Part shown: positions 1 through 64,000 of the stretch, piece by piece | Layout of the letters: each line of letters starts with the position of its first letter | How positions within the stretch are numbered: position 1 is the first letter of the stretch | Source of the DNA: Alkalibacter rhizosphaerae | Lineage (GTDB): Bacteria > Bacillota > Clostridia > Eubacteriales > Alkalibacteraceae | Length of the DNA: 64,000 nt | Direction of reading: 5' to 3' | Assembly (NCBI RefSeq): GCF_017352215.1 | Contig: NZ_CP071444.1 | Location: forward strand, 310,001-374,000 | Program-made: the position numbers and the translations under genes | The notes under the pieces: generated by a model | Database searches by the model: none | Told to the model about the DNA's origin: nothing | What the model saw: the letters and a program-made list of their open reading frames with translations, nothing else

Positions 1-431
1 TCGCAATACATGGTTTTAAATAAACGTGCTTTTTCGGGCAAATCATACATGGGCTGTGAAACAGAAAAAACATCTTCTTCCGGGGCCTCCAAAATGTATT
101 TTCTCCAAGATTCCCGGTCCATTCCCGTGTTGTTTTGGGCTTTTAAATACAGACGAAGTTTTTCTCCCGTCTTTCGATTGAAAAATGAAAAAGCCTGTTT
201 TCCCGTATTGCGATGAAGTAAATTCCCTTTGCCTACAGTACAGGAGAATATAACTTGTACCGCATCCACACCACAGGCATCGTTTTCCGTAATGCAGACG
301 ATCTCCTCATCATCAGAAATACCAATCTCCATTTTATTTTTTGCAATTTCACATGCTCGAAATCCAATGGCAAGTCCCGGACAAACATGTCCGTGAAACT
401 CCACTGCTTTATCCCATAATTTTTCATTCAT
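1..431 (-). CDS. FmdE-family protein (partial, 3' end beyond window)
   Basis: The reading frame is open from an ATG at 431 to the window edge, 143 codons with no stop. The N-terminus reads MNEKLWDKAVEFHGHVCPGL, which carries the HGHxCPG signature of the FmdE/FwdE family, small proteins named after formylmethanofuran dehydrogenase subunit E and thought to bind a metal. Further on, a DACGVD segment supplies another conserved Cys. The C-terminal part, including any zinc-ribbon, lies outside the window. The start overlaps the stop of the upstream methyltransferase by ATGA, so the two are translationally coupled. In Clostridia, FmdE-like proteins often occur without formylmethanofuran dehydrogenase, so the name says little about the reaction. 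Confidence 0.85.
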   Translation of the reverse strand, partial: MNEKLWDKAVEFHGHVCPGLAIGFRACEIAKNKMEIGISDDEEIVCITENDACGVDAVQVIFSCTVGKGNLLHRNTGKQAFSFFNRKTGEKLRLYLKAQNNTGMDRESWRKYILEAPEEDVFSVSQPMYDLPEKARLFKTMYC

Positions 432-1255
432 TGATCCAGCCCCCTTATATTCCAATACAACGTAGTTATGGTGGTATCTACGTCTTCTTCCACAAATCCA
501 TCTTTCTCCATAAAATCGATATAATCACGTAATCGTTGTTCTTCCAATGGCGTAAGCTCACGAAAGGTTTTTACACGGTTTATATAAAGTCCATATGCCT
601 CTTCTCTTGTTTTACGCAAATTCCAACGTTGTTTTTCATAATGAAATTGAGGCAGGAATCCTTGATCCCATAGTGCATGAAAAGCATTTGCAATCATTTT
701 GTCGCTGCGTTCTTTTTTGTTTTCTACCCCTGCCATTTTTTTGATATTGTCAGATATGGGATCTCGCCTATGGGTTGGTTTTGAGAACACACACCATTGT
801 TTGCTGGCTTTTGTCAAGTTCCCAAAAGTATGATCGCATTGTATTGCCGGTGTGTTGTGGGCAATCACCAAATCAAACTTTTGTGTAAAACCGATCTCAT
901 CAAGATCCAGGTCATGCCAGTCCAAACAATGAAATTTTACATTCTTCACATCGTTATTTTCTGCTGTTTGTCTGGCCAATTCGATCATTTTCGGAGAAAG
1001 ATCGACACCAACCACGTTCTCGCAATATTTCGCTAAAACAATGCTGTATGTTCCAGTTCCACATCCTACATCCAATACAGAAAAATCTTTCTGGATCATG
1101 CCCTTGGCCTGAAGTAATTGAAGAAATGCATCTTCGTCAAAGGTTGGTAGTTTTTTGTTCAAAAAACTTTGTGCCATGGAATCCCATAGAGCAATGCTTG
1201 CTTGCTTTTTTGTGTTCCTGTTTTGATTATTAAAACTCGACATCACTTCACTCAA
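428..1255 (-). CDS. class I SAM-dependent methyltransferase
   Basis: Rossmann-fold methyltransferase of about 275 residues. Motif I is DVGCGTGTYSIVLA, followed by GVDLSPKMIELAR, where the acidic residue would bind the SAM ribose. The substrate cannot be read from sequence. The start is uncertain. The longest frame opens with TTG at 1273, but the SD AAAGGAG at 1262-1268 is best spaced (7 nt) for the TTG at 1255; a GTG and an ATG lie 9-12 nt further in. The gene overlaps the FmdE-like gene by 4 nt (ATGA). The pairing suggests a shared job, possibly metal or corrinoid related, but that is inference. Confidence 0.85.
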   Translation of the reverse strand: MSEVMSSFNNQNRNTKKQASIALWDSMAQSFLNKKLPTFDEDAFLQLLQAKGMIQKDFSVLDVGCGTGTYSIVLAKYCENVVGVDLSPKMIELARQTAENNDVKNVKFHCLDWHDLDLDEIGFTQKFDLVIAHNTPAIQCDHTFGNLTKASKQWCVFSKPTHRRDPISDNIKKMAGVENKKERSDKMIANAFHALWDQGFLPQFHYEKQRWNLRKTREEAYGLYINRVKTFRELTPLEEQRLRDYIDFMEKDGFVEEDVDTTITTLYWNIRGLDQ

Positions 1256-1271
1256 ATTTTCATCTCCTTTC

Positions 1272-1299
1272 AAAAAAAAGAAGGCCTATTCGGCCTTCT
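1272..1299 (-). terminator. Rho-independent terminator abutting the SD of the methyltransferase gene
   Basis: An 8-bp GC-rich stem (arms 1279-1286 and 1292-1299, core GAAGGCC/GGCCTTC) is followed on the minus strand by eight T. The T run ends 4 nt before the SD at 1262-1268. The hairpin therefore sits inside the leader of the methyltransferase-FmdE unit, where it could act as an attenuator rather than a simple gene-end terminator. Confidence 0.8.
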
Positions 1300-1353
1300 A
1301 GCTCTTTTTCATCAACTTCTCGTCAATGCCAAAACACAAATCAATCACAACTT

Positions 1354-1387
1354 CACAATAAAGATGCACTTCTGTGCACTCATTGTG
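1354..1387 (-). other. inverted-repeat hairpin in the methyltransferase leader
   Basis: A two-part hairpin: outer arms CACAAT/ATTGTG (1382-1387 and 1354-1359) and inner arms GTGCAC/GTGCAT (1374-1379 and 1364-1369) closing an AGAA loop. It lies around or just after the predicted transcription start. It could be an RNA element of an attenuator or a DNA operator. Confidence 0.5.
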
Positions 1388-1390
1388 TTA

Positions 1391-1419
1391 ATTCTATCAC
1401 AAGATAGATTAAATATCAA
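1391..1419 (-). promoter_or_regulatory. sigma-A-type promoter for the methyltransferase-FmdE unit
   Basis: On the minus strand, TTGATA (1414-1419), a 17-nt spacer, and TAGAAT (1391-1396). A short inverted repeat TCTATC-acaa-GATAGA (1393-1408) overlaps the -10 and spacer and could be a repressor site. Transcription would start near 1384, giving a leader of about 125 nt. Confidence 0.65.
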
Positions 1420-1476
1420 GACTTCTGATTTTCTATCGGAAATTCAAAATTTCGTCGCACTAGATTGTTTGATACA

Positions 1477-1512
1477 GAAAATCGAGTTCCATATGTATGA
1501 AACTCGATTTTC
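1477..1512 (-). terminator. terminator of the corrinoid/methyltransferase operon
   Basis: A perfect 12-bp inverted repeat, GAAAATCGAGTT with AACTCGATTTTC, around a 12-nt loop, 31 nt past the stop of the UROD-type methyltransferase. The arms end in AAAA/TTTT, but no longer T run follows, so strength is uncertain. Confidence 0.6.
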
Positions 1513-1543
1513 ATATTAAGTCTTTAATCACATTGGTCAATAA

Positions 1544-2527
1544 TCAAAACATTTCCTTACTAAGCTGATCAATTACGTCGTCTGTCGCTTCATACACTCC
1601 TGGGAAAGAACTGATATTTAATCCTTGGCTCAAACATGGAATAAAATACAGTTTTCCCGCCTCTTCGCAGGCTTTTCTTGCATCTTCATATATTTTTTCT
1701 CGAGTCCAATCAGGAGTATCTACACGTCCGCTGTCGATATTGCCCATGAATGTTATTTTCCCTTCATATTTTTTAATCAGCTCAGGAATGTTGTTTGTGG
1801 TCATTGCTCCTTGCCAAATATCGATTCCCATTTCAATCATGAACGGAACTAAATTGGCGGCGTAACTATCACAATGATGAACGATCAATTCTACTCCGTT
1901 AGATTTCCAGTAACCATAGACTTTTTTATAGGCCGGTAAAATGAACTCTTCAAACATTTCCGGCGACAAGAAACTGCTGATTTGGCTACCCCAATCATCG
2001 TGATGAAACAATGCATCTGGTTTTATGTGCTTCAAATATTCCTGAGCATAAGCCAGCTCATATTCCACTACATAATCGATGAGTTCTTTCATATATTCCG
2101 GTTCTTCATACAGTGCCATCAATGCATCTTCCATGCTCATCAAATGATGGGTCATTTCAAAGATTCCTGGGGCGCAAAAAGCTGTAACGTATTTTTCATT
2201 GCGGTCTACGTTGTTCGCATGCTCAATAGCCGCAGCCCATTCTTCATCCGAATATTTGACAGAAGGCGCTTTTACGACCTCTCTCCAACGGGTAACGTCT
2301 TTTAGCACTTTGTGTTCATCGTCGTGCATCGGAAAAGATCCAATTTGATCAATGGGCCAATCGAAGGTGATTCCCCATTTATTCTTTACTCGAGTACCAG
2401 GGGCCGGAGCCAAAGGAAGATCCATAGGGGCCTCCATGATCATTTCCATGAACTCATATTGTTTCACAAATCGGTCTGGGTTTCCTCCGGAAATAACTTC
2501 CTTCAGGTTTTGTTTGATCGTTAACAT
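1544..2527 (-). CDS. UROD/MtaA-type corrinoid methyltransferase
   Basis: A 327-residue member of the uroporphyrinogen decarboxylase fold family that includes MtaA, MtbA, CmuA and the methyltransferases of veratrol O-demethylase. These zinc enzymes move methyl groups between a substrate or carrier and a corrinoid protein. The likely zinc ligands are visible: HHCD around residues 217-220 and Cys 298 in FIPCLSQG, plus an HHDDWG segment near 175-180. The gene follows its corrinoid protein by 37 nt, in the same operon. It is not hemE: it has the His/Cys zinc pattern and lacks the usual HemE N-terminus. Direction of methyl transfer and substrate are unknown. Confidence 0.85.
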   Translation of the reverse strand: MLTIKQNLKEVISGGNPDRFVKQYEFMEMIMEAPMDLPLAPAPGTRVKNKWGITFDWPIDQIGSFPMHDDEHKVLKDVTRWREVVKAPSVKYSDEEWAAAIEHANNVDRNEKYVTAFCAPGIFEMTHHLMSMEDALMALYEEPEYMKELIDYVVEYELAYAQEYLKHIKPDALFHHDDWGSQISSFLSPEMFEEFILPAYKKVYGYWKSNGVELIVHHCDSYAANLVPFMIEMGIDIWQGAMTTNNIPELIKKYEGKITFMGNIDSGRVDTPDWTREKIYEDARKACEEAGKLYFIPCLSQGLNISSFPGVYEATDDVIDQLSKEMF

Positions 2528-2564
2528 CTAAATTCCTCCCTCTCTATCGTTGTTGCAATGATGG

Positions 2565-3182
2565 TTATTTTACCAATTCTTTTGCTTTGGTAACGGCACT
2601 ACCAGCGTCCGGAGCGTATCCGTCTGCCTTGATCTCTGTTGCATAAGCTTGGGTAACAGGTGCTCCACCAACGATGACGGTGAATCCGGCATCTTTCAGC
2701 GCCAAAGAAGTTTCCTTCAGTGCAGGCATGGTTGTAGTCAACAGACCGGAAGCAGCAACGATGACTGCGTTGTTTTCTTTTGCTGTTTCAACAAATTTTG
2801 CAGCAGGTACGTCTACACCAAGGTCGATCATGGTGAATCCGGCGCTCTCCAGCATCATGCTTACCAGGTTTTTGCCGATATCATGAAGGTCTCCGGCTAC
2901 GGTTCCGATTACGCAGGTTCCCAACGATGTGGAAGCGTCTCCGGCCAGCAAGGGCTTGAGTACGTCTACACCCTTGCTCATGGCTTTTGCAGAAATCAGC
3001 ATTTCCGGTACGAAGATCTCGCCGGCGGAGAATTTGTCTCCAACGATTCCCATGGACTCGATCATGGCATCCAAAATTTCTTTCGGTTGTGCGCCGCCGT
3101 CCAATGCTTCCTGGACCAATCCTGCTACTACTTTGGTTTTACCCTTTGCCACCATTTCTTGGATTTCTTTTATTCTCGACAT
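2565..3182 (-). CDS. corrinoid (B12-binding) methyl-carrier protein
   Basis: A 205-residue MtaC/MtbC-like protein. A helical cap domain (residues 1-85) is followed by a cobalamin-binding Rossmann domain with the base-off signature DLHDIG (D98, H100, G103), whose His replaces the lower ligand of cobalt. It carries the methyl group as methyl-Co(III) for the downstream UROD-type methyltransferase. The open frame extends 12 codons further up, but the ATG at 3182 follows AAGGAGG at good spacing. No MtrH-type second methyltransferase or activase is in the window. It creates demand for B12, matching the large cbi operon here. Confidence 0.92.
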   Translation of the reverse strand: MSRIKEIQEMVAKGKTKVVAGLVQEALDGGAQPKEILDAMIESMGIVGDKFSAGEIFVPEMLISAKAMSKGVDVLKPLLAGDASTSLGTCVIGTVAGDLHDIGKNLVSMMLESAGFTMIDLGVDVPAAKFVETAKENNAVIVAASGLLTTTMPALKETSLALKDAGFTVIVGGAPVTQAYATEIKADGYAPDAGSAVTKAKELVK

Positions 3183-3259
3183 TTTCTTTTCCTCCTTGTC
3201 CCTACCAAAACCCATCACAACTATAGATGAATTTTATAAAATCTACCTCAATATTAAAT

Positions 3260-3273
3260 TTGCTTGCAAGCAA
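3260..3273. promoter_or_regulatory. palindromic operator candidate TTGCTTGCAAGCAA
   Basis: A perfect 14-bp palindrome (22 bp if one mismatch pair is allowed, 3255-3278) placed 4 nt after the -10 element of the corrinoid-protein promoter, so it covers the expected transcription start. The TetR gene just upstream (3414-4082) is the obvious candidate to bind it. This is inferred from position. Confidence 0.6.
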
Positions 3274-3277
3274 TTTT

Positions 3278-3306
3278 AATATACTTGATGTTGTCATTTT
3301 TGTCAA
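3278..3306 (-). promoter_or_regulatory. strong sigma-A promoter of the corrinoid/methyltransferase operon
   Basis: On the minus strand, consensus TTGACA (3301-3306), a 17-nt spacer and TATATT (3278-3283). The transcript would begin near 3271 and reach the corrinoid gene ATG at 3182 after about 90 nt. Confidence 0.85.
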
Positions 3307-3365
3307 TATATTTTGTAATATATTTTGTTTATTTTAATTTTAATGCAATTTTATCCAATATTGAA

Positions 3366-3413
3366 ATAAAAAAAACAACCCGCAGATTGTTCATAAACAA
3401 TTAACGGATTGTT
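3366..3413 (-). terminator. terminator of the TetR gene
   Basis: Arms AACAATCCGT and GCGGGTTGTT (3404-3413 and 3374-3383, two G-U pairs) followed by a T run on the minus strand. It begins directly after the TetR stop codon, so the regulator is a separate unit from the corrinoid operon. Confidence 0.75.
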
Positions 3414-4082
3414 CTAATTCTTGTATAAATAGTTTTTCACTTCTTTAAGATGGGGATGTTCTTCCAACAATAATTCCACACTGCTTCCGGAAGCATTGAA
3501 AAGTGTTCTCAACACCAGGGGATTTGTTTCAATGTGGAGGGCATAAAACATTTGTGTCATACATCGATCATAAAGCTCTTCTTTGCTCATTATGATGTCT
3601 TTTTGAAACTGTTTCATCGTCAACTCTCGCATCACACCAAAAGTAATTGCAACTCCGATGTCGCAGATCCGTTCTTTATCCGAGCTATCGATCAAGGGAT
3701 TTTTATCAACAATCGTTCTGTATAAATTGTAGAGATTTCCATCCCGAGTTGCCTTTTCCAACAGATCCAGTTTGTTCATTTCGTAAATGAATCGATCGTA
3801 ATCAGGATCTATTTCTGTCAGTTTAAAGTGCAATTTGAAAAACGTGACGATCTGCAGCAATTCATCTTCCGTCTTCAAATGATTCAAAACATGAGAAAAC
3901 AGTGTTTCATAATTGTAATTAAGCATGTCGCTGGCAATGACATCTTTTGTTTTAAAATAGTAGGTGATCAATCCCAAGTTAACTCCAGCTTCTTTGGCAA
4001 TCATCGTATTTGTAGTATCACTAAATCCGTTTTCCATGTACAGTCTTTTTGCAGCCAAAAGTATTATGTCGCGTGTATTCAT
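3414..4082 (-). CDS. TetR/AcrR-family regulator
   Basis: 222 residues. The N-terminal helix-turn-helix is typical: AAKRLYMENGF, then MIAKEAGVNLGLITYYFKTK (residues 27-46), where YYF-K marks the end of the recognition helix. The rest is a helical ligand-binding domain of the usual TetR size. Transcription probably starts from a TATAAT at 4111-4116. It sits directly upstream of the corrinoid-protein promoter, which has a palindrome over its start site, so it is likely to repress that operon in response to a methylated substrate or corrinoid signal. The ligand is unknown. Confidence 0.88.
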   Translation of the reverse strand: MNTRDIILLAAKRLYMENGFSDTTNTMIAKEAGVNLGLITYYFKTKDVIASDMLNYNYETLFSHVLNHLKTEDELLQIVTFFKLHFKLTEIDPDYDRFIYEMNKLDLLEKATRDGNLYNLYRTIVDKNPLIDSSDKERICDIGVAITFGVMRELTMKQFQKDIIMSKEELYDRCMTQMFYALHIETNPLVLRTLFNASGSSVELLLEEHPHLKEVKNYLYKN

Positions 4083-4162
4083 GTAGAAATCCTCATTTTC
4101 TTTTTGCTTTATTATACCATAAATAATTCAACGCGAACAATGGTCATTGCTTGTCTATTGAT

Positions 4163-5122
4163 TCATCGATGATAGGAAAATCGGTTTCCCTTCAATGAAT
4201 TCCAGATCTCGTCGCATTTTGACAGGACATCCTCAGGAAGGGACCCTTGATTGCAGGCTTGTATATTGCTTTCCAGATGTCTTAAGCTGCTGATCCCCAA
4301 TATGATACTGTATACTTCTTCATTGCTCAAACACCACCGCAGGGAGAGCTCCACCAGGGGTATGCCCATTTCTTCCCCGATCTTTTTCAAGCTTTCTATG
4401 GCTTGAAAATTTTCTTCATTCCAATACCTGGCGTAATATCCTCCCAGATCGGAAAAGCGGGTGTTGTCCAATGGTTTTTCCATGGAATGTTTTCCGGTCA
4501 GCAAGCCACCAGCCAAGGGATTGTACACCACCAGACCCGTATTCCTGTTTTGGATCGAGGGAATCAACTCTTCCTCGATTCCTCGGGTCAACAAATTGTA
4601 GACGTTCTGGGTCACCTGGGGCAATTTCTTTCCGCTTAGATGATAGAGATCGACCATTTTCCAAGCCGGGAAATTGCTGACACCGATATGGCAGGCTTTG
4701 CCGCTTTCCACCACATATTTCATGGCTTCAATGGTTTCTTCCAAGCTAGTATCGACATCGGGTGCATGCATATAGTAAAAATCCAGGTAATCGGTCTGAA
4801 GTCTTTGCAGCGTCTCGTCAACAGCCTTTAATATGTGCTTTTTCCCAAGCCCTCGATCTTTCGGCTGATCACTGGTTGGAAAACCCACCTTGCTGGCCAA
4901 GACCACTTCACTTCGTTTGCCTTTGATCGCTTTTCCTACGATCTTTTCGCTTTCTCCTTTGGTGTATACGTTGGCGGTATCCAGGAAATTGACACCAAGA
5001 TCCAGTGCGGCATGTACTGCATCGATCCCCGCCATTTCATTCATCTGGTCTCCAAAAGTCATGGTTCCAAGACAAACTCTGGATACATCCAGGGTCGTTC
5101 CTTTTAATCTTCTGTATTCCAT
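4163..5122 (-). CDS. aldo/keto reductase
   Basis: 319 residues, full length for an NADPH-dependent aldo/keto reductase (TIM barrel). The catalytic tetrad is visible: Asp and Tyr in FLDTANVYTKGESE, Lys in VVLASKVG, His in YYMHAPD. It also has the N-terminal LGTMTFG and the cofactor-side GVSNF. The sequence looks closest to the YajO/Tas-like group that reduces aldehydes and ketones broadly; the natural substrate cannot be told. The gene stands alone between the TetR gene and the rRNA operon, with AAAGGAAGG upstream of the ATG at 5122. Confidence 0.9.
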   Translation of the reverse strand: MEYRRLKGTTLDVSRVCLGTMTFGDQMNEMAGIDAVHAALDLGVNFLDTANVYTKGESEKIVGKAIKGKRSEVVLASKVGFPTSDQPKDRGLGKKHILKAVDETLQRLQTDYLDFYYMHAPDVDTSLEETIEAMKYVVESGKACHIGVSNFPAWKMVDLYHLSGKKLPQVTQNVYNLLTRGIEEELIPSIQNRNTGLVVYNPLAGGLLTGKHSMEKPLDNTRFSDLGGYYARYWNEENFQAIESLKKIGEEMGIPLVELSLRWCLSNEEVYSIILGISSLRHLESNIQACNQGSLPEDVLSKCDEIWNSLKGNRFSYHR

Positions 5123-5202
5123 GCGGTTTTTCGCCTTCCTTTCTTGAAACTGTTTGTTCCTTTAACCTATATACCCTTACCACAAGAAGTAAACCGACAA
5201 AC

Positions 5203-5231
5203 AAAAAACCCCCGGTATAAAACCGAAGGTT
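5203..5231 (-). terminator. rRNA operon terminator
   Basis: Ten-bp stem (5207-5216 with 5222-5231, AACCCCCGGT/ACCGAAGGTT with two G-U pairs), then a T run on the minus strand, 10 nt past the 5S 3' end. Confidence 0.85.
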
Positions 5232-5240
5232 TGATGTGTG

Positions 5241-5359
5241 GATTCCGCAGCGACATACTCTCCCAGGACGTCACCATCCAAGTACCATCTGCGCTGGAGG
5301 ACTTTACTTCTGTGTTCGGGATGGGAACAGGTGTAGCCCCTCCGCCATTGCCGCGGAAT
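5241..5359 (-). rRNA. rrf: 5S ribosomal RNA
   Basis: About 119 nt. The 5' and 3' ends pair (ATTCCGCGGC with GCTGCGGAAT), and the conserved internal block CCCATCCCGAACACAGAAG is present. It is the last gene of the rRNA operon. Ends are set from the terminal helix and may be off by 1-2 nt. Confidence 0.93.
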
Positions 5360-5441
5360 CATTTAGTTATAAATCTCATCAATGAGATTTGAAAACTGCA
5401 TGGGAATCATCGTAAAGTATTCTTCTTCTTATCATCTACTT
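5360..5441 (-). other. 23S-5S spacer with 3' half of the 23S processing stem
   Basis: The segment 5388-5406 is complementary over 19 nt, with one mismatch, to 8423-8441 in the spacer before 23S. The two would form the long helix cut by RNase III or a similar nuclease when 23S is released. Confidence 0.75.
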
Positions 5442-8352
<2,911 letters not shown>

Positions 8353-8616
8353 TAAATCTTTTGTTTCGTTTCCAAAACGATAGATGTTTAGATGATCGTT
8401 TGTTTCTTTACTTTACTTTTTCTTCCTATGCAGTTTTCAAAGATCACTGAGGATCAGCGAGGATCGTATCAGCGGGCTGCGGAAAGCTTGCTTTCCTAAA
8501 GCCGGATGATTCGTGTCTCATTTGTCTGATACTCTTTCTGGCGCTCCCCGGGTTTCTAGAGTAAAAACCGAACCGTCTTTTCGACCGATTCGCTCTGTCT
8601 TCCCGATTCACTTAAA
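8353..8616 (-). other. tRNA-Ile to 23S spacer with 5' half of the 23S processing stem
   Basis: 264 nt with no gene. It holds the 23S processing arm at 8423-8441 (partner 5388-5406), the sequence TTTTCAAAGATC at 8434-8445, and a 17-nt self-complementary element CGGAAAGCTTGCTTTCC at 8480-8496. The last two also occur in the 16S leader (10466-10477 and 10511-10527), which points to duplicated spacer modules. Confidence 0.7.
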
Positions 8617-8693
<77 letters not shown>

Positions 8694-8698
8694 AAGTA

Positions 8699-8774
8699 TG
8701 GTGGAGATGAGGAGATTTGAACTCCTGACCCCCTGCTTGCAAGGCAGGTGCTCTCCCAGCTGAGCTACACCCCC
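8699..8774 (-). tRNA. tRNA-Ala (anticodon TGC)
   Basis: 76 nt with encoded CCA. Acceptor arms GGGGGTG/CATCTCC (two G-U pairs); anticodon loop CTTGCAA. It is 5 nt before tRNA-Ile. The order 16S-Ala-Ile-23S is common in Firmicutes. Confidence 0.97.
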
Positions 8775-8836
8775 ACACGCTTTCTGAGAAATACAAGATC
8801 TCTCAAAATAAAATAGCACATTACTCGCTTGCTCCC
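8775..8836 (-). other. 16S to tRNA-Ala spacer with 3' half of the 16S processing stem
   Basis: 8795-8821 pairs with 10453-10479 in the leader over 27 nt with very few mismatches or G-U pairs. This is the expected RNase III stem bringing the 16S ends together. Confidence 0.8.
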
Positions 8837-10359
<1,523 letters not shown>

Positions 10360-10768
10360 TAAATAGTGTTTGAGTCCGTCTTAGAACTCTCTTTGGCTTT
10401 TGATGCTTTTGGCATCAACGTTGTTTGGTTTCTTTCTTCTAAGCTTGTTTTCATGTGCTATTCTATTTTCAAAGATCTTAAGCATCAGCAGGGATTCTGG
10501 CGAGTGATGGCGGAAAGCTTGCTTTCCGATCATCCTTCGGCGGAAGACCTATTGGGCGCAGCCCACGGACGGAGACCTTCTTCGAAGGTCGAAGTCTGTT
10601 GATGCTTCCTGCTCCACTCCCCTTACCCGAAGGTTGAGGTCAGCTGAAGCGCTATGAAACTGTGTTCCCCCCCGCCTGCTTTCTTCTTCCGAAGTCCGCT
10701 GACACGAAGGTTTGTCGCCCTTTATGTTGTCTCGTTCGTTGTTGGCATCTCTTGTGGCGACTCTTACT
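10360..10768 (-). other. 16S leader, highly structured, non-coding
   Basis: About 410 nt between the P2 promoter and 16S with no gene. It contains the 16S processing arm (10453-10479); the hairpin CGGAAAGCTTGCTTTCC (10511-10527); a second hairpin, GACCTTC-ttc-GAAGGTC (about 10576-10592); and an enclosing pair AAGCATCA/TGATGCTT (near 10479 and 10602). These look like rRNA leader folds. Confidence 0.7.
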
Positions 10769-10797
10769 ATTATACGCATCACCCTACCACGTGTCAA
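10769..10797 (-). promoter_or_regulatory. rRNA promoter P2
   Basis: On the minus strand, TTGACA (10792-10797), 17-nt spacer, TATAAT (10769-10774). Perfect consensus, as expected of an rRNA promoter. Confidence 0.92.
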
Positions 10798-10833
10798 CCG
10801 CTTTTTTATCTTTTACGCCAATATTTAGCTCTT

Positions 10834-10862
10834 ATTATAGTTTCTACTTTACCAATTTTCAA
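10834..10862 (-). promoter_or_regulatory. rRNA promoter P1
   Basis: On the minus strand, TTGAAA (10857-10862), 17-nt spacer, TATAAT (10834-10839), 65 nt upstream of P2. Tandem promoters of this kind are usual for rRNA operons. Confidence 0.85.
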
Positions 10863-10939
10863 ATGACTGGAACATCATATGGAAGAGAAAATTTTTCAAC
10901 CGACATGATCTCATCAATTGGCATTCAAAATGGCTTGAT

Positions 10940-10969
10940 TTGACATTTCTCGGTAGTCCATGATAGAAT
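10940..10969 (+). promoter_or_regulatory. promoter of the TetR-CDF operon
   Basis: TTGACA (10940-10945), 18-nt spacer, TAGAAT (10964-10969). The palindromic operator follows the -10 by 5 nt. Confidence 0.8.
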
Positions 10970-10974
10970 AAAGC

Positions 10975-10995
10975 AATGACTGACTGTCAGTCATT
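10975..10995. promoter_or_regulatory. TetR operator, 10-bp arms around one base
   Basis: Palindrome with half-site ATGACTGAC and its complement GTCAGTCAT around a central T, extended by one A/T pair. It covers the expected transcription start of the downstream TetR gene, so negative autoregulation is likely. TGACTGAC-type half-sites are typical for TetR/QacR-class repressors. Confidence 0.8.
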
Positions 10996-11016
10996 TTTGG
11001 AAGGAGTGAAATTGCC

Positions 11017-11610
11017 ATGGCGTCAAAGAGAGAAAAGATCCTGGAAACATCCATGGCCTTGTTTCAAGAGCAGGGATATGAAAAAACATCAGTATCTCAG
11101 ATCGTTAAACAAGCCGGCATGGCCCAAGGAACTTTCTACTTGTATTTCAAGAGCAAAAACGCTTTAGTCAGTGCCATCGCCAACAAGATCTTCGACGAGC
11201 AGCTGGCGATCATACGCACTTCTTATGATAAGAAAGACCGAAATTTGGATTCGCTGTTGACCAGCATGATCGACGCCACCTTTGCCATTACGGAAAAACA
11301 CAAGGACGTGATCTCCTTTCTCTATTCCGGTTTTGCATACGACCAGTCCTTTTCTACATGGGAGGAGATCTATCGTCCCTATTACGAGTGGCTGGAAGAT
11401 GCACTGTACATCATTTTGGAAAGAGACGAAGGATCGAGTTCCAATAGCTTGTCCCATCTTTCCAACTTCATCGTCGGCCTGGTGGAACACGGTGCAGAAA
11501 CCTGTTATCTCTCAGGCTTGCCGAAAGAAGAAATCACTGCTTACCGCAACGATCTGCTTGCCTTTCTCCATGGATCGATTTCGACCATGTCGGGCAACAA
11601 CAACCACTAA
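11017..11610 (+). CDS. TetR/AcrR-family regulator, probably autoregulated
   Basis: 197 residues. N-terminal HTH: ILETSMALFQEQGYEKTS, then IVKQAGMAQGTFYLYFKSK, with the TFYLYFK recognition-helix end shared by many AcrR-type repressors. The C-terminal part is a helical dimer and ligand domain. SD GGAAGGAG lies 9 nt before the ATG. The promoter overlaps a near-perfect operator, and the next gene, 21 nt downstream, is a CDF transporter, so the protein likely controls efflux of a metal or of another compound. The inducer is unknown. Confidence 0.9.
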   Translation: MASKREKILETSMALFQEQGYEKTSVSQIVKQAGMAQGTFYLYFKSKNALVSAIANKIFDEQLAIIRTSYDKKDRNLDSLLTSMIDATFAITEKHKDVISFLYSGFAYDQSFSTWEEIYRPYYEWLEDALYIILERDEGSSSNSLSHLSNFIVGLVEHGAETCYLSGLPKEEITAYRNDLLAFLHGSISTMSGNNNH

Positions 11611-11631
11611 TAATAACAAAGGAGCATTTTT

Positions 11632-12552
11632 ATGATGTCGGAAGACATTCTGTTTGAAAAGAAATTATTGAAATTTTCCGCTTTAGGAGCCGTATTTTTT
11701 GCTGCAGCCGGAATCGTGTTGGGAGTTTTTTCCGGTTCCCAGATGATCCTCTTTGACGGACTTTATTCCCTTTCCAGTGTAGTGTTGTCACTATTGTCTT
11801 TGGCAGCCACCAACTTCATCCACAAAAAAGACAAACGATTCCCTTTTGGTAAAGACATCGTGGAACCCCTCTGGGTCATCGTTAAATACATCGTTCTGCT
11901 TGTCCTTGTAGGCTCCACCGGAGTTTCCGCCTTTCGATCCCTTTTTCAAGGTGGTCGAGAGATCGTCATGGGTGCGGCACTTGGATATTCCGGCATCGGC
12001 AGCCTGGTCTGTCTGATCGTATATCTGATCCTTCGAAAGAAATCTAAAAATACGGCATCGGCTTTGGTCAAAGCAGAATCTACCCAGTGGTTTGTGGATA
12101 CCATGCTCAGCTTCGGTGTATTGGCCGGCTTCGGGATCTCTTTCCTGATCCAGCAATTCGTACCAGCATGGCATGGGATCCTGCCTTACGTAGACCCTAT
12201 CATGGTAGTACTGGCAACCCTCTATTTCATCAAGATCCCCGTCTTGGAGATTCGAAAAGCCATGCGGGAAGTTCTTGAAATGTGTCCCGACGATACGGTC
12301 ACGGACAAGATCAACGGTCAGGTGGCTTTGATGGAAGACAAATATGAAATGAACGAATCTTTTGTTCGCATCGCCAAGGTCGGCAAAACCTTATGGATCG
12401 AAATCGATTTTGTGGTAAAAGGATCCACCAAGGTAAAAACCATTTCCGACCAGGACCGGCTGCGGGAAGAGCTATCCAACTACATCGAAGGATTCAGCAA
12501 AGGTAACTGGCTGACGGTATCCTTCACCAATGCACGAAAATGGGCTGTCTGA
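11632..12552 (+). CDS. cation diffusion facilitator family transporter
   Basis: 306-residue membrane protein with about five to six hydrophobic segments in the first 210 residues and a soluble C-terminal domain, the CDF layout. Divalent metal site residues are visible in helix 2 (FDGLYSLSS) and helix 5 (ESTQWFVDTMLS), with the conserved FPFGKD between helices 2 and 3. One usual metal ligand in helix 2 appears as LYS rather than HxxxD, so metal choice is open. CDF proteins export Zn, Mn, Fe or Co by proton exchange. SD AAAGGAG is 7 nt before the first of two ATGs. It is in an operon with the TetR regulator. Confidence 0.85.
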   Translation: MMSEDILFEKKLLKFSALGAVFFAAAGIVLGVFSGSQMILFDGLYSLSSVVLSLLSLAATNFIHKKDKRFPFGKDIVEPLWVIVKYIVLLVLVGSTGVSAFRSLFQGGREIVMGAALGYSGIGSLVCLIVYLILRKKSKNTASALVKAESTQWFVDTMLSFGVLAGFGISFLIQQFVPAWHGILPYVDPIMVVLATLYFIKIPVLEIRKAMREVLEMCPDDTVTDKINGQVALMEDKYEMNESFVRIAKVGKTLWIEIDFVVKGSTKVKTISDQDRLREELSNYIEGFSKGNWLTVSFTNARKWAV

Positions 12553-12566
12553 GGACGGCCCTTTTG
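12542..12566 (+). terminator. terminator overlapping the CDF stop codon
   Basis: Stem GGGCTGTC/GACGGCCC (12542-12549, 12554-12561), loop TGAG that includes the TGA stop, then TTTTGTG. Confidence 0.75.
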
Positions 12567-12614
12567 TGTTAAGATAAGTAGGAATATCATAGTAGAAAGG
12601 ATGGATGACACGCA

Positions 12615-14201
12615 GTGATCAGAAAAAAAACAGGCAGCATCTTGCTGATAATGACACTTTTATTTGGACTTTTTGGACTGGCTGGATGCAAAGCGCCAGC
12701 CGATGAAGAACCTGTGAACGAAGATCTGCAGATCCAACAGGAGATCATGGAATCAAATCGGAAAGCGGATCAGGATCTGTGGCAAGAGATCAATAAAGGA
12801 GATCATACTTTTCAGGATCCATATATTGCACCGGATCCATTTGGCGTATCTCCCTTGACGGGGGTGGTCGGATTTAAAAATACGGAACCTGTCGGCGTGA
12901 TGGTGACCATACCAGGCGACGTGCCTACTGACTCCGTCACTTATGAGTTGGCCGCTGCCAAGGAACATATGGTGCCCATCATTGGATTGTACCCCAACAG
13001 GATCAACACGGTCACCCTTTCACTGATCGATGCCAATGGTACTACCCTGGACGAAAAAGAAATCGAATTTGAAACGACGGCATTGCCGGAGACCCTTGAA
13101 AATGCCGTAGAAATCACACATGCAGAAGCTGAACCGATCCCCGGTCTCACCCTGGTATCCGGAGGGTTCATGCGACATCCCTACATGTATGACACCTCCG
13201 GAATGATCCGATGGTATCTGGAAGTGGAAACCGACGCCCATGGATATTTCCCGGCAGAAAACGGCCGCTTCTTTCTTATTGGAGGGTATGGATCCATTCC
13301 AACAGAGACCCGGGATTATGCCCGTTTCGTCTTTGACATGGACTACCTGGGTCGCTTGCACAAGGTTTATGACATCCCCGGAGGGATCCACCATGAGATC
13401 GTGGAAAAGGAACCAGGGGGTAATTTGCTTATTTTGGGCAACTCCCTGGAAGGACATGTGGAAGACACCATTGCAGAGGTCCATCGGGAAACCGGTGAAA
13501 TCGTTCGGGAGATCAACTTTGCCGATTATATTTCCGGAACCAAGTACAATGAGCGCTACGACTGGGCCCATATCAATTCCCTCTCCTATGACCGTAGTGA
13601 CGGCACCATGATCTTGTCTCCAAGAGATGTCTCCTCCGTCGTAAAGATCGACTGGGACAAGGAAGAGATCCTATGGATCCTGTCCGATCCGGAAATGTGG
13701 GAAGGGACTGCCTACGAATCCTATGTGCTCCAACCTGTCGGTGATACCATGTGGCACTATGAGCAGCACGCAGCTTTTGAGATCCACTCCGATATCGACA
13801 ATGATCCGGACACCTTGGACTTGATGCTCTTTGACAACCGAACCATCCGAAACGAATTGAACGACGTTCCCATCAAAGGGGATGAAAACCGGTCCTCCAT
13901 CACCCAGTATGCCATCGACGAGGAGGCCAAAACCGTCGTTCAAGTACGTCGCTTCCCCAACAGTCATGCCATCATCACATCCAACTTCGAGCTTTATCCA
14001 GAAAAAGACCGACTCCTAGCCAACCATGGCAGCGTACGTCCCAATGCAGACAGTCCTCTTTCCGACATGTACGGGGAGATATTCGAATACGAGTACTCCA
14101 CGGGGAAATTGCTCCATAGCGTTCGCCTTCGATACGGGTTCTACCGGGCCCATCGGATCACCTTGGATGGCAACGCTTCAGCTCGACCCATGGAAAACTA
14201 A
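12615..14201 (+). CDS. lipoprotein arylsulfotransferase (ASST family)
   Basis: 528 residues. Lys/Arg-rich start, hydrophobic segment and lipobox LFGLAGC (Cys 25) mark a membrane-anchored lipoprotein. The body resembles PAPS-independent arylsulfate sulfotransferase: an N-terminal beta-sandwich with PLTG-VVGFK, then beta-propeller repeats. These carry conserved His segments (GGIHHEI, DWAHINSL, FPNSHA) matching family positions for substrate and catalytic histidines. The enzyme moves sulfate between phenolic compounds outside the cell. It starts with GTG after AAAGGATGG; no better start is present. It sits about 60 nt after the CDF terminator. Assignment is by motif pattern; the physiological sulfate donor is unknown. 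Confidence 0.78.
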   Translation: MIRKKTGSILLIMTLLFGLFGLAGCKAPADEEPVNEDLQIQQEIMESNRKADQDLWQEINKGDHTFQDPYIAPDPFGVSPLTGVVGFKNTEPVGVMVTIPGDVPTDSVTYELAAAKEHMVPIIGLYPNRINTVTLSLIDANGTTLDEKEIEFETTALPETLENAVEITHAEAEPIPGLTLVSGGFMRHPYMYDTSGMIRWYLEVETDAHGYFPAENGRFFLIGGYGSIPTETRDYARFVFDMDYLGRLHKVYDIPGGIHHEIVEKEPGGNLLILGNSLEGHVEDTIAEVHRETGEIVREINFADYISGTKYNERYDWAHINSLSYDRSDGTMILSPRDVSSVVKIDWDKEEILWILSDPEMWEGTAYESYVLQPVGDTMWHYEQHAAFEIHSDIDNDPDTLDLMLFDNRTIRNELNDVPIKGDENRSSITQYAIDEEAKTVVQVRRFPNSHAIITSNFELYPEKDRLLANHGSVRPNADSPLSDMYGEIFEYEYSTGKLLHSVRLRYGFYRAHRITLDGNASARPMEN

Positions 14202-14251
14202 ACTAAAGCCTTGAAAAAAGCGTGATTACCACTTTCTTCAAGGCTTTAGTT
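14201..14251. terminator. bidirectional terminator between ASST and iscU
   Basis: A perfect 15-bp stem (14201-14215 with 14237-14251, AACTAAAGCCTTGAA and its complement) begins at the last base of the ASST stop. T/A-rich flanks allow use from both strands, matching the converging genes. Confidence 0.85.
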
Positions 14252-14283
14252 ATTTCTTATATCAAGATAATCTGATTCATTTC

Positions 14284-14658
14284 TTAATCTTGTCCGTGTT
14301 TTGACCTGTAGTCCTTTATCGCAGCCTTGATGGCTTGTTCTGCCAGGACGCTACAGTGTACTTTTTCCTGAGGCAATCCACCCAGCTCGTCCACCACCAT
14401 GGAATTGGTCAGTTTTTCCGCTTCTTCCAGGGTCTTTCCCATGATCATTTCTGTGGCGACGCTGCTGGTGGCAACAGCTGCACCGCAACCAAAGGTCTTG
14501 AACTTAACGTCGACGATGACGTCATTTTCGATCTTTAAAAACATTTTCATGATGTCTCCACACGCCGGACTGCCTACTTCACCTACACCATCTGCATCTG
14601 CGATCTCTCCAACGTTTCTCGGGTTTTGAAACTGGTCTATCACTTTATCTGTATACAT
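14284..14658 (-). CDS. iscU: Fe-S cluster scaffold protein IscU/NifU-like
   Basis: 124 residues, standard IscU length. The three cluster-binding cysteines are present: C33 in SPACGD, C58 in FGCGAA, C102 in HCSVLAE, along with the conserved Asp after C33. It receives sulfur from IscS and builds [2Fe-2S] or [4Fe-4S] clusters in the cytoplasm. It follows iscS by 12 nt in an iscR-iscS-iscU operon. No hscA, hscB or fdx follows, typical of Clostridia. Confidence 0.95.
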   Translation of the reverse strand: MYTDKVIDQFQNPRNVGEIADADGVGEVGSPACGDIMKMFLKIENDVIVDVKFKTFGCGAAVATSSVATEMIMGKTLEEAEKLTNSMVVDELGGLPQEKVHCSVLAEQAIKAAIKDYRSKHGQD

Positions 14659-14670
14659 TATTCTTCCTCC

Positions 14671-15831
14671 TCAGCTATTATATAATGGCGACATATCCCG
14701 CAAACGCTGGATAATGGTCGGCAATTTTTCCAATACGAAATCCACTTCTTCATCGGTAGTGTACTTTCCGATGGAAAAACGAAGGGATCCATGGGCGATT
14801 TCATGACTCAGGCCGATGGCCAGCAATACATGAGACGGGTCCAGTGCCCCGGATGTGCACGCCGATCCGCTAGAAGCGGCGATCCCGATCAGATCCAAAC
14901 TCAAAAGTATGGACTCTCCTTCAATGTATTTGATGCTTACATTCACATTTCCCGGCAACCGCTGGGTGGGATGACCGTTCAACCGCACTTCCGGAATGGA
15001 TTCCAAGATTCCATGAATGAGTCGATCCCGAAGTTTTGCAGATCTCTGTGCATATGACTCCAGATTTTCTACCGCCAATTCGCAGGCTTTTGCAAACCCC
15101 ACAATAGCCGGTGTGTTTTCCGTTCCTGCACGCTTTTTCTTCTCCTGTCCGCCCCCATGGATCAGGTTGTCGATCTTGACGCCTTTTCGGATGTAAAGCG
15201 CACCGATCCCCTTCGGTCCGTAGATCTTGTGGGAAGATATGGACAACAGGTCCACATTCAGCTCGTTGACGTCGATCTTCACACTGCCCAACGCTTGCAC
15301 AGCATCGGTGTGGAAGAGTACGCCCCGATCTTTGGCGATCTTCCCGATCTCGGCGATGGGTTGTATGGTGCCGATCTCATTGTTTGCAAACATGACGGAA
15401 ATGAGGATGGTGTTGTCCTTGATGTTCTCCTCCACCGTCTTTGGATCTACCATACCATATTCGTCCACCGGCAGGTAGGTCACTTCAAACCCCTGTTTTT
15501 CCAAATACTTGCATGTATGCAATACCGCATGATGTTCTACAGAGGTGGTGATGATGTGATTTCCCTTCTTCTTTTTTGCATATGCCGTTCCGATGATGGC
15601 CCAGTTGTCCGACTCCGTACCGCCGCTGGTAAAATAGACTTCCTTGGGATCTGCCCCAATGGCATGGGCCACTTTGTCCCTGGCTTCATCGATGGCTTTT
15701 TTTGCTTCTCGTCCATAAGAATACACACTGGAAGGATTCCCGAAGTTCTCTTCCAAATGAGGGATCATTGCTGCCAGTACCTCTTTATCCAGCGGTGTGG
15801 TGGCTGCATAATCAAAATATCTTCGTTGCAA
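14671..15831 (-). CDS. iscS: cysteine desulfurase IscS/NifS
   Basis: 386 residues, class V aminotransferase fold. The PLP lysine is K202 in SSHKIYGPKG. The persulfide-forming cysteine is C325 in the extended loop SGSACTSG, the IscS-type (group I) arrangement rather than SufS. It converts cysteine to alanine and passes sulfur to IscU and probably to tRNA thiolation enzymes. The gene lies 5 nt after iscR. Confidence 0.96.
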   Translation of the reverse strand: MQRRYFDYAATTPLDKEVLAAMIPHLEENFGNPSSVYSYGREAKKAIDEARDKVAHAIGADPKEVYFTSGGTESDNWAIIGTAYAKKKKGNHIITTSVEHHAVLHTCKYLEKQGFEVTYLPVDEYGMVDPKTVEENIKDNTILISVMFANNEIGTIQPIAEIGKIAKDRGVLFHTDAVQALGSVKIDVNELNVDLLSISSHKIYGPKGIGALYIRKGVKIDNLIHGGGQEKKKRAGTENTPAIVGFAKACELAVENLESYAQRSAKLRDRLIHGILESIPEVRLNGHPTQRLPGNVNVSIKYIEGESILLSLDLIGIAASSGSACTSGALDPSHVLLAIGLSHEIAHGSLRFSIGKYTTDEEVDFVLEKLPTIIQRLRDMSPLYNS

Positions 15832-15836
15832 AACTA

Positions 15837-16277
15837 TCAGCTCCTTTTGCCTTGTTGCTTGAAATTTTTATTTTTGTCCATTAGATCGCCCAACGTAACA
15901 TGATCGATGACGCTGTTGATGCTGTCGTTGATCTGCTCCCATAGATCCTTGGTGACGCAATGGGGAGATCGGTCGCATGGAACCGATTCACTGCCGCCTA
16001 CACAAGTGGAAAATTCAATGGGACCTTCTAGAGCCCGAATGATCTCTCCCACGGTGATGCCGTGAGGTTCCTTCGACAAACGATATCCGCCTTTGGGTCC
16101 GCGATGGCTGGTGATCAACCGTTCCTTTTTCAACAGTGCAAACAATTGTTCCAAATATGCATCGGAATAATCCATCTGACGAGCTATATCCTTTAATGAA
16201 GTGGTGCCTTGGTCGTAATGCATTGCCAGCTGAAGCATGGCCATGACACCGTATCGACCTTTTGTTGACAATCTCAT
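15837..16277 (-). CDS. iscR: Rrf2-family Fe-S regulator IscR
   Basis: 146 residues. N-terminal winged helix MRLSTKGRYGVMAMLQLA, wing with SHRGPKGGYRL, and three cysteines (C92, C101, C107) that would ligate a [2Fe-2S] cluster, with spacing close to that of E. coli IscR. It leads the iscRSU operon and probably represses it when its cluster is loaded. An inverted repeat sits between the promoter and the gene. Confidence 0.93.
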   Translation of the reverse strand: MRLSTKGRYGVMAMLQLAMHYDQGTTSLKDIARQMDYSDAYLEQLFALLKKERLITSHRGPKGGYRLSKEPHGITVGEIIRALEGPIEFSTCVGGSESVPCDRSPHCVTKDLWEQINDSINSVIDHVTLGDLMDKNKNFKQQGKRS

Positions 16278-16304
16278 TTCTTACCCTCCATTTTATACCC
16301 TACT

Positions 16305-16318
16305 ATTCCACTCGGAAT
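16305..16318. promoter_or_regulatory. possible IscR operator
   Basis: ATTCC-ACTC-GGAAT inverted repeat 6 nt downstream of the iscR -10 element, at the expected transcription start. Assignment to IscR is by position. Confidence 0.5.
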
Positions 16319-16324
16319 ATACAC

Positions 16325-16354
16325 ATATTAACACAAAATAAAGAAATCTGTCAA
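16325..16354 (-). promoter_or_regulatory. iscRSU promoter
   Basis: Minus strand TTGACA (16349-16354), 18-nt spacer, TAATAT (16325-16330). Confidence 0.82.
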
Positions 16355-16373
16355 CAAATCCAGAAAGAAAACA

Positions 16374-16397
16374 TTAAAAAAAGGTGTTTCCACCTTT
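16374..16397 (-). terminator. terminator after zapA
   Basis: Stem AAAGGTG/CACCTTT with a GAAA tetraloop (16380-16397 on the minus strand), then a run of T, just past the zapA stop. Confidence 0.85.
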
Positions 16398-16401
16398 TTC
16401 T

Positions 16402-16923
16402 TTAATCATCGTATCCGGAATTTTTATTAGCCTTCACAAGTTCTATCTGGCTTTCAAAAAGTTGGTTTTGCAGATCGAGTATGGTCTTTCGGCTTTCTTC
16501 CACATCATACTTGTATTGACGCATTTTTTTATTCACTTGAGTGGCACTTTGTTTGACGGCTTCCATTTCCTCCTTCAATTTCTCGTTTTCTCCCGCCAAT
16601 TCTTTATAGATCTCGTTGTTCCTGTTGGCGTATTCCTTGTAGATGCGAATCTGCTCCCGAAGTTCTTCCACACTTTCCATGTCTCCCAAACGCAGGGTCA
16701 GCTCCTTGATCTTTTCGTCTTTAAACTTAAGTTGTTCGGAAAGATTCAATGCACAAAGCAACAAAGCCAGATTCCTGTTCATCAAAGGATCCGTTTTTCG
16801 AATGTCTGTCAGCAATTCATTTACCGTTTGGCAGATCTCATCCATGTATTCCTGGCTGATCTCCCCAATCAACGAGTATTCGGCTCCGTCAACTTTTGCG
16901 GTGACTCTGTTCAACTTATCCAT
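16402..16923 (-). CDS. zapA: cell division protein ZapA-like with long coiled coil
   Basis: 173 residues. The first 90 match the ZapA fold: MDKLNRVTAKVDGAEYSLIG, then an E-YM-E helix and a NRNLALLLCALNLSEQL stretch. ZapA binds FtsZ and stabilises the Z ring. The remaining 80 residues are a heptad-rich coiled coil (ENEKLKEEMEAVKQ), longer than in E. coli ZapA but common in Clostridia. The start is the ATG at 16923 after GGAGAAAGG, 16 codons inside the longest frame. It is 63 nt after the DUF2207 gene and ends at a terminator. Confidence 0.85.
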   Translation of the reverse strand: MDKLNRVTAKVDGAEYSLIGEISQEYMDEICQTVNELLTDIRKTDPLMNRNLALLLCALNLSEQLKFKDEKIKELTLRLGDMESVEELREQIRIYKEYANRNNEIYKELAGENEKLKEEMEAVKQSATQVNKKMRQYKYDVEESRKTILDLQNQLFESQIELVKANKNSGYDD

Positions 16924-16986
16924 TGTATTTTCCTTTCTCCTTCCATTTTTCAAAAGGGATCCAGTGAGCATTCTGATCCGATGGGA

Positions 16987-18957
16987 TCAAAATCCGCCTC
17001 CGCCTGAACCGCCTCCGCCTCCACCGCCGCCTCCGCCACTGAAGCCGCCTCCCCCACCTGTGCCGGAAGAATGTTGGGTGGTCGCTGTTTGCACGGCACT
17101 TCTTGTTACGTTGGTAAGGGACGTATTCAGTGTACGAACTGCAGTAAAGCCGCCATATCCGTAACTTCCCCGCAGAAAGGTCAAGCCCGGTTCGTTGAAG
17201 TCGGAGGGATTTAGCACCACTTGCATGGTCTCTATGACCTTGTCCGCGATCCCCAGGGATACGGCATAAACCAGGTAGTGTTCCCACAAGATGATGGATG
17301 GCACCACTGCATCGTCCAACTTGCTGAAATCTTTTAGAAATTCGGCAAACGCTTTCCATTTAACGTAGTCTTCGTTGCCTTTTTTGGTTCGACGTTTGAT
17401 GGTGGCGGCATAAATGATCACAATAATGCCCACTGGAATATTGGCGATCCCAATGAGAATGCCATTGAATATGGCGACCACTCCCACCAGGATCCCGACA
17501 AAGCCGAGAAGAAGACCCAACAAGGTCCCTTTCCTTGCAGCAGGATCAAAAAATCCCTGATCTTCCGCTTCTCCTTCCACCATGGTTTTCCAAAGATCAT
17601 AATCGTCAAAGAATTCCATGGCATTTTTCTTGTCTTTGGAATAGTCTTCGATCTCCTCAAAGGTGGTGGATCGTCCATTTCCGATCTTTTCGATCAACCA
17701 ATAACGGACAAGTTCCTCTTCCCGGGTCAATTCCCGGCGGAGGTTTTCACGATTGTCCACAATAGTATATTCATCTACAAACTTGCTGCCCAACAAGAAT
17801 CGTTTCTTTTCCACCTTGTTGATCTCCAAGTTGAACACTTTCTTTCGGATGAGATCCAGAATGGTGGCTGTCAGATCCCTTGGTGAGATCCGTTTTTGAA
17901 AATAGTTGTAACTCATGACTGCGGGACCATAGTCTGCAGGCAGTTCCCTGAAGTATTTTCCTTGGAATTGGGATTTTTTCTCTTTGTCGTATTTGAAATA
18001 GATTGCAACACCGCCGACGAGCATCCCCAACAATCCCAGGATACCCAATCCTCCGAAAAGGCTTTGCCTTCGCTGGGCGTCCTCCCGGATCTCGTTGGCT
18101 TCATCGGCCAAGGCCTGTTCCACCCGCAAAATCTCTTCCAACGCGTTCACATTGGTGGTCTTTGCACTGGATATGAGCAGATTCCTTGAAAAGATCACCC
18201 GTCCATCCAGCATCTCTCCCGGATACATCCGGTCAATGCTCAGTCGGACCTGATCATCTGCCACTATTTCCGAAGAACCTTCCAATGGCCCATGAGCGAA
18301 CACCCGAAGGTCTTCACTGGATCCCGGCAAAAAAATATTGATCTCCACATTGTTCAATACATCTTCCCAACCGGAGCCGATAAAATTCCAATATACTTCT
18401 CCTACATCCTGGTGCAATACGGCTACATTTTCCAAACGGTAGGTGATCAACATGACTTTGGTGGTGTTTCTCGTAGGAGAAAAGATCTTCAAATCGGCAG
18501 TTCGATCCGTCACCGTTTGTTCGTAAACACCGCTGTCACCAGGTTGCCCCGATCCTTGTGGTATAACGGCAAATTCCACCAGATTGTTCTGGTTCAACCC
18601 TGCATTGGGGTCGATCACGGAAAAGACTTGAATATCCGTCATACCGTGGGCATTGTACAAGGGTGAATTTCCGGATAGATCTTCCAGGCCTCCCGTCGTC
18701 GGTTTGGCTCCGCCGGATGCGTATTCCAAATTCCAGAACTGACCGTTGAAACTGCCGTCATACACCAACATTTCGTGGACACTCATGGAACCGTCTTCTT
18801 CCACGTAAGCGTCGATATAATAGCCGTCGATGTCGAAATCCACATCGGATACGGCGGCCCTGGCCGTTGTCGGCCACCAAACCAATACCAAAAGTGCGAT
18901 CCAGGCAAACAGGATCCCTTTTTTCATTTGTATGGAGCTTTTGTTAAAATTGGACAT
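16987..18957 (-). CDS. DUF2207 membrane protein with Gly-rich tail
   Basis: About 656 residues. Signal peptide ([17 protein letters not shown], cleavage after ARA), an extracellular DUF2207 domain to about residue 275, a transmembrane helix (about 295-320), a cytoplasmic region, two more close hydrophobic segments (about 475-525), and a C-terminus of nearly pure Gly/Ser. DUF2207 proteins are usually encoded next to LemA, as here; the function is not established. The ATG at 18957 overlaps the lemA stop by 14 nt, so translation is probably coupled; the longer frame has no SD. Confidence 0.85.
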
Positions 18958-19492
18958 TGGGGGTTTCCCTGGCGGCTTCATCGATTTCAAAGAATCGTTC
19001 CTGTTGAAACTTGAACAAGCCGGCTACAATATTGCTGGGGAACATTTCCACCTTGTTGTTGTACATCAATACCGTATCATTGTAAAACTGTCGTGCAAAG
19101 CTGATTTTGTCTTCTGTTTTGGACAATTCGTCCTGCAGATTCAAAAAATTCTGATTGGCCTTCAGGTCCGGATAACTTTCCGCAAGGGCAAACAAGCGGG
19201 ACAAAGCTCCGGTCAGCATGTTGTTGCTTTCCATTTCTTCTGCCGGCGTCGTTGCTTGGGTAAATTTGTTTCTCGCGTTTATAACCGCTTCCAGGGTCTC
19301 CTTTTCATGGGCTGCATACCCTTTTACGGTGTTGACCAGGTTGGGGATCAGGTCAAAACGCCGCTTCAGTTGAACATCGATCTGAGCCCAGCTGTCTTTC
19401 ACTCGATTTCGCAGCGATACCAACGAGTTGTAGATTCCTGCTACACCGATGGCCACTACTGCCACTACTGCCAATACAATGATCCATTCCAT
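18944..19492 (-). CDS. lemA: LemA family protein
   Basis: 182 residues: one N-terminal transmembrane helix ([21 protein letters not shown]), then the long helical LemA body with the hallmark [19 protein letters not shown] and a conserved [11 protein letters not shown]. The topology puts a short N-terminus outside and the helical bundle inside. The start at 19492 follows GAGGGAG. It is paired with DUF2207, the usual genomic partner. No biochemical role is firmly known for the family. Confidence 0.92.
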
Positions 19493-19517
19493 TTGAAACA
19501 CTCCCTCGTTTATTATT

Positions 19518-20138
19518 TTAATCAAAATAAGGTTCCAGATCCCTATTGTGGAAAAACGGCTCCATCATGCCCAGCTGCCGCTTTGTTACACGATAGGTGG
19601 ACAGCTCCGGCAGATCGTCCAAAGCAAAATATTGGACATCCAGGGTCTCGCTTCCCGGCTGTTCCACCCCACCCACCTTTTCGCAAAGCATGAAAATAGT
19701 ATATAAATAATACAAGGTCTTTGGGTGTTCGTGTTTTCGCTTGTCCAAAACTCCCAGCAATCGAACAGGTCTTACATTGATCCCCGCCTCTTCCCAGGTT
19801 TCCTTGACGGCCACTTCAGAAGGGCTGAACCCCACATCGCAGAAACCTCCCGGCAAGGTCCACTTGCCGTCGACTTTCTCCTTTACCAATAAAAAACGGC
19901 CTTTGTCATCAAATACCACCGTTCTCAAGTCCACTTTCGGCGTTACGTACAAGGATTCGCTGTGCAGCGCCATATGGATCCGCTCCGGTTCCTGGGCACT
20001 GAGCTGTGCGATCAGTTGGATCGTCGTGTCCATGATCTGCTCGTAACGTTCCAATTCATAATCGTTGGTGACAAAATGGAGGCCCGTCTTTGCCTGAGCC
20101 TGGATCATTTTTGCCAGTTCCAGTACATCTCTTTCCAT
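19518..20138 (-). CDS. NUDIX hydrolase with N-terminal helical domain
   Basis: 206 residues. Residues 1-60 match the helical N-terminal domain found in ADP-ribose-pyrophosphatase-like NUDIX proteins of Firmicutes; the NUDIX fold follows. The box [24 protein letters not shown] is split here as GGFCDVG (97-103) and KETWEEAGI (112-120). Metal-binding Glu residues of the EExG part are kept, but the first Glu of the consensus is Phe 104 and the Arg is Lys 112. It probably hydrolyses a nucleoside diphosphate linked compound. SD GAAGGAG; the gene is 26 nt upstream of lemA. Confidence 0.88.
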
Positions 20139-20164
20139 TCCTGCTCCTTCTGTCCATTCGGATT

Positions 20165-20953
20165 CTATCTGGGAGTGACCACGGATCGTTGAATGAATCT
20201 TTCGTCTGTTTCCTGGATGAAATCTTCTTCTTCCCCGATAATAAAAAACATCACATATAAAGACTCGTCTTCAAAATATCGGGCATACATGCGTCCGTTC
20301 AGATCCACCTTTGGAAAATCCTCCTCTGCATTTCCCAGAGGAAAACCGTATTGAAAATAGGCGGGATGAAATCTCGACCAATCATGGTCGGGACTGTTGG
20401 TATGGACTTTTGCATCAAATCGAGTCCAATCATCGAATCCGGCAACAGCGATCCCACTTTTTCGATCCGTGATCTCGTAGGAAGAATTTGTATCAAAACA
20501 ACCCAAGCTGCTCAAAACAAGCACATCCAGATCATAGTTGGGGATCCGCTGCAAAAGCTTTTCATCCCACGTACCGTCTTCTTTGTATAGAACCCGTGGG
20601 TCATCATCCAGACTTATTATATAACATCCATAGAAAGAAAGAAAATATTTACTGTCCTTATCGTAAATTTTGGAATGGACCCCATCCAAAGCTCCAAAAC
20701 TGTAATGCACCACCATGCGGGCATCCTGATTCAACACCCGGCTCACACTGGAATTTCCGCTGGTCAACACAATGGGATACCAGTCTTTTTCCAAAGTCGA
20801 CCAACCTCCAGGCATGGTCACTTTCAACGCAGGACGCCACAAGCTTTGCTGTTGCACACTGTACAAAGCCATGACAGGGATACTGATCAGATAACCACCG
20901 ATCCACCAAAGAAGCAAGAAGACTATGATCCAGATCCCCTTATGTTTTTTCAT
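20165..20953 (-). CDS. hypothetical membrane-anchored protein
   Basis: About 262 residues, not recognised. An N-terminal membrane segment (WIIVFLLLWWIGGYLISIPV, about residues 7-26) is followed by a soluble, aromatic- and Asp-rich region with no motif I can name. There is no lipobox and the anchor is probably uncleaved. The ATG at 20953 overlaps the dprA stop by 14 nt, so it is translated with dprA. It lies between dprA and the NUDIX gene; a link to DNA uptake would be speculation. Confidence 0.7.
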   Translation of the reverse strand: MKKHKGIWIIVFLLLWWIGGYLISIPVMALYSVQQQSLWRPALKVTMPGGWSTLEKDWYPIVLTSGNSSVSRVLNQDARMVVHYSFGALDGVHSKIYDKDSKYFLSFYGCYIISLDDDPRVLYKEDGTWDEKLLQRIPNYDLDVLVLSSLGCFDTNSSYEITDRKSGIAVAGFDDWTRFDAKVHTNSPDHDWSRFHPAYFQYGFPLGNAEEDFPKVDLNGRMYARYFEDESLYVMFFIIGEEEDFIQETDERFIQRSVVTPR

Positions 20954-21827
20954 GGAGATAACGGTCCAGATCACCGTCGTTTTCAATGCAGCGGATCCGG
21001 TAATCCGGATGGATCATCAGTACCCGGTTTCCTCTTCGACTGTTCGGATCCATATTGGGATAACCTACCACTGCAATGGGTTTGTCCAGATCTTTGGCAA
21101 AATTCACCGTATGCATGGTCCCGCCGACGATATCTGTTTCCACTACCAGCATCCTGTTGCTAAAGATAGCTTGCAGCCGGTCTCTGGCAATAAATTTATA
21201 TTGTTCCGGTTTTTCATCCGGCTCATACTCGGAAACCAGGAGCCCCTGGTTGTCCAAGATTCTTATGGCCAATTCTTCGTTAATGGCGGGATAGACCCTA
21301 TTGATCCCACCTGGCATAATGGCCATGGTCCTTCCCGTGGTATCCAAAGAACCCATATGGGCATAGGTATCACACCCTGCCGCCAATCCACTGATGATGG
21401 TATGCCCTCTCTCTCCAGCTCTTTTTGCAAAACGAAAAGCCCTTTCCCGACCTTCCTGGGACGGTTTTCTGGTACCAATGATCCCAATAGATTCCTTGTT
21501 TGCCAGCAGTTTTTCATTCCCTTTTACATAAAGGATGGAAGGGCGAACATCCAACCTGCCGAATTTTGGAGGATAGTTCGGTTGATCAAACGAAACAGGC
21601 CGGATATTGGATCGGTGGCAGGTTTCCAAGATCCGGTCTTTTTTGCGCAGTGCCTGTTCCAACACATGTTTTTTCACCGTACTTTTCTGAAGCATCTGGA
21701 CAAAACGCAACAGATCTTCCATGGAAGGCTGTTCCAGACCCCCAAAAAACTCATATGCGTGATGAATGGTACGGGACCCGATCCCTGGAATCGCTCCCAA
21801 TGCGATGATTTTTTCAACGGCATCCAT
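20940..21827 (-). CDS. dprA: DNA processing protein DprA/Smf
   Basis: 295 residues. A degenerate helix-hairpin-helix start (GAIPGIGSRTIHHAYEFFGG) leads into the Rossmann-type DprA domain with IGIIGTRKPSQEG and SGLAAGCDTYAHMGSL, the nucleotide-fold signatures of the family. DprA loads RecA onto incoming single-stranded DNA during transformation and is widespread in bacteria not known to be competent. The C-terminal winged helix of longer homologues is missing. SD GGGGGGA lies upstream. topA, a frequent neighbour, is not here. Confidence 0.93.
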   Translation of the reverse strand: MDAVEKIIALGAIPGIGSRTIHHAYEFFGGLEQPSMEDLLRFVQMLQKSTVKKHVLEQALRKKDRILETCHRSNIRPVSFDQPNYPPKFGRLDVRPSILYVKGNEKLLANKESIGIIGTRKPSQEGRERAFRFAKRAGERGHTIISGLAAGCDTYAHMGSLDTTGRTMAIMPGGINRVYPAINEELAIRILDNQGLLVSEYEPDEKPEQYKFIARDRLQAIFSNRMLVVETDIVGGTMHTVNFAKDLDKPIAVVGYPNMDPNSRRGNRVLMIHPDYRIRCIENDGDLDRYLHEKT

Positions 21828-21860
21828 GCTTGTCCCCCCTACCCTTCTGCATTCTATCGA

Positions 21861-21886
21861 AAAAAAGAACCGAAACGGTTCTTTTT
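21861..21886 (-). terminator. terminator after the nitroreductase gene
   Basis: Eleven-bp stem AAAAAGAACCG/CGGTTCTTTTT with a 3-nt loop. On the minus strand it ends in T and lies between the nitroreductase stop and dprA. Confidence 0.8.
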
Positions 21887-21887
21887 C

Positions 21888-22769
21888 TTATTGCCTGGAA
21901 AAATACCCCGGTACGAAATAATCTGCGGGTATCCCCTGGTCTTTCCCGCTTCTTGGAACCAGCGTCCAGGATCCTTGCAGCCCATATTCCGACATGATCT
22001 TCTCCAGATAAAACATGATGATGCCCGCCTCCAGCATCTCGTGTTCTGCGTTGATCTTCAATTCCTCGTCTTTTCGAATGGCCACATATATTTTTTTATT
22101 TCGAAGGATAAATCGCCAGGGCTGACGATTCAACGTGGATGGAGCAAATCGTACATAATGAAAAACATCTTCCAAACCATAGGATCTCAGTTCATCCCAA
22201 GTGGGGTTCTTTCCCCATTCATCCAGGTAGACCAGCTCTTCCGGTTTCAACCGATAGGACGTATTGTCGTCCACCACTTTCAAGGTGGCCTTGGAATAAT
22301 TTTGCCCCGTTTCAAGAGGATTGATCACTTTTTTGTCCCATTTTTTATACCCGACGGCAATCAAGGCCGCAGCCTCCCGCTCGTCAGAGATCCCCAAAGC
22401 TTCCTTGACGTCAGATCCGTCTTCCGGAACGTTCAGCCAACAGCTGTCGATGTCGGCCATGGCCAGTTTCAGCATCAGACTTTCTGCATAGTATCCCGTT
22501 TGGATTTGATGATTTGCTATTTCCTTGCTTAGAAACAAGACATAATGGGGGGCTTTGACCATGTGGCCATTGTATCCTGCAATGCCCTCCAGTATCTTGC
22601 AGGCCCAGTCCCCGTCTTCCAGAAGCATGGCTTCCAGGTCCGTATCCTTTACCAATGCATCCCGGTATTGCACATCGGTCAAGATCGCTTGCAACGTATC
22701 CAATGGCACGTTTTTTTCCTTGAATTCCCGAATCGATTTTCTCTCCGTTAAAATTTTTCGTAAAGTCAT
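21888..22769 (-). CDS. nitroreductase-family protein
   Basis: About 293 residues. The start RKILTERKSIREF is the FMN phosphate-binding SxRxF region of nitroreductases. The sequence appears to hold two halves of the fold, with a second FMN-like motif FHYVRFAPSTLNRQPWRFIL near residues 210-230; this resembles the putative TM nitroreductase family that is longer than NfsB. It would be an NAD(P)H-FMN oxidoreductase of unknown substrate. Start at 22769 with GAGAGG 9 nt before; upstream in-frame ATGs lack SD spacing. Monocistronic, closed by a terminator. Confidence 0.82.
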   Translation of the reverse strand: MTLRKILTERKSIREFKEKNVPLDTLQAILTDVQYRDALVKDTDLEAMLLEDGDWACKILEGIAGYNGHMVKAPHYVLFLSKEIANHQIQTGYYAESLMLKLAMADIDSCWLNVPEDGSDVKEALGISDEREAAALIAVGYKKWDKKVINPLETGQNYSKATLKVVDDNTSYRLKPEELVYLDEWGKNPTWDELRSYGLEDVFHYVRFAPSTLNRQPWRFILRNKKIYVAIRKDEELKINAEHEMLEAGIIMFYLEKIMSEYGLQGSWTLVPRSGKDQGIPADYFVPGYFSRQ

Positions 22770-22841
22770 GTGAATCATCCTCTCGTTCGTTGATCGTCGA
22801 TACAAAATCTATACCCTTGAAACCATAAATAAATCAAAGTT

Positions 22842-24056
22842 CTACTGATTGAACATGACACTTTCCTTCTCAAAAAGTGTTTTGATGACATACACCAAAA
22901 TGACGGTGACCACCAAGGCAGCCCCCACATTGAGCAACAGTCCAACCATGGGCATTTCAAAATTCAACACGCTTTTCATGGCCAAGATGCTTCCATATAC
23001 CGGAATGGCATACTCCACGATCTCCGGAGTTTTCGTAGAATACATGTTGCTGAAGGCCGCGATCATGACGACAAAGTAAATGGGCATCAGATAAGTCCCT
23101 GCTTCTTTTACATTTTTTGCCAGAACGGAAGCAACGCTGATGAGGCCAACGAAGATCCCTTCCAGGGCAATAAGGATCGCCAGGATCATCAAATAGTCTT
23201 TGGGCCCATATTGAATAAATTCACCCAAATTCATCCCCAGATCTCCAGTCATGGATTCTGCCAACATGGGCAAGGCGATGATGATGCCGATAAATGACGA
23301 CAGGGCACTTAAAAACGCCAGGATCCCCAAGCTGATCACTTTTCCAAAGGCAATGACGTTTCGACCAACCGGTGTCATGAGCAGGGTCGCCATGGTGCCT
23401 CTTTCCTTTTCTCCGGCTATGGAATCCGGACCCAGGGACATGGCCCCTGCAAAGAGAAATATGGTGATCATCATGGGGAGCAGCATGGACAACAAACGGC
23501 CGGACGCTTTTCGGTCATCCATTACTTCCGCTTCCTCATTGTTGCGGTTGATGTCAAAGACCGAGGCATAAGCCGGGTTTCCCAACCGTTCTCCCAGCAA
23601 TTGGTTTTCATAGGCGCCAAGGACCTGCTGCACCAAATAATGGGCGCTGGAGGAATAATCTTCACTGGGATTGTGATAGGTGTCGATGTTGGGCTTTTCG
23701 CCCCCTTCGTAGTTTAACACCTTGGATTCAAACTCCGGATCCACCACCAAGAGGACATCCGCATCTCCTTGAAGGATCTGCTCCTTGATCCCGTCGACTT
23801 CACCAGTCCCTACCGTTTCCACTTCTGCACCTGCTGCAGCAATGGCCTGGTTCAAGGCGTCCGGTGCCTCAACAGTATAAACGGTAGACACGTGTTCTTC
23901 TACATCGGTGATCATGCTTCTGGCACCGATACCGATCACACCATAAAGCACGATCAGCATCACTGGCGGCAAGATCAATGTGGTGAAAACCAAACGACGA
24001 TCCGTAAACAGTCTTCGAAGTTCTTTTTTTACGATGATTCCTATCATTTTACCCAA
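22842..24056 (-). CDS. ABC-2 type permease (NatB-like)
   Basis: 404 residues. One N-terminal transmembrane helix, an extracytoplasmic loop of about 130 residues, then five or six helices, the ABC-2/NatB layout. A conserved EKERGTMATLLMTPVGR segment follows the second helix, a hallmark of exporters of this class that contacts the ATPase. It overlaps the end of its ATPase gene by 8 nt. NatAB in Bacillus exports sodium; related systems export peptides or drugs, so the substrate is open. Confidence 0.9.
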   Translation of the reverse strand: MGKMIGIIVKKELRRLFTDRRLVFTTLILPPVMLIVLYGVIGIGARSMITDVEEHVSTVYTVEAPDALNQAIAAAGAEVETVGTGEVDGIKEQILQGDADVLLVVDPEFESKVLNYEGGEKPNIDTYHNPSEDYSSSAHYLVQQVLGAYENQLLGERLGNPAYASVFDINRNNEEAEVMDDRKASGRLLSMLLPMMITIFLFAGAMSLGPDSIAGEKERGTMATLLMTPVGRNVIAFGKVISLGILAFLSALSSFIGIIIALPMLAESMTGDLGMNLGEFIQYGPKDYLMILAILIALEGIFVGLISVASVLAKNVKEAGTYLMPIYFVVMIAAFSNMYSTKTPEIVEYAIPVYGSILAMKSVLNFEMPMVGLLLNVGAALVVTVILVYVIKTLFEKESVMFNQ

Positions 24057-24831
24057 GATGACCCACCTCCTGATTCTTTAAATACATCTGGAAGAAAGCA
24101 TCCTCCAAATCTTTTTGTCCCATGGATTCACAAATGGACGCAACGGTCCCCTCCGCTGCGATCTTTCCATCCAAAATGATGGCGACGCGATCGCATAGTT
24201 TTTCCGCCACGTTCATGATGTGGGTGGAGATGATGATGGTTTTGCCCTTGTTTCGCATTTCCACCAGGTAATCCGTGACCCCTTTTGCGGTGATGATGTC
24301 CAGACCGTTGGTGGGCTCGTCAAAAATAATGATTTTCGGATCATGGACCAGGCTGACGGCAATGGACAATTTCTGCTTCATCCCCGTGGACAACTCTCCT
24401 ATGGCCACGTTTTGAAAATCATTGATCCCAAAACGTTGGAACAGTTCCTCTTTTCTTTCCTGGATGACTTCCTTGTCCAGACCATAGAGCTTTCCAAAAA
24501 ATTCAATGGTATAAGCCGGCGTGAAGTGGGTGTCCAGCTTCAGTTCGTTGGTCAGAAAACATAGGGAGCTTCGCACATCCTGTCCGGATTCCACCACGTC
24601 ATACCCTTCCACCCGAATGCTTCCGGCAGTCGGTTTGATCAGGGTGGAGATGCACCGCAGGGTCGTGGTTTTCCCGGCGCCGTTGGGCCCTAGCAAGCCA
24701 AAGATCTCCCCTTCCCGGGCTTGAAAGGAAATGCCGTCTACGGCAACTTTTTCCCGCTGGGCCGTCTTTTCCTTTTGCCGGTCTTTCTTGCTTAACGTGT
24801 AGACTTTTTTTAGATTGGATACTTCGATCAA
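24049..24831 (-). CDS. ABC transporter ATP-binding protein (NatA-like)
   Basis: 260 residues. Walker A GPNGAGKTT, signature LSTGMKQKLSIA, Walker B IIIFDEPTNGLD and the His switch STHIMNVAE are all present. It starts with TTG at 24831, 6 nt after AAGGAGGG; the longer frame upstream has no SD and spans the promoter. An insertion rich in Lys and Gln (about residues 15-26) is unusual but seen in NatA. It works with the overlapping permease gene. Confidence 0.92.
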   Translation of the reverse strand: MIEVSNLKKVYTLSKKDRQKEKTAQREKVAVDGISFQAREGEIFGLLGPNGAGKTTTLRCISTLIKPTAGSIRVEGYDVVESGQDVRSSLCFLTNELKLDTHFTPAYTIEFFGKLYGLDKEVIQERKEELFQRFGINDFQNVAIGELSTGMKQKLSIAVSLVHDPKIIIFDEPTNGLDIITAKGVTDYLVEMRNKGKTIIISTHIMNVAEKLCDRVAIILDGKIAAEGTVASICESMGQKDLEDAFFQMYLKNQEVGHLG

Positions 24832-24855
24832 ATGGATCCCTCCTTGTCTTTTACC

Positions 24856-24884
24856 ATGATAACAAATTAACAAGATGGAGTAAA
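24856..24884 (-). promoter_or_regulatory. possible promoter of the NatAB-like pair
   Basis: Minus strand TTTACT (24879-24884), 17-nt spacer, TATCAT (24856-24861), close to the SD at about 24838. Confidence 0.5.
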
Positions 24885-24921
24885 CGATTCCCAACAGGTT
24901 TTAATCAAATTTTAACGAAAC

Positions 24922-24955
24922 AAAAAACACAGATCCTTATTGTACCTGTGTTTTT
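24922..24955 (-). terminator. terminator of the cobalamin operon
   Basis: Ten-bp stem AAAAACACAG/CTGTGTTTTT (24923-24932, 24946-24955), 4 nt after the cbiB stop, ending in a T run on the minus strand. Confidence 0.85.
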
Positions 24956-24959
24956 CTCA

Positions 24960-25913
24960 TCAAAGAAACAAATAGATCATTCCTATCAGGGCGATAAACA
25001 AGACTGCAGACATGAACATCAGATGTATCGTACTTCGAATGTCCTCTTCCCTTGCTTCCCGTGTCCCATCTCCTATGGTGGGTTTTTCCACCAGCACCCC
25101 TCCATACTCGTGGGCTCCCCCCAATTGGATCCCCAATGCGCCGGCCGCTGCACTTTCCGACCAGGCGGAATTGGGGCTCTTGTGGTTGGCATGATCCCGT
25201 TTCAGGATCTTCCATGCCCTTTTAAGATCCAGACTCAAAAAAAAGGAAGCAACCACCATCAGCGGTCCTGTCAATCGAGCCGGTATATAGTTTAAAACAT
25301 CATCGGTCTTGGCGGAAAACCGTCCCAGATCGATGTATTTGTCGTTTTGATAGCCCACCATGGAATCCAGGGTACTGACAGCCTTGAAAGCCATGGAGCC
25401 CAACGGTCCAAAAAGCAGGGCATAGAGCATGGGTGCGATGACGCCGTCAGTGGTGTTTTCCGCAATGGTCTCCACAGTGGCTTTCACCACTTCCTGTTCC
25501 GACAAATCTTTTGTATCCCTGCCCACGATATAGCGCAGCCGCTCTCTTCCGGCTTGCAGACCACTCTTTAAGGCTTTCACCACTTGAAGGCCTTCGTAGC
25601 GGAGAGATTTTAGGGAAATGGATGCATACACGAAATAGACTTTAAGGACATATCCCAGGATCGGATGAATCCGATCCCCCAACCACAAGATCCCCCATAC
25701 CACCAAAACGGTAACCAACACCGTATCCAGGGCAAGGGCGACTCCAGCGGCTCGCAGTGCTCCGTCTTCCTTGAAATAACGTCGGATCAGCCTCTCTTCA
25801 AAATTGATGTAGGCCCCAATGGCTCGTACGGGATGGTAGAGCCAATAGGGATCTCCCAAGATCAGATCCAATAGAAAGGCGAGAAACAAGATCTCCATGT
25901 TTTCTTTCAGCAC
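24960..25913 (-). CDS. cbiB: adenosylcobinamide-phosphate synthase CbiB
   Basis: 317 residues, integral membrane. The family start ILFLAFLLDLILGDPYWLYHPVRAIG is here split as LDLILGDPYWLYHPVRAIG (about 15-33), and the central ETIAENTTDGVIAPM is conserved. It amidates cobyric acid with aminopropanol phosphate or a similar amine to form cobinamide phosphate. It overlaps cobD, which makes that amine, by 7 nt. The frame starts at GTG 25913; an ATG at 25898 is an alternative. Last gene of the operon. Confidence 0.94.
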   Translation of the reverse strand: MLKENMEILFLAFLLDLILGDPYWLYHPVRAIGAYINFEERLIRRYFKEDGALRAAGVALALDTVLVTVLVVWGILWLGDRIHPILGYVLKVYFVYASISLKSLRYEGLQVVKALKSGLQAGRERLRYIVGRDTKDLSEQEVVKATVETIAENTTDGVIAPMLYALLFGPLGSMAFKAVSTLDSMVGYQNDKYIDLGRFSAKTDDVLNYIPARLTGPLMVVASFFLSLDLKRAWKILKRDHANHKSPNSAWSESAAAGALGIQLGGAHEYGGVLVEKPTIGDGTREAREEDIRSTIHLMFMSAVLFIALIGMIYLFL

Positions 25914-26995
25914 GTCCCCACCGTCCCTTTATCCAGGAGTCGATCCAACACTTTTCTCAAAGATTCCAACAATTCGTTGTTTGCCTGTTCATCCTTGATC
26001 CCGATTCGAAAATAGGAATCGCCCAAGGCCACGTAATTGGAACAATCCCGGATCAGGACCCGGTCCCCCAACAATTCTTTCTGCAGATTCGCTACGGACC
26101 ATTGACTCCATGGGATCTTGCACAACAAATAATTGCCCATGGACGGAAAAACCAAAAATCCCAACTTCTCCAGTTCCATTTTCATCTCACTGCGTCTTTT
26201 TTTATTGACGGCAGCCGATTTTTCGACAAAAACTTTCAGTTCGGGCAAGGCTCTTGCCGCCCCCACTCCTTGGGCCGACAAGGTCCATGGGGTTTGAAAT
26301 CGTCGGTAGCGATCCAATCGGCTGGTATTGGTCAATACGTAGCCCAAGCGAACGCCCGGTATGGCAAACATTTTTGTCAGGGATCCGGCAATGATCAAGT
26401 TGTCGTATTCAAACACCAGATCCCGGCAGGACAGATCATCGCAATAATCGATGAACGCTTCATCCAGCACCACCAAGGTTCCTTTGTTTCTGGCTTGAGT
26501 CAATACAAACTCCAACTTGTCTCGTTCCAAAATGCTGCCAAGAGGATTGGACGGGTTGCAGACGAAAAGCATGGTGTCCTCCTCCATCTCCCTGCAGATC
26601 CGATCCAGATCGTAGATCACTTTATCGTCTTGCAGTATGGGAACGTGCACAGTTTTTGCCCCGATATTTTCACTGAGCCGCTGATATTCTACAAAAGCCG
26701 GTTGTAGGATCACCGTTTTTTTCGGCCGTTCCTTCTCCACGATCAGTTGAAGTGCACCAATGCCCCCATTGGCGGGCAATATGTTTTCCTTGGGAAATGA
26801 TAAAAAATCTTCCAAGTTTTCCTTGGTCTCTTCCATGTTCACATCGGGATAAAACCCGATCTCCTCCACCGAATCCAGGATCGCCTGTTTCATGATCTCC
26901 GGTGTTCCTTCCGGATTCAGGTTCGCCGAAAAGTCCTTCCATTGAAAGGGAGAACCTCCCTGCCATACATTACCTCCATGCTTGAATTCGCTCAT
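25907..26995 (-). CDS. cobD: threonine-phosphate decarboxylase CobD
   Basis: 362 residues, fold-type I PLP enzyme related to histidinol-phosphate aminotransferase. HGGNVW and FSANLNPEG at the N-terminus are typical of CobD; the PLP lysine is in GSLTKMFAIPGVRLGY. It decarboxylates L-threonine phosphate to aminopropanol phosphate, the linker of the lower loop. The gene follows cbiA after an 87-nt gap, one of the longest in the operon, and overlaps cbiB. Confidence 0.92.
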   Translation of the reverse strand: MSEFKHGGNVWQGGSPFQWKDFSANLNPEGTPEIMKQAILDSVEEIGFYPDVNMEETKENLEDFLSFPKENILPANGGIGALQLIVEKERPKKTVILQPAFVEYQRLSENIGAKTVHVPILQDDKVIYDLDRICREMEEDTMLFVCNPSNPLGSILERDKLEFVLTQARNKGTLVVLDEAFIDYCDDLSCRDLVFEYDNLIIAGSLTKMFAIPGVRLGYVLTNTSRLDRYRRFQTPWTLSAQGVGAARALPELKVFVEKSAAVNKKRRSEMKMELEKLGFLVFPSMGNYLLCKIPWSQWSVANLQKELLGDRVLIRDCSNYVALGDSYFRIGIKDEQANNELLESLRKVLDRLLDKGTVGTC

Positions 26996-27082
26996 ATTCC
27001 GTCTCCTTGCCGATAAATTCTAGTCGATCTCCTTCTATTTTAACACAAAGCCGCCTAAGGGACATGCTCGTTTTCAATCGTT

Positions 27083-28444
27083 TTACAGGAGTTTTTCCGT
27101 CAATTCCGGTGCAGTGTAAAACATCAAATGAGGGTACCCGGCAATCGTCTGTTTCTTATGTGCTCCACATTCCCAGTTTTTGATGATGGTTCCGTCTTTT
27201 TCTTTGGCCAGTCGATAAAAGCCGGGAAGGTGTTCTCTACCCTCCCATATCCTTGTGTGGTGAAATTCATGACCTTTGGTTTCTTTTGGAGCTTCCGGAA
27301 AATCCATTTCCAGCCGTACATATCCGAAATTCTGCAACCGATCCGTCATTTCCATGTGAAAGGGCAGATACCCCACAAACTCATGGGTCCCTTTTTCTTC
27401 TTGGGTGATGGTAGTGGAAAGATACATGTAACCTCCGCACTCGGCGTAGCATTTTCCGTCATTTTCCAGGTATTCAAGAATACTTTCTTTCATGGACACA
27501 TTTTCTTCCAACTCTTTCGCGAACACTTCCGGAAATCCGCCTCCGATATAAAGGGAATCGATCCCTTCCGGCAGACGAGCATCCTTCATGGGAGAGAACT
27601 CCACCAGGATCGCTCCTGCGTCGGTCAATAGATCCAAATTGCTTTGGTAATAGAAGGTGAAAGCCTTGTCTCTGGCGATCCCTATTTTCCTGCCGGCAAA
27701 ATGAGTCGCCAGTTGTTGTTGCATGACCATAAACCGCTCCTGGTCCACTTCCATGGTCTCCACACCCTTGGCCATCCTCAGTAATCCATCCAGATCGATG
27801 CAGGCTTCCACCGTCTCTACCAGTTTTCCCACATTTTCATGAAACTTCTCCACTTCATCGATGGGCACCAAACCCAAATGTCGACTTTCCAAATGAAAAT
27901 CCTTGTTCTTCGGAAGATAACCAAAACAGGGGATCCCTGTCTTGTACTCGATGGCTTCTTTGATCAATTGATAGTGATGTTCTCCGGAAACTCGGTTCAC
28001 CAAAACCCCGCGGACCTCTACATGTGGGTCCATCTGCTGGAATCCCAAAACCATGGCGGCTGCACTGCTGGAGATCCCGCTGCCATCAATGGCCAGGACC
28101 ACCGGCGTCTTGGTCATGGAGGCAGTATATGCACTGCTGCCTCTTGGATCTTTCAAGCTTAAGGAATCAAACATTCCCATGACGCCTTCAACGATGGCAA
28201 CATCCGCCTGCTGTTCCACCCGATCCAACAAGTATTTTATGGTGTCCTCGTCCAGAAGATACGTGTCCAGGTTGTAAGATGGCCTTCCTGTGACGATCTG
28301 ATGAAACCCTGTATCGATATAATCCGGTCCGGTCTTGCAGGGACCGACTTTCATTCCCCGTTTCGTCAACGCCGCCATGATCCCCAAGGAGAAAGTAGTT
28401 TTCCCCACGTTGCTGCTGGTTCCTGCAATCATAAATCGACTCAT
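27083..28444 (-). CDS. cbiA: cobyrinate a,c-diamide synthase CbiA
   Basis: 453 residues. N-terminal dethiobiotin-synthetase-like ATPase with P-loop GTSSNVGKTT (8-17), then a class I glutaminase domain whose nucleophile is the Cys in YAECGGYMYLS (about 340) and whose His lies in AGYPHLMFY near the end. It amidates carboxylates a and c of cobyrinic acid using glutamine and ATP. The next enzyme, cobyric acid synthase CbiP, is not encoded in this operon. Confidence 0.95.
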   Translation of the reverse strand: MSRFMIAGTSSNVGKTTFSLGIMAALTKRGMKVGPCKTGPDYIDTGFHQIVTGRPSYNLDTYLLDEDTIKYLLDRVEQQADVAIVEGVMGMFDSLSLKDPRGSSAYTASMTKTPVVLAIDGSGISSSAAAMVLGFQQMDPHVEVRGVLVNRVSGEHHYQLIKEAIEYKTGIPCFGYLPKNKDFHLESRHLGLVPIDEVEKFHENVGKLVETVEACIDLDGLLRMAKGVETMEVDQERFMVMQQQLATHFAGRKIGIARDKAFTFYYQSNLDLLTDAGAILVEFSPMKDARLPEGIDSLYIGGGFPEVFAKELEENVSMKESILEYLENDGKCYAECGGYMYLSTTITQEEKGTHEFVGYLPFHMEMTDRLQNFGYVRLEMDFPEAPKETKGHEFHHTRIWEGREHLPGFYRLAKEKDGTIIKNWECGAHKKQTIAGYPHLMFYTAPELTEKLL

Positions 28445-28460
28445 GTGTTGGTTCTCCCTT

Positions 28461-29162
28461 CTATTCTACCGGTCGTCCATAGACAAGCACTTGTATTCCC
28501 ATTTCCAAAGCCGGCAATACTTTTTCCAAAGTACCTCCAGGTTTTCCACTGTCCTTTGTCACCATATATTCGATATCGTAATCTCGATAGATCGCTAGAT
28601 TGAGCTCTTTGCTGAACGGACCCTGCAGACCAAGGATCCTGCTCGGATCCAACCCCAACCCTTCGCATTTCATCAACACCTGGGATGTGGGCAATACTCT
28701 CACATAGGAACGGTGGATCAGATCCTTTATCATCACCTGATCCAACCCATTGCTGCCAATGGTCCACAGTATGTTTCCTTTCGTTTTTTTCAGGTATTCT
28801 GTCAATGGCTCATATCGATGGAAGGTGTACATCTTGGGATGTTCCAAACCAACCAAGGAAGTTTCCCGATGGATCCTTCCATAGGGAATGACCAGCTCTT
28901 CACAGGCTTTCTTTATATTTCTGGAGACTTCTACCGCATAAGGGTGGGTCCAATCCACTACCCGCTTCGGATCGTGAGCAAGGAGAAATTTCTTCATTTC
29001 CTCCAGGTTTTTTCTTCCGGATACCACCTGCAGCTTCTCCTGTTCCGGATAGAGACTGGCACCGTAGGCCGTAGCCACACTGACCACGATCTCCTCCCCT
29101 TGATCCAATCTATCCAATACCCAGTCTCTGCCGTCCTTTGTTCCGGCAAAGACCACGATCAT
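28461..29162 (-). CDS. cbiJ: cobalt-precorrin-6A reductase CbiJ
   Basis: 233 residues. FAGTKDGRD at the start, VVDWTHPYAVEVSRN, and the C-terminal YMVTKDSGKPGG are the three conserved blocks of the CobK/CbiJ family. It reduces the macrocycle at the precorrin-6A stage with a pyridine nucleotide. It overlaps cbiH by ATGA and is followed by cbiA after 16 nt. Confidence 0.92.
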   Translation of the reverse strand: MIVVFAGTKDGRDWVLDRLDQGEEIVVSVATAYGASLYPEQEKLQVVSGRKNLEEMKKFLLAHDPKRVVDWTHPYAVEVSRNIKKACEELVIPYGRIHRETSLVGLEHPKMYTFHRYEPLTEYLKKTKGNILWTIGSNGLDQVMIKDLIHRSYVRVLPTSQVLMKCEGLGLDPSRILGLQGPFSKELNLAIYRDYDIEYMVTKDSGKPGGTLEKVLPALEMGIQVLVYGRPVE

Positions 29163-29896
29163 ATCTGATAACCCCTTGGCGTGATCATATGTCCATTTTC
29201 TACGTAAGTGGCACTGTTTCCAATGAAAACGGTAGTGAACATATCCACATCCAATTGGTCCAAGACTCCCAATGTGGAGATTTGATGGATCTGACCATCT
29301 CTAAATGCATTTTTCACGATGCCTACTATCGTATCTGCAGATTTATACTGCAGCAGGATCTCTTGGGCCTTGTTCAAATAATCCGGTCTCGATTTGCTCT
29401 TTGGATTATAGAATACCACACCAAAATCCCCTTGTCCTGCACAATGTATCCGCTTTTCGATCAGTGACCAATCCGTCATCAGATCCGACAGGGATATGGT
29501 CACGTAATCGTGCATCAGGGGAGATCCCAATATGGCCGCTCCTGCATTGGCGGAAGTAACACCCGGAATGATGGCCACATCGAATTTCGACAAGTCATGT
29601 TCCTTGGCGAGGATCTCCAAAATGAGACCGGCCATTCCGTACACTCCCGGATCTCCACTGCTGACAACGGAAACCACTTTATTTTTCATAGCCAGTTCGA
29701 TGGCCTTTTTGCATCGTTCCACTTCTCGGGTCATTCCATTTTCCACGATCTCTTTTCCAACCGTCAGTGGACGGATCAATTCCATATAGGTTTTATATCC
29801 AACCACTACTTGAGAATCCTTGATCGCTTGTATGGCCTGACCAGTCATGTTTTCTTCAAATCCGGGACCGATCCCGATCACATTTATTTTATACAT
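29159..29896 (-). CDS. cbiH: cobalt-precorrin-3 C17-methyltransferase CbiH
   Basis: 245 residues, tetrapyrrole methylase fold. Start NVIGIGPGFEENMTGQA; SSGDPGVYGMAG is the SAM-side loop; SGDPGVYG and IIPGVTSANAGAA are characteristic of the C17 enzyme, which also contracts the ring. SD GGAGGAG precedes the ATG, and the gene overlaps cbiG by 8 nt. Confidence 0.93.
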   Translation of the reverse strand: MYKINVIGIGPGFEENMTGQAIQAIKDSQVVVGYKTYMELIRPLTVGKEIVENGMTREVERCKKAIELAMKNKVVSVVSSGDPGVYGMAGLILEILAKEHDLSKFDVAIIPGVTSANAGAAILGSPLMHDYVTISLSDLMTDWSLIEKRIHCAGQGDFGVVFYNPKSKSRPDYLNKAQEILLQYKSADTIVGIVKNAFRDGQIHQISTLGVLDQLDVDMFTTVFIGNSATYVENGHMITPRGYQI

Positions 29897-30914
29897 TCGT
29901 TTTTCTCCTCCATATGGACAGCGTCACGCCATCCTTGATTGTCTTGGGAACCAAAAGTGTCCCGTTTTTGGATGCGATGTAACCGCAAGGCTCGGCCACT
30001 GCACCAGTACCGATGGTCTTTTTCACAAAACTGGACTGAACGAACTTCTCTTCCGTCCTTGCAAGCTGATCCCTGGAAAGAACCACCAGTGTGATATCCA
30101 GCCATTGTACCGTTTCCAGGATACCCGCTTCTTCCGCCTTGATGTCCACCGTCGCCATCAAAGCCAATCCGTCCAAATCCAAATTATTTTCTTCAAAAGT
30201 TTCAAGCAACGCTCTTTTGATCGTTTCAAAAGGAATATCTTTACGACAACCCAACCCTACCACCAGATCTTTCGGGATCAACTGGACAAAAGGAAGATCC
30301 ATGGTAATGTTCCGTTGAGAACTTACGACTAAAATTCCCTTCGGTTCTTGACACGAAGGAAAGGTCTCCTTGTTCATGTAACCAAAAGGATCCACCACTT
30401 TTACCGGTTCATCGTTGACGAATAGGGAGGTGATGACTTTTGCCCCCTCCAGATCTTTTAAGATCAGATCATATTTCAAGGCTAAAACATCCACCGCATG
30501 TTTATCGGAAACATCGGAAGCTGTAGTGATCACCGGCTGTGCTCCCAACCATCGACCCAATTTCCTTGCCAGATCATTGGCGCCACCCAAATGACCGGAG
30601 AGCAGGCTAATGACATGAACTCCCCCTTCGTCCATTACCAGAACTGCCGGATCCTTGTCTTTTGAATCCAACATGGGAGCAATGCTTCGAACGACAATAC
30701 CCGTGGCCATTATGAAAAGAACGCCAGCATGGGACGAAAGCGCCTTCTCCACCGTTTCCCGGAAGAATGAATAGCCGACTTCTGTCCCCAAGGTCCATTT
30801 CTCCGGCAAGTACAGGGTCACAGGTCGGTCCGGTACTAAATTCTCCACCCTTCTGGCCAATGCGCATCCCTTTTTCGTCAAAGCCATGACGCCAAGGGAA
30901 TGGTCTTTTATCAT
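29889..30914 (-). CDS. cbiG: cobalt-precorrin-5A hydrolase CbiG
   Basis: 341 residues. Has the CbiG N-terminal region with FIMATGIVVRSIAP and SLLSGHLGGANDLA, a middle region, and the C-terminal domain with VVGLGCRKDIPFE and GTGAVAEPCGYIAS. It opens the delta-lactone of cobalt-precorrin-5A and releases acetaldehyde. Overlaps cbiF by ATGA. Confidence 0.94.
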   Translation of the reverse strand: MIKDHSLGVMALTKKGCALARRVENLVPDRPVTLYLPEKWTLGTEVGYSFFRETVEKALSSHAGVLFIMATGIVVRSIAPMLDSKDKDPAVLVMDEGGVHVISLLSGHLGGANDLARKLGRWLGAQPVITTASDVSDKHAVDVLALKYDLILKDLEGAKVITSLFVNDEPVKVVDPFGYMNKETFPSCQEPKGILVVSSQRNITMDLPFVQLIPKDLVVGLGCRKDIPFETIKRALLETFEENNLDLDGLALMATVDIKAEEAGILETVQWLDITLVVLSRDQLARTEEKFVQSSFVKKTIGTGAVAEPCGYIASKNGTLLVPKTIKDGVTLSIWRRKTNV

Positions 30915-31678
30915 TTGGGGATCCCGTCCCGGAACATGTGGGTGAAGTGTTTGTCGTAGAGCAGACTTAATTCATACTCGTCTCCAAGGAAATCTCCCAC
31001 AAGGATCTGTGCCGTTTTGGTGATTCCCGCCGTTTTCACCTTTTCAGCGATGTCTTCCAGTGTTCCCAACAGGATCCTTTCTTCCGGCCAGCTTGCTTTT
31101 TCCACGATGGCCACAGGAGTCGTTCCGGGATAATGAGTCATCAGACGGGCAACCACGTTATCCATGTCCTGAACGGAGAGAAAAATGGCCATGGATGCTT
31201 GATGGGACGCCAGTTTTTCAAGCGCTTCTCCTTCCGGTACAGGCGTGCGTCCTTCCAGTCGGGTGCATATGACGGTTTGGGATACGCCGGGAAGAGTAAA
31301 TTCCTTTTTTAGTGCAGCAGCTGCCGCAGTAAAAGAGCTGACTCCCGGGATCACTGCGTATGTGATTCCTTTTTTTTCTAGTGCATCCATCTGTTCCCTT
31401 ATTGCTCCGTAGATCGAAGGATCTCCAGTGTGGACTCGGGCAACCAACAAGTTGCTTGCCGTTGCTTTTTCCATGACTTCCAGAACTTCCTCCAGAGTCA
31501 TGGATGCACTGTTGTAAATGGCTGCTTCTTTCTTTGCACACGCGATGATGTCCGGATTGACCAGCGAACCGGCATAAATGATCACATCGCTGCTCTCTAC
31601 GATTTTTTTCCCCTTCACTGTGATCAGGTCCGGATCTCCCGGTCCTGCACCGATAAAATATACTTGTTTTTCCATCAT
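30911..31678 (-). CDS. cbiF: cobalt-precorrin-4 C11-methyltransferase CbiF
   Basis: 255 residues, tetrapyrrole methylase. VYFIGAGPGDPDLITVKG start, YAGSLVNP, VARVHTGDPSIYGAI and VIPGVSSFTAAAA fit CbiF/CobM closely. It methylates C11 using SAM. SD AGGAG precedes the first of two ATGs; it overlaps cbiT by ATGA. Confidence 0.95.
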   Translation of the reverse strand: MMEKQVYFIGAGPGDPDLITVKGKKIVESSDVIIYAGSLVNPDIIACAKKEAAIYNSASMTLEEVLEVMEKATASNLLVARVHTGDPSIYGAIREQMDALEKKGITYAVIPGVSSFTAAAAALKKEFTLPGVSQTVICTRLEGRTPVPEGEALEKLASHQASMAIFLSVQDMDNVVARLMTHYPGTTPVAIVEKASWPEERILLGTLEDIAEKVKTAGITKTAQILVGDFLGDEYELSLLYDKHFTHMFRDGIPK

Positions 31679-32271
31679 TGGATCTCCTCTTCTTTGTTTA
31701 GTTTTCCAGTGACGATATAAATGGGATTGTTTCCCTCCATCATGGTAACTCCTCCTACCGACCGTCCCCTGGCAACGCTCACCTGTATGGTCTCGCAGTC
31801 AAACCCGGCTGCTTTCAATCCTTGGATAAACATCACGGCGTTTTCCAAAACGATAAAATTGCCGACCACAATACCATCCGCTTTCAAATGACCTGCGATC
31901 CATTCCACGATTTGGGGCAAATTCCCCTTGCTGCCTCCAACCACGATCCGATCTACCGGTTCTACAATGTCCAGATCTTCGGGGGCCTTTCCCAACACCG
32001 GGATTACATTATGAAGGCGGAACAAGGACAGATTTTTCCGGATCAGATCCATGGCCGCTTCATTGGTCTCGATGGCAATAACTTTGCCATTAGGGGTCTG
32101 CAAGGCCATTTCCACCGTGATGGATCCTGTCCCGGCACCAATGTCCACACCGACCAAACCATCTTCCATCCGCAATTTGGACATAGTGATGGCTCGGATC
32201 TCTTCCTTGGTCATTGGAACGGCCCCTCGTTCAAAATGTTCATCCGGGATACCCGGGTAATATTTTTTCAT
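31675..32271 (-). CDS. cbiT: cobalt-precorrin-6B C15-methyltransferase (decarboxylating) CbiT
   Basis: 198 residues, class I SAM methyltransferase fold, unlike the other cbi methylases. PGIPDEHFERGAVPMTKEEI at the N-terminus is the CbiT signature; motif I is VGVDIGAGTGSITVE. It methylates C15 and removes the C12 acetate carboxyl. Here CbiT is separate, while its usual fusion partner CbiE is fused to CbiD. It overlaps cbiDE by 32 nt. Confidence 0.94.
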   Translation of the reverse strand: MKKYYPGIPDEHFERGAVPMTKEEIRAITMSKLRMEDGLVGVDIGAGTGSITVEMALQTPNGKVIAIETNEAAMDLIRKNLSLFRLHNVIPVLGKAPEDLDIVEPVDRIVVGGSKGNLPQIVEWIAGHLKADGIVVGNFIVLENAVMFIQGLKAAGFDCETIQVSVARGRSVGGVTMMEGNNPIYIVTGKLNKEEEIQ

Positions 32272-34009
32272 CAATCAACACCACCACATTCAGATTTTCA
32301 AATCCCATTGCCTTTGCTTCCTCCAAGCTGCACCGGGTGATCTTCTCCTGGGGATAGGAAAGATCTTCCCCCACGATCATGGTGCGGTCCACTCCTTTGT
32401 CCAACAAGATCCTGGCTATTTGGCCCGGAGTGTTTTTAGGATCGGTCAGCAAAACACAAACAGGCGCAGACCGGATTCGATCCAGCGGAAATTCATTGTT
32501 GCCATGGAGACTGACAATATCTGCCGGATGCCACATTTCCTGCAACCTTGAAAAGAGATAGGTAACGGAAGATATCCCAGGAACCACACGAAATGTCACT
32601 TCCGGTGCATTTCTTTTCAAATAGGCGGTCAGACTGTAAAACCCCGGATCGCCGGATACGAGACAGGCCACCTGTTTTTTCTTATGAAAGGTTTTCATAC
32701 ACTCCAATGCCCCGGAAAGACCATCCTCCACGTACATTTTTTGTTTCCCTTCCATCTGCAGTCGTCCTTCCAGACTTTCCAGATGACGTCGGCCTCCGAT
32801 AAGGACCTCTGCATCCTCCAGTGCTTCCCAGGCTTTGGGCAACACATAATCGGGATGCCCTGGTCCCATACCCACAATAGCTACGGGGTAGAGTTCCCTG
32901 ATCAGGGAAAATGCAGATGGATTCCAACCCAGGATGCCATGGTCGTTGGAAAAGACCAACAGCTTCAAGTCCAATTCCTGTCCCAACTTATAGCGTAGAT
33001 GGTACTCGATCCGTTCCATGATTTTTTCCATCACCGGCTTCATCCGACCATCTTTTTTCAAGTGATCCAAGGCATCGTCGCATGTAGCACTGGACAGGAT
33101 CTTTTGCAGCAATTCCTTGTCTGCACCACATGCTCCTGCATGGGCAGCCAAAATCTCCATGCGCGCATCCGAATGATGGGAATGGGTATTCATGATACCG
33201 CCTGCCAGTTTCACCATTTTACCGATGTGTCCCACAAAAACCGCTTCTTGAAACTTTAAATCGGAGATCATTTCCAGTACTTCGCCAAAATGGTTCCCGA
33301 TCTTGATGCTGTTTTCCATGGAAACATCCAAGTGATCCGACGCAAACTGCCTTCCATAGTTTCCAGGGAAAACGATCACTTGATGAGAACCGTTGTTTCG
33401 TATTACGTTCAGCTCCACTCGAAGAGAATCCAACAACGCTTTTTCACTCATGGGTTCCACGATCCCAGTCGTTCCGATGATGGAGATCCCCCCTTCGATT
33501 CCAATACGGGAATTGTAGGTTTTTCGGGCTCGCTGCACTCCATCGGGAACAAAAATCGTCACTTCCAGCCCTCCTTGGTACCCCGTTTCCTGGATCACGG
33601 TTCGGGTTTCCTGAAGGATCATCTGTCTGGGTATGGAATTGATGGCAGCCGAACCCACCGGTTGGTCCAATCCCTTTTTTGTCACGACACCAATTCCTTC
33701 TCCTCCAAGGATTCGTATGCCCGCCTCTTTCGTTTTTTTTACACGGGCACCAATGTACATGCCATGGGTACTGTCCGGATCATCCCCGGCATCTTTTCTG
33801 ATCATGCAGGAGACCGAACTTTCTTCCACCCTTGCATTTTCAACCGATAGCGAAAGCTCCCAGCCCTTCGGGGTGGAAATGGAAACGGTGGATATTTTTT
33901 CATCCGATAGAAGCATGATCGCAGCAGCTTTAGCTGCCCCGGCGGCGCAGGAACCGGTAGTAAATCCGTATCGAAGGCGTTTCCCGCCTTTTTCAACAAA
34001 CCGCTCCAC
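32240..34009 (-). CDS. cbiDE: CbiD-CbiE fusion: cobalt-precorrin-5B C1-methyltransferase and C5-methyltransferase
   Basis: About 589 residues. Residues 1-365 are CbiD: YGFTTGSCAAGAAKAAA near the start, VTKKGLDQPVGSAAIN, and GHIGKMVKLAGGIMNTHS. Residues about 385-589 are CbiE, a tetrapyrrole methylase with VAIVGMGPGHPDYV, LVSGDPGFYSL and VVPGISSV. So one chain would hold the C1 and C5 methylation steps. The join has no stop or frame change. The GTG at 34009, 7 nt after GAGAGG and 4 nt after the cbiC stop, is the best start; ATGs at 34027 and 34024 lack an SD. Confidence 0.92.
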   Translation of the reverse strand: MERFVEKGGKRLRYGFTTGSCAAGAAKAAAIMLLSDEKISTVSISTPKGWELSLSVENARVEESSVSCMIRKDAGDDPDSTHGMYIGARVKKTKEAGIRILGGEGIGVVTKKGLDQPVGSAAINSIPRQMILQETRTVIQETGYQGGLEVTIFVPDGVQRARKTYNSRIGIEGGISIIGTTGIVEPMSEKALLDSLRVELNVIRNNGSHQVIVFPGNYGRQFASDHLDVSMENSIKIGNHFGEVLEMISDLKFQEAVFVGHIGKMVKLAGGIMNTHSHHSDARMEILAAHAGACGADKELLQKILSSATCDDALDHLKKDGRMKPVMEKIMERIEYHLRYKLGQELDLKLLVFSNDHGILGWNPSAFSLIRELYPVAIVGMGPGHPDYVLPKAWEALEDAEVLIGGRRHLESLEGRLQMEGKQKMYVEDGLSGALECMKTFHKKKQVACLVSGDPGFYSLTAYLKRNAPEVTFRVVPGISSVTYLFSRLQEMWHPADIVSLHGNNEFPLDRIRSAPVCVLLTDPKNTPGQIARILLDKGVDRTMIVGEDLSYPQEKITRCSLEEAKAMGFENLNVVVLIDEKILPGYPG

Positions 34010-34013
34010 TGCC

Positions 34014-34652
34014 CTACCTCTCATCATCCATCAGATAGAAGATGGCGTTCAAACAGGCGACTGCAACCGTAGAACCGCCTTTTCTTCCCTGGACGATGAT
34101 GGATGGCACATCCATGCGGGAAAAATCTTCCTTGGATTCCGCTGCGCCAACAAAGCCAACAGGCACTGCAACGACAAAATCCGGTCGGACTCGACCTTCT
34201 TCTATGGCTTTTGTCAAGGTAAACAAGGCCGTGGGAGCGTTGCCGATCAAATATCCCTTCACTTCCGGGTCATCGAACGCTTTTTCCATGGACACCATGC
34301 TCCTGGTGATCCCTCTTGCTTTCGCTTCTCGGATCACGTCTTCGTCGGCTACAAAATTGACGATCTCACAGCCCAGACGTTTCAGTGTTCTTGGGTTTAC
34401 ACCGGATTTGATCATATTGGTATCTGCATAGATCTTGACCCCCTTGCCCAACGCTTTTTTCGCAGAAGCAATGGGTCCATGTCGAAATCGGAGCAGGGAT
34501 GCATATTCAAAATCGGCGGTGGTGTGGATCACTCGTTTGACCACCATCCTTTCTTCGTCGCTAAAAGATGCATACACACCAGGATCCACCTCCGATTCGA
34601 TGATTCGAAAACTTTCTTCTTCAATATCCATTGGCTTTTTAATAAACTCCAT
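34014..34652 (-). CDS. cbiC: cobalt-precorrin-8 methylmutase CbiC
   Basis: 212 residues. The catalytic His is H43 in VIHTTADFEYA; KIYADTNMIKSGV and AVPVGFVGAAESKE are the family's substrate-binding blocks. It moves the methyl group from C11 to C12 and yields cobyrinic acid. SD GGAGG precedes the ATG, which overlaps cbiK by 14 nt. Confidence 0.95.
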   Translation of the reverse strand: MEFIKKPMDIEEESFRIIESEVDPGVYASFSDEERMVVKRVIHTTADFEYASLLRFRHGPIASAKKALGKGVKIYADTNMIKSGVNPRTLKRLGCEIVNFVADEDVIREAKARGITRSMVSMEKAFDDPEVKGYLIGNAPTALFTLTKAIEEGRVRPDFVVAVPVGFVGAAESKEDFSRMDVPSIIVQGRKGGSTVAVACLNAIFYLMDDER

Positions 34653-35460
34653 GGGTTTTTCCTCCCTTCATGGTCAATCCCTTGCCGGCGATGGCCTCTT
34701 CTACATGTCTGCAATAGATCTGCCTTATTTTAGGCAATTCCCCAAGACCCGCCAAAATTCCTTCTACGTGGTATCCTTTGTTTAAAAGGATGCTCTTCCA
34801 GGATTTTTCGTCATCCCCCAACATGTCTTCTTCAATATGATCTCCAGCCACCAGCATGAGGGGCACCAACTTCACCTCTTCTAATGCCTTTTTCTCCAAA
34901 AAGTTCACTGCCATGTCGAAAGAAGGGTATCCTTCCACAGTGGCTATATAGGCATTACCTCTGCCAGTATCTTGCAGCATGAAGTTCATGGCGGGATAGG
35001 CAGTATTTGCATGATGTTCCGAACCATGTCCCATAAATATCACTGCTTTCCCGTCGTGAAAGTCATAGACTTCATCCAAAATCTCCACCACTTCACGAAA
35101 GTCATCGGTGGTGCTCAAAAGGGGGCGGCTGATGGTCAATTTATGGAAAGATCGGCTGTTCTCCTGGCAAGCCCAGATCACTTTTTCAAATTCATAACCG
35201 TTGATGATGTGTGTGGGCACCACCACAACTTCTTCCACTCCCTCTTCTTTCAGGAATTCCAGTGCCTCTCGCACATTGTGGATGTGGAGTTCATCCCTGT
35301 TTTTCAGTTTTTTCATGATCATGCCGGAAGTAAAGGCACGATGGTGCCGGTAGTCCGGAAATCGATTTTTCATTTCCGATTCGATGGCATCAATGTTCTT
35401 CTTTCTCGTTTCATGATAGCTGGTCCCAAAACTGACGACCAGCATTGCTTTTTTTGTCAC
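34639..35460 (-). CDS. cbiK: sirohydrochlorin cobaltochelatase CbiK
   Basis: 273 residues, class II chelatase. SFGTSYHETRKKNID start and the metal-site histidines in FMGHGSEHHAN and VAGDHIEEDM (about 145 and 205) match CbiK. It inserts Co(II) into sirohydrochlorin, which defines the early-cobalt, anaerobic pathway. The GTG at 35460 overlaps the cbiL stop as GTGA and has AGGAGG just before; ATG-led alternatives are poorly spaced. Confidence 0.94.
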   Translation of the reverse strand: MTKKAMLVVSFGTSYHETRKKNIDAIESEMKNRFPDYRHHRAFTSGMIMKKLKNRDELHIHNVREALEFLKEEGVEEVVVVPTHIINGYEFEKVIWACQENSRSFHKLTISRPLLSTTDDFREVVEILDEVYDFHDGKAVIFMGHGSEHHANTAYPAMNFMLQDTGRGNAYIATVEGYPSFDMAVNFLEKKALEEVKLVPLMLVAGDHIEEDMLGDDEKSWKSILLNKGYHVEGILAGLGELPKIRQIYCRHVEEAIAGKGLTMKGGKTHGVY

Positions 35461-36185
35461 GCCTCCTCCTGCCTTTCCCATTCTTCATTTTTTTTCAACA
35501 AGATCAGGGTAAAATACCCGATTTTTTCTTCCAACGATCCATAAGTCACCTGTTCGTTTTCTCCACCGCAATCTGTTACGGAGAACATTCGTCCTTCCAA
35601 CCCCTGACGTTGGACCACCCGATTGATCACATCGACAGAAGCACTGGCCTTCATGATGATCAAATTGTCGTAGATTTGAAGCGCCTCTTCCAGATCCCGG
35701 TCCTCTCGAATGTCTGTCAGTACTCCGAAGGTCTCATTTCCTCTGGCGATGGGAATGTTGAGGTGAGCTGCACTGGCACAAAAGGAGGGGATCCCCGGCA
35801 CGGTTACCGGATGAACGCCCAATTTGTTGAAAAAAGGCAACATGTATGCATATGTGCTGTAGATCATGGGATCCCCCAGGGTAATGAATGCCACGTCTTT
35901 TCCTTCCTTCAACACGGAAACGATGGCTTTTGCATTGGATTCCCACACCCCATGCAGCATCTCTTCGTTTTTTCGAAGATCCACCATGGGAAACTCCAAC
36001 AGCATGGTTTCTACGGCAGGATTGATGTATTCCCCGGCGATTTGATTGGCTTTGCTTTTTTTCCCCATTTTTGTAATGGGAGAAACGATGACATCGATCC
36101 TCTGTAAAATGCGTATGGCTTTTGCTGTAAGTAGCTCCGGATCTCCCGGTCCAACGCCGATGCCGTACAAAGTGCCAGTTGTCAT
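35457..36185 (-). CDS. cbiL: cobalt-precorrin-2 C20-methyltransferase CbiL
   Basis: 242 residues. GTLYGIGVGPGDPELLTAKA start, FITLGDPMIYSTY loop and VPGIPSFCASAA are CbiL/CobI features. It adds the C20 methyl with SAM. ATGA overlap with hemL. Confidence 0.95.
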   Translation of the reverse strand: MTTGTLYGIGVGPGDPELLTAKAIRILQRIDVIVSPITKMGKKSKANQIAGEYINPAVETMLLEFPMVDLRKNEEMLHGVWESNAKAIVSVLKEGKDVAFITLGDPMIYSTYAYMLPFFNKLGVHPVTVPGIPSFCASAAHLNIPIARGNETFGVLTDIREDRDLEEALQIYDNLIIMKASASVDVINRVVQRQGLEGRMFSVTDCGGENEQVTYGSLEEKIGYFTLILLKKNEEWERQEEA

Positions 36186-37483
36186 TTTGCCATCTCCTTT
36201 ACCTGTTGAAATGCGATCTGTGCAGCTTGTATTGTGCGCTGCACGTCTTCTCTACTATGGGAGGCAGATAGAAACCATCCTTCATACTGGGAAGGTGGAA
36301 GCAAGATGCCCTCTTCCAGCATAGCCTTGAAAAACACTTCGTATTGCTGTGTATCGGAAGTCATGACTTGGGAAAAAGTTGTTACAGGTCCGACTGTCAT
36401 AAAGGGAGAAAGCATCCCCCCTATTCGATTGACGGTGATCTCAACTCCTGCCTTGGTTGCTGCATCGATCAATCCTGCCTCCAGCAACTTTGCCATGTCC
36501 TCCATCCGATCGTAGATGCCCGGATCCGCTTTCAAGTGGTTCAACAGGTTCCACCCCAAGTGCATGGCCAAAGGATTTCCCGACAAGGTACCTGCCTGAT
36601 AGACACCACCCAAAGGAGAAACGTGTTCCATGATTTCCCGTCTTCCTCCATAAGCACCCACCGGCAATCCGCCGCCGATGATTTTCCCGAAACAAACCAG
36701 ATCCGGTTTCATGCCGAAAAGGCCTGCAGCACCTTCCAACCCCAATCGGAATCCGGTGATGACTTCATCAAAAATAAGTAGGGCACCATTTTCTTTCGTC
36801 AATCGTTCCAGTTCTTGCAAAAATTCTTTGGTTGGAGCTACCACTCCCATATTGCCTGCCACCGGTTCCAAAATCACCGCTGCGATCTGATCTCCCATGT
36901 TGGCAAATACATCTTTCAGTTCATGGACTCCATTGTATTGTGCTACCAAGGTATCCTGAATCATGGCCTTTGGAAGGCCTTTGCTGGTCGGCGTATTGAA
37001 TGTCAACGTACCCGAGCCGCTTTTTACCAGCAAGCCGTCGTAATGCCCATGATAGCAGCCTTCAAATTTCAAGATCTTGTCTCGTCCGGTAAATCCTCTG
37101 GCAAGGCGAATGGCGCTCATGGTTGCTTCTGTTCCAGAGTTGACCATACGGATCATCTCCGCTGCCGGATAAAGTTCCCGGATCAGTCGAGCCAGATCCA
37201 GTTCTTTTCCCGTTGGCAAACCGTAGCTGATCCCGGCGTCAAAGACTTCTTCCACTCCTTGATGGACGATGGAGCTGGCATGACCCAAGATCATGGGACC
37301 CCAGCTGGAAATGTAGTCAAGATATTCGTTGCCGTCTGCGTCTACGATGCGACTGCCCTTCGCTCGTGCTGCAAAGATGGGCGGCATTCCCACACTGCCA
37401 AAAGCTCTCACTGGAGAGTTTACGCCTCCAGGCAGCACTTCCCTTGATGCTTCGTATAGAGCTGCGGATCTATTTCGATTCAT
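36182..37483 (-). CDS. hemL: glutamate-1-semialdehyde 2,1-aminomutase HemL
   Basis: 433 residues, fold-type I PLP enzyme. LPGGVNSPVRAFGSVG near the start, NSGTEATMSAIRLARG, and the PLP lysine K267 in FGKIIGGGLPVGAYGG. It makes 5-aminolevulinate, second step of the C5 pathway. The start at 37483 follows GGAGAAAG and overlaps the hemB stop by 14 nt. Confidence 0.96.
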   Translation of the reverse strand: MNRNRSAALYEASREVLPGGVNSPVRAFGSVGMPPIFAARAKGSRIVDADGNEYLDYISSWGPMILGHASSIVHQGVEEVFDAGISYGLPTGKELDLARLIRELYPAAEMIRMVNSGTEATMSAIRLARGFTGRDKILKFEGCYHGHYDGLLVKSGSGTLTFNTPTSKGLPKAMIQDTLVAQYNGVHELKDVFANMGDQIAAVILEPVAGNMGVVAPTKEFLQELERLTKENGALLIFDEVITGFRLGLEGAAGLFGMKPDLVCFGKIIGGGLPVGAYGGRREIMEHVSPLGGVYQAGTLSGNPLAMHLGWNLLNHLKADPGIYDRMEDMAKLLEAGLIDAATKAGVEITVNRIGGMLSPFMTVGPVTTFSQVMTSDTQQYEVFFKAMLEEGILLPPSQYEGWFLSASHSREDVQRTIQAAQIAFQQVKEMAK

Positions 37484-38468
37484 GTCTTCTTTCTCCTTTC
37501 CACGTCTGTGCCAACTCTTTTGCAAAATAAGTGATGATCAGATCAGCTCCCGCCCGTTTCATGGAAAGAAGACTCTCTTCGATGACCTCCGGATTCATCA
37601 ATCCCTGTGCGATCGCCAGTTTGAGCATGGAAAACTCCCCGCTGACATTATAGGCTACTACGGGCACCTTGCAGGCCTCTTTCACTTTAGAGACAATGTC
37701 CAAATAGGACAAAGCCGGTTTGACGATGACCAGGTCGGCTCCTTCGTCCAGATCCAGTTCCAACTCTTTTAAAGCTTCTCGACTGTTGGCCGGATCCATC
37801 TGATAGGTTTTTCGGTCTCCGAAGCTTGGCGCGGAACCCGCTGCCTGGCGAAATGGTCCATAGAAGGAAGATGCATATTTTACACTGTAGGACATGATGG
37901 GAATATGGGAATATCCGCTTTCATCCAATGATCGACGAATTCCATCTACACGCCCGTCCATCATGTCGGAAGGCGCCACCATGTCCGCTCCCGCCTTGAC
38001 GTGTGACAACGCCGTTTTGGCCAGCAGGGCAACGGTGGGATCATTTTCCACGCTGCCGACCTCGTTCAGTAAACCGCAATGGCCGTGGGATGTATATTCA
38101 CAAAGACATACATCGGTGATGAGATATAGTTTTCCCCCGTACACTTTTCGCAAGGCTCGAATGGCTTCCTGGACGATCCCCCGGTCGTCGTATCCTTGAG
38201 AACCTACCGGATCTTTTATCTTCGGGATCCCGAAAAGGATCAATTTGTTGATCCCGGCTTCGATCAGTTCCCCGCATTCCTCTACAAGGGAGGGAATGGA
38301 ATGACGATACATGCCGGGCATGGAATCGATGGATTTTCGCCCTGTCTCCATTTCCTCTACGAACAAGGGATATATGAAATCCTCCAATTCCAACCGGGTT
38401 TCCCGGATCATCTGCCGCAGGATGGGGTTTCCCCGCAGCCTTCTGGGACGCAAGTTTGTATTCATCAT
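37470..38468 (-). CDS. hemB: porphobilinogen synthase HemB
   Basis: 332 residues. Catalytic zinc cysteines C121, C123 and C131 in DVCLCEYTSHGHCG show a zinc-type enzyme. Schiff-base lysines are K197 (MSYSVKYAS) and K250 (VIVKPALSY). It condenses two 5-aminolevulinates. It starts 4 nt inside the end of cobA-hemD. Confidence 0.96.
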   Translation of the reverse strand: MMNTNLRPRRLRGNPILRQMIRETRLELEDFIYPLFVEEMETGRKSIDSMPGMYRHSIPSLVEECGELIEAGINKLILFGIPKIKDPVGSQGYDDRGIVQEAIRALRKVYGGKLYLITDVCLCEYTSHGHCGLLNEVGSVENDPTVALLAKTALSHVKAGADMVAPSDMMDGRVDGIRRSLDESGYSHIPIMSYSVKYASSFYGPFRQAAGSAPSFGDRKTYQMDPANSREALKELELDLDEGADLVIVKPALSYLDIVSKVKEACKVPVVAYNVSGEFSMLKLAIAQGLMNPEVIEESLLSMKRAGADLIITYFAKELAQTWKGERRHESK

Positions 38469-39973
38469 GCCTTCACTCCTTCCAAGAGTGCTGTGATCAA
38501 TCCATCGATATTATGGGGATCCGCTTCTTTCGCCACTGGAAATCCCAGTTCTTTCATGGTTTGACTGGTGACAGGTCCTATGGAAATCAAGGGGATCCCA
38601 TCCAACAGTTCCTCTTTTCCTTTCAACGCCTCCCACAAATATGTGGCTGTAGAAGAGCTGGTCAGGGTGATGGCATCCATCCGGTTGTTTTTCAAATAAT
38701 CCACCAAATCTCCTTCTTCCCATGCATTTTCTCGTACGGTTCTATAAACATCCACCGAATCCACCATGCAGCATATTTCCAATCCGTCCTTGAGAACGGG
38801 ACGGGACCCTTCTGCCTGCAACAAAAGAACTTGATCCGTATCCTTTAGCTGGGACGATAAGGCCGTTAGTAGAGATTCTGCCACAAAATGCTCCGGGATC
38901 AAATCCGCTCGGATCCCATACTTTTTCAATGCATCCGAAGTGGCATTGCCGATCACTGCAATTTTTGCTTTTCCTATTTTTCGCACATCGAATCCATTTT
39001 CAAAAAGGGAATCAAAGAAGAACTCTACTCCATTTTGGCTCGTGAAAACGAGCCAATCGTAGGAACCCAGTTGTTTCAGCACGGTTCGAAATGCCGGTGT
39101 ATCGGTGCTTTTTTCCACATGGATCATGGGAAATTCCACAGTTTCTCCACCCAGTCCGCGAATCCGCTCCGATAATTTGCTGTTTTGTGCTCTTGCACGT
39201 GTCACCAGCACCCGCTTTCCCCTTAATGGTTTGCGTTCGAAGAAGTTCAGCTTGTCTTTGAGTTCCACCACTTTTCCGACCACAATAAGTACCGGAGACG
39301 AAATTTTTTCTTTTTTCGCCGTCTCCATAATATTTTCCAGATTGCCCGTTACACTGCGTTGATGAAAAGTGGTGGCCCACTGGACCAATGCGACAGGGGT
39401 GGTTTTGTCCATGCCATATTCCATCAAACTTTGGGCAATGGTCTCCAACTGGGCCATGCCCATATAGAACACCAGCGTTCCTTTTAACTTCGCCAGAGTC
39501 TCCCAGTCCAGTTCCCGGTCTTCATCCTTCAAATGCCCGGTAATGATATGAAAACTGGAAGCATGATCCCGGTGGGTGATGGGGATGCCGGTGTATGCCA
39601 GACCGCCAATGCCGGAAGTGATCCCGGGGATCACTTCATAAGAGATGCCCCTTTCTTCCAGGTACAGGGCCTCTTCTCCACCTCTTCCGAAAACATAAGG
39701 ATCTCCTCCTTTTAATCGGGTCACGATGTGACCTTCCTTTGCTTTTTCATAAAGCAACCGGTTGATCTCATCCTGCGTCATGGTGTGGTTGCTGGATTCC
39801 TTGCCCACATAGATCTTCTCACAATCTTCCGGCGCTTGGGCCACCAGTCCCGCTCCCGCCAACCGATCGTATACCAGCACCTGGGCATTCTTTATCGATT
39901 TCAGACCGGCGACCGTGATCAAACCTTCATCACCTGGACCGGCTCCTGTAATATATACCATTCCCTGCTTCAT
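38465..39973 (-). CDS. cobA-hemD: uroporphyrinogen-III C-methyltransferase / uroporphyrinogen-III synthase fusion (CobA-HemD)
   Basis: About 502 residues. Residues 1-245 are CobA/SUMT with VYITGAGPGDEGLITVAG, RLKGGDPYVFGRGGEE and the C-terminal methylase strands. Residues about 250-502 are HemD with VLVTRARAQNS and FTSQNGVEFFF. The fusion makes uroporphyrinogen III and then methylates C2 and C7 to precorrin-2. CobA-HemD fusions are frequent in Clostridia. The ATG at 39973 overlaps the hemC stop by ATGA; the longer frame has no support. Confidence 0.95.
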   Translation of the reverse strand: MKQGMVYITGAGPGDEGLITVAGLKSIKNAQVLVYDRLAGAGLVAQAPEDCEKIYVGKESSNHTMTQDEINRLLYEKAKEGHIVTRLKGGDPYVFGRGGEEALYLEERGISYEVIPGITSGIGGLAYTGIPITHRDHASSFHIITGHLKDEDRELDWETLAKLKGTLVFYMGMAQLETIAQSLMEYGMDKTTPVALVQWATTFHQRSVTGNLENIMETAKKEKISSPVLIVVGKVVELKDKLNFFERKPLRGKRVLVTRARAQNSKLSERIRGLGGETVEFPMIHVEKSTDTPAFRTVLKQLGSYDWLVFTSQNGVEFFFDSLFENGFDVRKIGKAKIAVIGNATSDALKKYGIRADLIPEHFVAESLLTALSSQLKDTDQVLLLQAEGSRPVLKDGLEICCMVDSVDVYRTVRENAWEEGDLVDYLKNNRMDAITLTSSSTATYLWEALKGKEELLDGIPLISIGPVTSQTMKELGFPVAKEADPHNIDGLITALLEGVKA

Positions 39974-40872
39974 GCCGTCCCCCCTTTTATTTGTTTTGCC
40001 AAGGCCAGGCCAACCATTTTTGCATCTTTTGCGGTTCCTTCCATTTCCATTCGATTCAGATAAGTTCCTTTTACATCTCCAAAGACCCCCTCCAAGCGGA
40101 TTCGATCTCCTTCCAAATGACAGTAGGCGCCCATAGGAATATGACATCCTCCATTTGTCCCCACCAGAAAAGCTCTTTCCGCTTCCATTTGGATCCTCGC
40201 CGTCTTTTCTTCCAGGCACATAAGGACTTCGTGAAGTTTATAGTCCTCATCCCGGATCTGCAACCCCAAAATCCCTTGGGCCGGACTTGGGATCACCAAG
40301 TGTACATCCAAAGGCAAAACGACGTGTTCCAGGTCACCTGCCAATCCAAGTCGATTTAGTCCCGCCATGGCCAATACCAGTGCATCAAACCCTTGCTCTT
40401 TCATTTTTCGGATCCTTGTCTCCACATTCCCTCGAATGGGTTCCAACTGAAGATCCGGACGATGGATCAAAAGCTGGGCCCCCCTTCGCTTGCTGCCAGT
40501 CGCGACGCGAGCACCCAGCGGCAACTCCTCCAGGCTTTTTCTTCCAAAGTTCAATACCAGTCCATCTCTTGGATCTTCTCTCTTGGGAACTGCTGAAAAA
40601 CGCAAACCTGGTGTCGTTTGTCCGGGCATGTCCTTCATGCTGTGCACTGCCAGATCGATGCGACCGTCCAGTAACGCTTCTTCGATCTCTTTGACAAAAA
40701 CCCCTTTTTCTCCCAGTTTATCCAAACTTACATCCTGGATCCGGTCCCCCGTTGTTTTTATGATGTGCAACGAACAATCCACTTCCGGATGGTGCTTTTT
40801 TATCTCGGCCATCACCCATTTTGTCTGGGTCATGGCCAAATTGCTTCCTCTGCTACCTACCTTTATGATCAT
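39970..40872 (-). CDS. hemC: hydroxymethylbilane synthase HemC
   Basis: 300 residues. IIKVGSRGSNLAMTQT start, catalytic Asp in HSMKDMPG (D81), SPAQGILGLQ, and the dipyrromethane-carrying Cys C243 in TNGGCHIPMGAY. It polymerises four porphobilinogens. SD AAGGAG precedes the ATG, which lies within the last 20 nt of the sirC gene. Confidence 0.96.
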   Translation of the reverse strand: MIIKVGSRGSNLAMTQTKWVMAEIKKHHPEVDCSLHIIKTTGDRIQDVSLDKLGEKGVFVKEIEEALLDGRIDLAVHSMKDMPGQTTPGLRFSAVPKREDPRDGLVLNFGRKSLEELPLGARVATGSKRRGAQLLIHRPDLQLEPIRGNVETRIRKMKEQGFDALVLAMAGLNRLGLAGDLEHVVLPLDVHLVIPSPAQGILGLQIRDEDYKLHEVLMCLEEKTARIQMEAERAFLVGTNGGCHIPMGAYCHLEGDRIRLEGVFGDVKGTYLNRMEMEGTAKDAKMVGLALAKQIKGGTA

Positions 40873-41482
40873 GATCTTCTCCTTCCAATGCGACGCTGAA
40901 CCGGTGATTCAACCCGGCCGTGGCTGTTTCCGACAATTCTTTCAACATCTTGCTTCGATCTTTCGGCGAATCCACTTCTTCACGGATCCTTCTGCGGATC
41001 TTGGCGTAGGTTTCCAGACCGATCAATCGTTCTTCATCCAGCGCTTCCACCAATTCTTTGAGTAGTTCTCCTGTTTGTCCCGGAGAACCTCCTTTCGAGG
41101 ATGCGAAAAAAAACAAACCGGACCTTTCCACGCTACTCATATTGGAAAAATCGGAAGCCTGCCCGTCAGAAACGTTGTTGCACCAGATTCGACGTTCTCT
41201 GCAGTCTTCATGGATCTTTCCATTCAATATTGGATCGGAAGTGGCGGCGATCACCAGATCCGCTTCCTTCAGATATTCGATCCGGTATTCATCCCATATA
41301 AAATCCAATCCTTCCCCATAAATGCCTTCAAGTGCCTGCAGCTCCCGGGTGCAAGCCGGCGCAAGGACACGGACACGTGCGCCTTCCCTCAATAGGGATC
41401 CGGCTTTTCTGGTTGCAACGGATCCACCGCCAATGATCAATGCTGCCATGTTCTCCACATTCAAAATCACTCCATATGCCAT
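40853..41482 (-). CDS. sirC: precorrin-2 dehydrogenase / siroheme synthase N-terminal type (SirC)
   Basis: About 209 residues. NVENMAALIIGGGSVATRKA is the NAD-binding start of the CysG N-terminal domain, followed by ADLVIAATSDPILNGKI. It oxidises precorrin-2 to sirohydrochlorin, the CbiK substrate. There is no CysG-type methylase domain, so CobA-HemD does that step. Start is uncertain: ATG 41482 just past the hemA stop, or ATG 41494 overlapping it. Confidence 0.92.
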   Translation of the reverse strand: MAYGVILNVENMAALIIGGGSVATRKAGSLLREGARVRVLAPACTRELQALEGIYGEGLDFIWDEYRIEYLKEADLVIAATSDPILNGKIHEDCRERRIWCNNVSDGQASDFSNMSSVERSGLFFFASSKGGSPGQTGELLKELVEALDEERLIGLETYAKIRRRIREEVDSPKDRSKMLKELSETATAGLNHRFSVALEGEDHDHKGR

Positions 41483-41483
41483 A

Positions 41484-42731
41484 TCAACCACCATGCCTTT
41501 TCGAAAGTCCTTCCATAAACACTTCCAAGTTGGACTGCTGCAGTTTGTCATCCGGCTTTTTCATCCGAATAATGGGTTTTTTAAAACTTTGTTTCAAATG
41601 TCCCATCAGTAGCCGGCCGATCTCTTCCAGTTGATCCGGCGTTAGTTCTGTATTTTCTTCCAGATAGCCGATGGTTTCCCGCTGGATCCCTTCGCATTTC
41701 TCACTGACGTAATCCAATAGCGGATCCAGCCTGCTGACTTTTTTCCAATGAATGTAACCCTCGACTTCTTTCTGGAGATCTTCCTTGCACTGCTCCACGA
41801 TCTGCCGTCGCTTCTCCATATTCCCATCCACCACCTTGCGAAGATCGTCGATGTCAAAGAGTGAGATCCGATCCCGATGACGAAGTTCAAGATCCACGTC
41901 CCGTGGGATGGCCAGGTCCAAAACGGATAAAGGTTTTTTTCGAATCTTCACCCGGTCTGCCATGTACACCACATGAGGGGAAGCGGTGGCCGAGATCAGC
42001 ACATCGGCTTCGTCCAATGCATCAAACCTGTCGTCATAACGAACCGGGATCACTTGCTGGTACTCCGATAAAGTTGCCATCAGATTGTCGTGCCTCCGGT
42101 TGGTCATGAGAACCTTTTCCGGTTTTTCAGATAGGACATGTCGAAGGGCCAACGTTCCCATGTTTCCCGCACCGGTGATCAGCACTTTTTTGCCCTCCAG
42201 TCCATTTCCGGACTGTCTGAGCAATTGGATCCCTGTATAGCAGGTGGATATGGGTGTTTCGGAAAAACCGTAATGATGGCGGATCTTCTTGGAAAAGGTA
42301 ACCCCCTCCCGAAACAGCTTGTTGAGAAATTTCCCGCTGTGCTTGTATTCCATTCCAAATTCCAAGGCTTGTTTGACCTGTCCCAGGATCTGGTCTTCCC
42401 CCAACACCATGGAATCAAAACCGGAAGCCACCTGGTAAAGGTGCATGATACCTTCTCTTTCCTGCCAGACGTTTAAATAGGAATCGATCTCCTGGCCTCC
42501 AAAAATCGATGCGAAGGCGTTCCGCGCATCCTCCACCGCTTTTTTCGGTTGTTTGGACACCATATAAATTTCGCTTCGATTGCAGGTGGAAAGGATCAGC
42601 ACCTCTCTATGGCCTTGATCCAGCAAATGCCGGGCCCACTTGTGTTTTTTTGCGTTGGTATCGAATGCCGCTTTCTCCCGAATGCCAACAGCGGCCTTTT
42701 TGTAGTCCAGTCCTACTACGACGATTTCCAT
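41484..42731 (-). CDS. hemA: glutamyl-tRNA reductase HemA
   Basis: 415 residues. Catalytic C50 in LSTCNRSEIY; GEDQILGQVKQA; NADPH fold VLITGAGNMGTLA; a C-terminal helical dimerisation region. It reduces glutamyl-tRNA to glutamate-1-semialdehyde, the first committed step. SD GGGGTG. It overlaps cbiO by 16 nt, so tetrapyrrole precursor genes sit in the same transcript as cobalt uptake. Confidence 0.96.
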   Translation of the reverse strand: MEIVVVGLDYKKAAVGIREKAAFDTNAKKHKWARHLLDQGHREVLILSTCNRSEIYMVSKQPKKAVEDARNAFASIFGGQEIDSYLNVWQEREGIMHLYQVASGFDSMVLGEDQILGQVKQALEFGMEYKHSGKFLNKLFREGVTFSKKIRHHYGFSETPISTCYTGIQLLRQSGNGLEGKKVLITGAGNMGTLALRHVLSEKPEKVLMTNRRHDNLMATLSEYQQVIPVRYDDRFDALDEADVLISATASPHVVYMADRVKIRKKPLSVLDLAIPRDVDLELRHRDRISLFDIDDLRKVVDGNMEKRRQIVEQCKEDLQKEVEGYIHWKKVSRLDPLLDYVSEKCEGIQRETIGYLEENTELTPDQLEEIGRLLMGHLKQSFKKPIIRMKKPDDKLQQSNLEVFMEGLSKRHGG

Positions 42732-43531
42732 GATTTTTCACCCCAATAGTGATATAAGTCAGACTCCTCTTTGAATACCGGAACCTGCATGTGCCGGTGG
42801 ACCTTGATCAACCAGGGGATCTCCAACCCGCAATCTCGAATGATCTCTTCTTCTAGAAACACCTTTTCCGGCGATCCTTCCAATCGATTTCTCCCTTGGT
42901 GGAGTACGTACACATAGTCGGTGATACGATAAATAAAGTCCATGTCATGGCTGGAAACCACCACTTTTGTCCCCTTGTTCTGCAGGAATCGAATGATCTC
43001 CACGATACCTTCCTTCATGGCAGGATCCAACCCTGCGGAAGGCTCATCCATTAGGATGACCTCCGGATCCATGGCCAATACGCCGGCAATGGCAACCCTC
43101 TTTTTTTGACCATAACTGAGCAGATGGACCGGCTTTTTCTGCACCTCCAAAAGTTCCATGACTCTCAGAGCTTCCTCTACCCGCTCATTTACCAAGATTT
43201 CATCAAGACCTGCGTTGCGCAGGGCAAAGGCAACATCGTCAAAGACGTTGGAAAAGAAGATCTGCTTGTCCGGATCTTGGAAAACGACCCCCACCTGTTG
43301 ACGATAGTTATTTAAAAAAGATTTGCCGTAAGTCATTGGATCTTGTTTGTAATATATTTTTCCTTGGGATGGCCGAAGAATTCCCATTATATTCATAAAC
43401 AAAGTGGACTTTCCGGCACCGTTGGCTCCAATAATGCCAATAACGCGCCCTTTCTTCAGATCCAGAGAAATGTTGTTTAAAGCTTGACTGCCATCTGTGT
43501 AGTTATAATACAATTCTTTGATTTCGATCAT
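42716..43531 (-). CDS. cbiO: cobalt ECF transporter ATPase CbiO
   Basis: 271 residues. Walker A GANGAGKST, Q-loop VVFQDPDKQIF (the DPD-QIF form is typical of ECF ATPases), signature LSYGQKKRVAIA, Walker B VILMDEPSAGLD. It energises CbiMNQ for Co(II) uptake, forming a homodimer since only one ATPase is encoded. SD GAGGAG; 9 nt after cbiQ. Confidence 0.95.
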   Translation of the reverse strand: MIEIKELYYNYTDGSQALNNISLDLKKGRVIGIIGANGAGKSTLFMNIMGILRPSQGKIYYKQDPMTYGKSFLNNYRQQVGVVFQDPDKQIFFSNVFDDVAFALRNAGLDEILVNERVEEALRVMELLEVQKKPVHLLSYGQKKRVAIAGVLAMDPEVILMDEPSAGLDPAMKEGIVEIIRFLQNKGTKVVVSSHDMDFIYRITDYVYVLHQGRNRLEGSPEKVFLEEEIIRDCGLEIPWLIKVHRHMQVPVFKEESDLYHYWGEKSWKSS

Positions 43532-43540
43532 GTTATCTCC

Positions 43541-44221
43541 TCAGACGTGAAAATCGCCGTTAAAATTTTTTGTCGCCAGTACCATTTGCCAGTCGTTGTA
43601 GCTTTCCATCATCTTCGAATAGGTCATGACCACCAACATGGCCAGGGATTTTCTGGAAATTTTCATGGTTGCGAATCCGTTGCGCAGCTGCAAAGCATGA
43701 TAACTGTCATGCACCGAAGCAAGAAAAATATGAAGAAACCGGTAGATCAGAACAATCAGTTCAATGAGGATCACGGGGAAACGAAACCTCTTCAACACAC
43801 CAACCAACTGGTTCAGGGGCGTGGTCAAACTTAAAAAGTATAGACAGGACAAGGAAGCCACACACCGACCGGTCAACACTCCCACGATTCGGATCGATTC
43901 CCTTGATATTCCTATATGATAATTCCCCATTTTCCAATACCATTCCAATCCATCTCCCGATCCGGAAATGGAAACCAGCAATGTCAAAACGCTCAACAAC
44001 AAAAACGACACCGGGATCAAATATAATTGAACATAGGCTCTCCATGGGATCCGGGCGAATCCGATCACCATGACGGTCATGGTGATAACAACGATCATAT
44101 GTAAGAGTCCTTTCGACGTCAACAAGGATGATGTGAGCCCCAACAAAGCGAAACCCAGCTTCCATTCCGCCGATCTTTCAGCCATCTTGTTGCTGTATGC
44201 ATAAGCATCCATATCAAGCAT
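43541..44221 (-). CDS. cbiQ: cobalt ECF transporter transmembrane protein CbiQ
   Basis: 226 residues with five or six membrane helices. Start [11 protein letters not shown] is typical of CbiQ. The cytoplasmic coupling segment holds ARS-type motifs: [16 protein letters not shown] and the [12 protein letters not shown] region. It is the T component that couples CbiO to CbiM. The ATG at 44221 overlaps the cbiN stop by 8 nt. Confidence 0.92.
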
Positions 44222-44492
44222 TTTTCTTGCAACCCTTTCGATAACCCAGGTAATAGGCAATCACACCGGCACCTAATGCAGCCTGCGAGGCAAAGAGCAT
44301 GCTTTCGATTTCCCCACTGGCCGGTTCCACCAAAGGCTGGAACCATGGTTCATAGTCCGGGTCGATTTCTGCGATGATCCCTTCCGCTTGACCATCCGCT
44401 CCTCCGAATTCCGCATCGGGAAGCAGGACCAGCGGTACGGTCACGATCAGAACCAATAAAAGCACTAGGATCAATATGCTAGATTTTTTCAT
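44214..44492 (-). CDS. cbiN: cobalt transporter auxiliary subunit CbiN
   Basis: 92 residues, two membrane helices ([19 protein letters not shown] and [17 protein letters not shown]) with a short external loop rich in Asp/Glu. This is the size and topology of CbiN. The ATG at 44492 would overlap the expected cbiM stop (TAG 44479-44481) in the usual coupled manner. In the sequence as given the frame continues upstream into cbiM because of a frameshift, so a reader would see one 333-codon frame from 45212 to 44214. Confidence 0.88.
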
Positions 44493-45212
44493 AAAGCAAT
44501 CCCTCTTTCTCGTTTTCTTTGATCTTGTTGAATACCAACGCACTAAGCAGGCCTTCCCCAAAGCGATGGGTATTTGGGTGACGGCAAAGACCATCAGAAA
44601 TTTCCCGACAGAACCCATCAATCCACTGACCGGATCAGGGAATGCCAATCCTAGTTGGAAAGAGGTGACTACGTAAGTAGCCAAGTTTCCAACAGCTGTC
44701 GCCGCAAAAACACTGATGTACACATTCCAATTACCTTTCCGGAGCAGTCGAAACAATCCATAAGCCACAAATGGTCCCACCACCGCCATGGAAAACGCAT
44801 TGGCTCCCAGTGTCGTCAAGCCGCCGTGGGCAAGAAACAACGCTTGAAACAACAAAACGATGACGCCCAGGACGGACATGATGGACGGGCCAAATAAAAT
44901 AGCCCCAAGGCCAGTTCCGGTGGGATGGGAGCAACTGCCCGTTACCGACGGCAGCTTTAAAGCGGACAAAAGGAACACAAATGCTCCAGCCAAAGCCACC
45001 AATAATTTTTTTTCCGGTTCTGCCTGGAAAATCTTGCGCAACTTCAAATAACCAAGTATCAGGAACGGTATGGTGGCTCCTGCCCACAAAAGAGCCCAAT
45101 GCAATGGCAAAAAACCCTCCATGATATGCATGGCATGGACCTGTTTTTGATAAAACAACATTCCTCCAACGATCATGAGTACTGCAGCTGACTTGACTTT
45201 CTTTTTTTTCAC
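44479..45212 (-). CDS. cbiM: cobalt ECF substrate-binding membrane protein CbiM, with apparent frameshift
   Basis: Signal peptide ([10 protein letters not shown] to QVHA), then the mature start MHIMEGFLP whose Met and His bind Co(II), followed by [17 protein letters not shown] and membrane helices. After [10 protein letters not shown] the given frame leaves the family, but the +1 shifted frame encodes [17 protein letters not shown] up to a TAG at 44479, the normal CbiM C-terminus. Adding one G to the GGGG run at 44556-44559 restores it. Start: GTG 45212, 9 nt after GGAAAGG. Restored length is about 244 residues. The shift may be an assembly error, a real mutation or recoding. Confidence 0.85.
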
Positions 45213-45245
45213 GTTGATCATCCTTTCCATTTTACCGAAGGGAAT

Positions 45246-45271
45246 AAAAAAAGCCCGGCTTTCAGCCGGGC
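45246..45271 (-). terminator. regulatory terminator of the cobalamin riboswitch
   Basis: Eight-bp GC stem GCCCGGCT/AGCCGGGC with a 3-nt loop, then seven T on the minus strand, between the riboswitch and cbiM. Premature termination here is the likely off-state. Confidence 0.88.
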
Positions 45272-45338
45272 ATAATAGCAGAACAAACGTTCTACGACAA
45301 GCAAACATCTTCCCTCCGAAGCTTTACGAATCTCTCCA

Positions 45339-45481
45339 GACACAGGCAGGTCTCCTGGCTCGGCATCATCCAAACTCCCAGCCTTCCCACAACTTTCGTT
45401 GCAGTGGCATCTTTGGGGGTTTGTCCTCCTCACAGTAGCGGGGGCTGCTGAGGTATTGCACCTCATTCCCTTTTAATCGTT
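45339..45481 (-). promoter_or_regulatory. cobalamin riboswitch
   Basis: On the minus strand the B12 box AGCCAGGAGACCTGCC is near 45342-45357. Upstream are GATGCCACTG, the GGGAAGGCTGGG stretch and a GC-rich CAGCCCCCGCTACTGTGAGG block, in the order of the cobalamin aptamer. With the terminator at 45246 it would switch off the whole operon when adenosylcobalamin or another cobalamin is plentiful. A promoter must lie between 45482 and 45573, an AT-rich gap without a gene, but no clear consensus is seen (TTGATT-17-TACCCT is the best candidate). Confidence 0.92.
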
Positions 45482-45573
45482 AGAACCTATATCGTTTATT
45501 TAGTTGTTAAATCTAGGGTACCACAGGCAAATTTTTAAATCAACATATTTTTCACAAATGAATATTTATACAT

Positions 45574-46065
45574 TCAATATTTGTCCGAATGGGCGATCCT
45601 GCTGGCTGCAGCTGCAGCAATGGCACAAACCAGATCATCCATGAAAGTGTTGACCCGTTCCCCTTCCTTGGTGTCCAGATCCTTGACGATCCCGATCTTT
45701 TCCTTGTCCAAATAGCCGTAATTGGTCAGTCCAATGGTTCCATACAGGTTCACAATGGATAGGGGCAGGATCTCGTCGATCCCATACAGGGACTCGTCCG
45801 TTTCCACGATCTGCTGCAATGGTCGGGGCAATAACTTCTTTTCGGCGATCTCATCCAAAGCCACACCGGTCAGGATGGCATGGATGGACTCTCTTTTGGA
45901 GATGACCGCTTCCACGTTTTCCACGGCCTCTTCCAATGTCATCTCCGGATGGTATTTTGCCTGGATCGTCATGACCAGCTCCCCGATCGCTTCCAGGGTG
46001 ACCCCTCTTTCATTCAATTTTTCCAAGGTGACCTTGTATAACTCGTCCATGTCGTATCTTGCCAT
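45574..46065 (-). CDS. PgpA-family phosphatase (YutG-like)
   Basis: 163 residues, matching the phosphatidylglycerophosphatase A family in its short YutG form: AILTGVALDEIAE, LYGTIGLTNYGYLDK and the C-terminal TFMDDLVCAIAAAAASRIA. Members dephosphorylate phosphatidylglycerol phosphate, but an archaeal relative, CobZ, is reported to act on alpha-ribazole phosphate in B12 synthesis. It follows the HD-domain gene by 47 nt and stops about 90 nt before the cobalamin riboswitch, outside its control. Which substrate it uses is not decidable here. Confidence 0.82.
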   Translation of the reverse strand: MARYDMDELYKVTLEKLNERGVTLEAIGELVMTIQAKYHPEMTLEEAVENVEAVISKRESIHAILTGVALDEIAEKKLLPRPLQQIVETDESLYGIDEILPLSIVNLYGTIGLTNYGYLDKEKIGIVKDLDTKEGERVNTFMDDLVCAIAAAAASRIAHSDKY

Positions 46066-46112
46066 AGTGCACCGCCTTTATTCATATTATGCAACAATTA
46101 TTCCGTTGTGAC

Positions 46113-46676
46113 TTATAAGATCTCATCCCCCATGGTCTTCATGGCTTCGATGGTCTCTTCCACCAGATCCCGCACTTCCAATCCCAGCATTTCCGCTCCC
46201 TGGGCGATGACATCCCTGGAGCAACCTTTCGCAAATGACGGTGTTTTGAATTTTTTCATGACAGACTTCACACCCAGATCCGACAAGCTTTTCGACGGCC
46301 GCATGATGGCTGTAGCGCCAATAAGGCCGGACAATTCATCGGTGGCGAAAAGATACTTTTCCATAATGAGTTCCGGTTTCACGTCCGTACAGATGCCATA
46401 GCCATGGCTGACGATGGCACGGATCAACTCCTCATCCAACCCATTTTCCTTCAAGATCGCTTCTGTTCTTTTGCAATGTTCCTCAGGGAACTTTTCAAAA
46501 TCCAGGTCGTGGAGCAACCCTACCACCTTCCAGAATTCCACTCTGTCCGGATCGTGTTTTGCGGCAAAATGACCCATGATGCCGGAGACGATCTTCCCAT
46601 GACGCAGCAAAAACTCGTCGCTGTTATACGCTTCCAACAATTGTTGCGCTTCTTCCATAGTCGGTATGGTACCCAT
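46113..46676 (-). CDS. HD-domain phosphohydrolase
   Basis: About 187 residues. The HD signature is in LRHGKIVSGIMGHFA (first His) and VVGLLHDLDFEKFPEEH (HD pair), with a later IRAIVSHGYG and FATDELSGLIGA supplying the remaining metal ligands. Such small HD proteins hydrolyse phosphomonoesters or nucleotides; the substrate is unknown. ATG at 46676 after AGAGGTG. It has its own promoter, so it and the PgpA-like gene are probably separate from the thiamine operon upstream. Confidence 0.88.
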   Translation of the reverse strand: MGTIPTMEEAQQLLEAYNSDEFLLRHGKIVSGIMGHFAAKHDPDRVEFWKVVGLLHDLDFEKFPEEHCKRTEAILKENGLDEELIRAIVSHGYGICTDVKPELIMEKYLFATDELSGLIGATAIMRPSKSLSDLGVKSVMKKFKTPSFAKGCSRDVIAQGAEMLGLEVRDLVEETIEAMKTMGDEIL

Positions 46677-46710
46677 ATTTTCACCTCTGCTCATTTTTTG
46701 TTGTGCTTAC

Positions 46711-46739
46711 ATTATAATGATTTTACGGGTGGAAGGCAA
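46711..46739 (-). promoter_or_regulatory. promoter of the HD-PgpA pair
   Basis: Minus strand TTGCCT (46734-46739), 17-nt spacer, TATAAT (46711-46716), right after the thiZ stop. Confidence 0.7.
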
Positions 46740-46743
46740 ATCT

Positions 46744-47487
46744 TTACAACAGCTTCAATATCTCCTCTTTCAACTCCATGGTCCTGGGCGATAAAAACCG
46801 TTTTTCCTTGTGATCCCTGTCATAATCAAGAACGATCTCCCGTTCGATGGTGGCCGGGATCTTGGACAGTACATAGATCCGGTCGGACAGGTAGATGGCT
46901 TCATCGATGTCATGGGTGATGAAAACCATGGTATTGTCCAAGGTGTCTTTCATGTCCAACAGCCAATGCTGCATCTGTCTTCTGGTAGCATAGTCCAATG
47001 AACCGAAGGCTTCGTCAAAGAGCATGATGTCTTCCGCCCGCATCAAGGTACGGACAAAACTGACCCGCTGGCGCATGCCTCCGGACAACTGGTAGGGGTA
47101 TTTCTTTTCCGTTCCCTCCAGCCCGGCCAAGGGAAGATATTTTTCGATCTTTTCTTGAATGATCTCTTTGGAGACATGCTGCAGTTTTAGGGGCAGGGCA
47201 ATGTTTTCATAAACCCGTTTCCATGGAAGAAGCAGATCTTTTTGCTGCATGTAGCCGACAGAGCCCTCTACTTCCACCTTTCCCCGATCTACGCCGTACA
47301 AGCCGGCAATAATGTTGAAGAGGGTGGATTTTCCGCTGCCGCTGGATCCAAGCAGGGTGACCACTTCCCCTTTTTCCACATGGAGGGTGATGTCTTCGAA
47401 AACGATCATGTCGTCAAAGGATTTTGCAACGTGCTCCAGAAGGATCACCGGTTTTCTATTGGGGAAGGAACTCGTTGGTATAGGCAT
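46744..47487 (-). CDS. thiZ: ABC transporter ATPase for thiamine precursor (ThiZ-like)
   Basis: About 247 residues, nitrate/sulfonate/taurine-type ATPase. Walker A GSSGSGKST, Q-loop MQQKDLLLPWK, signature LSGGMRQRVSF, Walker B IMLFDEAFGSLD. It powers the ThiXY importer encoded just upstream. The start is uncertain: ATG 47487 lies inside the end of thiY (32-nt overlap) and internal starts are possible. Confidence 0.88.
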   Translation of the reverse strand: MPIPTSSFPNRKPVILLEHVAKSFDDMIVFEDITLHVEKGEVVTLLGSSGSGKSTLFNIIAGLYGVDRGKVEVEGSVGYMQQKDLLLPWKRVYENIALPLKLQHVSKEIIQEKIEKYLPLAGLEGTEKKYPYQLSGGMRQRVSFVRTLMRAEDIMLFDEAFGSLDYATRRQMQHWLLDMKDTLDNTMVFITHDIDEAIYLSDRIYVLSKIPATIEREIVLDYDRDHKEKRFLSPRTMELKEEILKLL

Positions 47488-48463
47488 TTTCCACATCCAA
47501 CTCCTTTTCCAGCAGTCCGTATCCTTGGAGGAAGTCTGCGTAATTCTGCCATACTTCTTCTTCCATCAAGCCCCACTGAGGGGCCTCACCCTTGTATTCT
47601 CCCGCCAAAAACTTCTGGCTTTCCACTACCAGGTCCTGGTCCAGTTCCGGTGCATACTCCAGCAAGATCGCCGCTGCTGCTTCCGGGTCGTCCATAGCGT
47701 ATCGATATCCCCGTTCCGTCGCTTTCAAAAATCTGCGGACTTTCTCCGGATCACTATCTCGAAGGGCCGTATTGGTCACCAAGACAGGAGTATAATAGTT
47801 CAAGTCTTCATGCAGGTCCTTCAGTGGCATGTAATCCAGCTCCACACCCCGCAGTTCCGCTTCGAGGCCGGTCCAGCCTTCGAAGATCCAAACGATGTCG
47901 ATGTCCTTGTCCGTCGCGGCAAAAAAATCATCGGCACCAATATTGACATTTCGAAGTTTGGTATAATCCGCTCCGGCACTGGTCATGATTGCCTCCAAAA
48001 TGGCTTCTTCCGACGGCGAACCCCAGCCGCCGTATACTTTTCCTTCAAAATCTTTGACGGTTTGGATGTTTTCCTCTTTTCTCCAGGCAAATCCCGAAGT
48101 ATTGTCCTGGATGATGGTGGCAATGGCGATCACAGGCAGAGGATCCTTTCCAGTTCGTGCATAGGTCACATCTTCCTGATAGGTGACACCAAAGTCTCCC
48201 TGACCCGCTGCCACCAAGGTAGTGGAAGAACCTTCCATGGGCTGGACGATCTCCACGTCCAGTCCTTCTTCTTCATAATAACCATTCTTTAGTGCCACAT
48301 ACAGACCGGTATGGTTGGTGTTGGGGGTCCAGTCAAGGATCACTGTGGTTTTCTCCAACTCTTCCGATCCATTGGGTCCCTCCGGGCCATTGGAACAACC
48401 AGTAAACAGCAGCAGTACAACCAGCATGCTCACCAAACAATACATTACATATTTCTTTATCAT
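47456..48463 (-). CDS. thiY: NMT1/THI5-like substrate-binding lipoprotein (ThiY)
   Basis: About 335 residues. Lipobox LLLFTGCSN anchors it outside the membrane. The NMT1/THI5 fold shows in VILDWTPNTNHTGLYVALKNGYYEEEGLDVEIV. In Bacillus, ThiY binds N-formyl-aminopyrimidine, a thiamine breakdown product; the TPP riboswitch upstream supports a thiamine-related ligand. Start ATG 48463 or the adjoining GTG 48466; it overlaps thiX. Confidence 0.9.
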   Translation of the reverse strand: MIKKYVMYCLVSMLVVLLLFTGCSNGPEGPNGSEELEKTTVILDWTPNTNHTGLYVALKNGYYEEEGLDVEIVQPMEGSSTTLVAAGQGDFGVTYQEDVTYARTGKDPLPVIAIATIIQDNTSGFAWRKEENIQTVKDFEGKVYGGWGSPSEEAILEAIMTSAGADYTKLRNVNIGADDFFAATDKDIDIVWIFEGWTGLEAELRGVELDYMPLKDLHEDLNYYTPVLVTNTALRDSDPEKVRRFLKATERGYRYAMDDPEAAAAILLEYAPELDQDLVVESQKFLAGEYKGEAPQWGLMEEEVWQNYADFLQGYGLLEKELDVENAYTNEFLPQ

Positions 48464-49230
48464 CACTCTTCATTCCTTTCATTTTGCCATTTCAATACAC
48501 GGTTGCTTATCAGGTCGATGATACCAATGAGTATCACGCTCAATGCGACGATGACCAGAATGGATGCGAACACCCGATCCAACGCATAGGCATTTTTGGC
48601 CCGAAGCATATACACGCCGATGCCCCGGTCCCCACCCAACCATTCTCCAATGACAGCGGACATGATCATGTAAGTGGCAGCGATCTTCAATCCTGCAAAG
48701 AAGGTGGACATGGAAAAGGGCAATTTTAAATGGACCAGGGTTTGGATCTTGGAAGCCTTCATGGTCTCAAACAATTTCAGACAATCATCATCGATGGCTT
48801 CCATCCCATCCACCAGACTGATGGCGATGGGAAAAAAACAGACGATGATGACGATAACGATCTTCGGTAATACCCCAAATCCAAACCAGATGATGAACAA
48901 TGGCGCCAACGCGATGATGGGAATGGTCTGGGATATGACCAAAATGGGATAGAGGGTCTTTTTCACCGCCTCAAAACTGTCCATGATCACTGCAAGACCA
49001 AATGCCAAAGCAATGGCAAAGGCAAATCCCACCAGGGATTCGTAGACGGTGACTTGCAAATGATGGTAGATCAGCTGATGATCACCGATCAATGCCTGGC
49101 CGATCTCCACTGGCGTAGGCAAGATATACCCGGGGACTTGGCGGATCACCACAACAGCTTGCCAAAGGATCAGGAGTACTACGACCCCGAAAATGGGATA
49201 AAACCTATCGATATTTTTTGATTTTTTCAT
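48463..49230 (-). CDS. thiX: ABC transporter permease (ThiX)
   Basis: 255 residues, six-helix permease of the SsuC/TauC type with the EAA-like loop MKASKIQTLVHLKLPFSMSTFFAG (read as LVHLKLPFSMSTFFAG). Partner of ThiY and ThiZ. The ATG at 49230 lies within the last 26 nt of the thiamine-binding gene, after GGGGTG. Confidence 0.92.
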   Translation of the reverse strand: MKKSKNIDRFYPIFGVVVLLILWQAVVVIRQVPGYILPTPVEIGQALIGDHQLIYHHLQVTVYESLVGFAFAIALAFGLAVIMDSFEAVKKTLYPILVISQTIPIIALAPLFIIWFGFGVLPKIVIVIIVCFFPIAISLVDGMEAIDDDCLKLFETMKASKIQTLVHLKLPFSMSTFFAGLKIAATYMIMSAVIGEWLGGDRGIGVYMLRAKNAYALDRVFASILVIVALSVILIGIIDLISNRVLKWQNERNEE

Positions 49231-49498
49231 CCATGGTCACCCCTGTTTTTTTGGCGTCTACTTTGATGACGGACACCACCCGACCTGCGCCTTCTTTAAA
49301 GCAAATATCCTGGGCTTTTGCCACGATGTCCATCAATTGATGGTAGGGCCCTTCCATGGTGGTCTCCATGGGACCGACCAGGTACTTCACTCCAGTAGAT
49401 CCGATGTATTCCAAAACACGGTCGATCCTTTCCAGGGAGATCTCTTCTTCCCCGATGGGCAAAATCTGCAAACTCACATTGACGATTTCGTTGTTCAT
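49205..49498 (-). CDS. MTH1187/YkoF-type thiamine-binding protein
   Basis: 97 residues, one ferredoxin-like domain of the family formerly DUF77: VNVSLQILPIG at the start, GVKYLVGPMETTMEGPY, and the C-terminal VVSVIKVDAKK. Relatives bind thiamine or hydroxymethylpyrimidine. Located between tatD-like and thiX in the TPP-controlled operon. Its role, perhaps a cytoplasmic thiamine carrier or sensor, is not known. Confidence 0.87.
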   Translation of the reverse strand: MNNEIVNVSLQILPIGEEEISLERIDRVLEYIGSTGVKYLVGPMETTMEGPYHQLMDIVAKAQDICFKEGAGRVVSVIKVDAKKTGVTMDEKIKKYR

Positions 49499-49509
49499 GT
49501 TTTCACCAC

Positions 49510-50247
49510 CTAACCTTTCAGCAGGGACAATGTCGTATTATAGACGGTCTCTACTACTTGCTCTTTTGGGATCCCTTTGATTCCCGCCACGGCTTCCACC
49601 ACATGGATGATATCCTCTGGAAAACCAGGAGTTCCATCCAACCACTGCCTGGTTTCCATTCCATCCGTTTCCGTCAGGATCCGCTCTAGAGGCAGTTGTT
49701 CCACCATTTCTTTGGTTTGCTGTGATGTGTGGACATCGATGCCGATGGTGAAACAGCAACCGAAGTCCTTCAGTCGATCAAAAACGTGCCTGGAACCGCT
49801 ATACCAGTGGACGACGGCTTTGGGATGGTCGTATTTCTTCAGAAGAGCCAGAACTTCCGTCTCCGCTCCTTTGGTGTGGAGATTGCACATCTTCCCCATT
49901 TCCCTGCTTCGTCGGATCATAAAATCGCAAACCGCCCGCTGGGCCGGGTAGGTTGCCTTGTCCGTCACCCAATGAAAATCCAGACCGATCTCTCCTATAA
50001 ATGCTGCTTCTTTCATCATGGGTTCCAACTCCTCCAGATTTTCATGAAACCGATGGGCCTCCCAGGGATGGATCCCAAAACCACTGATGACATACGGACT
50101 TTTTCGACCAATGGATCTGCTGAAGGCGTAGTCTTCCGGATGGATCGTACAATCCAAGGTGAGGATCCCTTCCTTCCGGATGAAGCAAAGCGCCTCGTCC
50201 AACCGGTCTTTATAAGAATGCAAATGATTGTGAAAATCTACGAACAT
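49510..50247 (-). CDS. TatD-family metal-dependent hydrolase
   Basis: About 245 residues, TIM-barrel amidohydrolase. Metal ligands: HNH in VDFHNHLHS (residues 6 and 8), Glu in GEIGLDFHW, His in NLHTKGAE and VHWYSGS, Asp in ETDGMETRQW. TatD proteins are usually described as DNases or D-aminoacyl-tRNA editors. Here it is the first gene after a TPP riboswitch, 11 nt before the thiamine-binding gene, which suggests a role in thiamine-precursor salvage. SD GGAAGGTGGGAAGG before the ATG at 50247. Confidence 0.88.
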   Translation of the reverse strand: MFVDFHNHLHSYKDRLDEALCFIRKEGILTLDCTIHPEDYAFSRSIGRKSPYVISGFGIHPWEAHRFHENLEELEPMMKEAAFIGEIGLDFHWVTDKATYPAQRAVCDFMIRRSREMGKMCNLHTKGAETEVLALLKKYDHPKAVVHWYSGSRHVFDRLKDFGCCFTIGIDVHTSQQTKEMVEQLPLERILTETDGMETRQWLDGTPGFPEDIIHVVEAVAGIKGIPKEQVVETVYNTTLSLLKG

Positions 50248-50271
50248 ACCCTTCCCACCTTCCAAAAAAAC

Positions 50272-50298
50272 AAAAAAACACTGTAATCAAATACAGTG
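50272..50298 (-). terminator. regulatory terminator after the TPP riboswitch
   Basis: Seven-bp stem CACTGTA/TACAGTG (50279-50298) followed by seven T on the minus strand; its 5' arm overlaps the last bases of aptamer helix P1. Confidence 0.82.
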
Positions 50299-50403
50299 CT
50301 CGGGTCCTACAATGAAAGCTTTCCTACGGCAGTCCTAACCGCATCAGGTTCAAAGGGTTAAAGTAATCATACTTCTCTCAGCCTTAACAGGCACCCCCAG
50401 CAC
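50296..50403 (-). promoter_or_regulatory. TPP riboswitch (THI element)
   Basis: Minus strand shows GGGGGTGCC, GGCTGAGA, CCCTTTGAACCTGAT, and GGTTAGGACTGCCGTAGG in order, the full THI box. P1 is closed by GTGCT/AGCAC ends. It controls the TatD-ThiBP-ThiXYZ operon. Confidence 0.95.
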
Positions 50404-50424
50404 ATTTATGATCTTTTCACCGCC

Positions 50425-50453
50425 ATTTTATCACAAGCCATATAGGAATGCAA
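50425..50453 (-). promoter_or_regulatory. promoter of the TPP-riboswitch operon
   Basis: Minus strand TTGCAT (50448-50453), 17-nt spacer, TAAAAT (50425-50430), about 20 nt before the aptamer. Confidence 0.7.
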
Positions 50454-50480
50454 TGAAGCAAATTTTTTCACCTGCTTTTG

Positions 50481-50509
50481 TTGACAAGGAACAATACTGG
50501 GTCTATAAT
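50481..50509 (+). promoter_or_regulatory. promoter of the ABC-2 exporter operon
   Basis: TTGACA (50481-50486), 17-nt spacer, TATAAT (50504-50509). Perfect consensus. Confidence 0.88.
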
Positions 50510-50519
50510 GTGACTAAGA

Positions 50520-50531
50520 GGTCATATGACC
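50520..50531. promoter_or_regulatory. palindrome GGTCATATGACC, possible operator
   Basis: A perfect 12-bp palindrome 10 nt after the -10 of the exporter promoter, just past the start site. No regulator gene lies next to it. Confidence 0.5.
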
Positions 50532-50564
50532 GCCAGGACACATCCAACCCAAGGAGGTTTTTTC

Positions 50565-51419
50565 ATGATCACCGTAAAAGAATTGTTTCACGCCTACGAA
50601 AAAGGAGGTGCCTACGCCGTCCACAATGCAAATTTTACCGTCGAGAAAGGCGAGGTTTTTGGATTTCTCGGTCCTTCCGGTGCCGGAAAGTCCACCACAC
50701 AGGGCATACTAACGGGACTGCTTCCCCTGCAGCAGGGTGAAGTGACCGTCGCAGGTTTTGACATGCGGCACCCGAAAAGAGAAATGTTCAACAAGATCGG
50801 CGTATCTTTCGAACAGTCCAACGCGTATGGAAAGCTGACAGCATTGGAGAACTTGGATTTTTACAGGAAATTGTTTGACGTGCCAACGGTAGATCCTATG
50901 AAACTGCTGGAAATGGTGGGCTTGGATCACGTCGCCAACAAAAAGACCGAGGAATTCTCCAAGGGTATGAAACACCGCCTTACCTTTGTACGAAGCATGA
51001 TCAATCATCCTGAAATGTGGTTTCTGGACGAACCCACCACAGGATTGGATCCCACCATCGCCAGCCAGATCAAGGATATTGTAAAGGAAGAAAACGCCAA
51101 AGGAACTACGGTGTTTCTGACCACTCACAACATGTTCGTCGCGGACGAATTGTGTCATCGGGTGGCATTTATCATTGACGGCGAAATCAAATTGATCGAC
51201 TCTCCAAGAAATTTGAAGCTGAAATACGGCGAAAAAATGGTGGCCGTTGAATATATGGAAAATGCTGAATTGAAGAAAGAAACCTTGTCTCTCGTTTTGG
51301 AAGAGGAAAAGAACCGTTTGGCCCAAATCATCCAAAAGGGAAACATCCAAATGATGCATACAAAAGAAGCCACCCTGGAAGAGATCTTCATCAAAGTCAC
51401 CGGAAGGGGGCTGCAGTAA
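50565..51419 (+). CDS. ABC transporter ATP-binding protein
   Basis: 284 residues. Walker A GPSGAGKST, signature FSKGMKHRLTFV, Walker B MWFLDEPTTGLD, His switch TTHNMFVAD. The ATPase sits with a C-terminal extension of about 60 residues typical of DrrA/CcmA-like exporters. SD AAGGAGG, 8 nt before ATG 50565. The permease gene starts at the base after its stop codon. Confidence 0.93.
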   Translation: MITVKELFHAYEKGGAYAVHNANFTVEKGEVFGFLGPSGAGKSTTQGILTGLLPLQQGEVTVAGFDMRHPKREMFNKIGVSFEQSNAYGKLTALENLDFYRKLFDVPTVDPMKLLEMVGLDHVANKKTEEFSKGMKHRLTFVRSMINHPEMWFLDEPTTGLDPTIASQIKDIVKEENAKGTTVFLTTHNMFVADELCHRVAFIIDGEIKLIDSPRNLKLKYGEKMVAVEYMENAELKKETLSLVLEEEKNRLAQIIQKGNIQMMHTKEATLEEIFIKVTGRGLQ

Positions 51420-52454
51420 ATGGCAAAGCTTTGGACGACCTTTCTAAAAGATGCCAAGCTTTCCTTTCAAGGCCTTTATTTCTACATCGAGATCGGATTG
51501 GCGCTGATCTTCATCGCCGTCATGCTCTTTGTGGTTCCGGAAAACTTTGATCAAAACCAAAAGGCCTTCATCTTTGCCAACGTGGATGAAAGCGTATTGG
51601 ATCAGTTGAGCGATGAGTGGTCGGAGGTGGATCCATCCTATTTTGTGGACAGCCGCAAGGACTTGGAAGCCGCTCTGGAAGAGGACCGCAGTGCCGTCGG
51701 TGTTGAACTTCGACAGGAAGATGGAAAACTGGTATTCGACTTTGTACTGCAAGGCCATGAGAGCCCTGCCATGAAAAACTTGCTGAAAGGAACGCTGGAA
51801 GCATCTTTTCTCACCCAGATCCCCGGTTTTGATACCCAGGTGGAGGAATCGGTACTGGAGCCGGACGCCAAGAGGCTGTCGGATCGGGAAAACGTTCTCC
51901 CCATCTACTTGACGGTCAATATGGGCCTCATGGGATTGTTCATCATAGCCGCTTACATATTTTTGGACAAGGACGAAGGGGTCATCAAAGCCTATGCCGT
52001 TGCTCCGGTGCGGATCTGGCAGTACCTGGCTTCCAAAGTGATGATCATGATGCTCATGGGCATTTTGACCTCCCTGTTGGTGGTGGTGGCTCTAACGGGC
52101 TTCAAGGTCAATTTTATCCTGTTGCTGGGATTGATCGTCGCCTTCAATTTCTTCGGCTCTGCGTTGGGATTGCTGCTGTCCAGTTTCTTTGACTCCATGA
52201 CCAAGGCCATGGGTGCCTTGTATGCAGCGGTGATGATCATGATCCTGCCCGTCATTTCTTACTTTGCACCATCCTTCAATCCGGTGTGGATTCGATTCTT
52301 CCCCACCTACCCCATGATGTTCTCCTTTCGTTCCTTGTTGCTGGAAGATACGAATCTGGCATACATGGGCATGAACATTGGGTTGTTTCTTGTGTTGGGG
52401 GTACTGCTCTTTATTGCAGCTGCCGCCCGATTCAAGAAATCATTGACGGTTTAA
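51420..52454 (+). CDS. ABC-2 type permease
   Basis: 344 residues. N-terminal helix (FYIEIGLALIFIAVMLFVV), an external loop of about 130 residues, then five or six helices in the C-terminal half. It forms a heterodimer with the next gene's product, judging by two different permeases and one ATPase. Substrate unknown. No gap to the ATPase gene; the SD (GGGGG) lies within it. Confidence 0.88.
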   Translation: MAKLWTTFLKDAKLSFQGLYFYIEIGLALIFIAVMLFVVPENFDQNQKAFIFANVDESVLDQLSDEWSEVDPSYFVDSRKDLEAALEEDRSAVGVELRQEDGKLVFDFVLQGHESPAMKNLLKGTLEASFLTQIPGFDTQVEESVLEPDAKRLSDRENVLPIYLTVNMGLMGLFIIAAYIFLDKDEGVIKAYAVAPVRIWQYLASKVMIMMLMGILTSLLVVVALTGFKVNFILLLGLIVAFNFFGSALGLLLSSFFDSMTKAMGALYAAVMIMILPVISYFAPSFNPVWIRFFPTYPMMFSFRSLLLEDTNLAYMGMNIGLFLVLGVLLFIAAAARFKKSLTV

Positions 52455-52466
52455 AAGGAGGTTCCC

Positions 52467-53471
52467 ATGAAAAAAATACTTGCTATCGTTCGAAGAGACG
52501 TAAAAAGCGGAACCAGGGACTGGCTGATCCTCTACTTGAGCATCGCCCCCATCCTATTTGCGTTGGTCATAAAAGCCTTGATCCCTGGAGTGGAGTCTTC
52601 CACCTTGAATGTAGTACTTCTGGAAGACGTGGACAAGGAACTGTCCGGCTATGTGGAAAACTATGCAGAAGTAGAATATGTGGATTCCATGGAAGCCATG
52701 GAGGAACGGGTCCTTCGCATGGATGACATCTACGGTGTAACGGAAGGCGAATCCGAAGTCTATCGTATCATCCGGCAAGGCAACGAAGTCGGCGACACCC
52801 ACGAAGTCCTTTCCATGCTGCTGGATCAACTGGCTTATGAAGAGCCTGTAGAGATGCCCGTCGATGTCCGCTTTTCCGACGTTGGCTGGGAGATGTCTCC
52901 CTTGAAGCTATATGGCGGCAACATGATCATTCTTTTTACCACGGTCCTCGGCGGCATGCTGATCCTGTTGAATCTGGTGGAAGAAAAAATGAGCAATACC
53001 ATCAGCGCCGTCAACGTCAGTCCCGTCACCAGGGTGGAGTTTGTCATCGGCAAAGGAATGTTGGGATTTTTGCTGGCCCTGCTGGGATCTTTGGCTGTGG
53101 TTTGGATCCTGAATTTTGGCGCTATACGATATGACATGCTGCTGGTCAGCCTGATCAGCATCGCATTTATCAGCGTGATCATCGGATTCAGCATTGGTGT
53201 GGTCCACAATGAACCCATCGCCGCCATTGCCAGCATGAAGGTGACCTTTGTCCCCGTATTGGCTTCGGTTTTCGGCGCCATGTACCTGCCGGACAAATGG
53301 CAGTTTGTATTGTATTGGTCCCCCTTCTACTGGGCCTATGACAGCATCCGGGACATTTTGCTGCAGACGGCAGACTGGCCTCAAGTACTTCGCAACAGTT
53401 TACTGATATTGGTATTAACATCGTTGGTTTTTCTTGCGCTGCGAAAGCGGATCTCGCAAGGTTTAAGATAA
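52467..53471 (+). CDS. ABC-2 type permease
   Basis: 334 residues with the same plan: helix 1 (LILYLSIAPILFALVIKALIP without its first residues), external loop, then LVEEKMSNTISAVNVSPVTR, the conserved ABC-2 motif after the second helix, and further helices. SD AAAGGAGG. Second half of the exporter. Confidence 0.9.
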   Translation: MKKILAIVRRDVKSGTRDWLILYLSIAPILFALVIKALIPGVESSTLNVVLLEDVDKELSGYVENYAEVEYVDSMEAMEERVLRMDDIYGVTEGESEVYRIIRQGNEVGDTHEVLSMLLDQLAYEEPVEMPVDVRFSDVGWEMSPLKLYGGNMIILFTTVLGGMLILLNLVEEKMSNTISAVNVSPVTRVEFVIGKGMLGFLLALLGSLAVVWILNFGAIRYDMLLVSLISIAFISVIIGFSIGVVHNEPIAAIASMKVTFVPVLASVFGAMYLPDKWQFVLYWSPFYWAYDSIRDILLQTADWPQVLRNSLLILVLTSLVFLALRKRISQGLR

Positions 53472-53489
53472 TAGGAGGAGGTAGCACAC

Positions 53490-53699
53490 ATGAAAGGTTG
53501 GGCATTGTTGGGACTGATCCTGATCGTATACGGGATCGCCGTCATCGGGATCACGGTAAAAAAACCGAAAAGCATTTGGGACATGGCAAAAATTCGCATG
53601 TTCCGCAAAGTTTTGGGAGAGCAGGGCACCGTTGTATTCTTTTATATTTTTGCTGCAGTGGCCATTGGCGTCGGCGCTTGGCTCATGATTTCCCAGTAA
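53490..53699 (+). CDS. small two-helix membrane protein, unknown
   Basis: 69 residues: helix 1 ALLGLILIVYGIAVIGITV, a basic linker KKPKSIWDMAKIRMFRK, helix 2 VVFFYIFAAVAIGVGAWLM. I do not recognise it. A strong SD (AGGAGGAGG) 18 nt after the last permease and the following terminator make it a real gene and the last member of the exporter operon. It may be an accessory subunit. Confidence 0.78.
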   Translation: MKGWALLGLILIVYGIAVIGITVKKPKSIWDMAKIRMFRKVLGEQGTVVFFYIFAAVAIGVGAWLMISQ

Positions 53700-53703
53700 C
53701 CCG

Positions 53704-53732
53704 TAAAAAAAGGCCCTCAGGCCTTTTTTTTG
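53704..53732 (+). terminator. terminator of the ABC-2 exporter operon
   Basis: AAAAAAAGGCC-CTCA-GGCCTTTTTTTT stem-loop right after the 69-residue gene. Confidence 0.92.
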
Positions 53733-53756
53733 TGCTATAATGAGGGCTGTTTCTAC

Positions 53757-54706
53757 ATGATTAATACAAGAACAGAAGGTGTTGTTTTGGATACAAAATT
53801 ATTTTTTACAAAAAAAAGAAATATCGTATTGCTGGCCATTTTATGCACTCTGCTGTGGGGCAGCGCCTATCCCGGGGTAAAAACAGGATATGAGCTCTTT
53901 GCCATTGAAACATCGGACATCTACGGCAAAATCGCCTTTGCCGGATATCGATTCACCCTGTCCGGAATCCTGGTGCTGATCTTTCACTATCTGGTATATA
54001 AAAAAATCGAGATCCCGACAAAAGTCCAGTTGCCCCGGGTCTTCTTCCTGGGCCTGATGGTCACTTCCCTGCAATACTCTTTGTTCTACGTGGGTTTGGC
54101 CAACACGACAGGCATCAACGGCGCCATTCTCAATGGGACAGGCACCTTTTTTTCCGTCCTCCTTGCCCATTTCATCTATGCAGACGATCGGTTGAACCTG
54201 CGAAAAGCTTTGGGAACGGCCGTTGGTTTTTCCGGAGTGGTTTTGATCAACCTGGCCGGCAATCCGGATGCACCTTTGCAGATCAACTATCTGGGCGACG
54301 GACTCCTGATACTGGCCGCATTAATGAGTGCCATCGGCTTCATTTACTCAAAGAAACTCAGCCAGTCCATCAACAGCGTCACATTGACTGGCTTTCAGCT
54401 ATTATTCGGTGGAAGTGTACTGGTCATGATCGCCCTGGCCAACGGAACCCCCTTCGGGGCTTCACCCCCACCTCCACTCTATTGCTCTTGTATTTGTCCT
54501 TTCTGACAGCCACGGCCTTTTCCATATGGACCACCTTGTTCAAGTACAACCGGGTCAGCAGCATCAGCCTGTACAAATTTTTGATCCCCATTTTTGGCGC
54601 TGTTCTCTCCGCACTCTTTCTGGGAGAAAGCCTGTTTCGATGGGTCAATCTGATCGCATTGGTTCTGGTCAGCTCCGGAATCTACTTTGTCAACAAAACC
54701 CGCTGA
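53757..54706 (+). pseudogene. EamA/DMT-family permease, frameshifted
   Basis: Ten-helix drug/metabolite transporter. The first frame gives helices 1-7 (from RNIVLLAILCTLLWGSAYPG) and, after NGTPFGA, runs to a stop at 54506 in Pro-rich nonsense. The +2 frame continues the protein from GFTPTSTLLLLYLSFLTAT to SGIYFVNKTR at 54706. One extra G in the GGGG run at 54456-54459 would restore NGTPFGGFTPTS and about 316 residues. Either an assembly error or a recent inactivating deletion. Start 53757 (ATG) or 53787 (TTG, better SD GAAGGTG). TATAAT at 53736-53741 is a possible -10. Confidence 0.85.
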
Positions 54707-54734
54707 AATACCGGTTTCCTGGTTGGGATATCGG

Positions 54735-54763
54735 TTGCAGGCAAGGAACAAGCGTGATAATAT
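54735..54763 (+). promoter_or_regulatory. speA promoter
   Basis: TTGCAG (54735-54740), 17-nt spacer, TAATAT (54758-54763). Confidence 0.7.
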
Positions 54764-54796
54764 TTAATTGAATAATGATACGGAAGGAACGTTGTC

Positions 54797-56716
54797 ATGA
54801 ATAAAACAGAACTATTGGGTCGTTGGACCAAAGAAAAATCAGAAGAACTCTACGGCATCAAAAACTGGGGTGCCGGATATTTTTCCATTTCCGACAATGG
54901 AGAAGTGCTGGTCAATCCATACCGAAACAACAAGGAATCCAGCATTTCTTTTATGGACATGATTTCCGGGATCCGGGAGCGGGGCTTGGACATGCCTGTT
55001 TTGCTGCGTTTTGAAAATTTACTGGATGCCCAGATCTCCTTTTTGAACGAATCCTTTTTAAAAGCCATGAAGTCCTTGAATTATCAGGGCACTTATCGGG
55101 GTGTATATCCCGTCAAAGTCAATCAGCAACAGCAGGTCATCGAAGAAGTGACCAAATTCGGCCAACGATACCACCATGGACTGGAAGTGGGAAGCAAGCC
55201 GGAGTTGATTGCCGCCCTTGCCCATCTCAAGGACAAGGAGGCCTGTCTGATCTGCAACGGATACAAGGATGCGGAGTTCATCGACCTGGTCCTTTATGCC
55301 GTGAAAATGGGCTACAAGTGCTTTTTTGTCATCGAAGTACCGGGAGAGCTGGACCTGTTGATGGAGCGAAGCAAGGCACTGGATATCGATCCTTACATCG
55401 GGATCCGCATCAAGCTCTCTGCAAAAGCCGGCGGCCACTGGACCGATTCCGGTGGAGATCGAAGCATTTTCGGACTCAACATGTCCCAGGTCATCACCAT
55501 CGTCGATCAATTGAAAGAACATGGCAAACTGGATTGTCTTCGTTTGATGCACTATCACCTGGGATCACAGATCCCCAATATCCGGGACATCCGTTCCGCT
55601 GTTCTGGAGGCCACCCGGGTCTACGCAGAATTGGTCAAGGAAGGTGCTCCCATGGGATATCTGGATCTTGGCGGCGGTTTGGCCGTCGATTACGACGGAT
55701 CCAACACCAACTACACCAACAGCCGAAACTACTCTGTTGAAGAATACTGCACCGACATCGTGGAAGCCGTCATGTCCATATTGGAGCCGTCGGAAGTGCC
55801 CCACCCCATCATCGTGACGGAATCGGGAAGAACCACGGTAGCTTATTATTCGGTACTCCTGTTCAATGTTCTCGATGTGGAAAAACTGGAAGAATACGAG
55901 TTACCGGATCAACTGACGGAAGAGACGCCGGATCAGATCAAGTACCTTTTTGAAGCATACAAGGGACTGACCCTGAAGAACATCCAGGAATGCTACAATG
56001 ACGGTCTTTATTATCGAGACCAGATCCGGGAAATGTTCAAACACGGAACCATCAGCTTGCGCCAACGATCTTTCTCGGAAAAAATCTTCTGGAGCCTGAT
56101 CAGCAAGATCGCCAAGGAAAAGACAAAACTGAAAAATCCTCCACCGGACTTGGAAGATCTGGAAAGCGCCATTGCCGACATATACTATTGTAATTTTTCC
56201 GTGTTTCAATCCATTCCGGACAGCTGGGCCATCGATCAGCTTTTCCCCATCATGCCCCTGCACCGATTGACGGAATTGCCGAAGCGAAACGGGATCATCG
56301 CCGACATCACCTGCGACTGCGATGGAAAGATCGACCGGTTCATCGACTTGCATGATGTGCGAAGCACCCTGCCCCTTCACGAACTGAAAAACGGGGACGA
56401 TTATTACCTGGGCGTCTTTCTGGTCGGTGCCTATCAGGAGACCTTGGGAGACCTCCACAACCTCTTTGGCGATACCAACGTGGTCAGCGTGCGGATCTAC
56501 CCCGACGGCAATTACGATTTCGTCAAGGAGATCCAGGGAGACAGCGTGGCAGATGTTCTTTCCTACGTGGAATACGACCCGAAAGAACTGCTGGATCGGT
56601 TCCGGGAAACCGCCGAAGACGCAGTGAGGGAAGGACAGATCAATCCAACAGACCGACGGGAGATCATGCGGGCTTATGATACCGGCCTTCGCGGGTATAC
56701 CTATTACGAACGGTAA
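54797..56716 (+). CDS. speA: biosynthetic arginine decarboxylase SpeA
   Basis: 639 residues, long fold-type III (alanine racemase-like) PLP enzyme. PLP lysine in GVYPVKVNQQ near 105; GLEVGSKPEL; HYHLGSQIPNI; YLDLGGGLAVDYDGS; C-terminal CDCDGKID with the catalytic Cys. It makes agmatine from arginine. SD GGAAGG before ATG. An agmatinase is not in the window, but the later steps to spermidine are encoded at 61-63 kb. Confidence 0.95.
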   Translation: MNKTELLGRWTKEKSEELYGIKNWGAGYFSISDNGEVLVNPYRNNKESSISFMDMISGIRERGLDMPVLLRFENLLDAQISFLNESFLKAMKSLNYQGTYRGVYPVKVNQQQQVIEEVTKFGQRYHHGLEVGSKPELIAALAHLKDKEACLICNGYKDAEFIDLVLYAVKMGYKCFFVIEVPGELDLLMERSKALDIDPYIGIRIKLSAKAGGHWTDSGGDRSIFGLNMSQVITIVDQLKEHGKLDCLRLMHYHLGSQIPNIRDIRSAVLEATRVYAELVKEGAPMGYLDLGGGLAVDYDGSNTNYTNSRNYSVEEYCTDIVEAVMSILEPSEVPHPIIVTESGRTTVAYYSVLLFNVLDVEKLEEYELPDQLTEETPDQIKYLFEAYKGLTLKNIQECYNDGLYYRDQIREMFKHGTISLRQRSFSEKIFWSLISKIAKEKTKLKNPPPDLEDLESAIADIYYCNFSVFQSIPDSWAIDQLFPIMPLHRLTELPKRNGIIADITCDCDGKIDRFIDLHDVRSTLPLHELKNGDDYYLGVFLVGAYQETLGDLHNLFGDTNVVSVRIYPDGNYDFVKEIQGDSVADVLSYVEYDPKELLDRFRETAEDAVREGQINPTDRREIMRAYDTGLRGYTYYER

Positions 56717-56743
56717 ATACACGTAAAAACAAGATGTTGTGTT

Positions 56744-56772
56744 TTGCCTTCGTCATTTGTGGTATATAGTAT
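56744..56772 (+). promoter_or_regulatory. rubrerythrin promoter
   Basis: TTGCCT (56744-56749), 17-nt spacer, TAGTAT (56767-56772). Confidence 0.55.
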
Positions 56773-56822
56773 AAAGATGTGAAAGATCACATCCAAATGA
56801 AAACATTGGAATGGAGGCAATT

Positions 56823-57317
56823 ATGGAAAATTCGAAAACACTAAAGAACCTGATGGATGCTTTTGCCGGAGAATCCCAGGCAAACAGAAAATATCTGGCT
56901 TTTTCTAAAAAAGCGGCAGCAGAAGGCAAAAACAATGCAGCCAAGCTGTTCAAGGCTGCCAGCGACGCGGAGACACTTCACGCGCTGAAGCACTTTGAAG
57001 TGGCAGGTAAGATCAAAGACACGGCAACCAACCTTCAAGCTGCAGTAGACGGAGAAAACTACGAAGCGGAAAGCATGTATCCAGAATTTTTGGAAGCTGC
57101 AAAAGAAGAAGGCAACAAGGAAGCCATCCGCACCTTTACTTTCGCCCTCAAAGCAGAAGAAGTCCACGCCAAGTTGTACCAGGAAGCCCTGGAAAACATG
57201 GATGAAGAGGAAGAAGTATTCTACTATCTCTGCCCTGTCTGCGGCAACATCGAAAAAGCTCGACCGGATACCTGCTTCATCTGCGGCGCACCTGGCGACA
57301 AGTTCATCAAATATTAA
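56823..57317 (+). CDS. rbr: rubrerythrin
   Basis: 164 residues. Ferritin-like diiron domain with ligands in GESQANRKYLAFSKKA, DAETLHALKH and AEEVHAKLY; C-terminal rubredoxin-like iron site with CPVCG and CFICG. It reduces hydrogen peroxide in anaerobes with electrons from rubredoxin or NADH systems. Standard rubrerythrin, with the rubredoxin domain last. ATG 56823, 5 nt after GGAGG. Single gene, closed by a terminator. Confidence 0.96.
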   Translation: MENSKTLKNLMDAFAGESQANRKYLAFSKKAAAEGKNNAAKLFKAASDAETLHALKHFEVAGKIKDTATNLQAAVDGENYEAESMYPEFLEAAKEEGNKEAIRTFTFALKAEEVHAKLYQEALENMDEEEEVFYYLCPVCGNIEKARPDTCFICGAPGDKFIKY

Positions 57318-57329
57318 AAAGAATAAAAA

Positions 57330-57360
57330 ACAAACGACCGGATCACATCCGGTCGTTTGT
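57330..57360. terminator. bidirectional terminator between rbr and sfsA
   Basis: Fourteen-bp perfect stem ACAAACGACCGGAT and its complement around CAC, between converging genes, A run on one side. Confidence 0.9.
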
Positions 57361-57364
57361 CTGT

Positions 57365-58066
57365 TTAAAGCTGAATGGGGATGGGCCGGTCCAGAACAAT
57401 GGCATCCCTTGCTACCAAAGTATCGTAACAAAGGATCTCCACGCCCATGTTCCTGGCATGACGAAGGGCTTCCCCGAATTTCGGATCTGTTTCATCATTG
57501 GGCTCAAAACGGATGGGCCCTTTCATCTGGATGAGAAAAAAGACAAAATTCCGATATCCTTCCATTTGCAACTCTTTCAACTCGTTCAAATGTTTCCTTC
57601 CCCGTTCCGTCGGAGCGTCCGGGAACCGGGCCACACCATCTTCTTCAAGGGTCACGCCCTTTACTTCGATGTATCCCTTGGCTTCTTTTGTCTCACAATA
57701 AAAGTCGAACCGGGATCTTCCCACCGTCGCTTCCCTTTTATAAAAGGTCACTTCTCCGATCTCCGGGATGGACCCTTCCTTTAAACCTTCTTCTACTACA
57801 CTGTTGGGAACCTGGGAATCCATGTTGACCAAAATATATTTTCCGTCGTTCCCCTTTTTTTCTACGGCGATCAGACTGAATTTGGTCTTCCGATTTGGAT
57901 TGGTAGCCTCTTCCAGGTACACGATGCTGTCCTCCAAGAGCAGCTCTGCACACCGACCGGTATTTTTAACGTGGGCGATCTCTTCCTGTTCCCCCACCCC
58001 TACTCGAGCAATGAAACGATTGGGCCTCTTTATGAAATGTCCTTTTATGATCCGACCGTATTTCAT
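57365..58066 (-). CDS. sfsA: SfsA family protein (DNA/RNA nuclease-like)
   Basis: 233 residues. HVKNTGRCAELL, LVNMDSQVPN, the nuclease-like block GRSRFDFYCE then GYIEVKGVTLEEDGVARFPD, and FPDAPTERG are the SfsA signature. First named for sugar fermentation stimulation in E. coli; the fold suggests a nuclease. It starts 5 nt after the GPH transporter stop, so both are in one operon. Confidence 0.95.
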   Translation of the reverse strand: MKYGRIIKGHFIKRPNRFIARVGVGEQEEIAHVKNTGRCAELLLEDSIVYLEEATNPNRKTKFSLIAVEKKGNDGKYILVNMDSQVPNSVVEEGLKEGSIPEIGEVTFYKREATVGRSRFDFYCETKEAKGYIEVKGVTLEEDGVARFPDAPTERGRKHLNELKELQMEGYRNFVFFLIQMKGPIRFEPNDETDPKFGEALRHARNMGVEILCYDTLVARDAIVLDRPIPIQL

Positions 58067-58071
58067 GGTTC

Positions 58072-59517
58072 CTACTCCTCTTCCGCCTGCAGCTCGATAT
58101 CTGTTTGGATCCGTTCGATCCGATCCTTGTTCAACCCATACATGGAGATGGCAACATAGGAAGCCATAAAACCAACGATGGAGCCGATCCCGATAAAAAG
58201 TCCCATGGATATGGCCGTAGTATTTCCCTGCATGGCATTGGAAGCATCAAACTTCACAAAATCCAAAAACCAGCCGATCAGTAGAAGGGTAATGGATTGG
58301 GACAATTTATAAAACATGGTGAGAAAGCCGTAGTAGCTGCCTTCCGCCCGTTCTCCGCTTTGGAGCTCGTCCTTGTCCACCACATCCGCCATCATGGACT
58401 GGGGCAGGGTAAACAATCCGGATGTACCAAAGCCCGCCAATGCTGCAAAGGGAATGAAATACCAGACGATCCCCTGGACTTGCTGGCGGAACAATACCAT
58501 GACCGAAAACATAACGCAGCTAACCAAAGAGATCAAGATCCCGATTTTCATGGATGGTTTCTTGTCCAAATGCAAACTGATTTTATACCACAGGGGCTGT
58601 GCCAGGATGGATACGGCAAATTGAACGCCAACGATGATGGCGATCTGCTGGCTGCTAAAAAAGAAGGTGAAGGTAAACACATGGAGGCCCATGTTTGCCA
58701 ATAACGCAGAGGCAATATTATTGAACATGTAGGATAAAGAAACGGCGCGAAATTCCCTGTTTATAAATATACGGCGAAATTCCTCCAGCATCTGTCTGGG
58801 TTGGAATCCCTTTTTCTCGGACAGCATATGTTCCTTCAGTACTGGAATGTACTTCTTGGTCGTCAACACGGTAAACAGGCTGAATCCCACCACCACCAGG
58901 CTGGAGAAAATGCCCATGAGCCGGTAAGACTGGGGATTGAGCTGACCAGACGGAAACAATGACGTTGGCTGAAAAAATACATACATGCCAAATACGGAGA
59001 CAAAAGCCAGCCCCAACAGGAAAAAAACGGTTTTTACACTTTGGATCTCCGTTCTCTCATGATAGTCTTTTGACAATTCTGCTCCCAATGCAGAATATGG
59101 GGTGACATAGATGGTGCTGAATGTCTTGATGGACAAGATCAGCAGCAAAATCATCCCGAATTTCATGCCGGTAGACATATCCGGGTCCAGATTCCATAGA
59201 AACAGATTTGCCACGGCCATGCCCATGCCGCCTATGAGCAGGTACTGGTGACGTCGCCCAAACCTTTTGGATCGGGTCGAATCCGAAATATAACCCATGA
59301 ACGGATCTGTCACTGCATCCCAGACGATACTCAGGCTCATGGCCGTACCGATAAACCCGCCCGGAATACCCAGAATGACCGTGCAATAGAATACCAAATA
59401 AGTGCCCACCACCTGCTGTATGACGCCTGTGCTGAAATTTCCGGAACCGTAACCGATTTTATCAAAAAAAGATATGTCGCTTTGTTGTTTTCTTATTGTC
59501 GTTTGCAAAAGATTCAC
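58072..59517 (-). CDS. GPH-family (glycoside-pentoside-hexuronide) sugar:cation symporter
   Basis: 481 residues, about 12 helices. KIGYGSGNFSTGV start, WDAVTDPFMGYISDSTRSKRFGRR between helices 2 and 3 (the family's conserved DP-G--SD-T-S--GRR), and PYSALGAELS. GPH proteins import sugars such as melibiose with Na or H ions; no sugar enzymes sit beside it, so the substrate is open. Starts at GTG 59517 with GGAGG close upstream. Confidence 0.9.
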   Translation of the reverse strand: MNLLQTTIRKQQSDISFFDKIGYGSGNFSTGVIQQVVGTYLVFYCTVILGIPGGFIGTAMSLSIVWDAVTDPFMGYISDSTRSKRFGRRHQYLLIGGMGMAVANLFLWNLDPDMSTGMKFGMILLLILSIKTFSTIYVTPYSALGAELSKDYHERTEIQSVKTVFFLLGLAFVSVFGMYVFFQPTSLFPSGQLNPQSYRLMGIFSSLVVVGFSLFTVLTTKKYIPVLKEHMLSEKKGFQPRQMLEEFRRIFINREFRAVSLSYMFNNIASALLANMGLHVFTFTFFFSSQQIAIIVGVQFAVSILAQPLWYKISLHLDKKPSMKIGILISLVSCVMFSVMVLFRQQVQGIVWYFIPFAALAGFGTSGLFTLPQSMMADVVDKDELQSGERAEGSYYGFLTMFYKLSQSITLLLIGWFLDFVKFDASNAMQGNTTAISMGLFIGIGSIVGFMASYVAISMYGLNKDRIERIQTDIELQAEEE

Positions 59518-59591
59518 CTTTCCTCCAATATCATGGATTCTTCATTCTATCATATTTTCCTTGCCTGTTCACTGGAAAATGATCCTTTGAA

Positions 59592-59620
59592 TTGATATAA
59601 TTATTTGATTCGATTATAAT
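59592..59620 (+). promoter_or_regulatory. promoter of citrate synthase-spermidine operon
   Basis: TTGATA (59592-59597), 17-nt spacer, TATAAT (59615-59620). Confidence 0.8.
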
Positions 59621-59683
59621 AGATAGTACACTTTGATAAATAATATCATGTTTAGATATACAGAAATGCAAGGAGGTATGCAC

Positions 59684-61024
59684 ATGTTAAAGGAATTGAC
59701 CCAAATGGCGGAAAAGAGCAGCTACATCGATCCTGCACTATACACCAAATATGAAGTAAAAAGAGGTCTTCGAGATATAACCGGCAAGGGAGTTTTGACA
59801 GGACTGACGGAGATCGGAGAAGTCCACTCCTATATTATTTGCGACAATGAAATGGTCCCCGAGCCGGGACGATTGTTTTACCGGGGCATCGATGTCGCCG
59901 ACCTGACCGAAGGATTCATGAAAGAAAATCGACCGGGCTATGAAGAAACGGTTTATCTTTTACTGTTCGGAAGCTTGCCGACAAGAGCGCGTCTGGAAGA
60001 ATTCAACGAATTGCTGGCAGATTACCGGACCCTGCCAAGGAGTTTTGTTCGGGACATGATCCTGAAGGCTCCCAGCAAGGACGTCATGAACATGCTGGCG
60101 CGAAGCGTGTTGGCCCTTTACAGTTATGATGACAACGCCGATGATTTGAGCATTGAAAATGTGGTTCGGCAAAGTCTTGGACTCATTGCCCAATTTCCCA
60201 TGCTAGCCGTTTACAGTTACCAGGCCATCAATCATTATCACGGCAACCAAAGTTTGATCATCCACAGTCCCAAACGGGAATATTCCACAGCGGAAAACAT
60301 TCTTCACCTGTTGCGACCGGACAGTTCCTTTACTCCCCTGGAAGCGCAATTGTTGGATCTTGCTTTGGTCCTTCATGCAGAGCATGGCGGAGGAAACAAT
60401 TCTTCCTTCACCACCCATGTGGTCAGTTCCACCGGAACGGATACTTATTCGGCCATCGCCGCAGCATTAAGTGCCTTGAAAGGTCCCAGACATGGAGGCG
60501 CCAACATCAAGGTGGTCCAAATGTTCGATGACATCAAAAACAACGTCAGCGACTGGCAGGATGAAGGTCAATTGAGGACTTATCTCCGACGTTTGCTGAA
60601 CAAGGAAGGCTTCGACCGGACCGGGCTCATATACGGCATGGGACATGCCGTATACTCCATATCAGATCCCAGGGCGGAGATTTTGAAAGCTCATTGCAAA
60701 AGTCTTGCCAGCGACAAGGGGCTTGACGATGAATTCGATCTGCACCAACGAATCGAGCGTTTGGCCCAGGAAGTGATCCAGGAGGAACGAAAAATCTACA
60801 AGGGAGTCAGCGCCAACGTCGACTTTTACTCCGGTTTTGTGTATCGAATGCTCAACCTGCCACCAGAATTGCTGACACCCATCTTTGCCATATCCAGGAT
60901 CTCAGGATGGAGCGCCCATCGAATCGAAGAATTGGTGAACAAGGGCAAGATCATACGCCCCGCATACAAAAGCATCTCCAAGCGATGCGACTACATCGCT
61001 TTGGACGAACGAAATAATGAATAG
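59684..61024 (+). CDS. gltA: citrate synthase
   Basis: 446 residues. Catalytic His in LHAEHGGGNNSSFTTH, His in IYGMGHAVYSISDPR and Asp in NVDFYSGFVY make the full triad. It is the longer bacterial form with an N-terminal extension (DITGKGVLTGLTEIG, FYRGIDVADL) usual in Clostridia. It condenses oxaloacetate and acetyl-CoA; methylcitrate activity cannot be excluded. No aconitase or isocitrate dehydrogenase lies nearby. Start ATG 59684, 7 nt after GGAGG. The next gene starts 12 nt after its stop. Confidence 0.94.
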   Translation: MLKELTQMAEKSSYIDPALYTKYEVKRGLRDITGKGVLTGLTEIGEVHSYIICDNEMVPEPGRLFYRGIDVADLTEGFMKENRPGYEETVYLLLFGSLPTRARLEEFNELLADYRTLPRSFVRDMILKAPSKDVMNMLARSVLALYSYDDNADDLSIENVVRQSLGLIAQFPMLAVYSYQAINHYHGNQSLIIHSPKREYSTAENILHLLRPDSSFTPLEAQLLDLALVLHAEHGGGNNSSFTTHVVSSTGTDTYSAIAAALSALKGPRHGGANIKVVQMFDDIKNNVSDWQDEGQLRTYLRRLLNKEGFDRTGLIYGMGHAVYSISDPRAEILKAHCKSLASDKGLDDEFDLHQRIERLAQEVIQEERKIYKGVSANVDFYSGFVYRMLNLPPELLTPIFAISRISGWSAHRIEELVNKGKIIRPAYKSISKRCDYIALDERNNE

Positions 61025-61036
61025 GAGGAATGCACT

Positions 61037-62236
61037 ATGGGAAAAGCACTGATCATCGGAGCAGGCGGCGTGTCTAACGTTGTAGTACACAAATGCTGCC
61101 AAAATCCCGATGTATTCGAAGAAATTTGTTTGGCCAGCCGAACCAAGGCAAAATGCGATGCCATTGTGGCCAGCCTGCCGGAAACCAAAACAAAAGTAAC
61201 CACCGCCCAGGTGGATGCAGACAATACACAGGAAGTGGTGGACCTGATCCGATCCTTCCAGCCGGACATCGTCATCAACGTGGCCCTTCCCTATCAAGAC
61301 CTGACCATTATGGACGCCTGTCTTGAAACAGGAGTGGACTATCTGGATACAGCCAACTATGAGCCTCCGGATGTTCCCAAGTTTGAATACAAATGGCAAT
61401 GGGCTTATCGGGAAAAATTCAAAAAAGCCGGCATCACCGCCTTGCTGGGAAGCGGATTCGATCCGGGAGTAACTGGTGTTTTCAGCGCCTATGCCCAAAA
61501 ACACTATTTTGACGAGATCCACACCATCGATATCCTCGACGCCAATGCCGGAGACCACGGGTATTCTTTTGCCACCAATTTCAACCCGGAGATCAACATA
61601 CGGGAGATCACCGCCAACGGTCGTTATTTCAAAGACGGCCATTGGGTGGAAACAGAACCTCTGGAGATCAAGAAAGTCTACGACTTTCCCCAGATCGGTG
61701 AAAAGGACATTTATCTTCTCTATCACGAAGAGTTGGAATCCTTGTCCCAAAACATCAAAGGGATCAAACAGATCCGTTTTTGGATGACTTTCTCCCAAAA
61801 GTACCTGACACACTTGAACGTACTGCAAAATGTGGGAATGACCTCCATCGAACCCATCGAGTTTGAAGGAAAACAGATCGCACCCATCCACTTTTTAAAA
61901 GCCGTTCTCCCCGATCCAGCTTCTCTAGGACCTCGGACCAAGGGAAAAACCAACATCGGCTGTATCTTCCAGGGAAGGAAGGACGGGAAACCCCAAACCT
62001 ATTACGTCTACAATATTTGTGATCACGAAGAAGCATACAGGGAAGTTGGCTCCCAGGCCATTTCCTATACCACCGGCGTTCCCGCAATGATCGGAGCCAT
62101 GCTCATGCTCCAGGGGACCTGGAAAAAGCCCGGCGTGTACAACGTGGAAGAATTCGATCCGGATCCGTTCATGGATGCTCTCAATAAACACGGTTTGCCC
62201 TGGCACGAATCTTTCGAACCCACCTTGCTGGATTAG
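61037..62236 (+). CDS. carboxynorspermidine/carboxyspermidine dehydrogenase
   Basis: 399 residues, saccharopine dehydrogenase family. NAD(P) site KALIIGAGGVSNVVVHKC, DYLDTANYEPPD, LGSGFDPGVTGVF, and the DANAGDHG segment, all typical of CASDH. It joins aspartate semialdehyde to putrescine (or diaminopropane) by reductive amination. SD AGGAGG. Followed 9 nt later by its decarboxylase. Family members also include lysine-path enzymes; the neighbour decides the call. Confidence 0.93.
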   Translation: MGKALIIGAGGVSNVVVHKCCQNPDVFEEICLASRTKAKCDAIVASLPETKTKVTTAQVDADNTQEVVDLIRSFQPDIVINVALPYQDLTIMDACLETGVDYLDTANYEPPDVPKFEYKWQWAYREKFKKAGITALLGSGFDPGVTGVFSAYAQKHYFDEIHTIDILDANAGDHGYSFATNFNPEINIREITANGRYFKDGHWVETEPLEIKKVYDFPQIGEKDIYLLYHEELESLSQNIKGIKQIRFWMTFSQKYLTHLNVLQNVGMTSIEPIEFEGKQIAPIHFLKAVLPDPASLGPRTKGKTNIGCIFQGRKDGKPQTYYVYNICDHEEAYREVGSQAISYTTGVPAMIGAMLMLQGTWKKPGVYNVEEFDPDPFMDALNKHGLPWHESFEPTLLD

Positions 62237-62245
62237 GAGGACTTT

Positions 62246-63385
62246 ATGACTATCGACTTTCAAAAAGTACCTACTCCCTGCTATGTGGTGGATGAAGAGC
62301 TCATCAAACGAAATTTGGAGATCTTAAGGTCGGTCCAGGACCGGACCGGCTGCAGCATTTTGTTGGCCTTGAAAGGCTTTTCCATGCATGCCTTGTTTCC
62401 CTTGATCGGCGAATATCTAAAAGGCATCACCTCCAGTTCCCTTTTCGAAGCCAGGCTTGGTTTTGAAAAAATGGGAAAAGAAGTCCACGCCTATGCACCG
62501 GCATTTGTGGAAGAAGACTTTGACGAACTGCTGGGATATGTGGACCACCTGGTTTTCAATTCCTTTGCCCAATGGACCAAATACAAGGAAAAAGTGAATT
62601 CCCTGACGGACAAGAAAGTGGAATGTGGCATTCGCGTCAATCCCCAATATTCGGAAATCGCCACACCCATCTACAATCCCTGCTACATCAATTCCAGACT
62701 GGGCGTCACCCTGGAAAACTTTCGGGAAGACCTGCTGGACGGATTGGACGGACTGCATTTTCATACTTTGTGCGAACAAAATTCCGACACTTTGGAGAGG
62801 ACCATTCAAGTTGTGGACGAAAAATTCGGTCCTTATCTGAAAAACATGAAATGGCTCAACTTCGGGGGCGGACACCACATCACCCGGGATGATTACGACG
62901 TGGAAGCCTTGGTGCGCTCCATCGAGTTCATGCGGGACAAGTACGACCTGCAGATCTACCTGGAACCGGGAGAGGCCATTGCCCTGAACACCGGTTATCT
63001 GGTTGGATCCGTTTTGGACATTGTGGAAAACGGCATGGAGATCGCCATCATGGACACCAGTGCCGCCTGCCACATGCCCGACGTGCTGGAAATGCCCTAT
63101 CGACCCAACATCATCGGCAGCGGACAGCCGGGAGAATATGCCTACACCTACCGCCTTGGCGGCAACACCTGCCTGGCCGGCGACATCATCGGGGACTATT
63201 CTTTCAAGGAACCGCTGAAGCCTGGGGACAAGTTGGTTTTTTGCGACATGGCCCACTACACCATGGTAAAAAACAACATGTTCAACGGCGTCAACCTTCC
63301 TTCCATTGCCCTTCACAGCAAAGAGCGGGGACTGGAGATCCTGAGGACTTTCGGGTTTGAAGATTACGCCGGCAGATTATCTTAA
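62246..63385 (+). CDS. nspC: carboxynorspermidine/carboxyspermidine decarboxylase NspC
   Basis: 379 residues, fold-type III PLP enzyme. PLP lysine in LLALKGFSMHALF (about residue 43); LHFHTLCE; LNFGGGHHITR; LEPGEAIALNTGY; GNTCLAGD. It decarboxylates carboxyspermidine to spermidine, the last step of the route that avoids decarboxylated SAM. SD AGGAGG. The operon ends at the terminator 8 nt after it. Confidence 0.95.
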   Translation: MTIDFQKVPTPCYVVDEELIKRNLEILRSVQDRTGCSILLALKGFSMHALFPLIGEYLKGITSSSLFEARLGFEKMGKEVHAYAPAFVEEDFDELLGYVDHLVFNSFAQWTKYKEKVNSLTDKKVECGIRVNPQYSEIATPIYNPCYINSRLGVTLENFREDLLDGLDGLHFHTLCEQNSDTLERTIQVVDEKFGPYLKNMKWLNFGGGHHITRDDYDVEALVRSIEFMRDKYDLQIYLEPGEAIALNTGYLVGSVLDIVENGMEIAIMDTSAACHMPDVLEMPYRPNIIGSGQPGEYAYTYRLGGNTCLAGDIIGDYSFKEPLKPGDKLVFCDMAHYTMVKNNMFNGVNLPSIALHSKERGLEILRTFGFEDYAGRLS

Positions 63386-63391
63386 AATCAA

Positions 63392-63419
63392 AGGGAGCAG
63401 CAAGTGCTGCTCCTCTTTT
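63392..63419 (+). terminator. terminator of the spermidine operon
   Basis: GGAGCAGCA-AG-TGCTGCTCC stem (63394-63413) followed by TCTTTT. Confidence 0.85.
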
Positions 63420-63438
63420 AAGTAAGGAGAAAAAATGT

Positions 63439-64000
63439 ATGCGCTTACGAAAAAAACCATGGGCGGAACCGGAAATGCGCCAGGATCCAAAAGTCCTCTT
63501 TGAACCGGTGGAAAAAAGGGGACACTGGCAAGCAGAATTTGGCAACGACCGTCCCATCCATCTGGAACTGGGCTGCGGCAAGGGACAATTCATTATCGAA
63601 ATGGCCAAACAATATCCGGACATCAACTTCATCGCATTGGATTATCAACATGAAGTTCTGGTGTATTTATTGCGGGACGCCAATGAGGCCGGACTGAAAA
63701 ACATCCGCATCCTTCCTTCCATGGCAGACTTGCTTCTAGAATACTTTGATGCCAATGAGATCGAAAAAATATACATCCAGTTTTGCAACCCCTGGCCAAA
63801 AGTCCGACACCAAAAGAGACGGCTGACCCATCCACGCTTCCTTAAGATCTACGACGGGTTTTTACAAGAGGGAGGGTCGATCCACTTCAAAACGGACCAT
63901 GCCGACTTGTTTGACGACAGTCTGGATTATTTCGACCAAAGTGGTTTTGATGCTTTAAAGATCAGTCGAGACCTCCATCATGATGACCTACCCCCTATGC
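63439..64000 (+). CDS. trmB: tRNA (guanine-N7)-methyltransferase TrmB (partial)
   Basis: Open from ATG 63439 to the window end, 187 codons without a stop; the usual length is about 210-220. MRLRKKPWAEPEM start; motif I ELGCGKGQFIIEMA; NPWPKVRHQKRRLTHPRFL is the TrmB hallmark; TDHADLFDDSLDYF near the end. It makes m7G46 in tRNA. SD AAGGAG 9 nt upstream. An ATG 4 nt earlier (63435) is in another frame. The C-terminus lies beyond the window. Confidence 0.95.
   Translation, partial: MRLRKKPWAEPEMRQDPKVLFEPVEKRGHWQAEFGNDRPIHLELGCGKGQFIIEMAKQYPDINFIALDYQHEVLVYLLRDANEAGLKNIRILPSMADLLLEYFDANEIEKIYIQFCNPWPKVRHQKRRLTHPRFLKIYDGFLQEGGSIHFKTDHADLFDDSLDYFDQSGFDALKISRDLHHDDLPPM

Follow-up and report, generated by a model that had tools for sequence, protein, structure and literature searches.

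The cobalt transporter locus

The window analysed here is a stretch of 64,000 nucleotides (C1:310001-374000) of the genome of Alkalibacter rhizosphaerae, which is assembled as a single contig of 2449552 bases and is 98.9% complete. Its reverse strand carries a cobalamin riboswitch followed by cbiM, cbiN, cbiQ and cbiO (Table 1), and the locus is most likely an ordinary cobalt energy-coupling factor (ECF) transporter operon controlled by this riboswitch. It is established (PMC7689651) that cobalt is bound by a two-part unit of CbiM and CbiN, which CbiQ and CbiO drive; the same paper describes CbiM plus CbiN as the smallest set able to transport cobalt, and CbiN as only loosely bound. The locus resembles the known CbiMNQO system: a cobalamin riboswitch is followed by the complete set of four components in their customary order, and the CbiM encoded here matches the solved CbiM 5x3x over residues 1-196. 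It differs in the assembled sequence, where a single frame spans CbiM and CbiN and the last CbiM helix ends out of frame. The references used for both proteins were the profiles TIGR00123 and PF01891 (CbiM), TIGR01165 and PF02553 (CbiN), and the solved CbiM structures 5x3x and 5x41.

The mechanically called open reading frame (ORF) begins at 45308, a start that was not adopted for cbiM because it precedes the terminator-like hairpin of the riboswitch. The gene probably starts at the ATG near 45221, which was picked by eye and has other start codons nearby. At residues 60-65 the sequence MHIMEG aligns to residue 1 of 5x3x, as expected for the start of mature CbiM, a metal site. CbiM and CbiN are each encoded once in the genome, and no Co/Ni permease of the NicO family was found in it; loss of either protein would therefore probably carry a cost. 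Upstream of the cobalt operon, at 46744-49498 on the reverse strand, lies an ABC importer composed of an NMT1/THI5-like binding protein, a permease, an ATPase and a protein of the thiamine-binding family, which perhaps takes up a thiamine precursor.

Table 1. Features of the cobalt transporter locus and genes with a frame switch elsewhere in the sampled chromosome. Positions are those of the window unless a contig (C1) or locus (L123) is named.
Feature	Position	Strand	Remarks
Cobalamin riboswitch	45328..45505	-	Upstream of the operon; Rfam RF00174, 130 bits (gathering score 31.5), model positions 1-189 of 189
cbiM, most likely form	44482..45221	-	Frames change at 44564-44554; ends in the other frame with stop codon 44481-44479
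Frame-switch stretch GCTTTGGGGAA	44554..44564	-	One base short relative to G002; G run 44556-44559
CbiM C-terminal tail and stop codon, other frame	44479..44553	-	21 of 25 residues identical to G002
cbiN	44214..44492	-	Own ATG (44492-44490) kept; PF02553 and TIGR01165 above cut-off
cbiQ, transmembrane T component	43541..44260	-	Bounds are those of the ORF; TIGR02454 115.5 bits (cut-off 111.8); PF02361
cbiO, ATPase	42716..43531	-	TIGR01166 234.5 bits (cut-off 211.8); PF00005
EamA-type transporter	53787-54703	+	Switch near 54449-54459; CCCCC run, one base short relative to G002
cysE (serine O-acetyltransferase)	L123:3177-4108; C1 near 417390	-	Two frames; GGGGG run, one base short
Gene weakly similar to MtaA/CmuA methyltransferases	near C1:756210		Frame switch at a G/C run
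Fructuronate-reductase-like gene	near C1:766340		Frame switch at a G/C run
TRAP transporter dctM	near C1:770900		Frame switch at a G/C run
Unnamed 129-aa gene	near C1:774070		Frame switch at a G/C run

The frame switch between CbiM and CbiN

A first-pass annotation of this DNA, made from the sequence alone, had noticed that one open frame reads through CbiM into CbiN, and the profile searches agree. In the ORF 45308-44214 (reverse strand), the CbiM part scores 165.9 bits with PF01891, 277.2 with TIGR00123 (curated cut-off 184.15) and 305.4 with NF006184 (cut-off 180), while the CbiN part reaches 100.3 with PF02553 (cut-off 25) and 108.1 with TIGR01165 (curated cut-off 104.85), so that both parts belong to their families. 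The CbiM match in the fused frame ends where the frames part: it covers positions 1-196 of the 214 in TIGR00123 and, likewise, only 1-196 of the 222 residues of 5x3x.

The assembled sequence at 44564-44552 (reverse strand) reads GCTTTGGGGAAGG, and the GGGG run within it stands between GCTTT and AAGGCC. Past this run, the other frame holds the tail of CbiM, which stops with a TAG ending at 44479 and overlaps cbiN by 14 nt, exactly where the earlier annotation had placed it. The motif EG[LIFV][LIVA], which closes the last helix, is present in this other frame and absent from the assembled one, where GKACL stands instead. Over the 64 nt ahead of the cbiN ATG there are 17 differences from the same-genus relative G002, of which 12 fall on third, five on first and none on second codon positions of the CbiM frame. 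Since the differences follow these codon positions, the tail was under selection in the CbiM frame since the split from G002, and its conservation in the other frame is not a matter of chance.

The switch could lie anywhere in the 11-nt stretch given in Table 1, with a net shift of -1 relative to G002. The G run is its likeliest site, though the adjoining TTT is also possible. It had been proposed that one extra G in the run would repair both genes. The shortage of a single base stands. This base is probably a G, as relatives read Gly-Glu-Gly there and the present sequence has four Gs at the spot, but with the adjoining TTT this is not the only solution.

Related loci and natural CbiMN fusions

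Related loci were collected from 61 genomes (44 with a match, giving 30 loci including the present one) and from species genomes (80 loci kept of 536). Apart from the present locus, 108 of them carry both genes (105 distinct loci and three junction repeats) and one further locus lacks cbiN. In none of the 108 are cbiM and cbiN fused, and EG[LIFV][LIVA] is kept in the CbiM frame at the position of the switch in all 109 other loci. The first-pass annotation had suggested this comparison; together with the net shift of -1, its outcome upholds the view taken there that the fusion is only apparent and results from the loss of one base. The same-genus relatives are G002, whose GC content is 38.7% vs 47.0% here, and G001; the junctions of the family-level relatives G002-G005 were compared directly. 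The draft genome of G001 gave no CbiM-CbiN match at E 0.001, while the present genome and G002 both have one.

A wider search covered 391 genomes of the class Clostridia at E <= 1e-60 and gave matches in 62 genomes. Among the 64 matches listed, two hold both domains without a stop, namely the present locus and one in G211, an incomplete genome of the class, in which the fusion lies at about 2721-3725 of L231 (reverse strand, contig G211:C93). The two are alike in that CbiM and CbiN share one ORF; they differ in that G211 keeps the tail EGILTVLMFN and adds a linker to CbiN, whereas here the tail is lost. CbiMN fusions are thus possible in nature, but look unlike the one assembled here.

This difference bears on the idea that a CbiMN fusion evolved in this organism and was selected as such. 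The natural cases among the matches listed (the present locus and G211) speak in its favour, as does the basic character of the new linker, which would presumably sit on the cytoplasmic side of the membrane. The ORF does not consist of two complete domains joined by a linker, as its CbiM profile match breaks off at 196 of 214 positions; the conserved end of CbiM is replaced by out-of-frame sequence where the sole other fusion found retains it. Moreover, the substitutions in the tail follow the CbiM frame and no close relative is fused. An evolved fusion was consequently rejected and is considered extremely improbable. A literature search on fused CbiN yielded nothing related among the matches listed.

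Frame switches elsewhere in the assembly

The search for comparable lesions sampled 864 kb of the same chromosome, consisting of two blocks chosen by position together with the window. ORFs from stretches of G002, G001 and G005 were aligned to it by tblastn at an identity of at least 45%, by which 286420 coding bases were compared (206154 from the initial 464 kb and 80266 from the 400 kb that follow). The frame changed at nine places, five in the first part and four in the second; two, both in the first part, were false hits, and the other seven, cbiM included, are true mid-gene switches. Places 280400, an out-of-frame overlap upstream of a hemW-like gene, and 378500, a T-box-like leader, were dropped by eye; both names are our assumption from sequence motifs.

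All seven switches have a net shift of -1, none shows a base too many, and every switch stretch contains a G/C run of 3-6 bases (Table 1). Two of the seven stretches also contain an A/T run of three, TTT in cbiM and AAA in the unnamed 129-aa gene. The switch in the EamA-type transporter is probably a second consensus error within the window. Four switches are clustered within about 18 kb (C1 about 756000-774300; L241 and L242), possibly because this stretch was poorly covered. Overall, mid-gene breaks of this kind occur at 2.4 per 100 kb of coding sequence compared.

Among runs of at least four bases in the sampled DNA, 21% are G/C and 79% A/T. The probability of finding all seven switches at G/C runs is roughly 0.00056 for runs of at least three bases and 2e-05 for runs of at least four, values that ignore the clustering of four sites and include the two stretches with an additional A/T run of three. 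For the five unambiguous sites only, it is about 0.005 for runs of at least three (G/C share 0.343). A shortage of long G/C runs relative to G002 was looked for in the genome and was not evident.

The reverse comparison found no true switch in 475188 bases of the relatives (G002 277228, G005 113629, G001 84331), control genomes that are AT-richer with fewer G/C runs and may be of short-read origin; alongside the next 400 kb, it gave no place at all in the relatives. All three places flagged in G002 were dropped by eye, being a T-box-like leader, the cbiM/cbiN pair itself, and cbiD/cbiE. At 32243-34030 of the window (reverse strand), CbiD and a CbiE-like tetrapyrrole methylase occupy one ORF without a frame switch, while G002 has two genes; from its sequence, this ORF looks like a true in-frame fusion.

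Frameshifting, mutation or consensus error

The first-pass annotation had named three possible origins for the switch, among them frameshifting with two protein products. Whether programmed or occasional, a -1 shift at T_TTG_GGG would yield CbiM from the shifted frame and CbiMN from the zero frame, and indeed a heptamer of the form X_XXY_YYZ (T TTG GGG) is present in phase, from which a -1 shift enters the conserved tail. Such heptamers are common, though: in phase they occur 2.55 times per kb in the ORFs of the genome, and TTTGGGG itself 25 times in 384 ORFs. The heptamer is absent at the junction in the nearest relatives compared (G002-G005), no fusion is present in the 108 loci, and the 87 nt after the G run form no stable structure (z +0.97; 171 of 200 shuffled sequences fold at least equally well). 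In addition, frameshifting would have to rescue the six other genes as well, at dissimilar sequences. A site with the heptamer and neither conservation nor a downstream structure was rejected as a frameshift signal, given its chance-level frequency and the negative fold; the two-product option finds no support and seems exceedingly unlikely. A literature search for CbiM with programmed frameshifting found no report.

A related possibility is that the genome is correct and contains many one-base deletions at G/C runs of working genes, which are tolerated or bridged by slippage in transcription or translation. Slippage of this type is known from poly(A) tracts in insect endosymbionts. We consider it very unlikely here; were it true, CbiM and a fused CbiMN product would both arise from cbiM.

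The second option is that the strain itself lost one base very recently. Its CbiM would then have a changed, basic end and run on into CbiN, the ATG of cbiN could still give free CbiN, and the transporter would be damaged or the fusion tolerated. In favour of such a deletion, the cbiN ATG and the AGAGGG ahead of it are intact, no other damage is seen in the CbiM and CbiN domains, both of which score above cut-off, and a natural CbiMN fusion is known in G211. On the other hand, the same lesion occurs in six more genes of the sampled 864 kb, and recent deletions would imply dozens of genes broken by deletions alone (a scaled estimate of 53, assuming 88% coding sequence). Also lost from the fused frame is EG(L/I)L, with which the last helix ends in G211 and in each of the 109 other loci. 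A mutation thus stays among the conceivable origins, but an improbable one.

Base-calling error, the remaining option, is the best supported of the three, with six further genes showing the same kind of lesion. It is very probable that a consensus-sequence error overlies a normal riboswitch-controlled cbiMNQO operon and that there is no real fused protein. In this explanation, cbiM and cbiN would be separate genes overlapping by 14 nt in a normal cobalt ECF-transporter operon, and the published consensus would be one base short at GCTTTGGGG. Without that base, the final 25 codons of cbiM would be read in the wrong frame, its stop would be lost and an artificial CbiMN frame would arise.

Error is favoured over mutation because six more genes of the sampled assembly carry a lesion of the same kind. 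All seven lesions, found among the genes that were comparable, are deletions at G/C runs. This suggests that the consensus systematically falls short; decay should have produced insertions, stop codons and A/T-run lesions as well. Repeated one-base lesions of a single type, missing from relatives, are what consensus indels would leave, and from this sequence pattern we infer that the lesions are probably sequencing or consensus errors, not mutations. The assembly of the genome in a single contig suggests, without proving it, that long reads were used. Against an error, it must be said that the seven switches are unevenly spread, four of them lying in about 18 kb, that two of the switch stretches contain an A/T run too, and that the control genomes have another GC content and perhaps another sequencing method.

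Indels in homopolymers are known to fragment genes in long-read assemblies (PMC12007338, PMC8011154). The present lesions resemble the homopolymer-deletion errors addressed there by Kastor (PMC12007338) and Homopolish (PMC8011154) in being one base short, in falling on short homopolymers and in affecting several genes while relatives are intact. They differ from the deletions in the nanopore assembly described in PMC12007338, which were commonest at A/T runs and about half as many at G/C runs, while here G/C runs are involved in seven of seven cases. A pattern confined to G/C runs is therefore not the generic signature of such errors.

Implications

The apparent fusion is most likely not a real feature. 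The locus itself is ordinary, and its main value is as a warning about the assembly, which keeps a CbiMN fusion or a new frameshift site from being claimed in error. With breaks of the same kind at the rate found in the compared coding sequence, the genome is flagged for re-polishing, and other apparent pseudogenes or fusions in this assembly should be doubted first.
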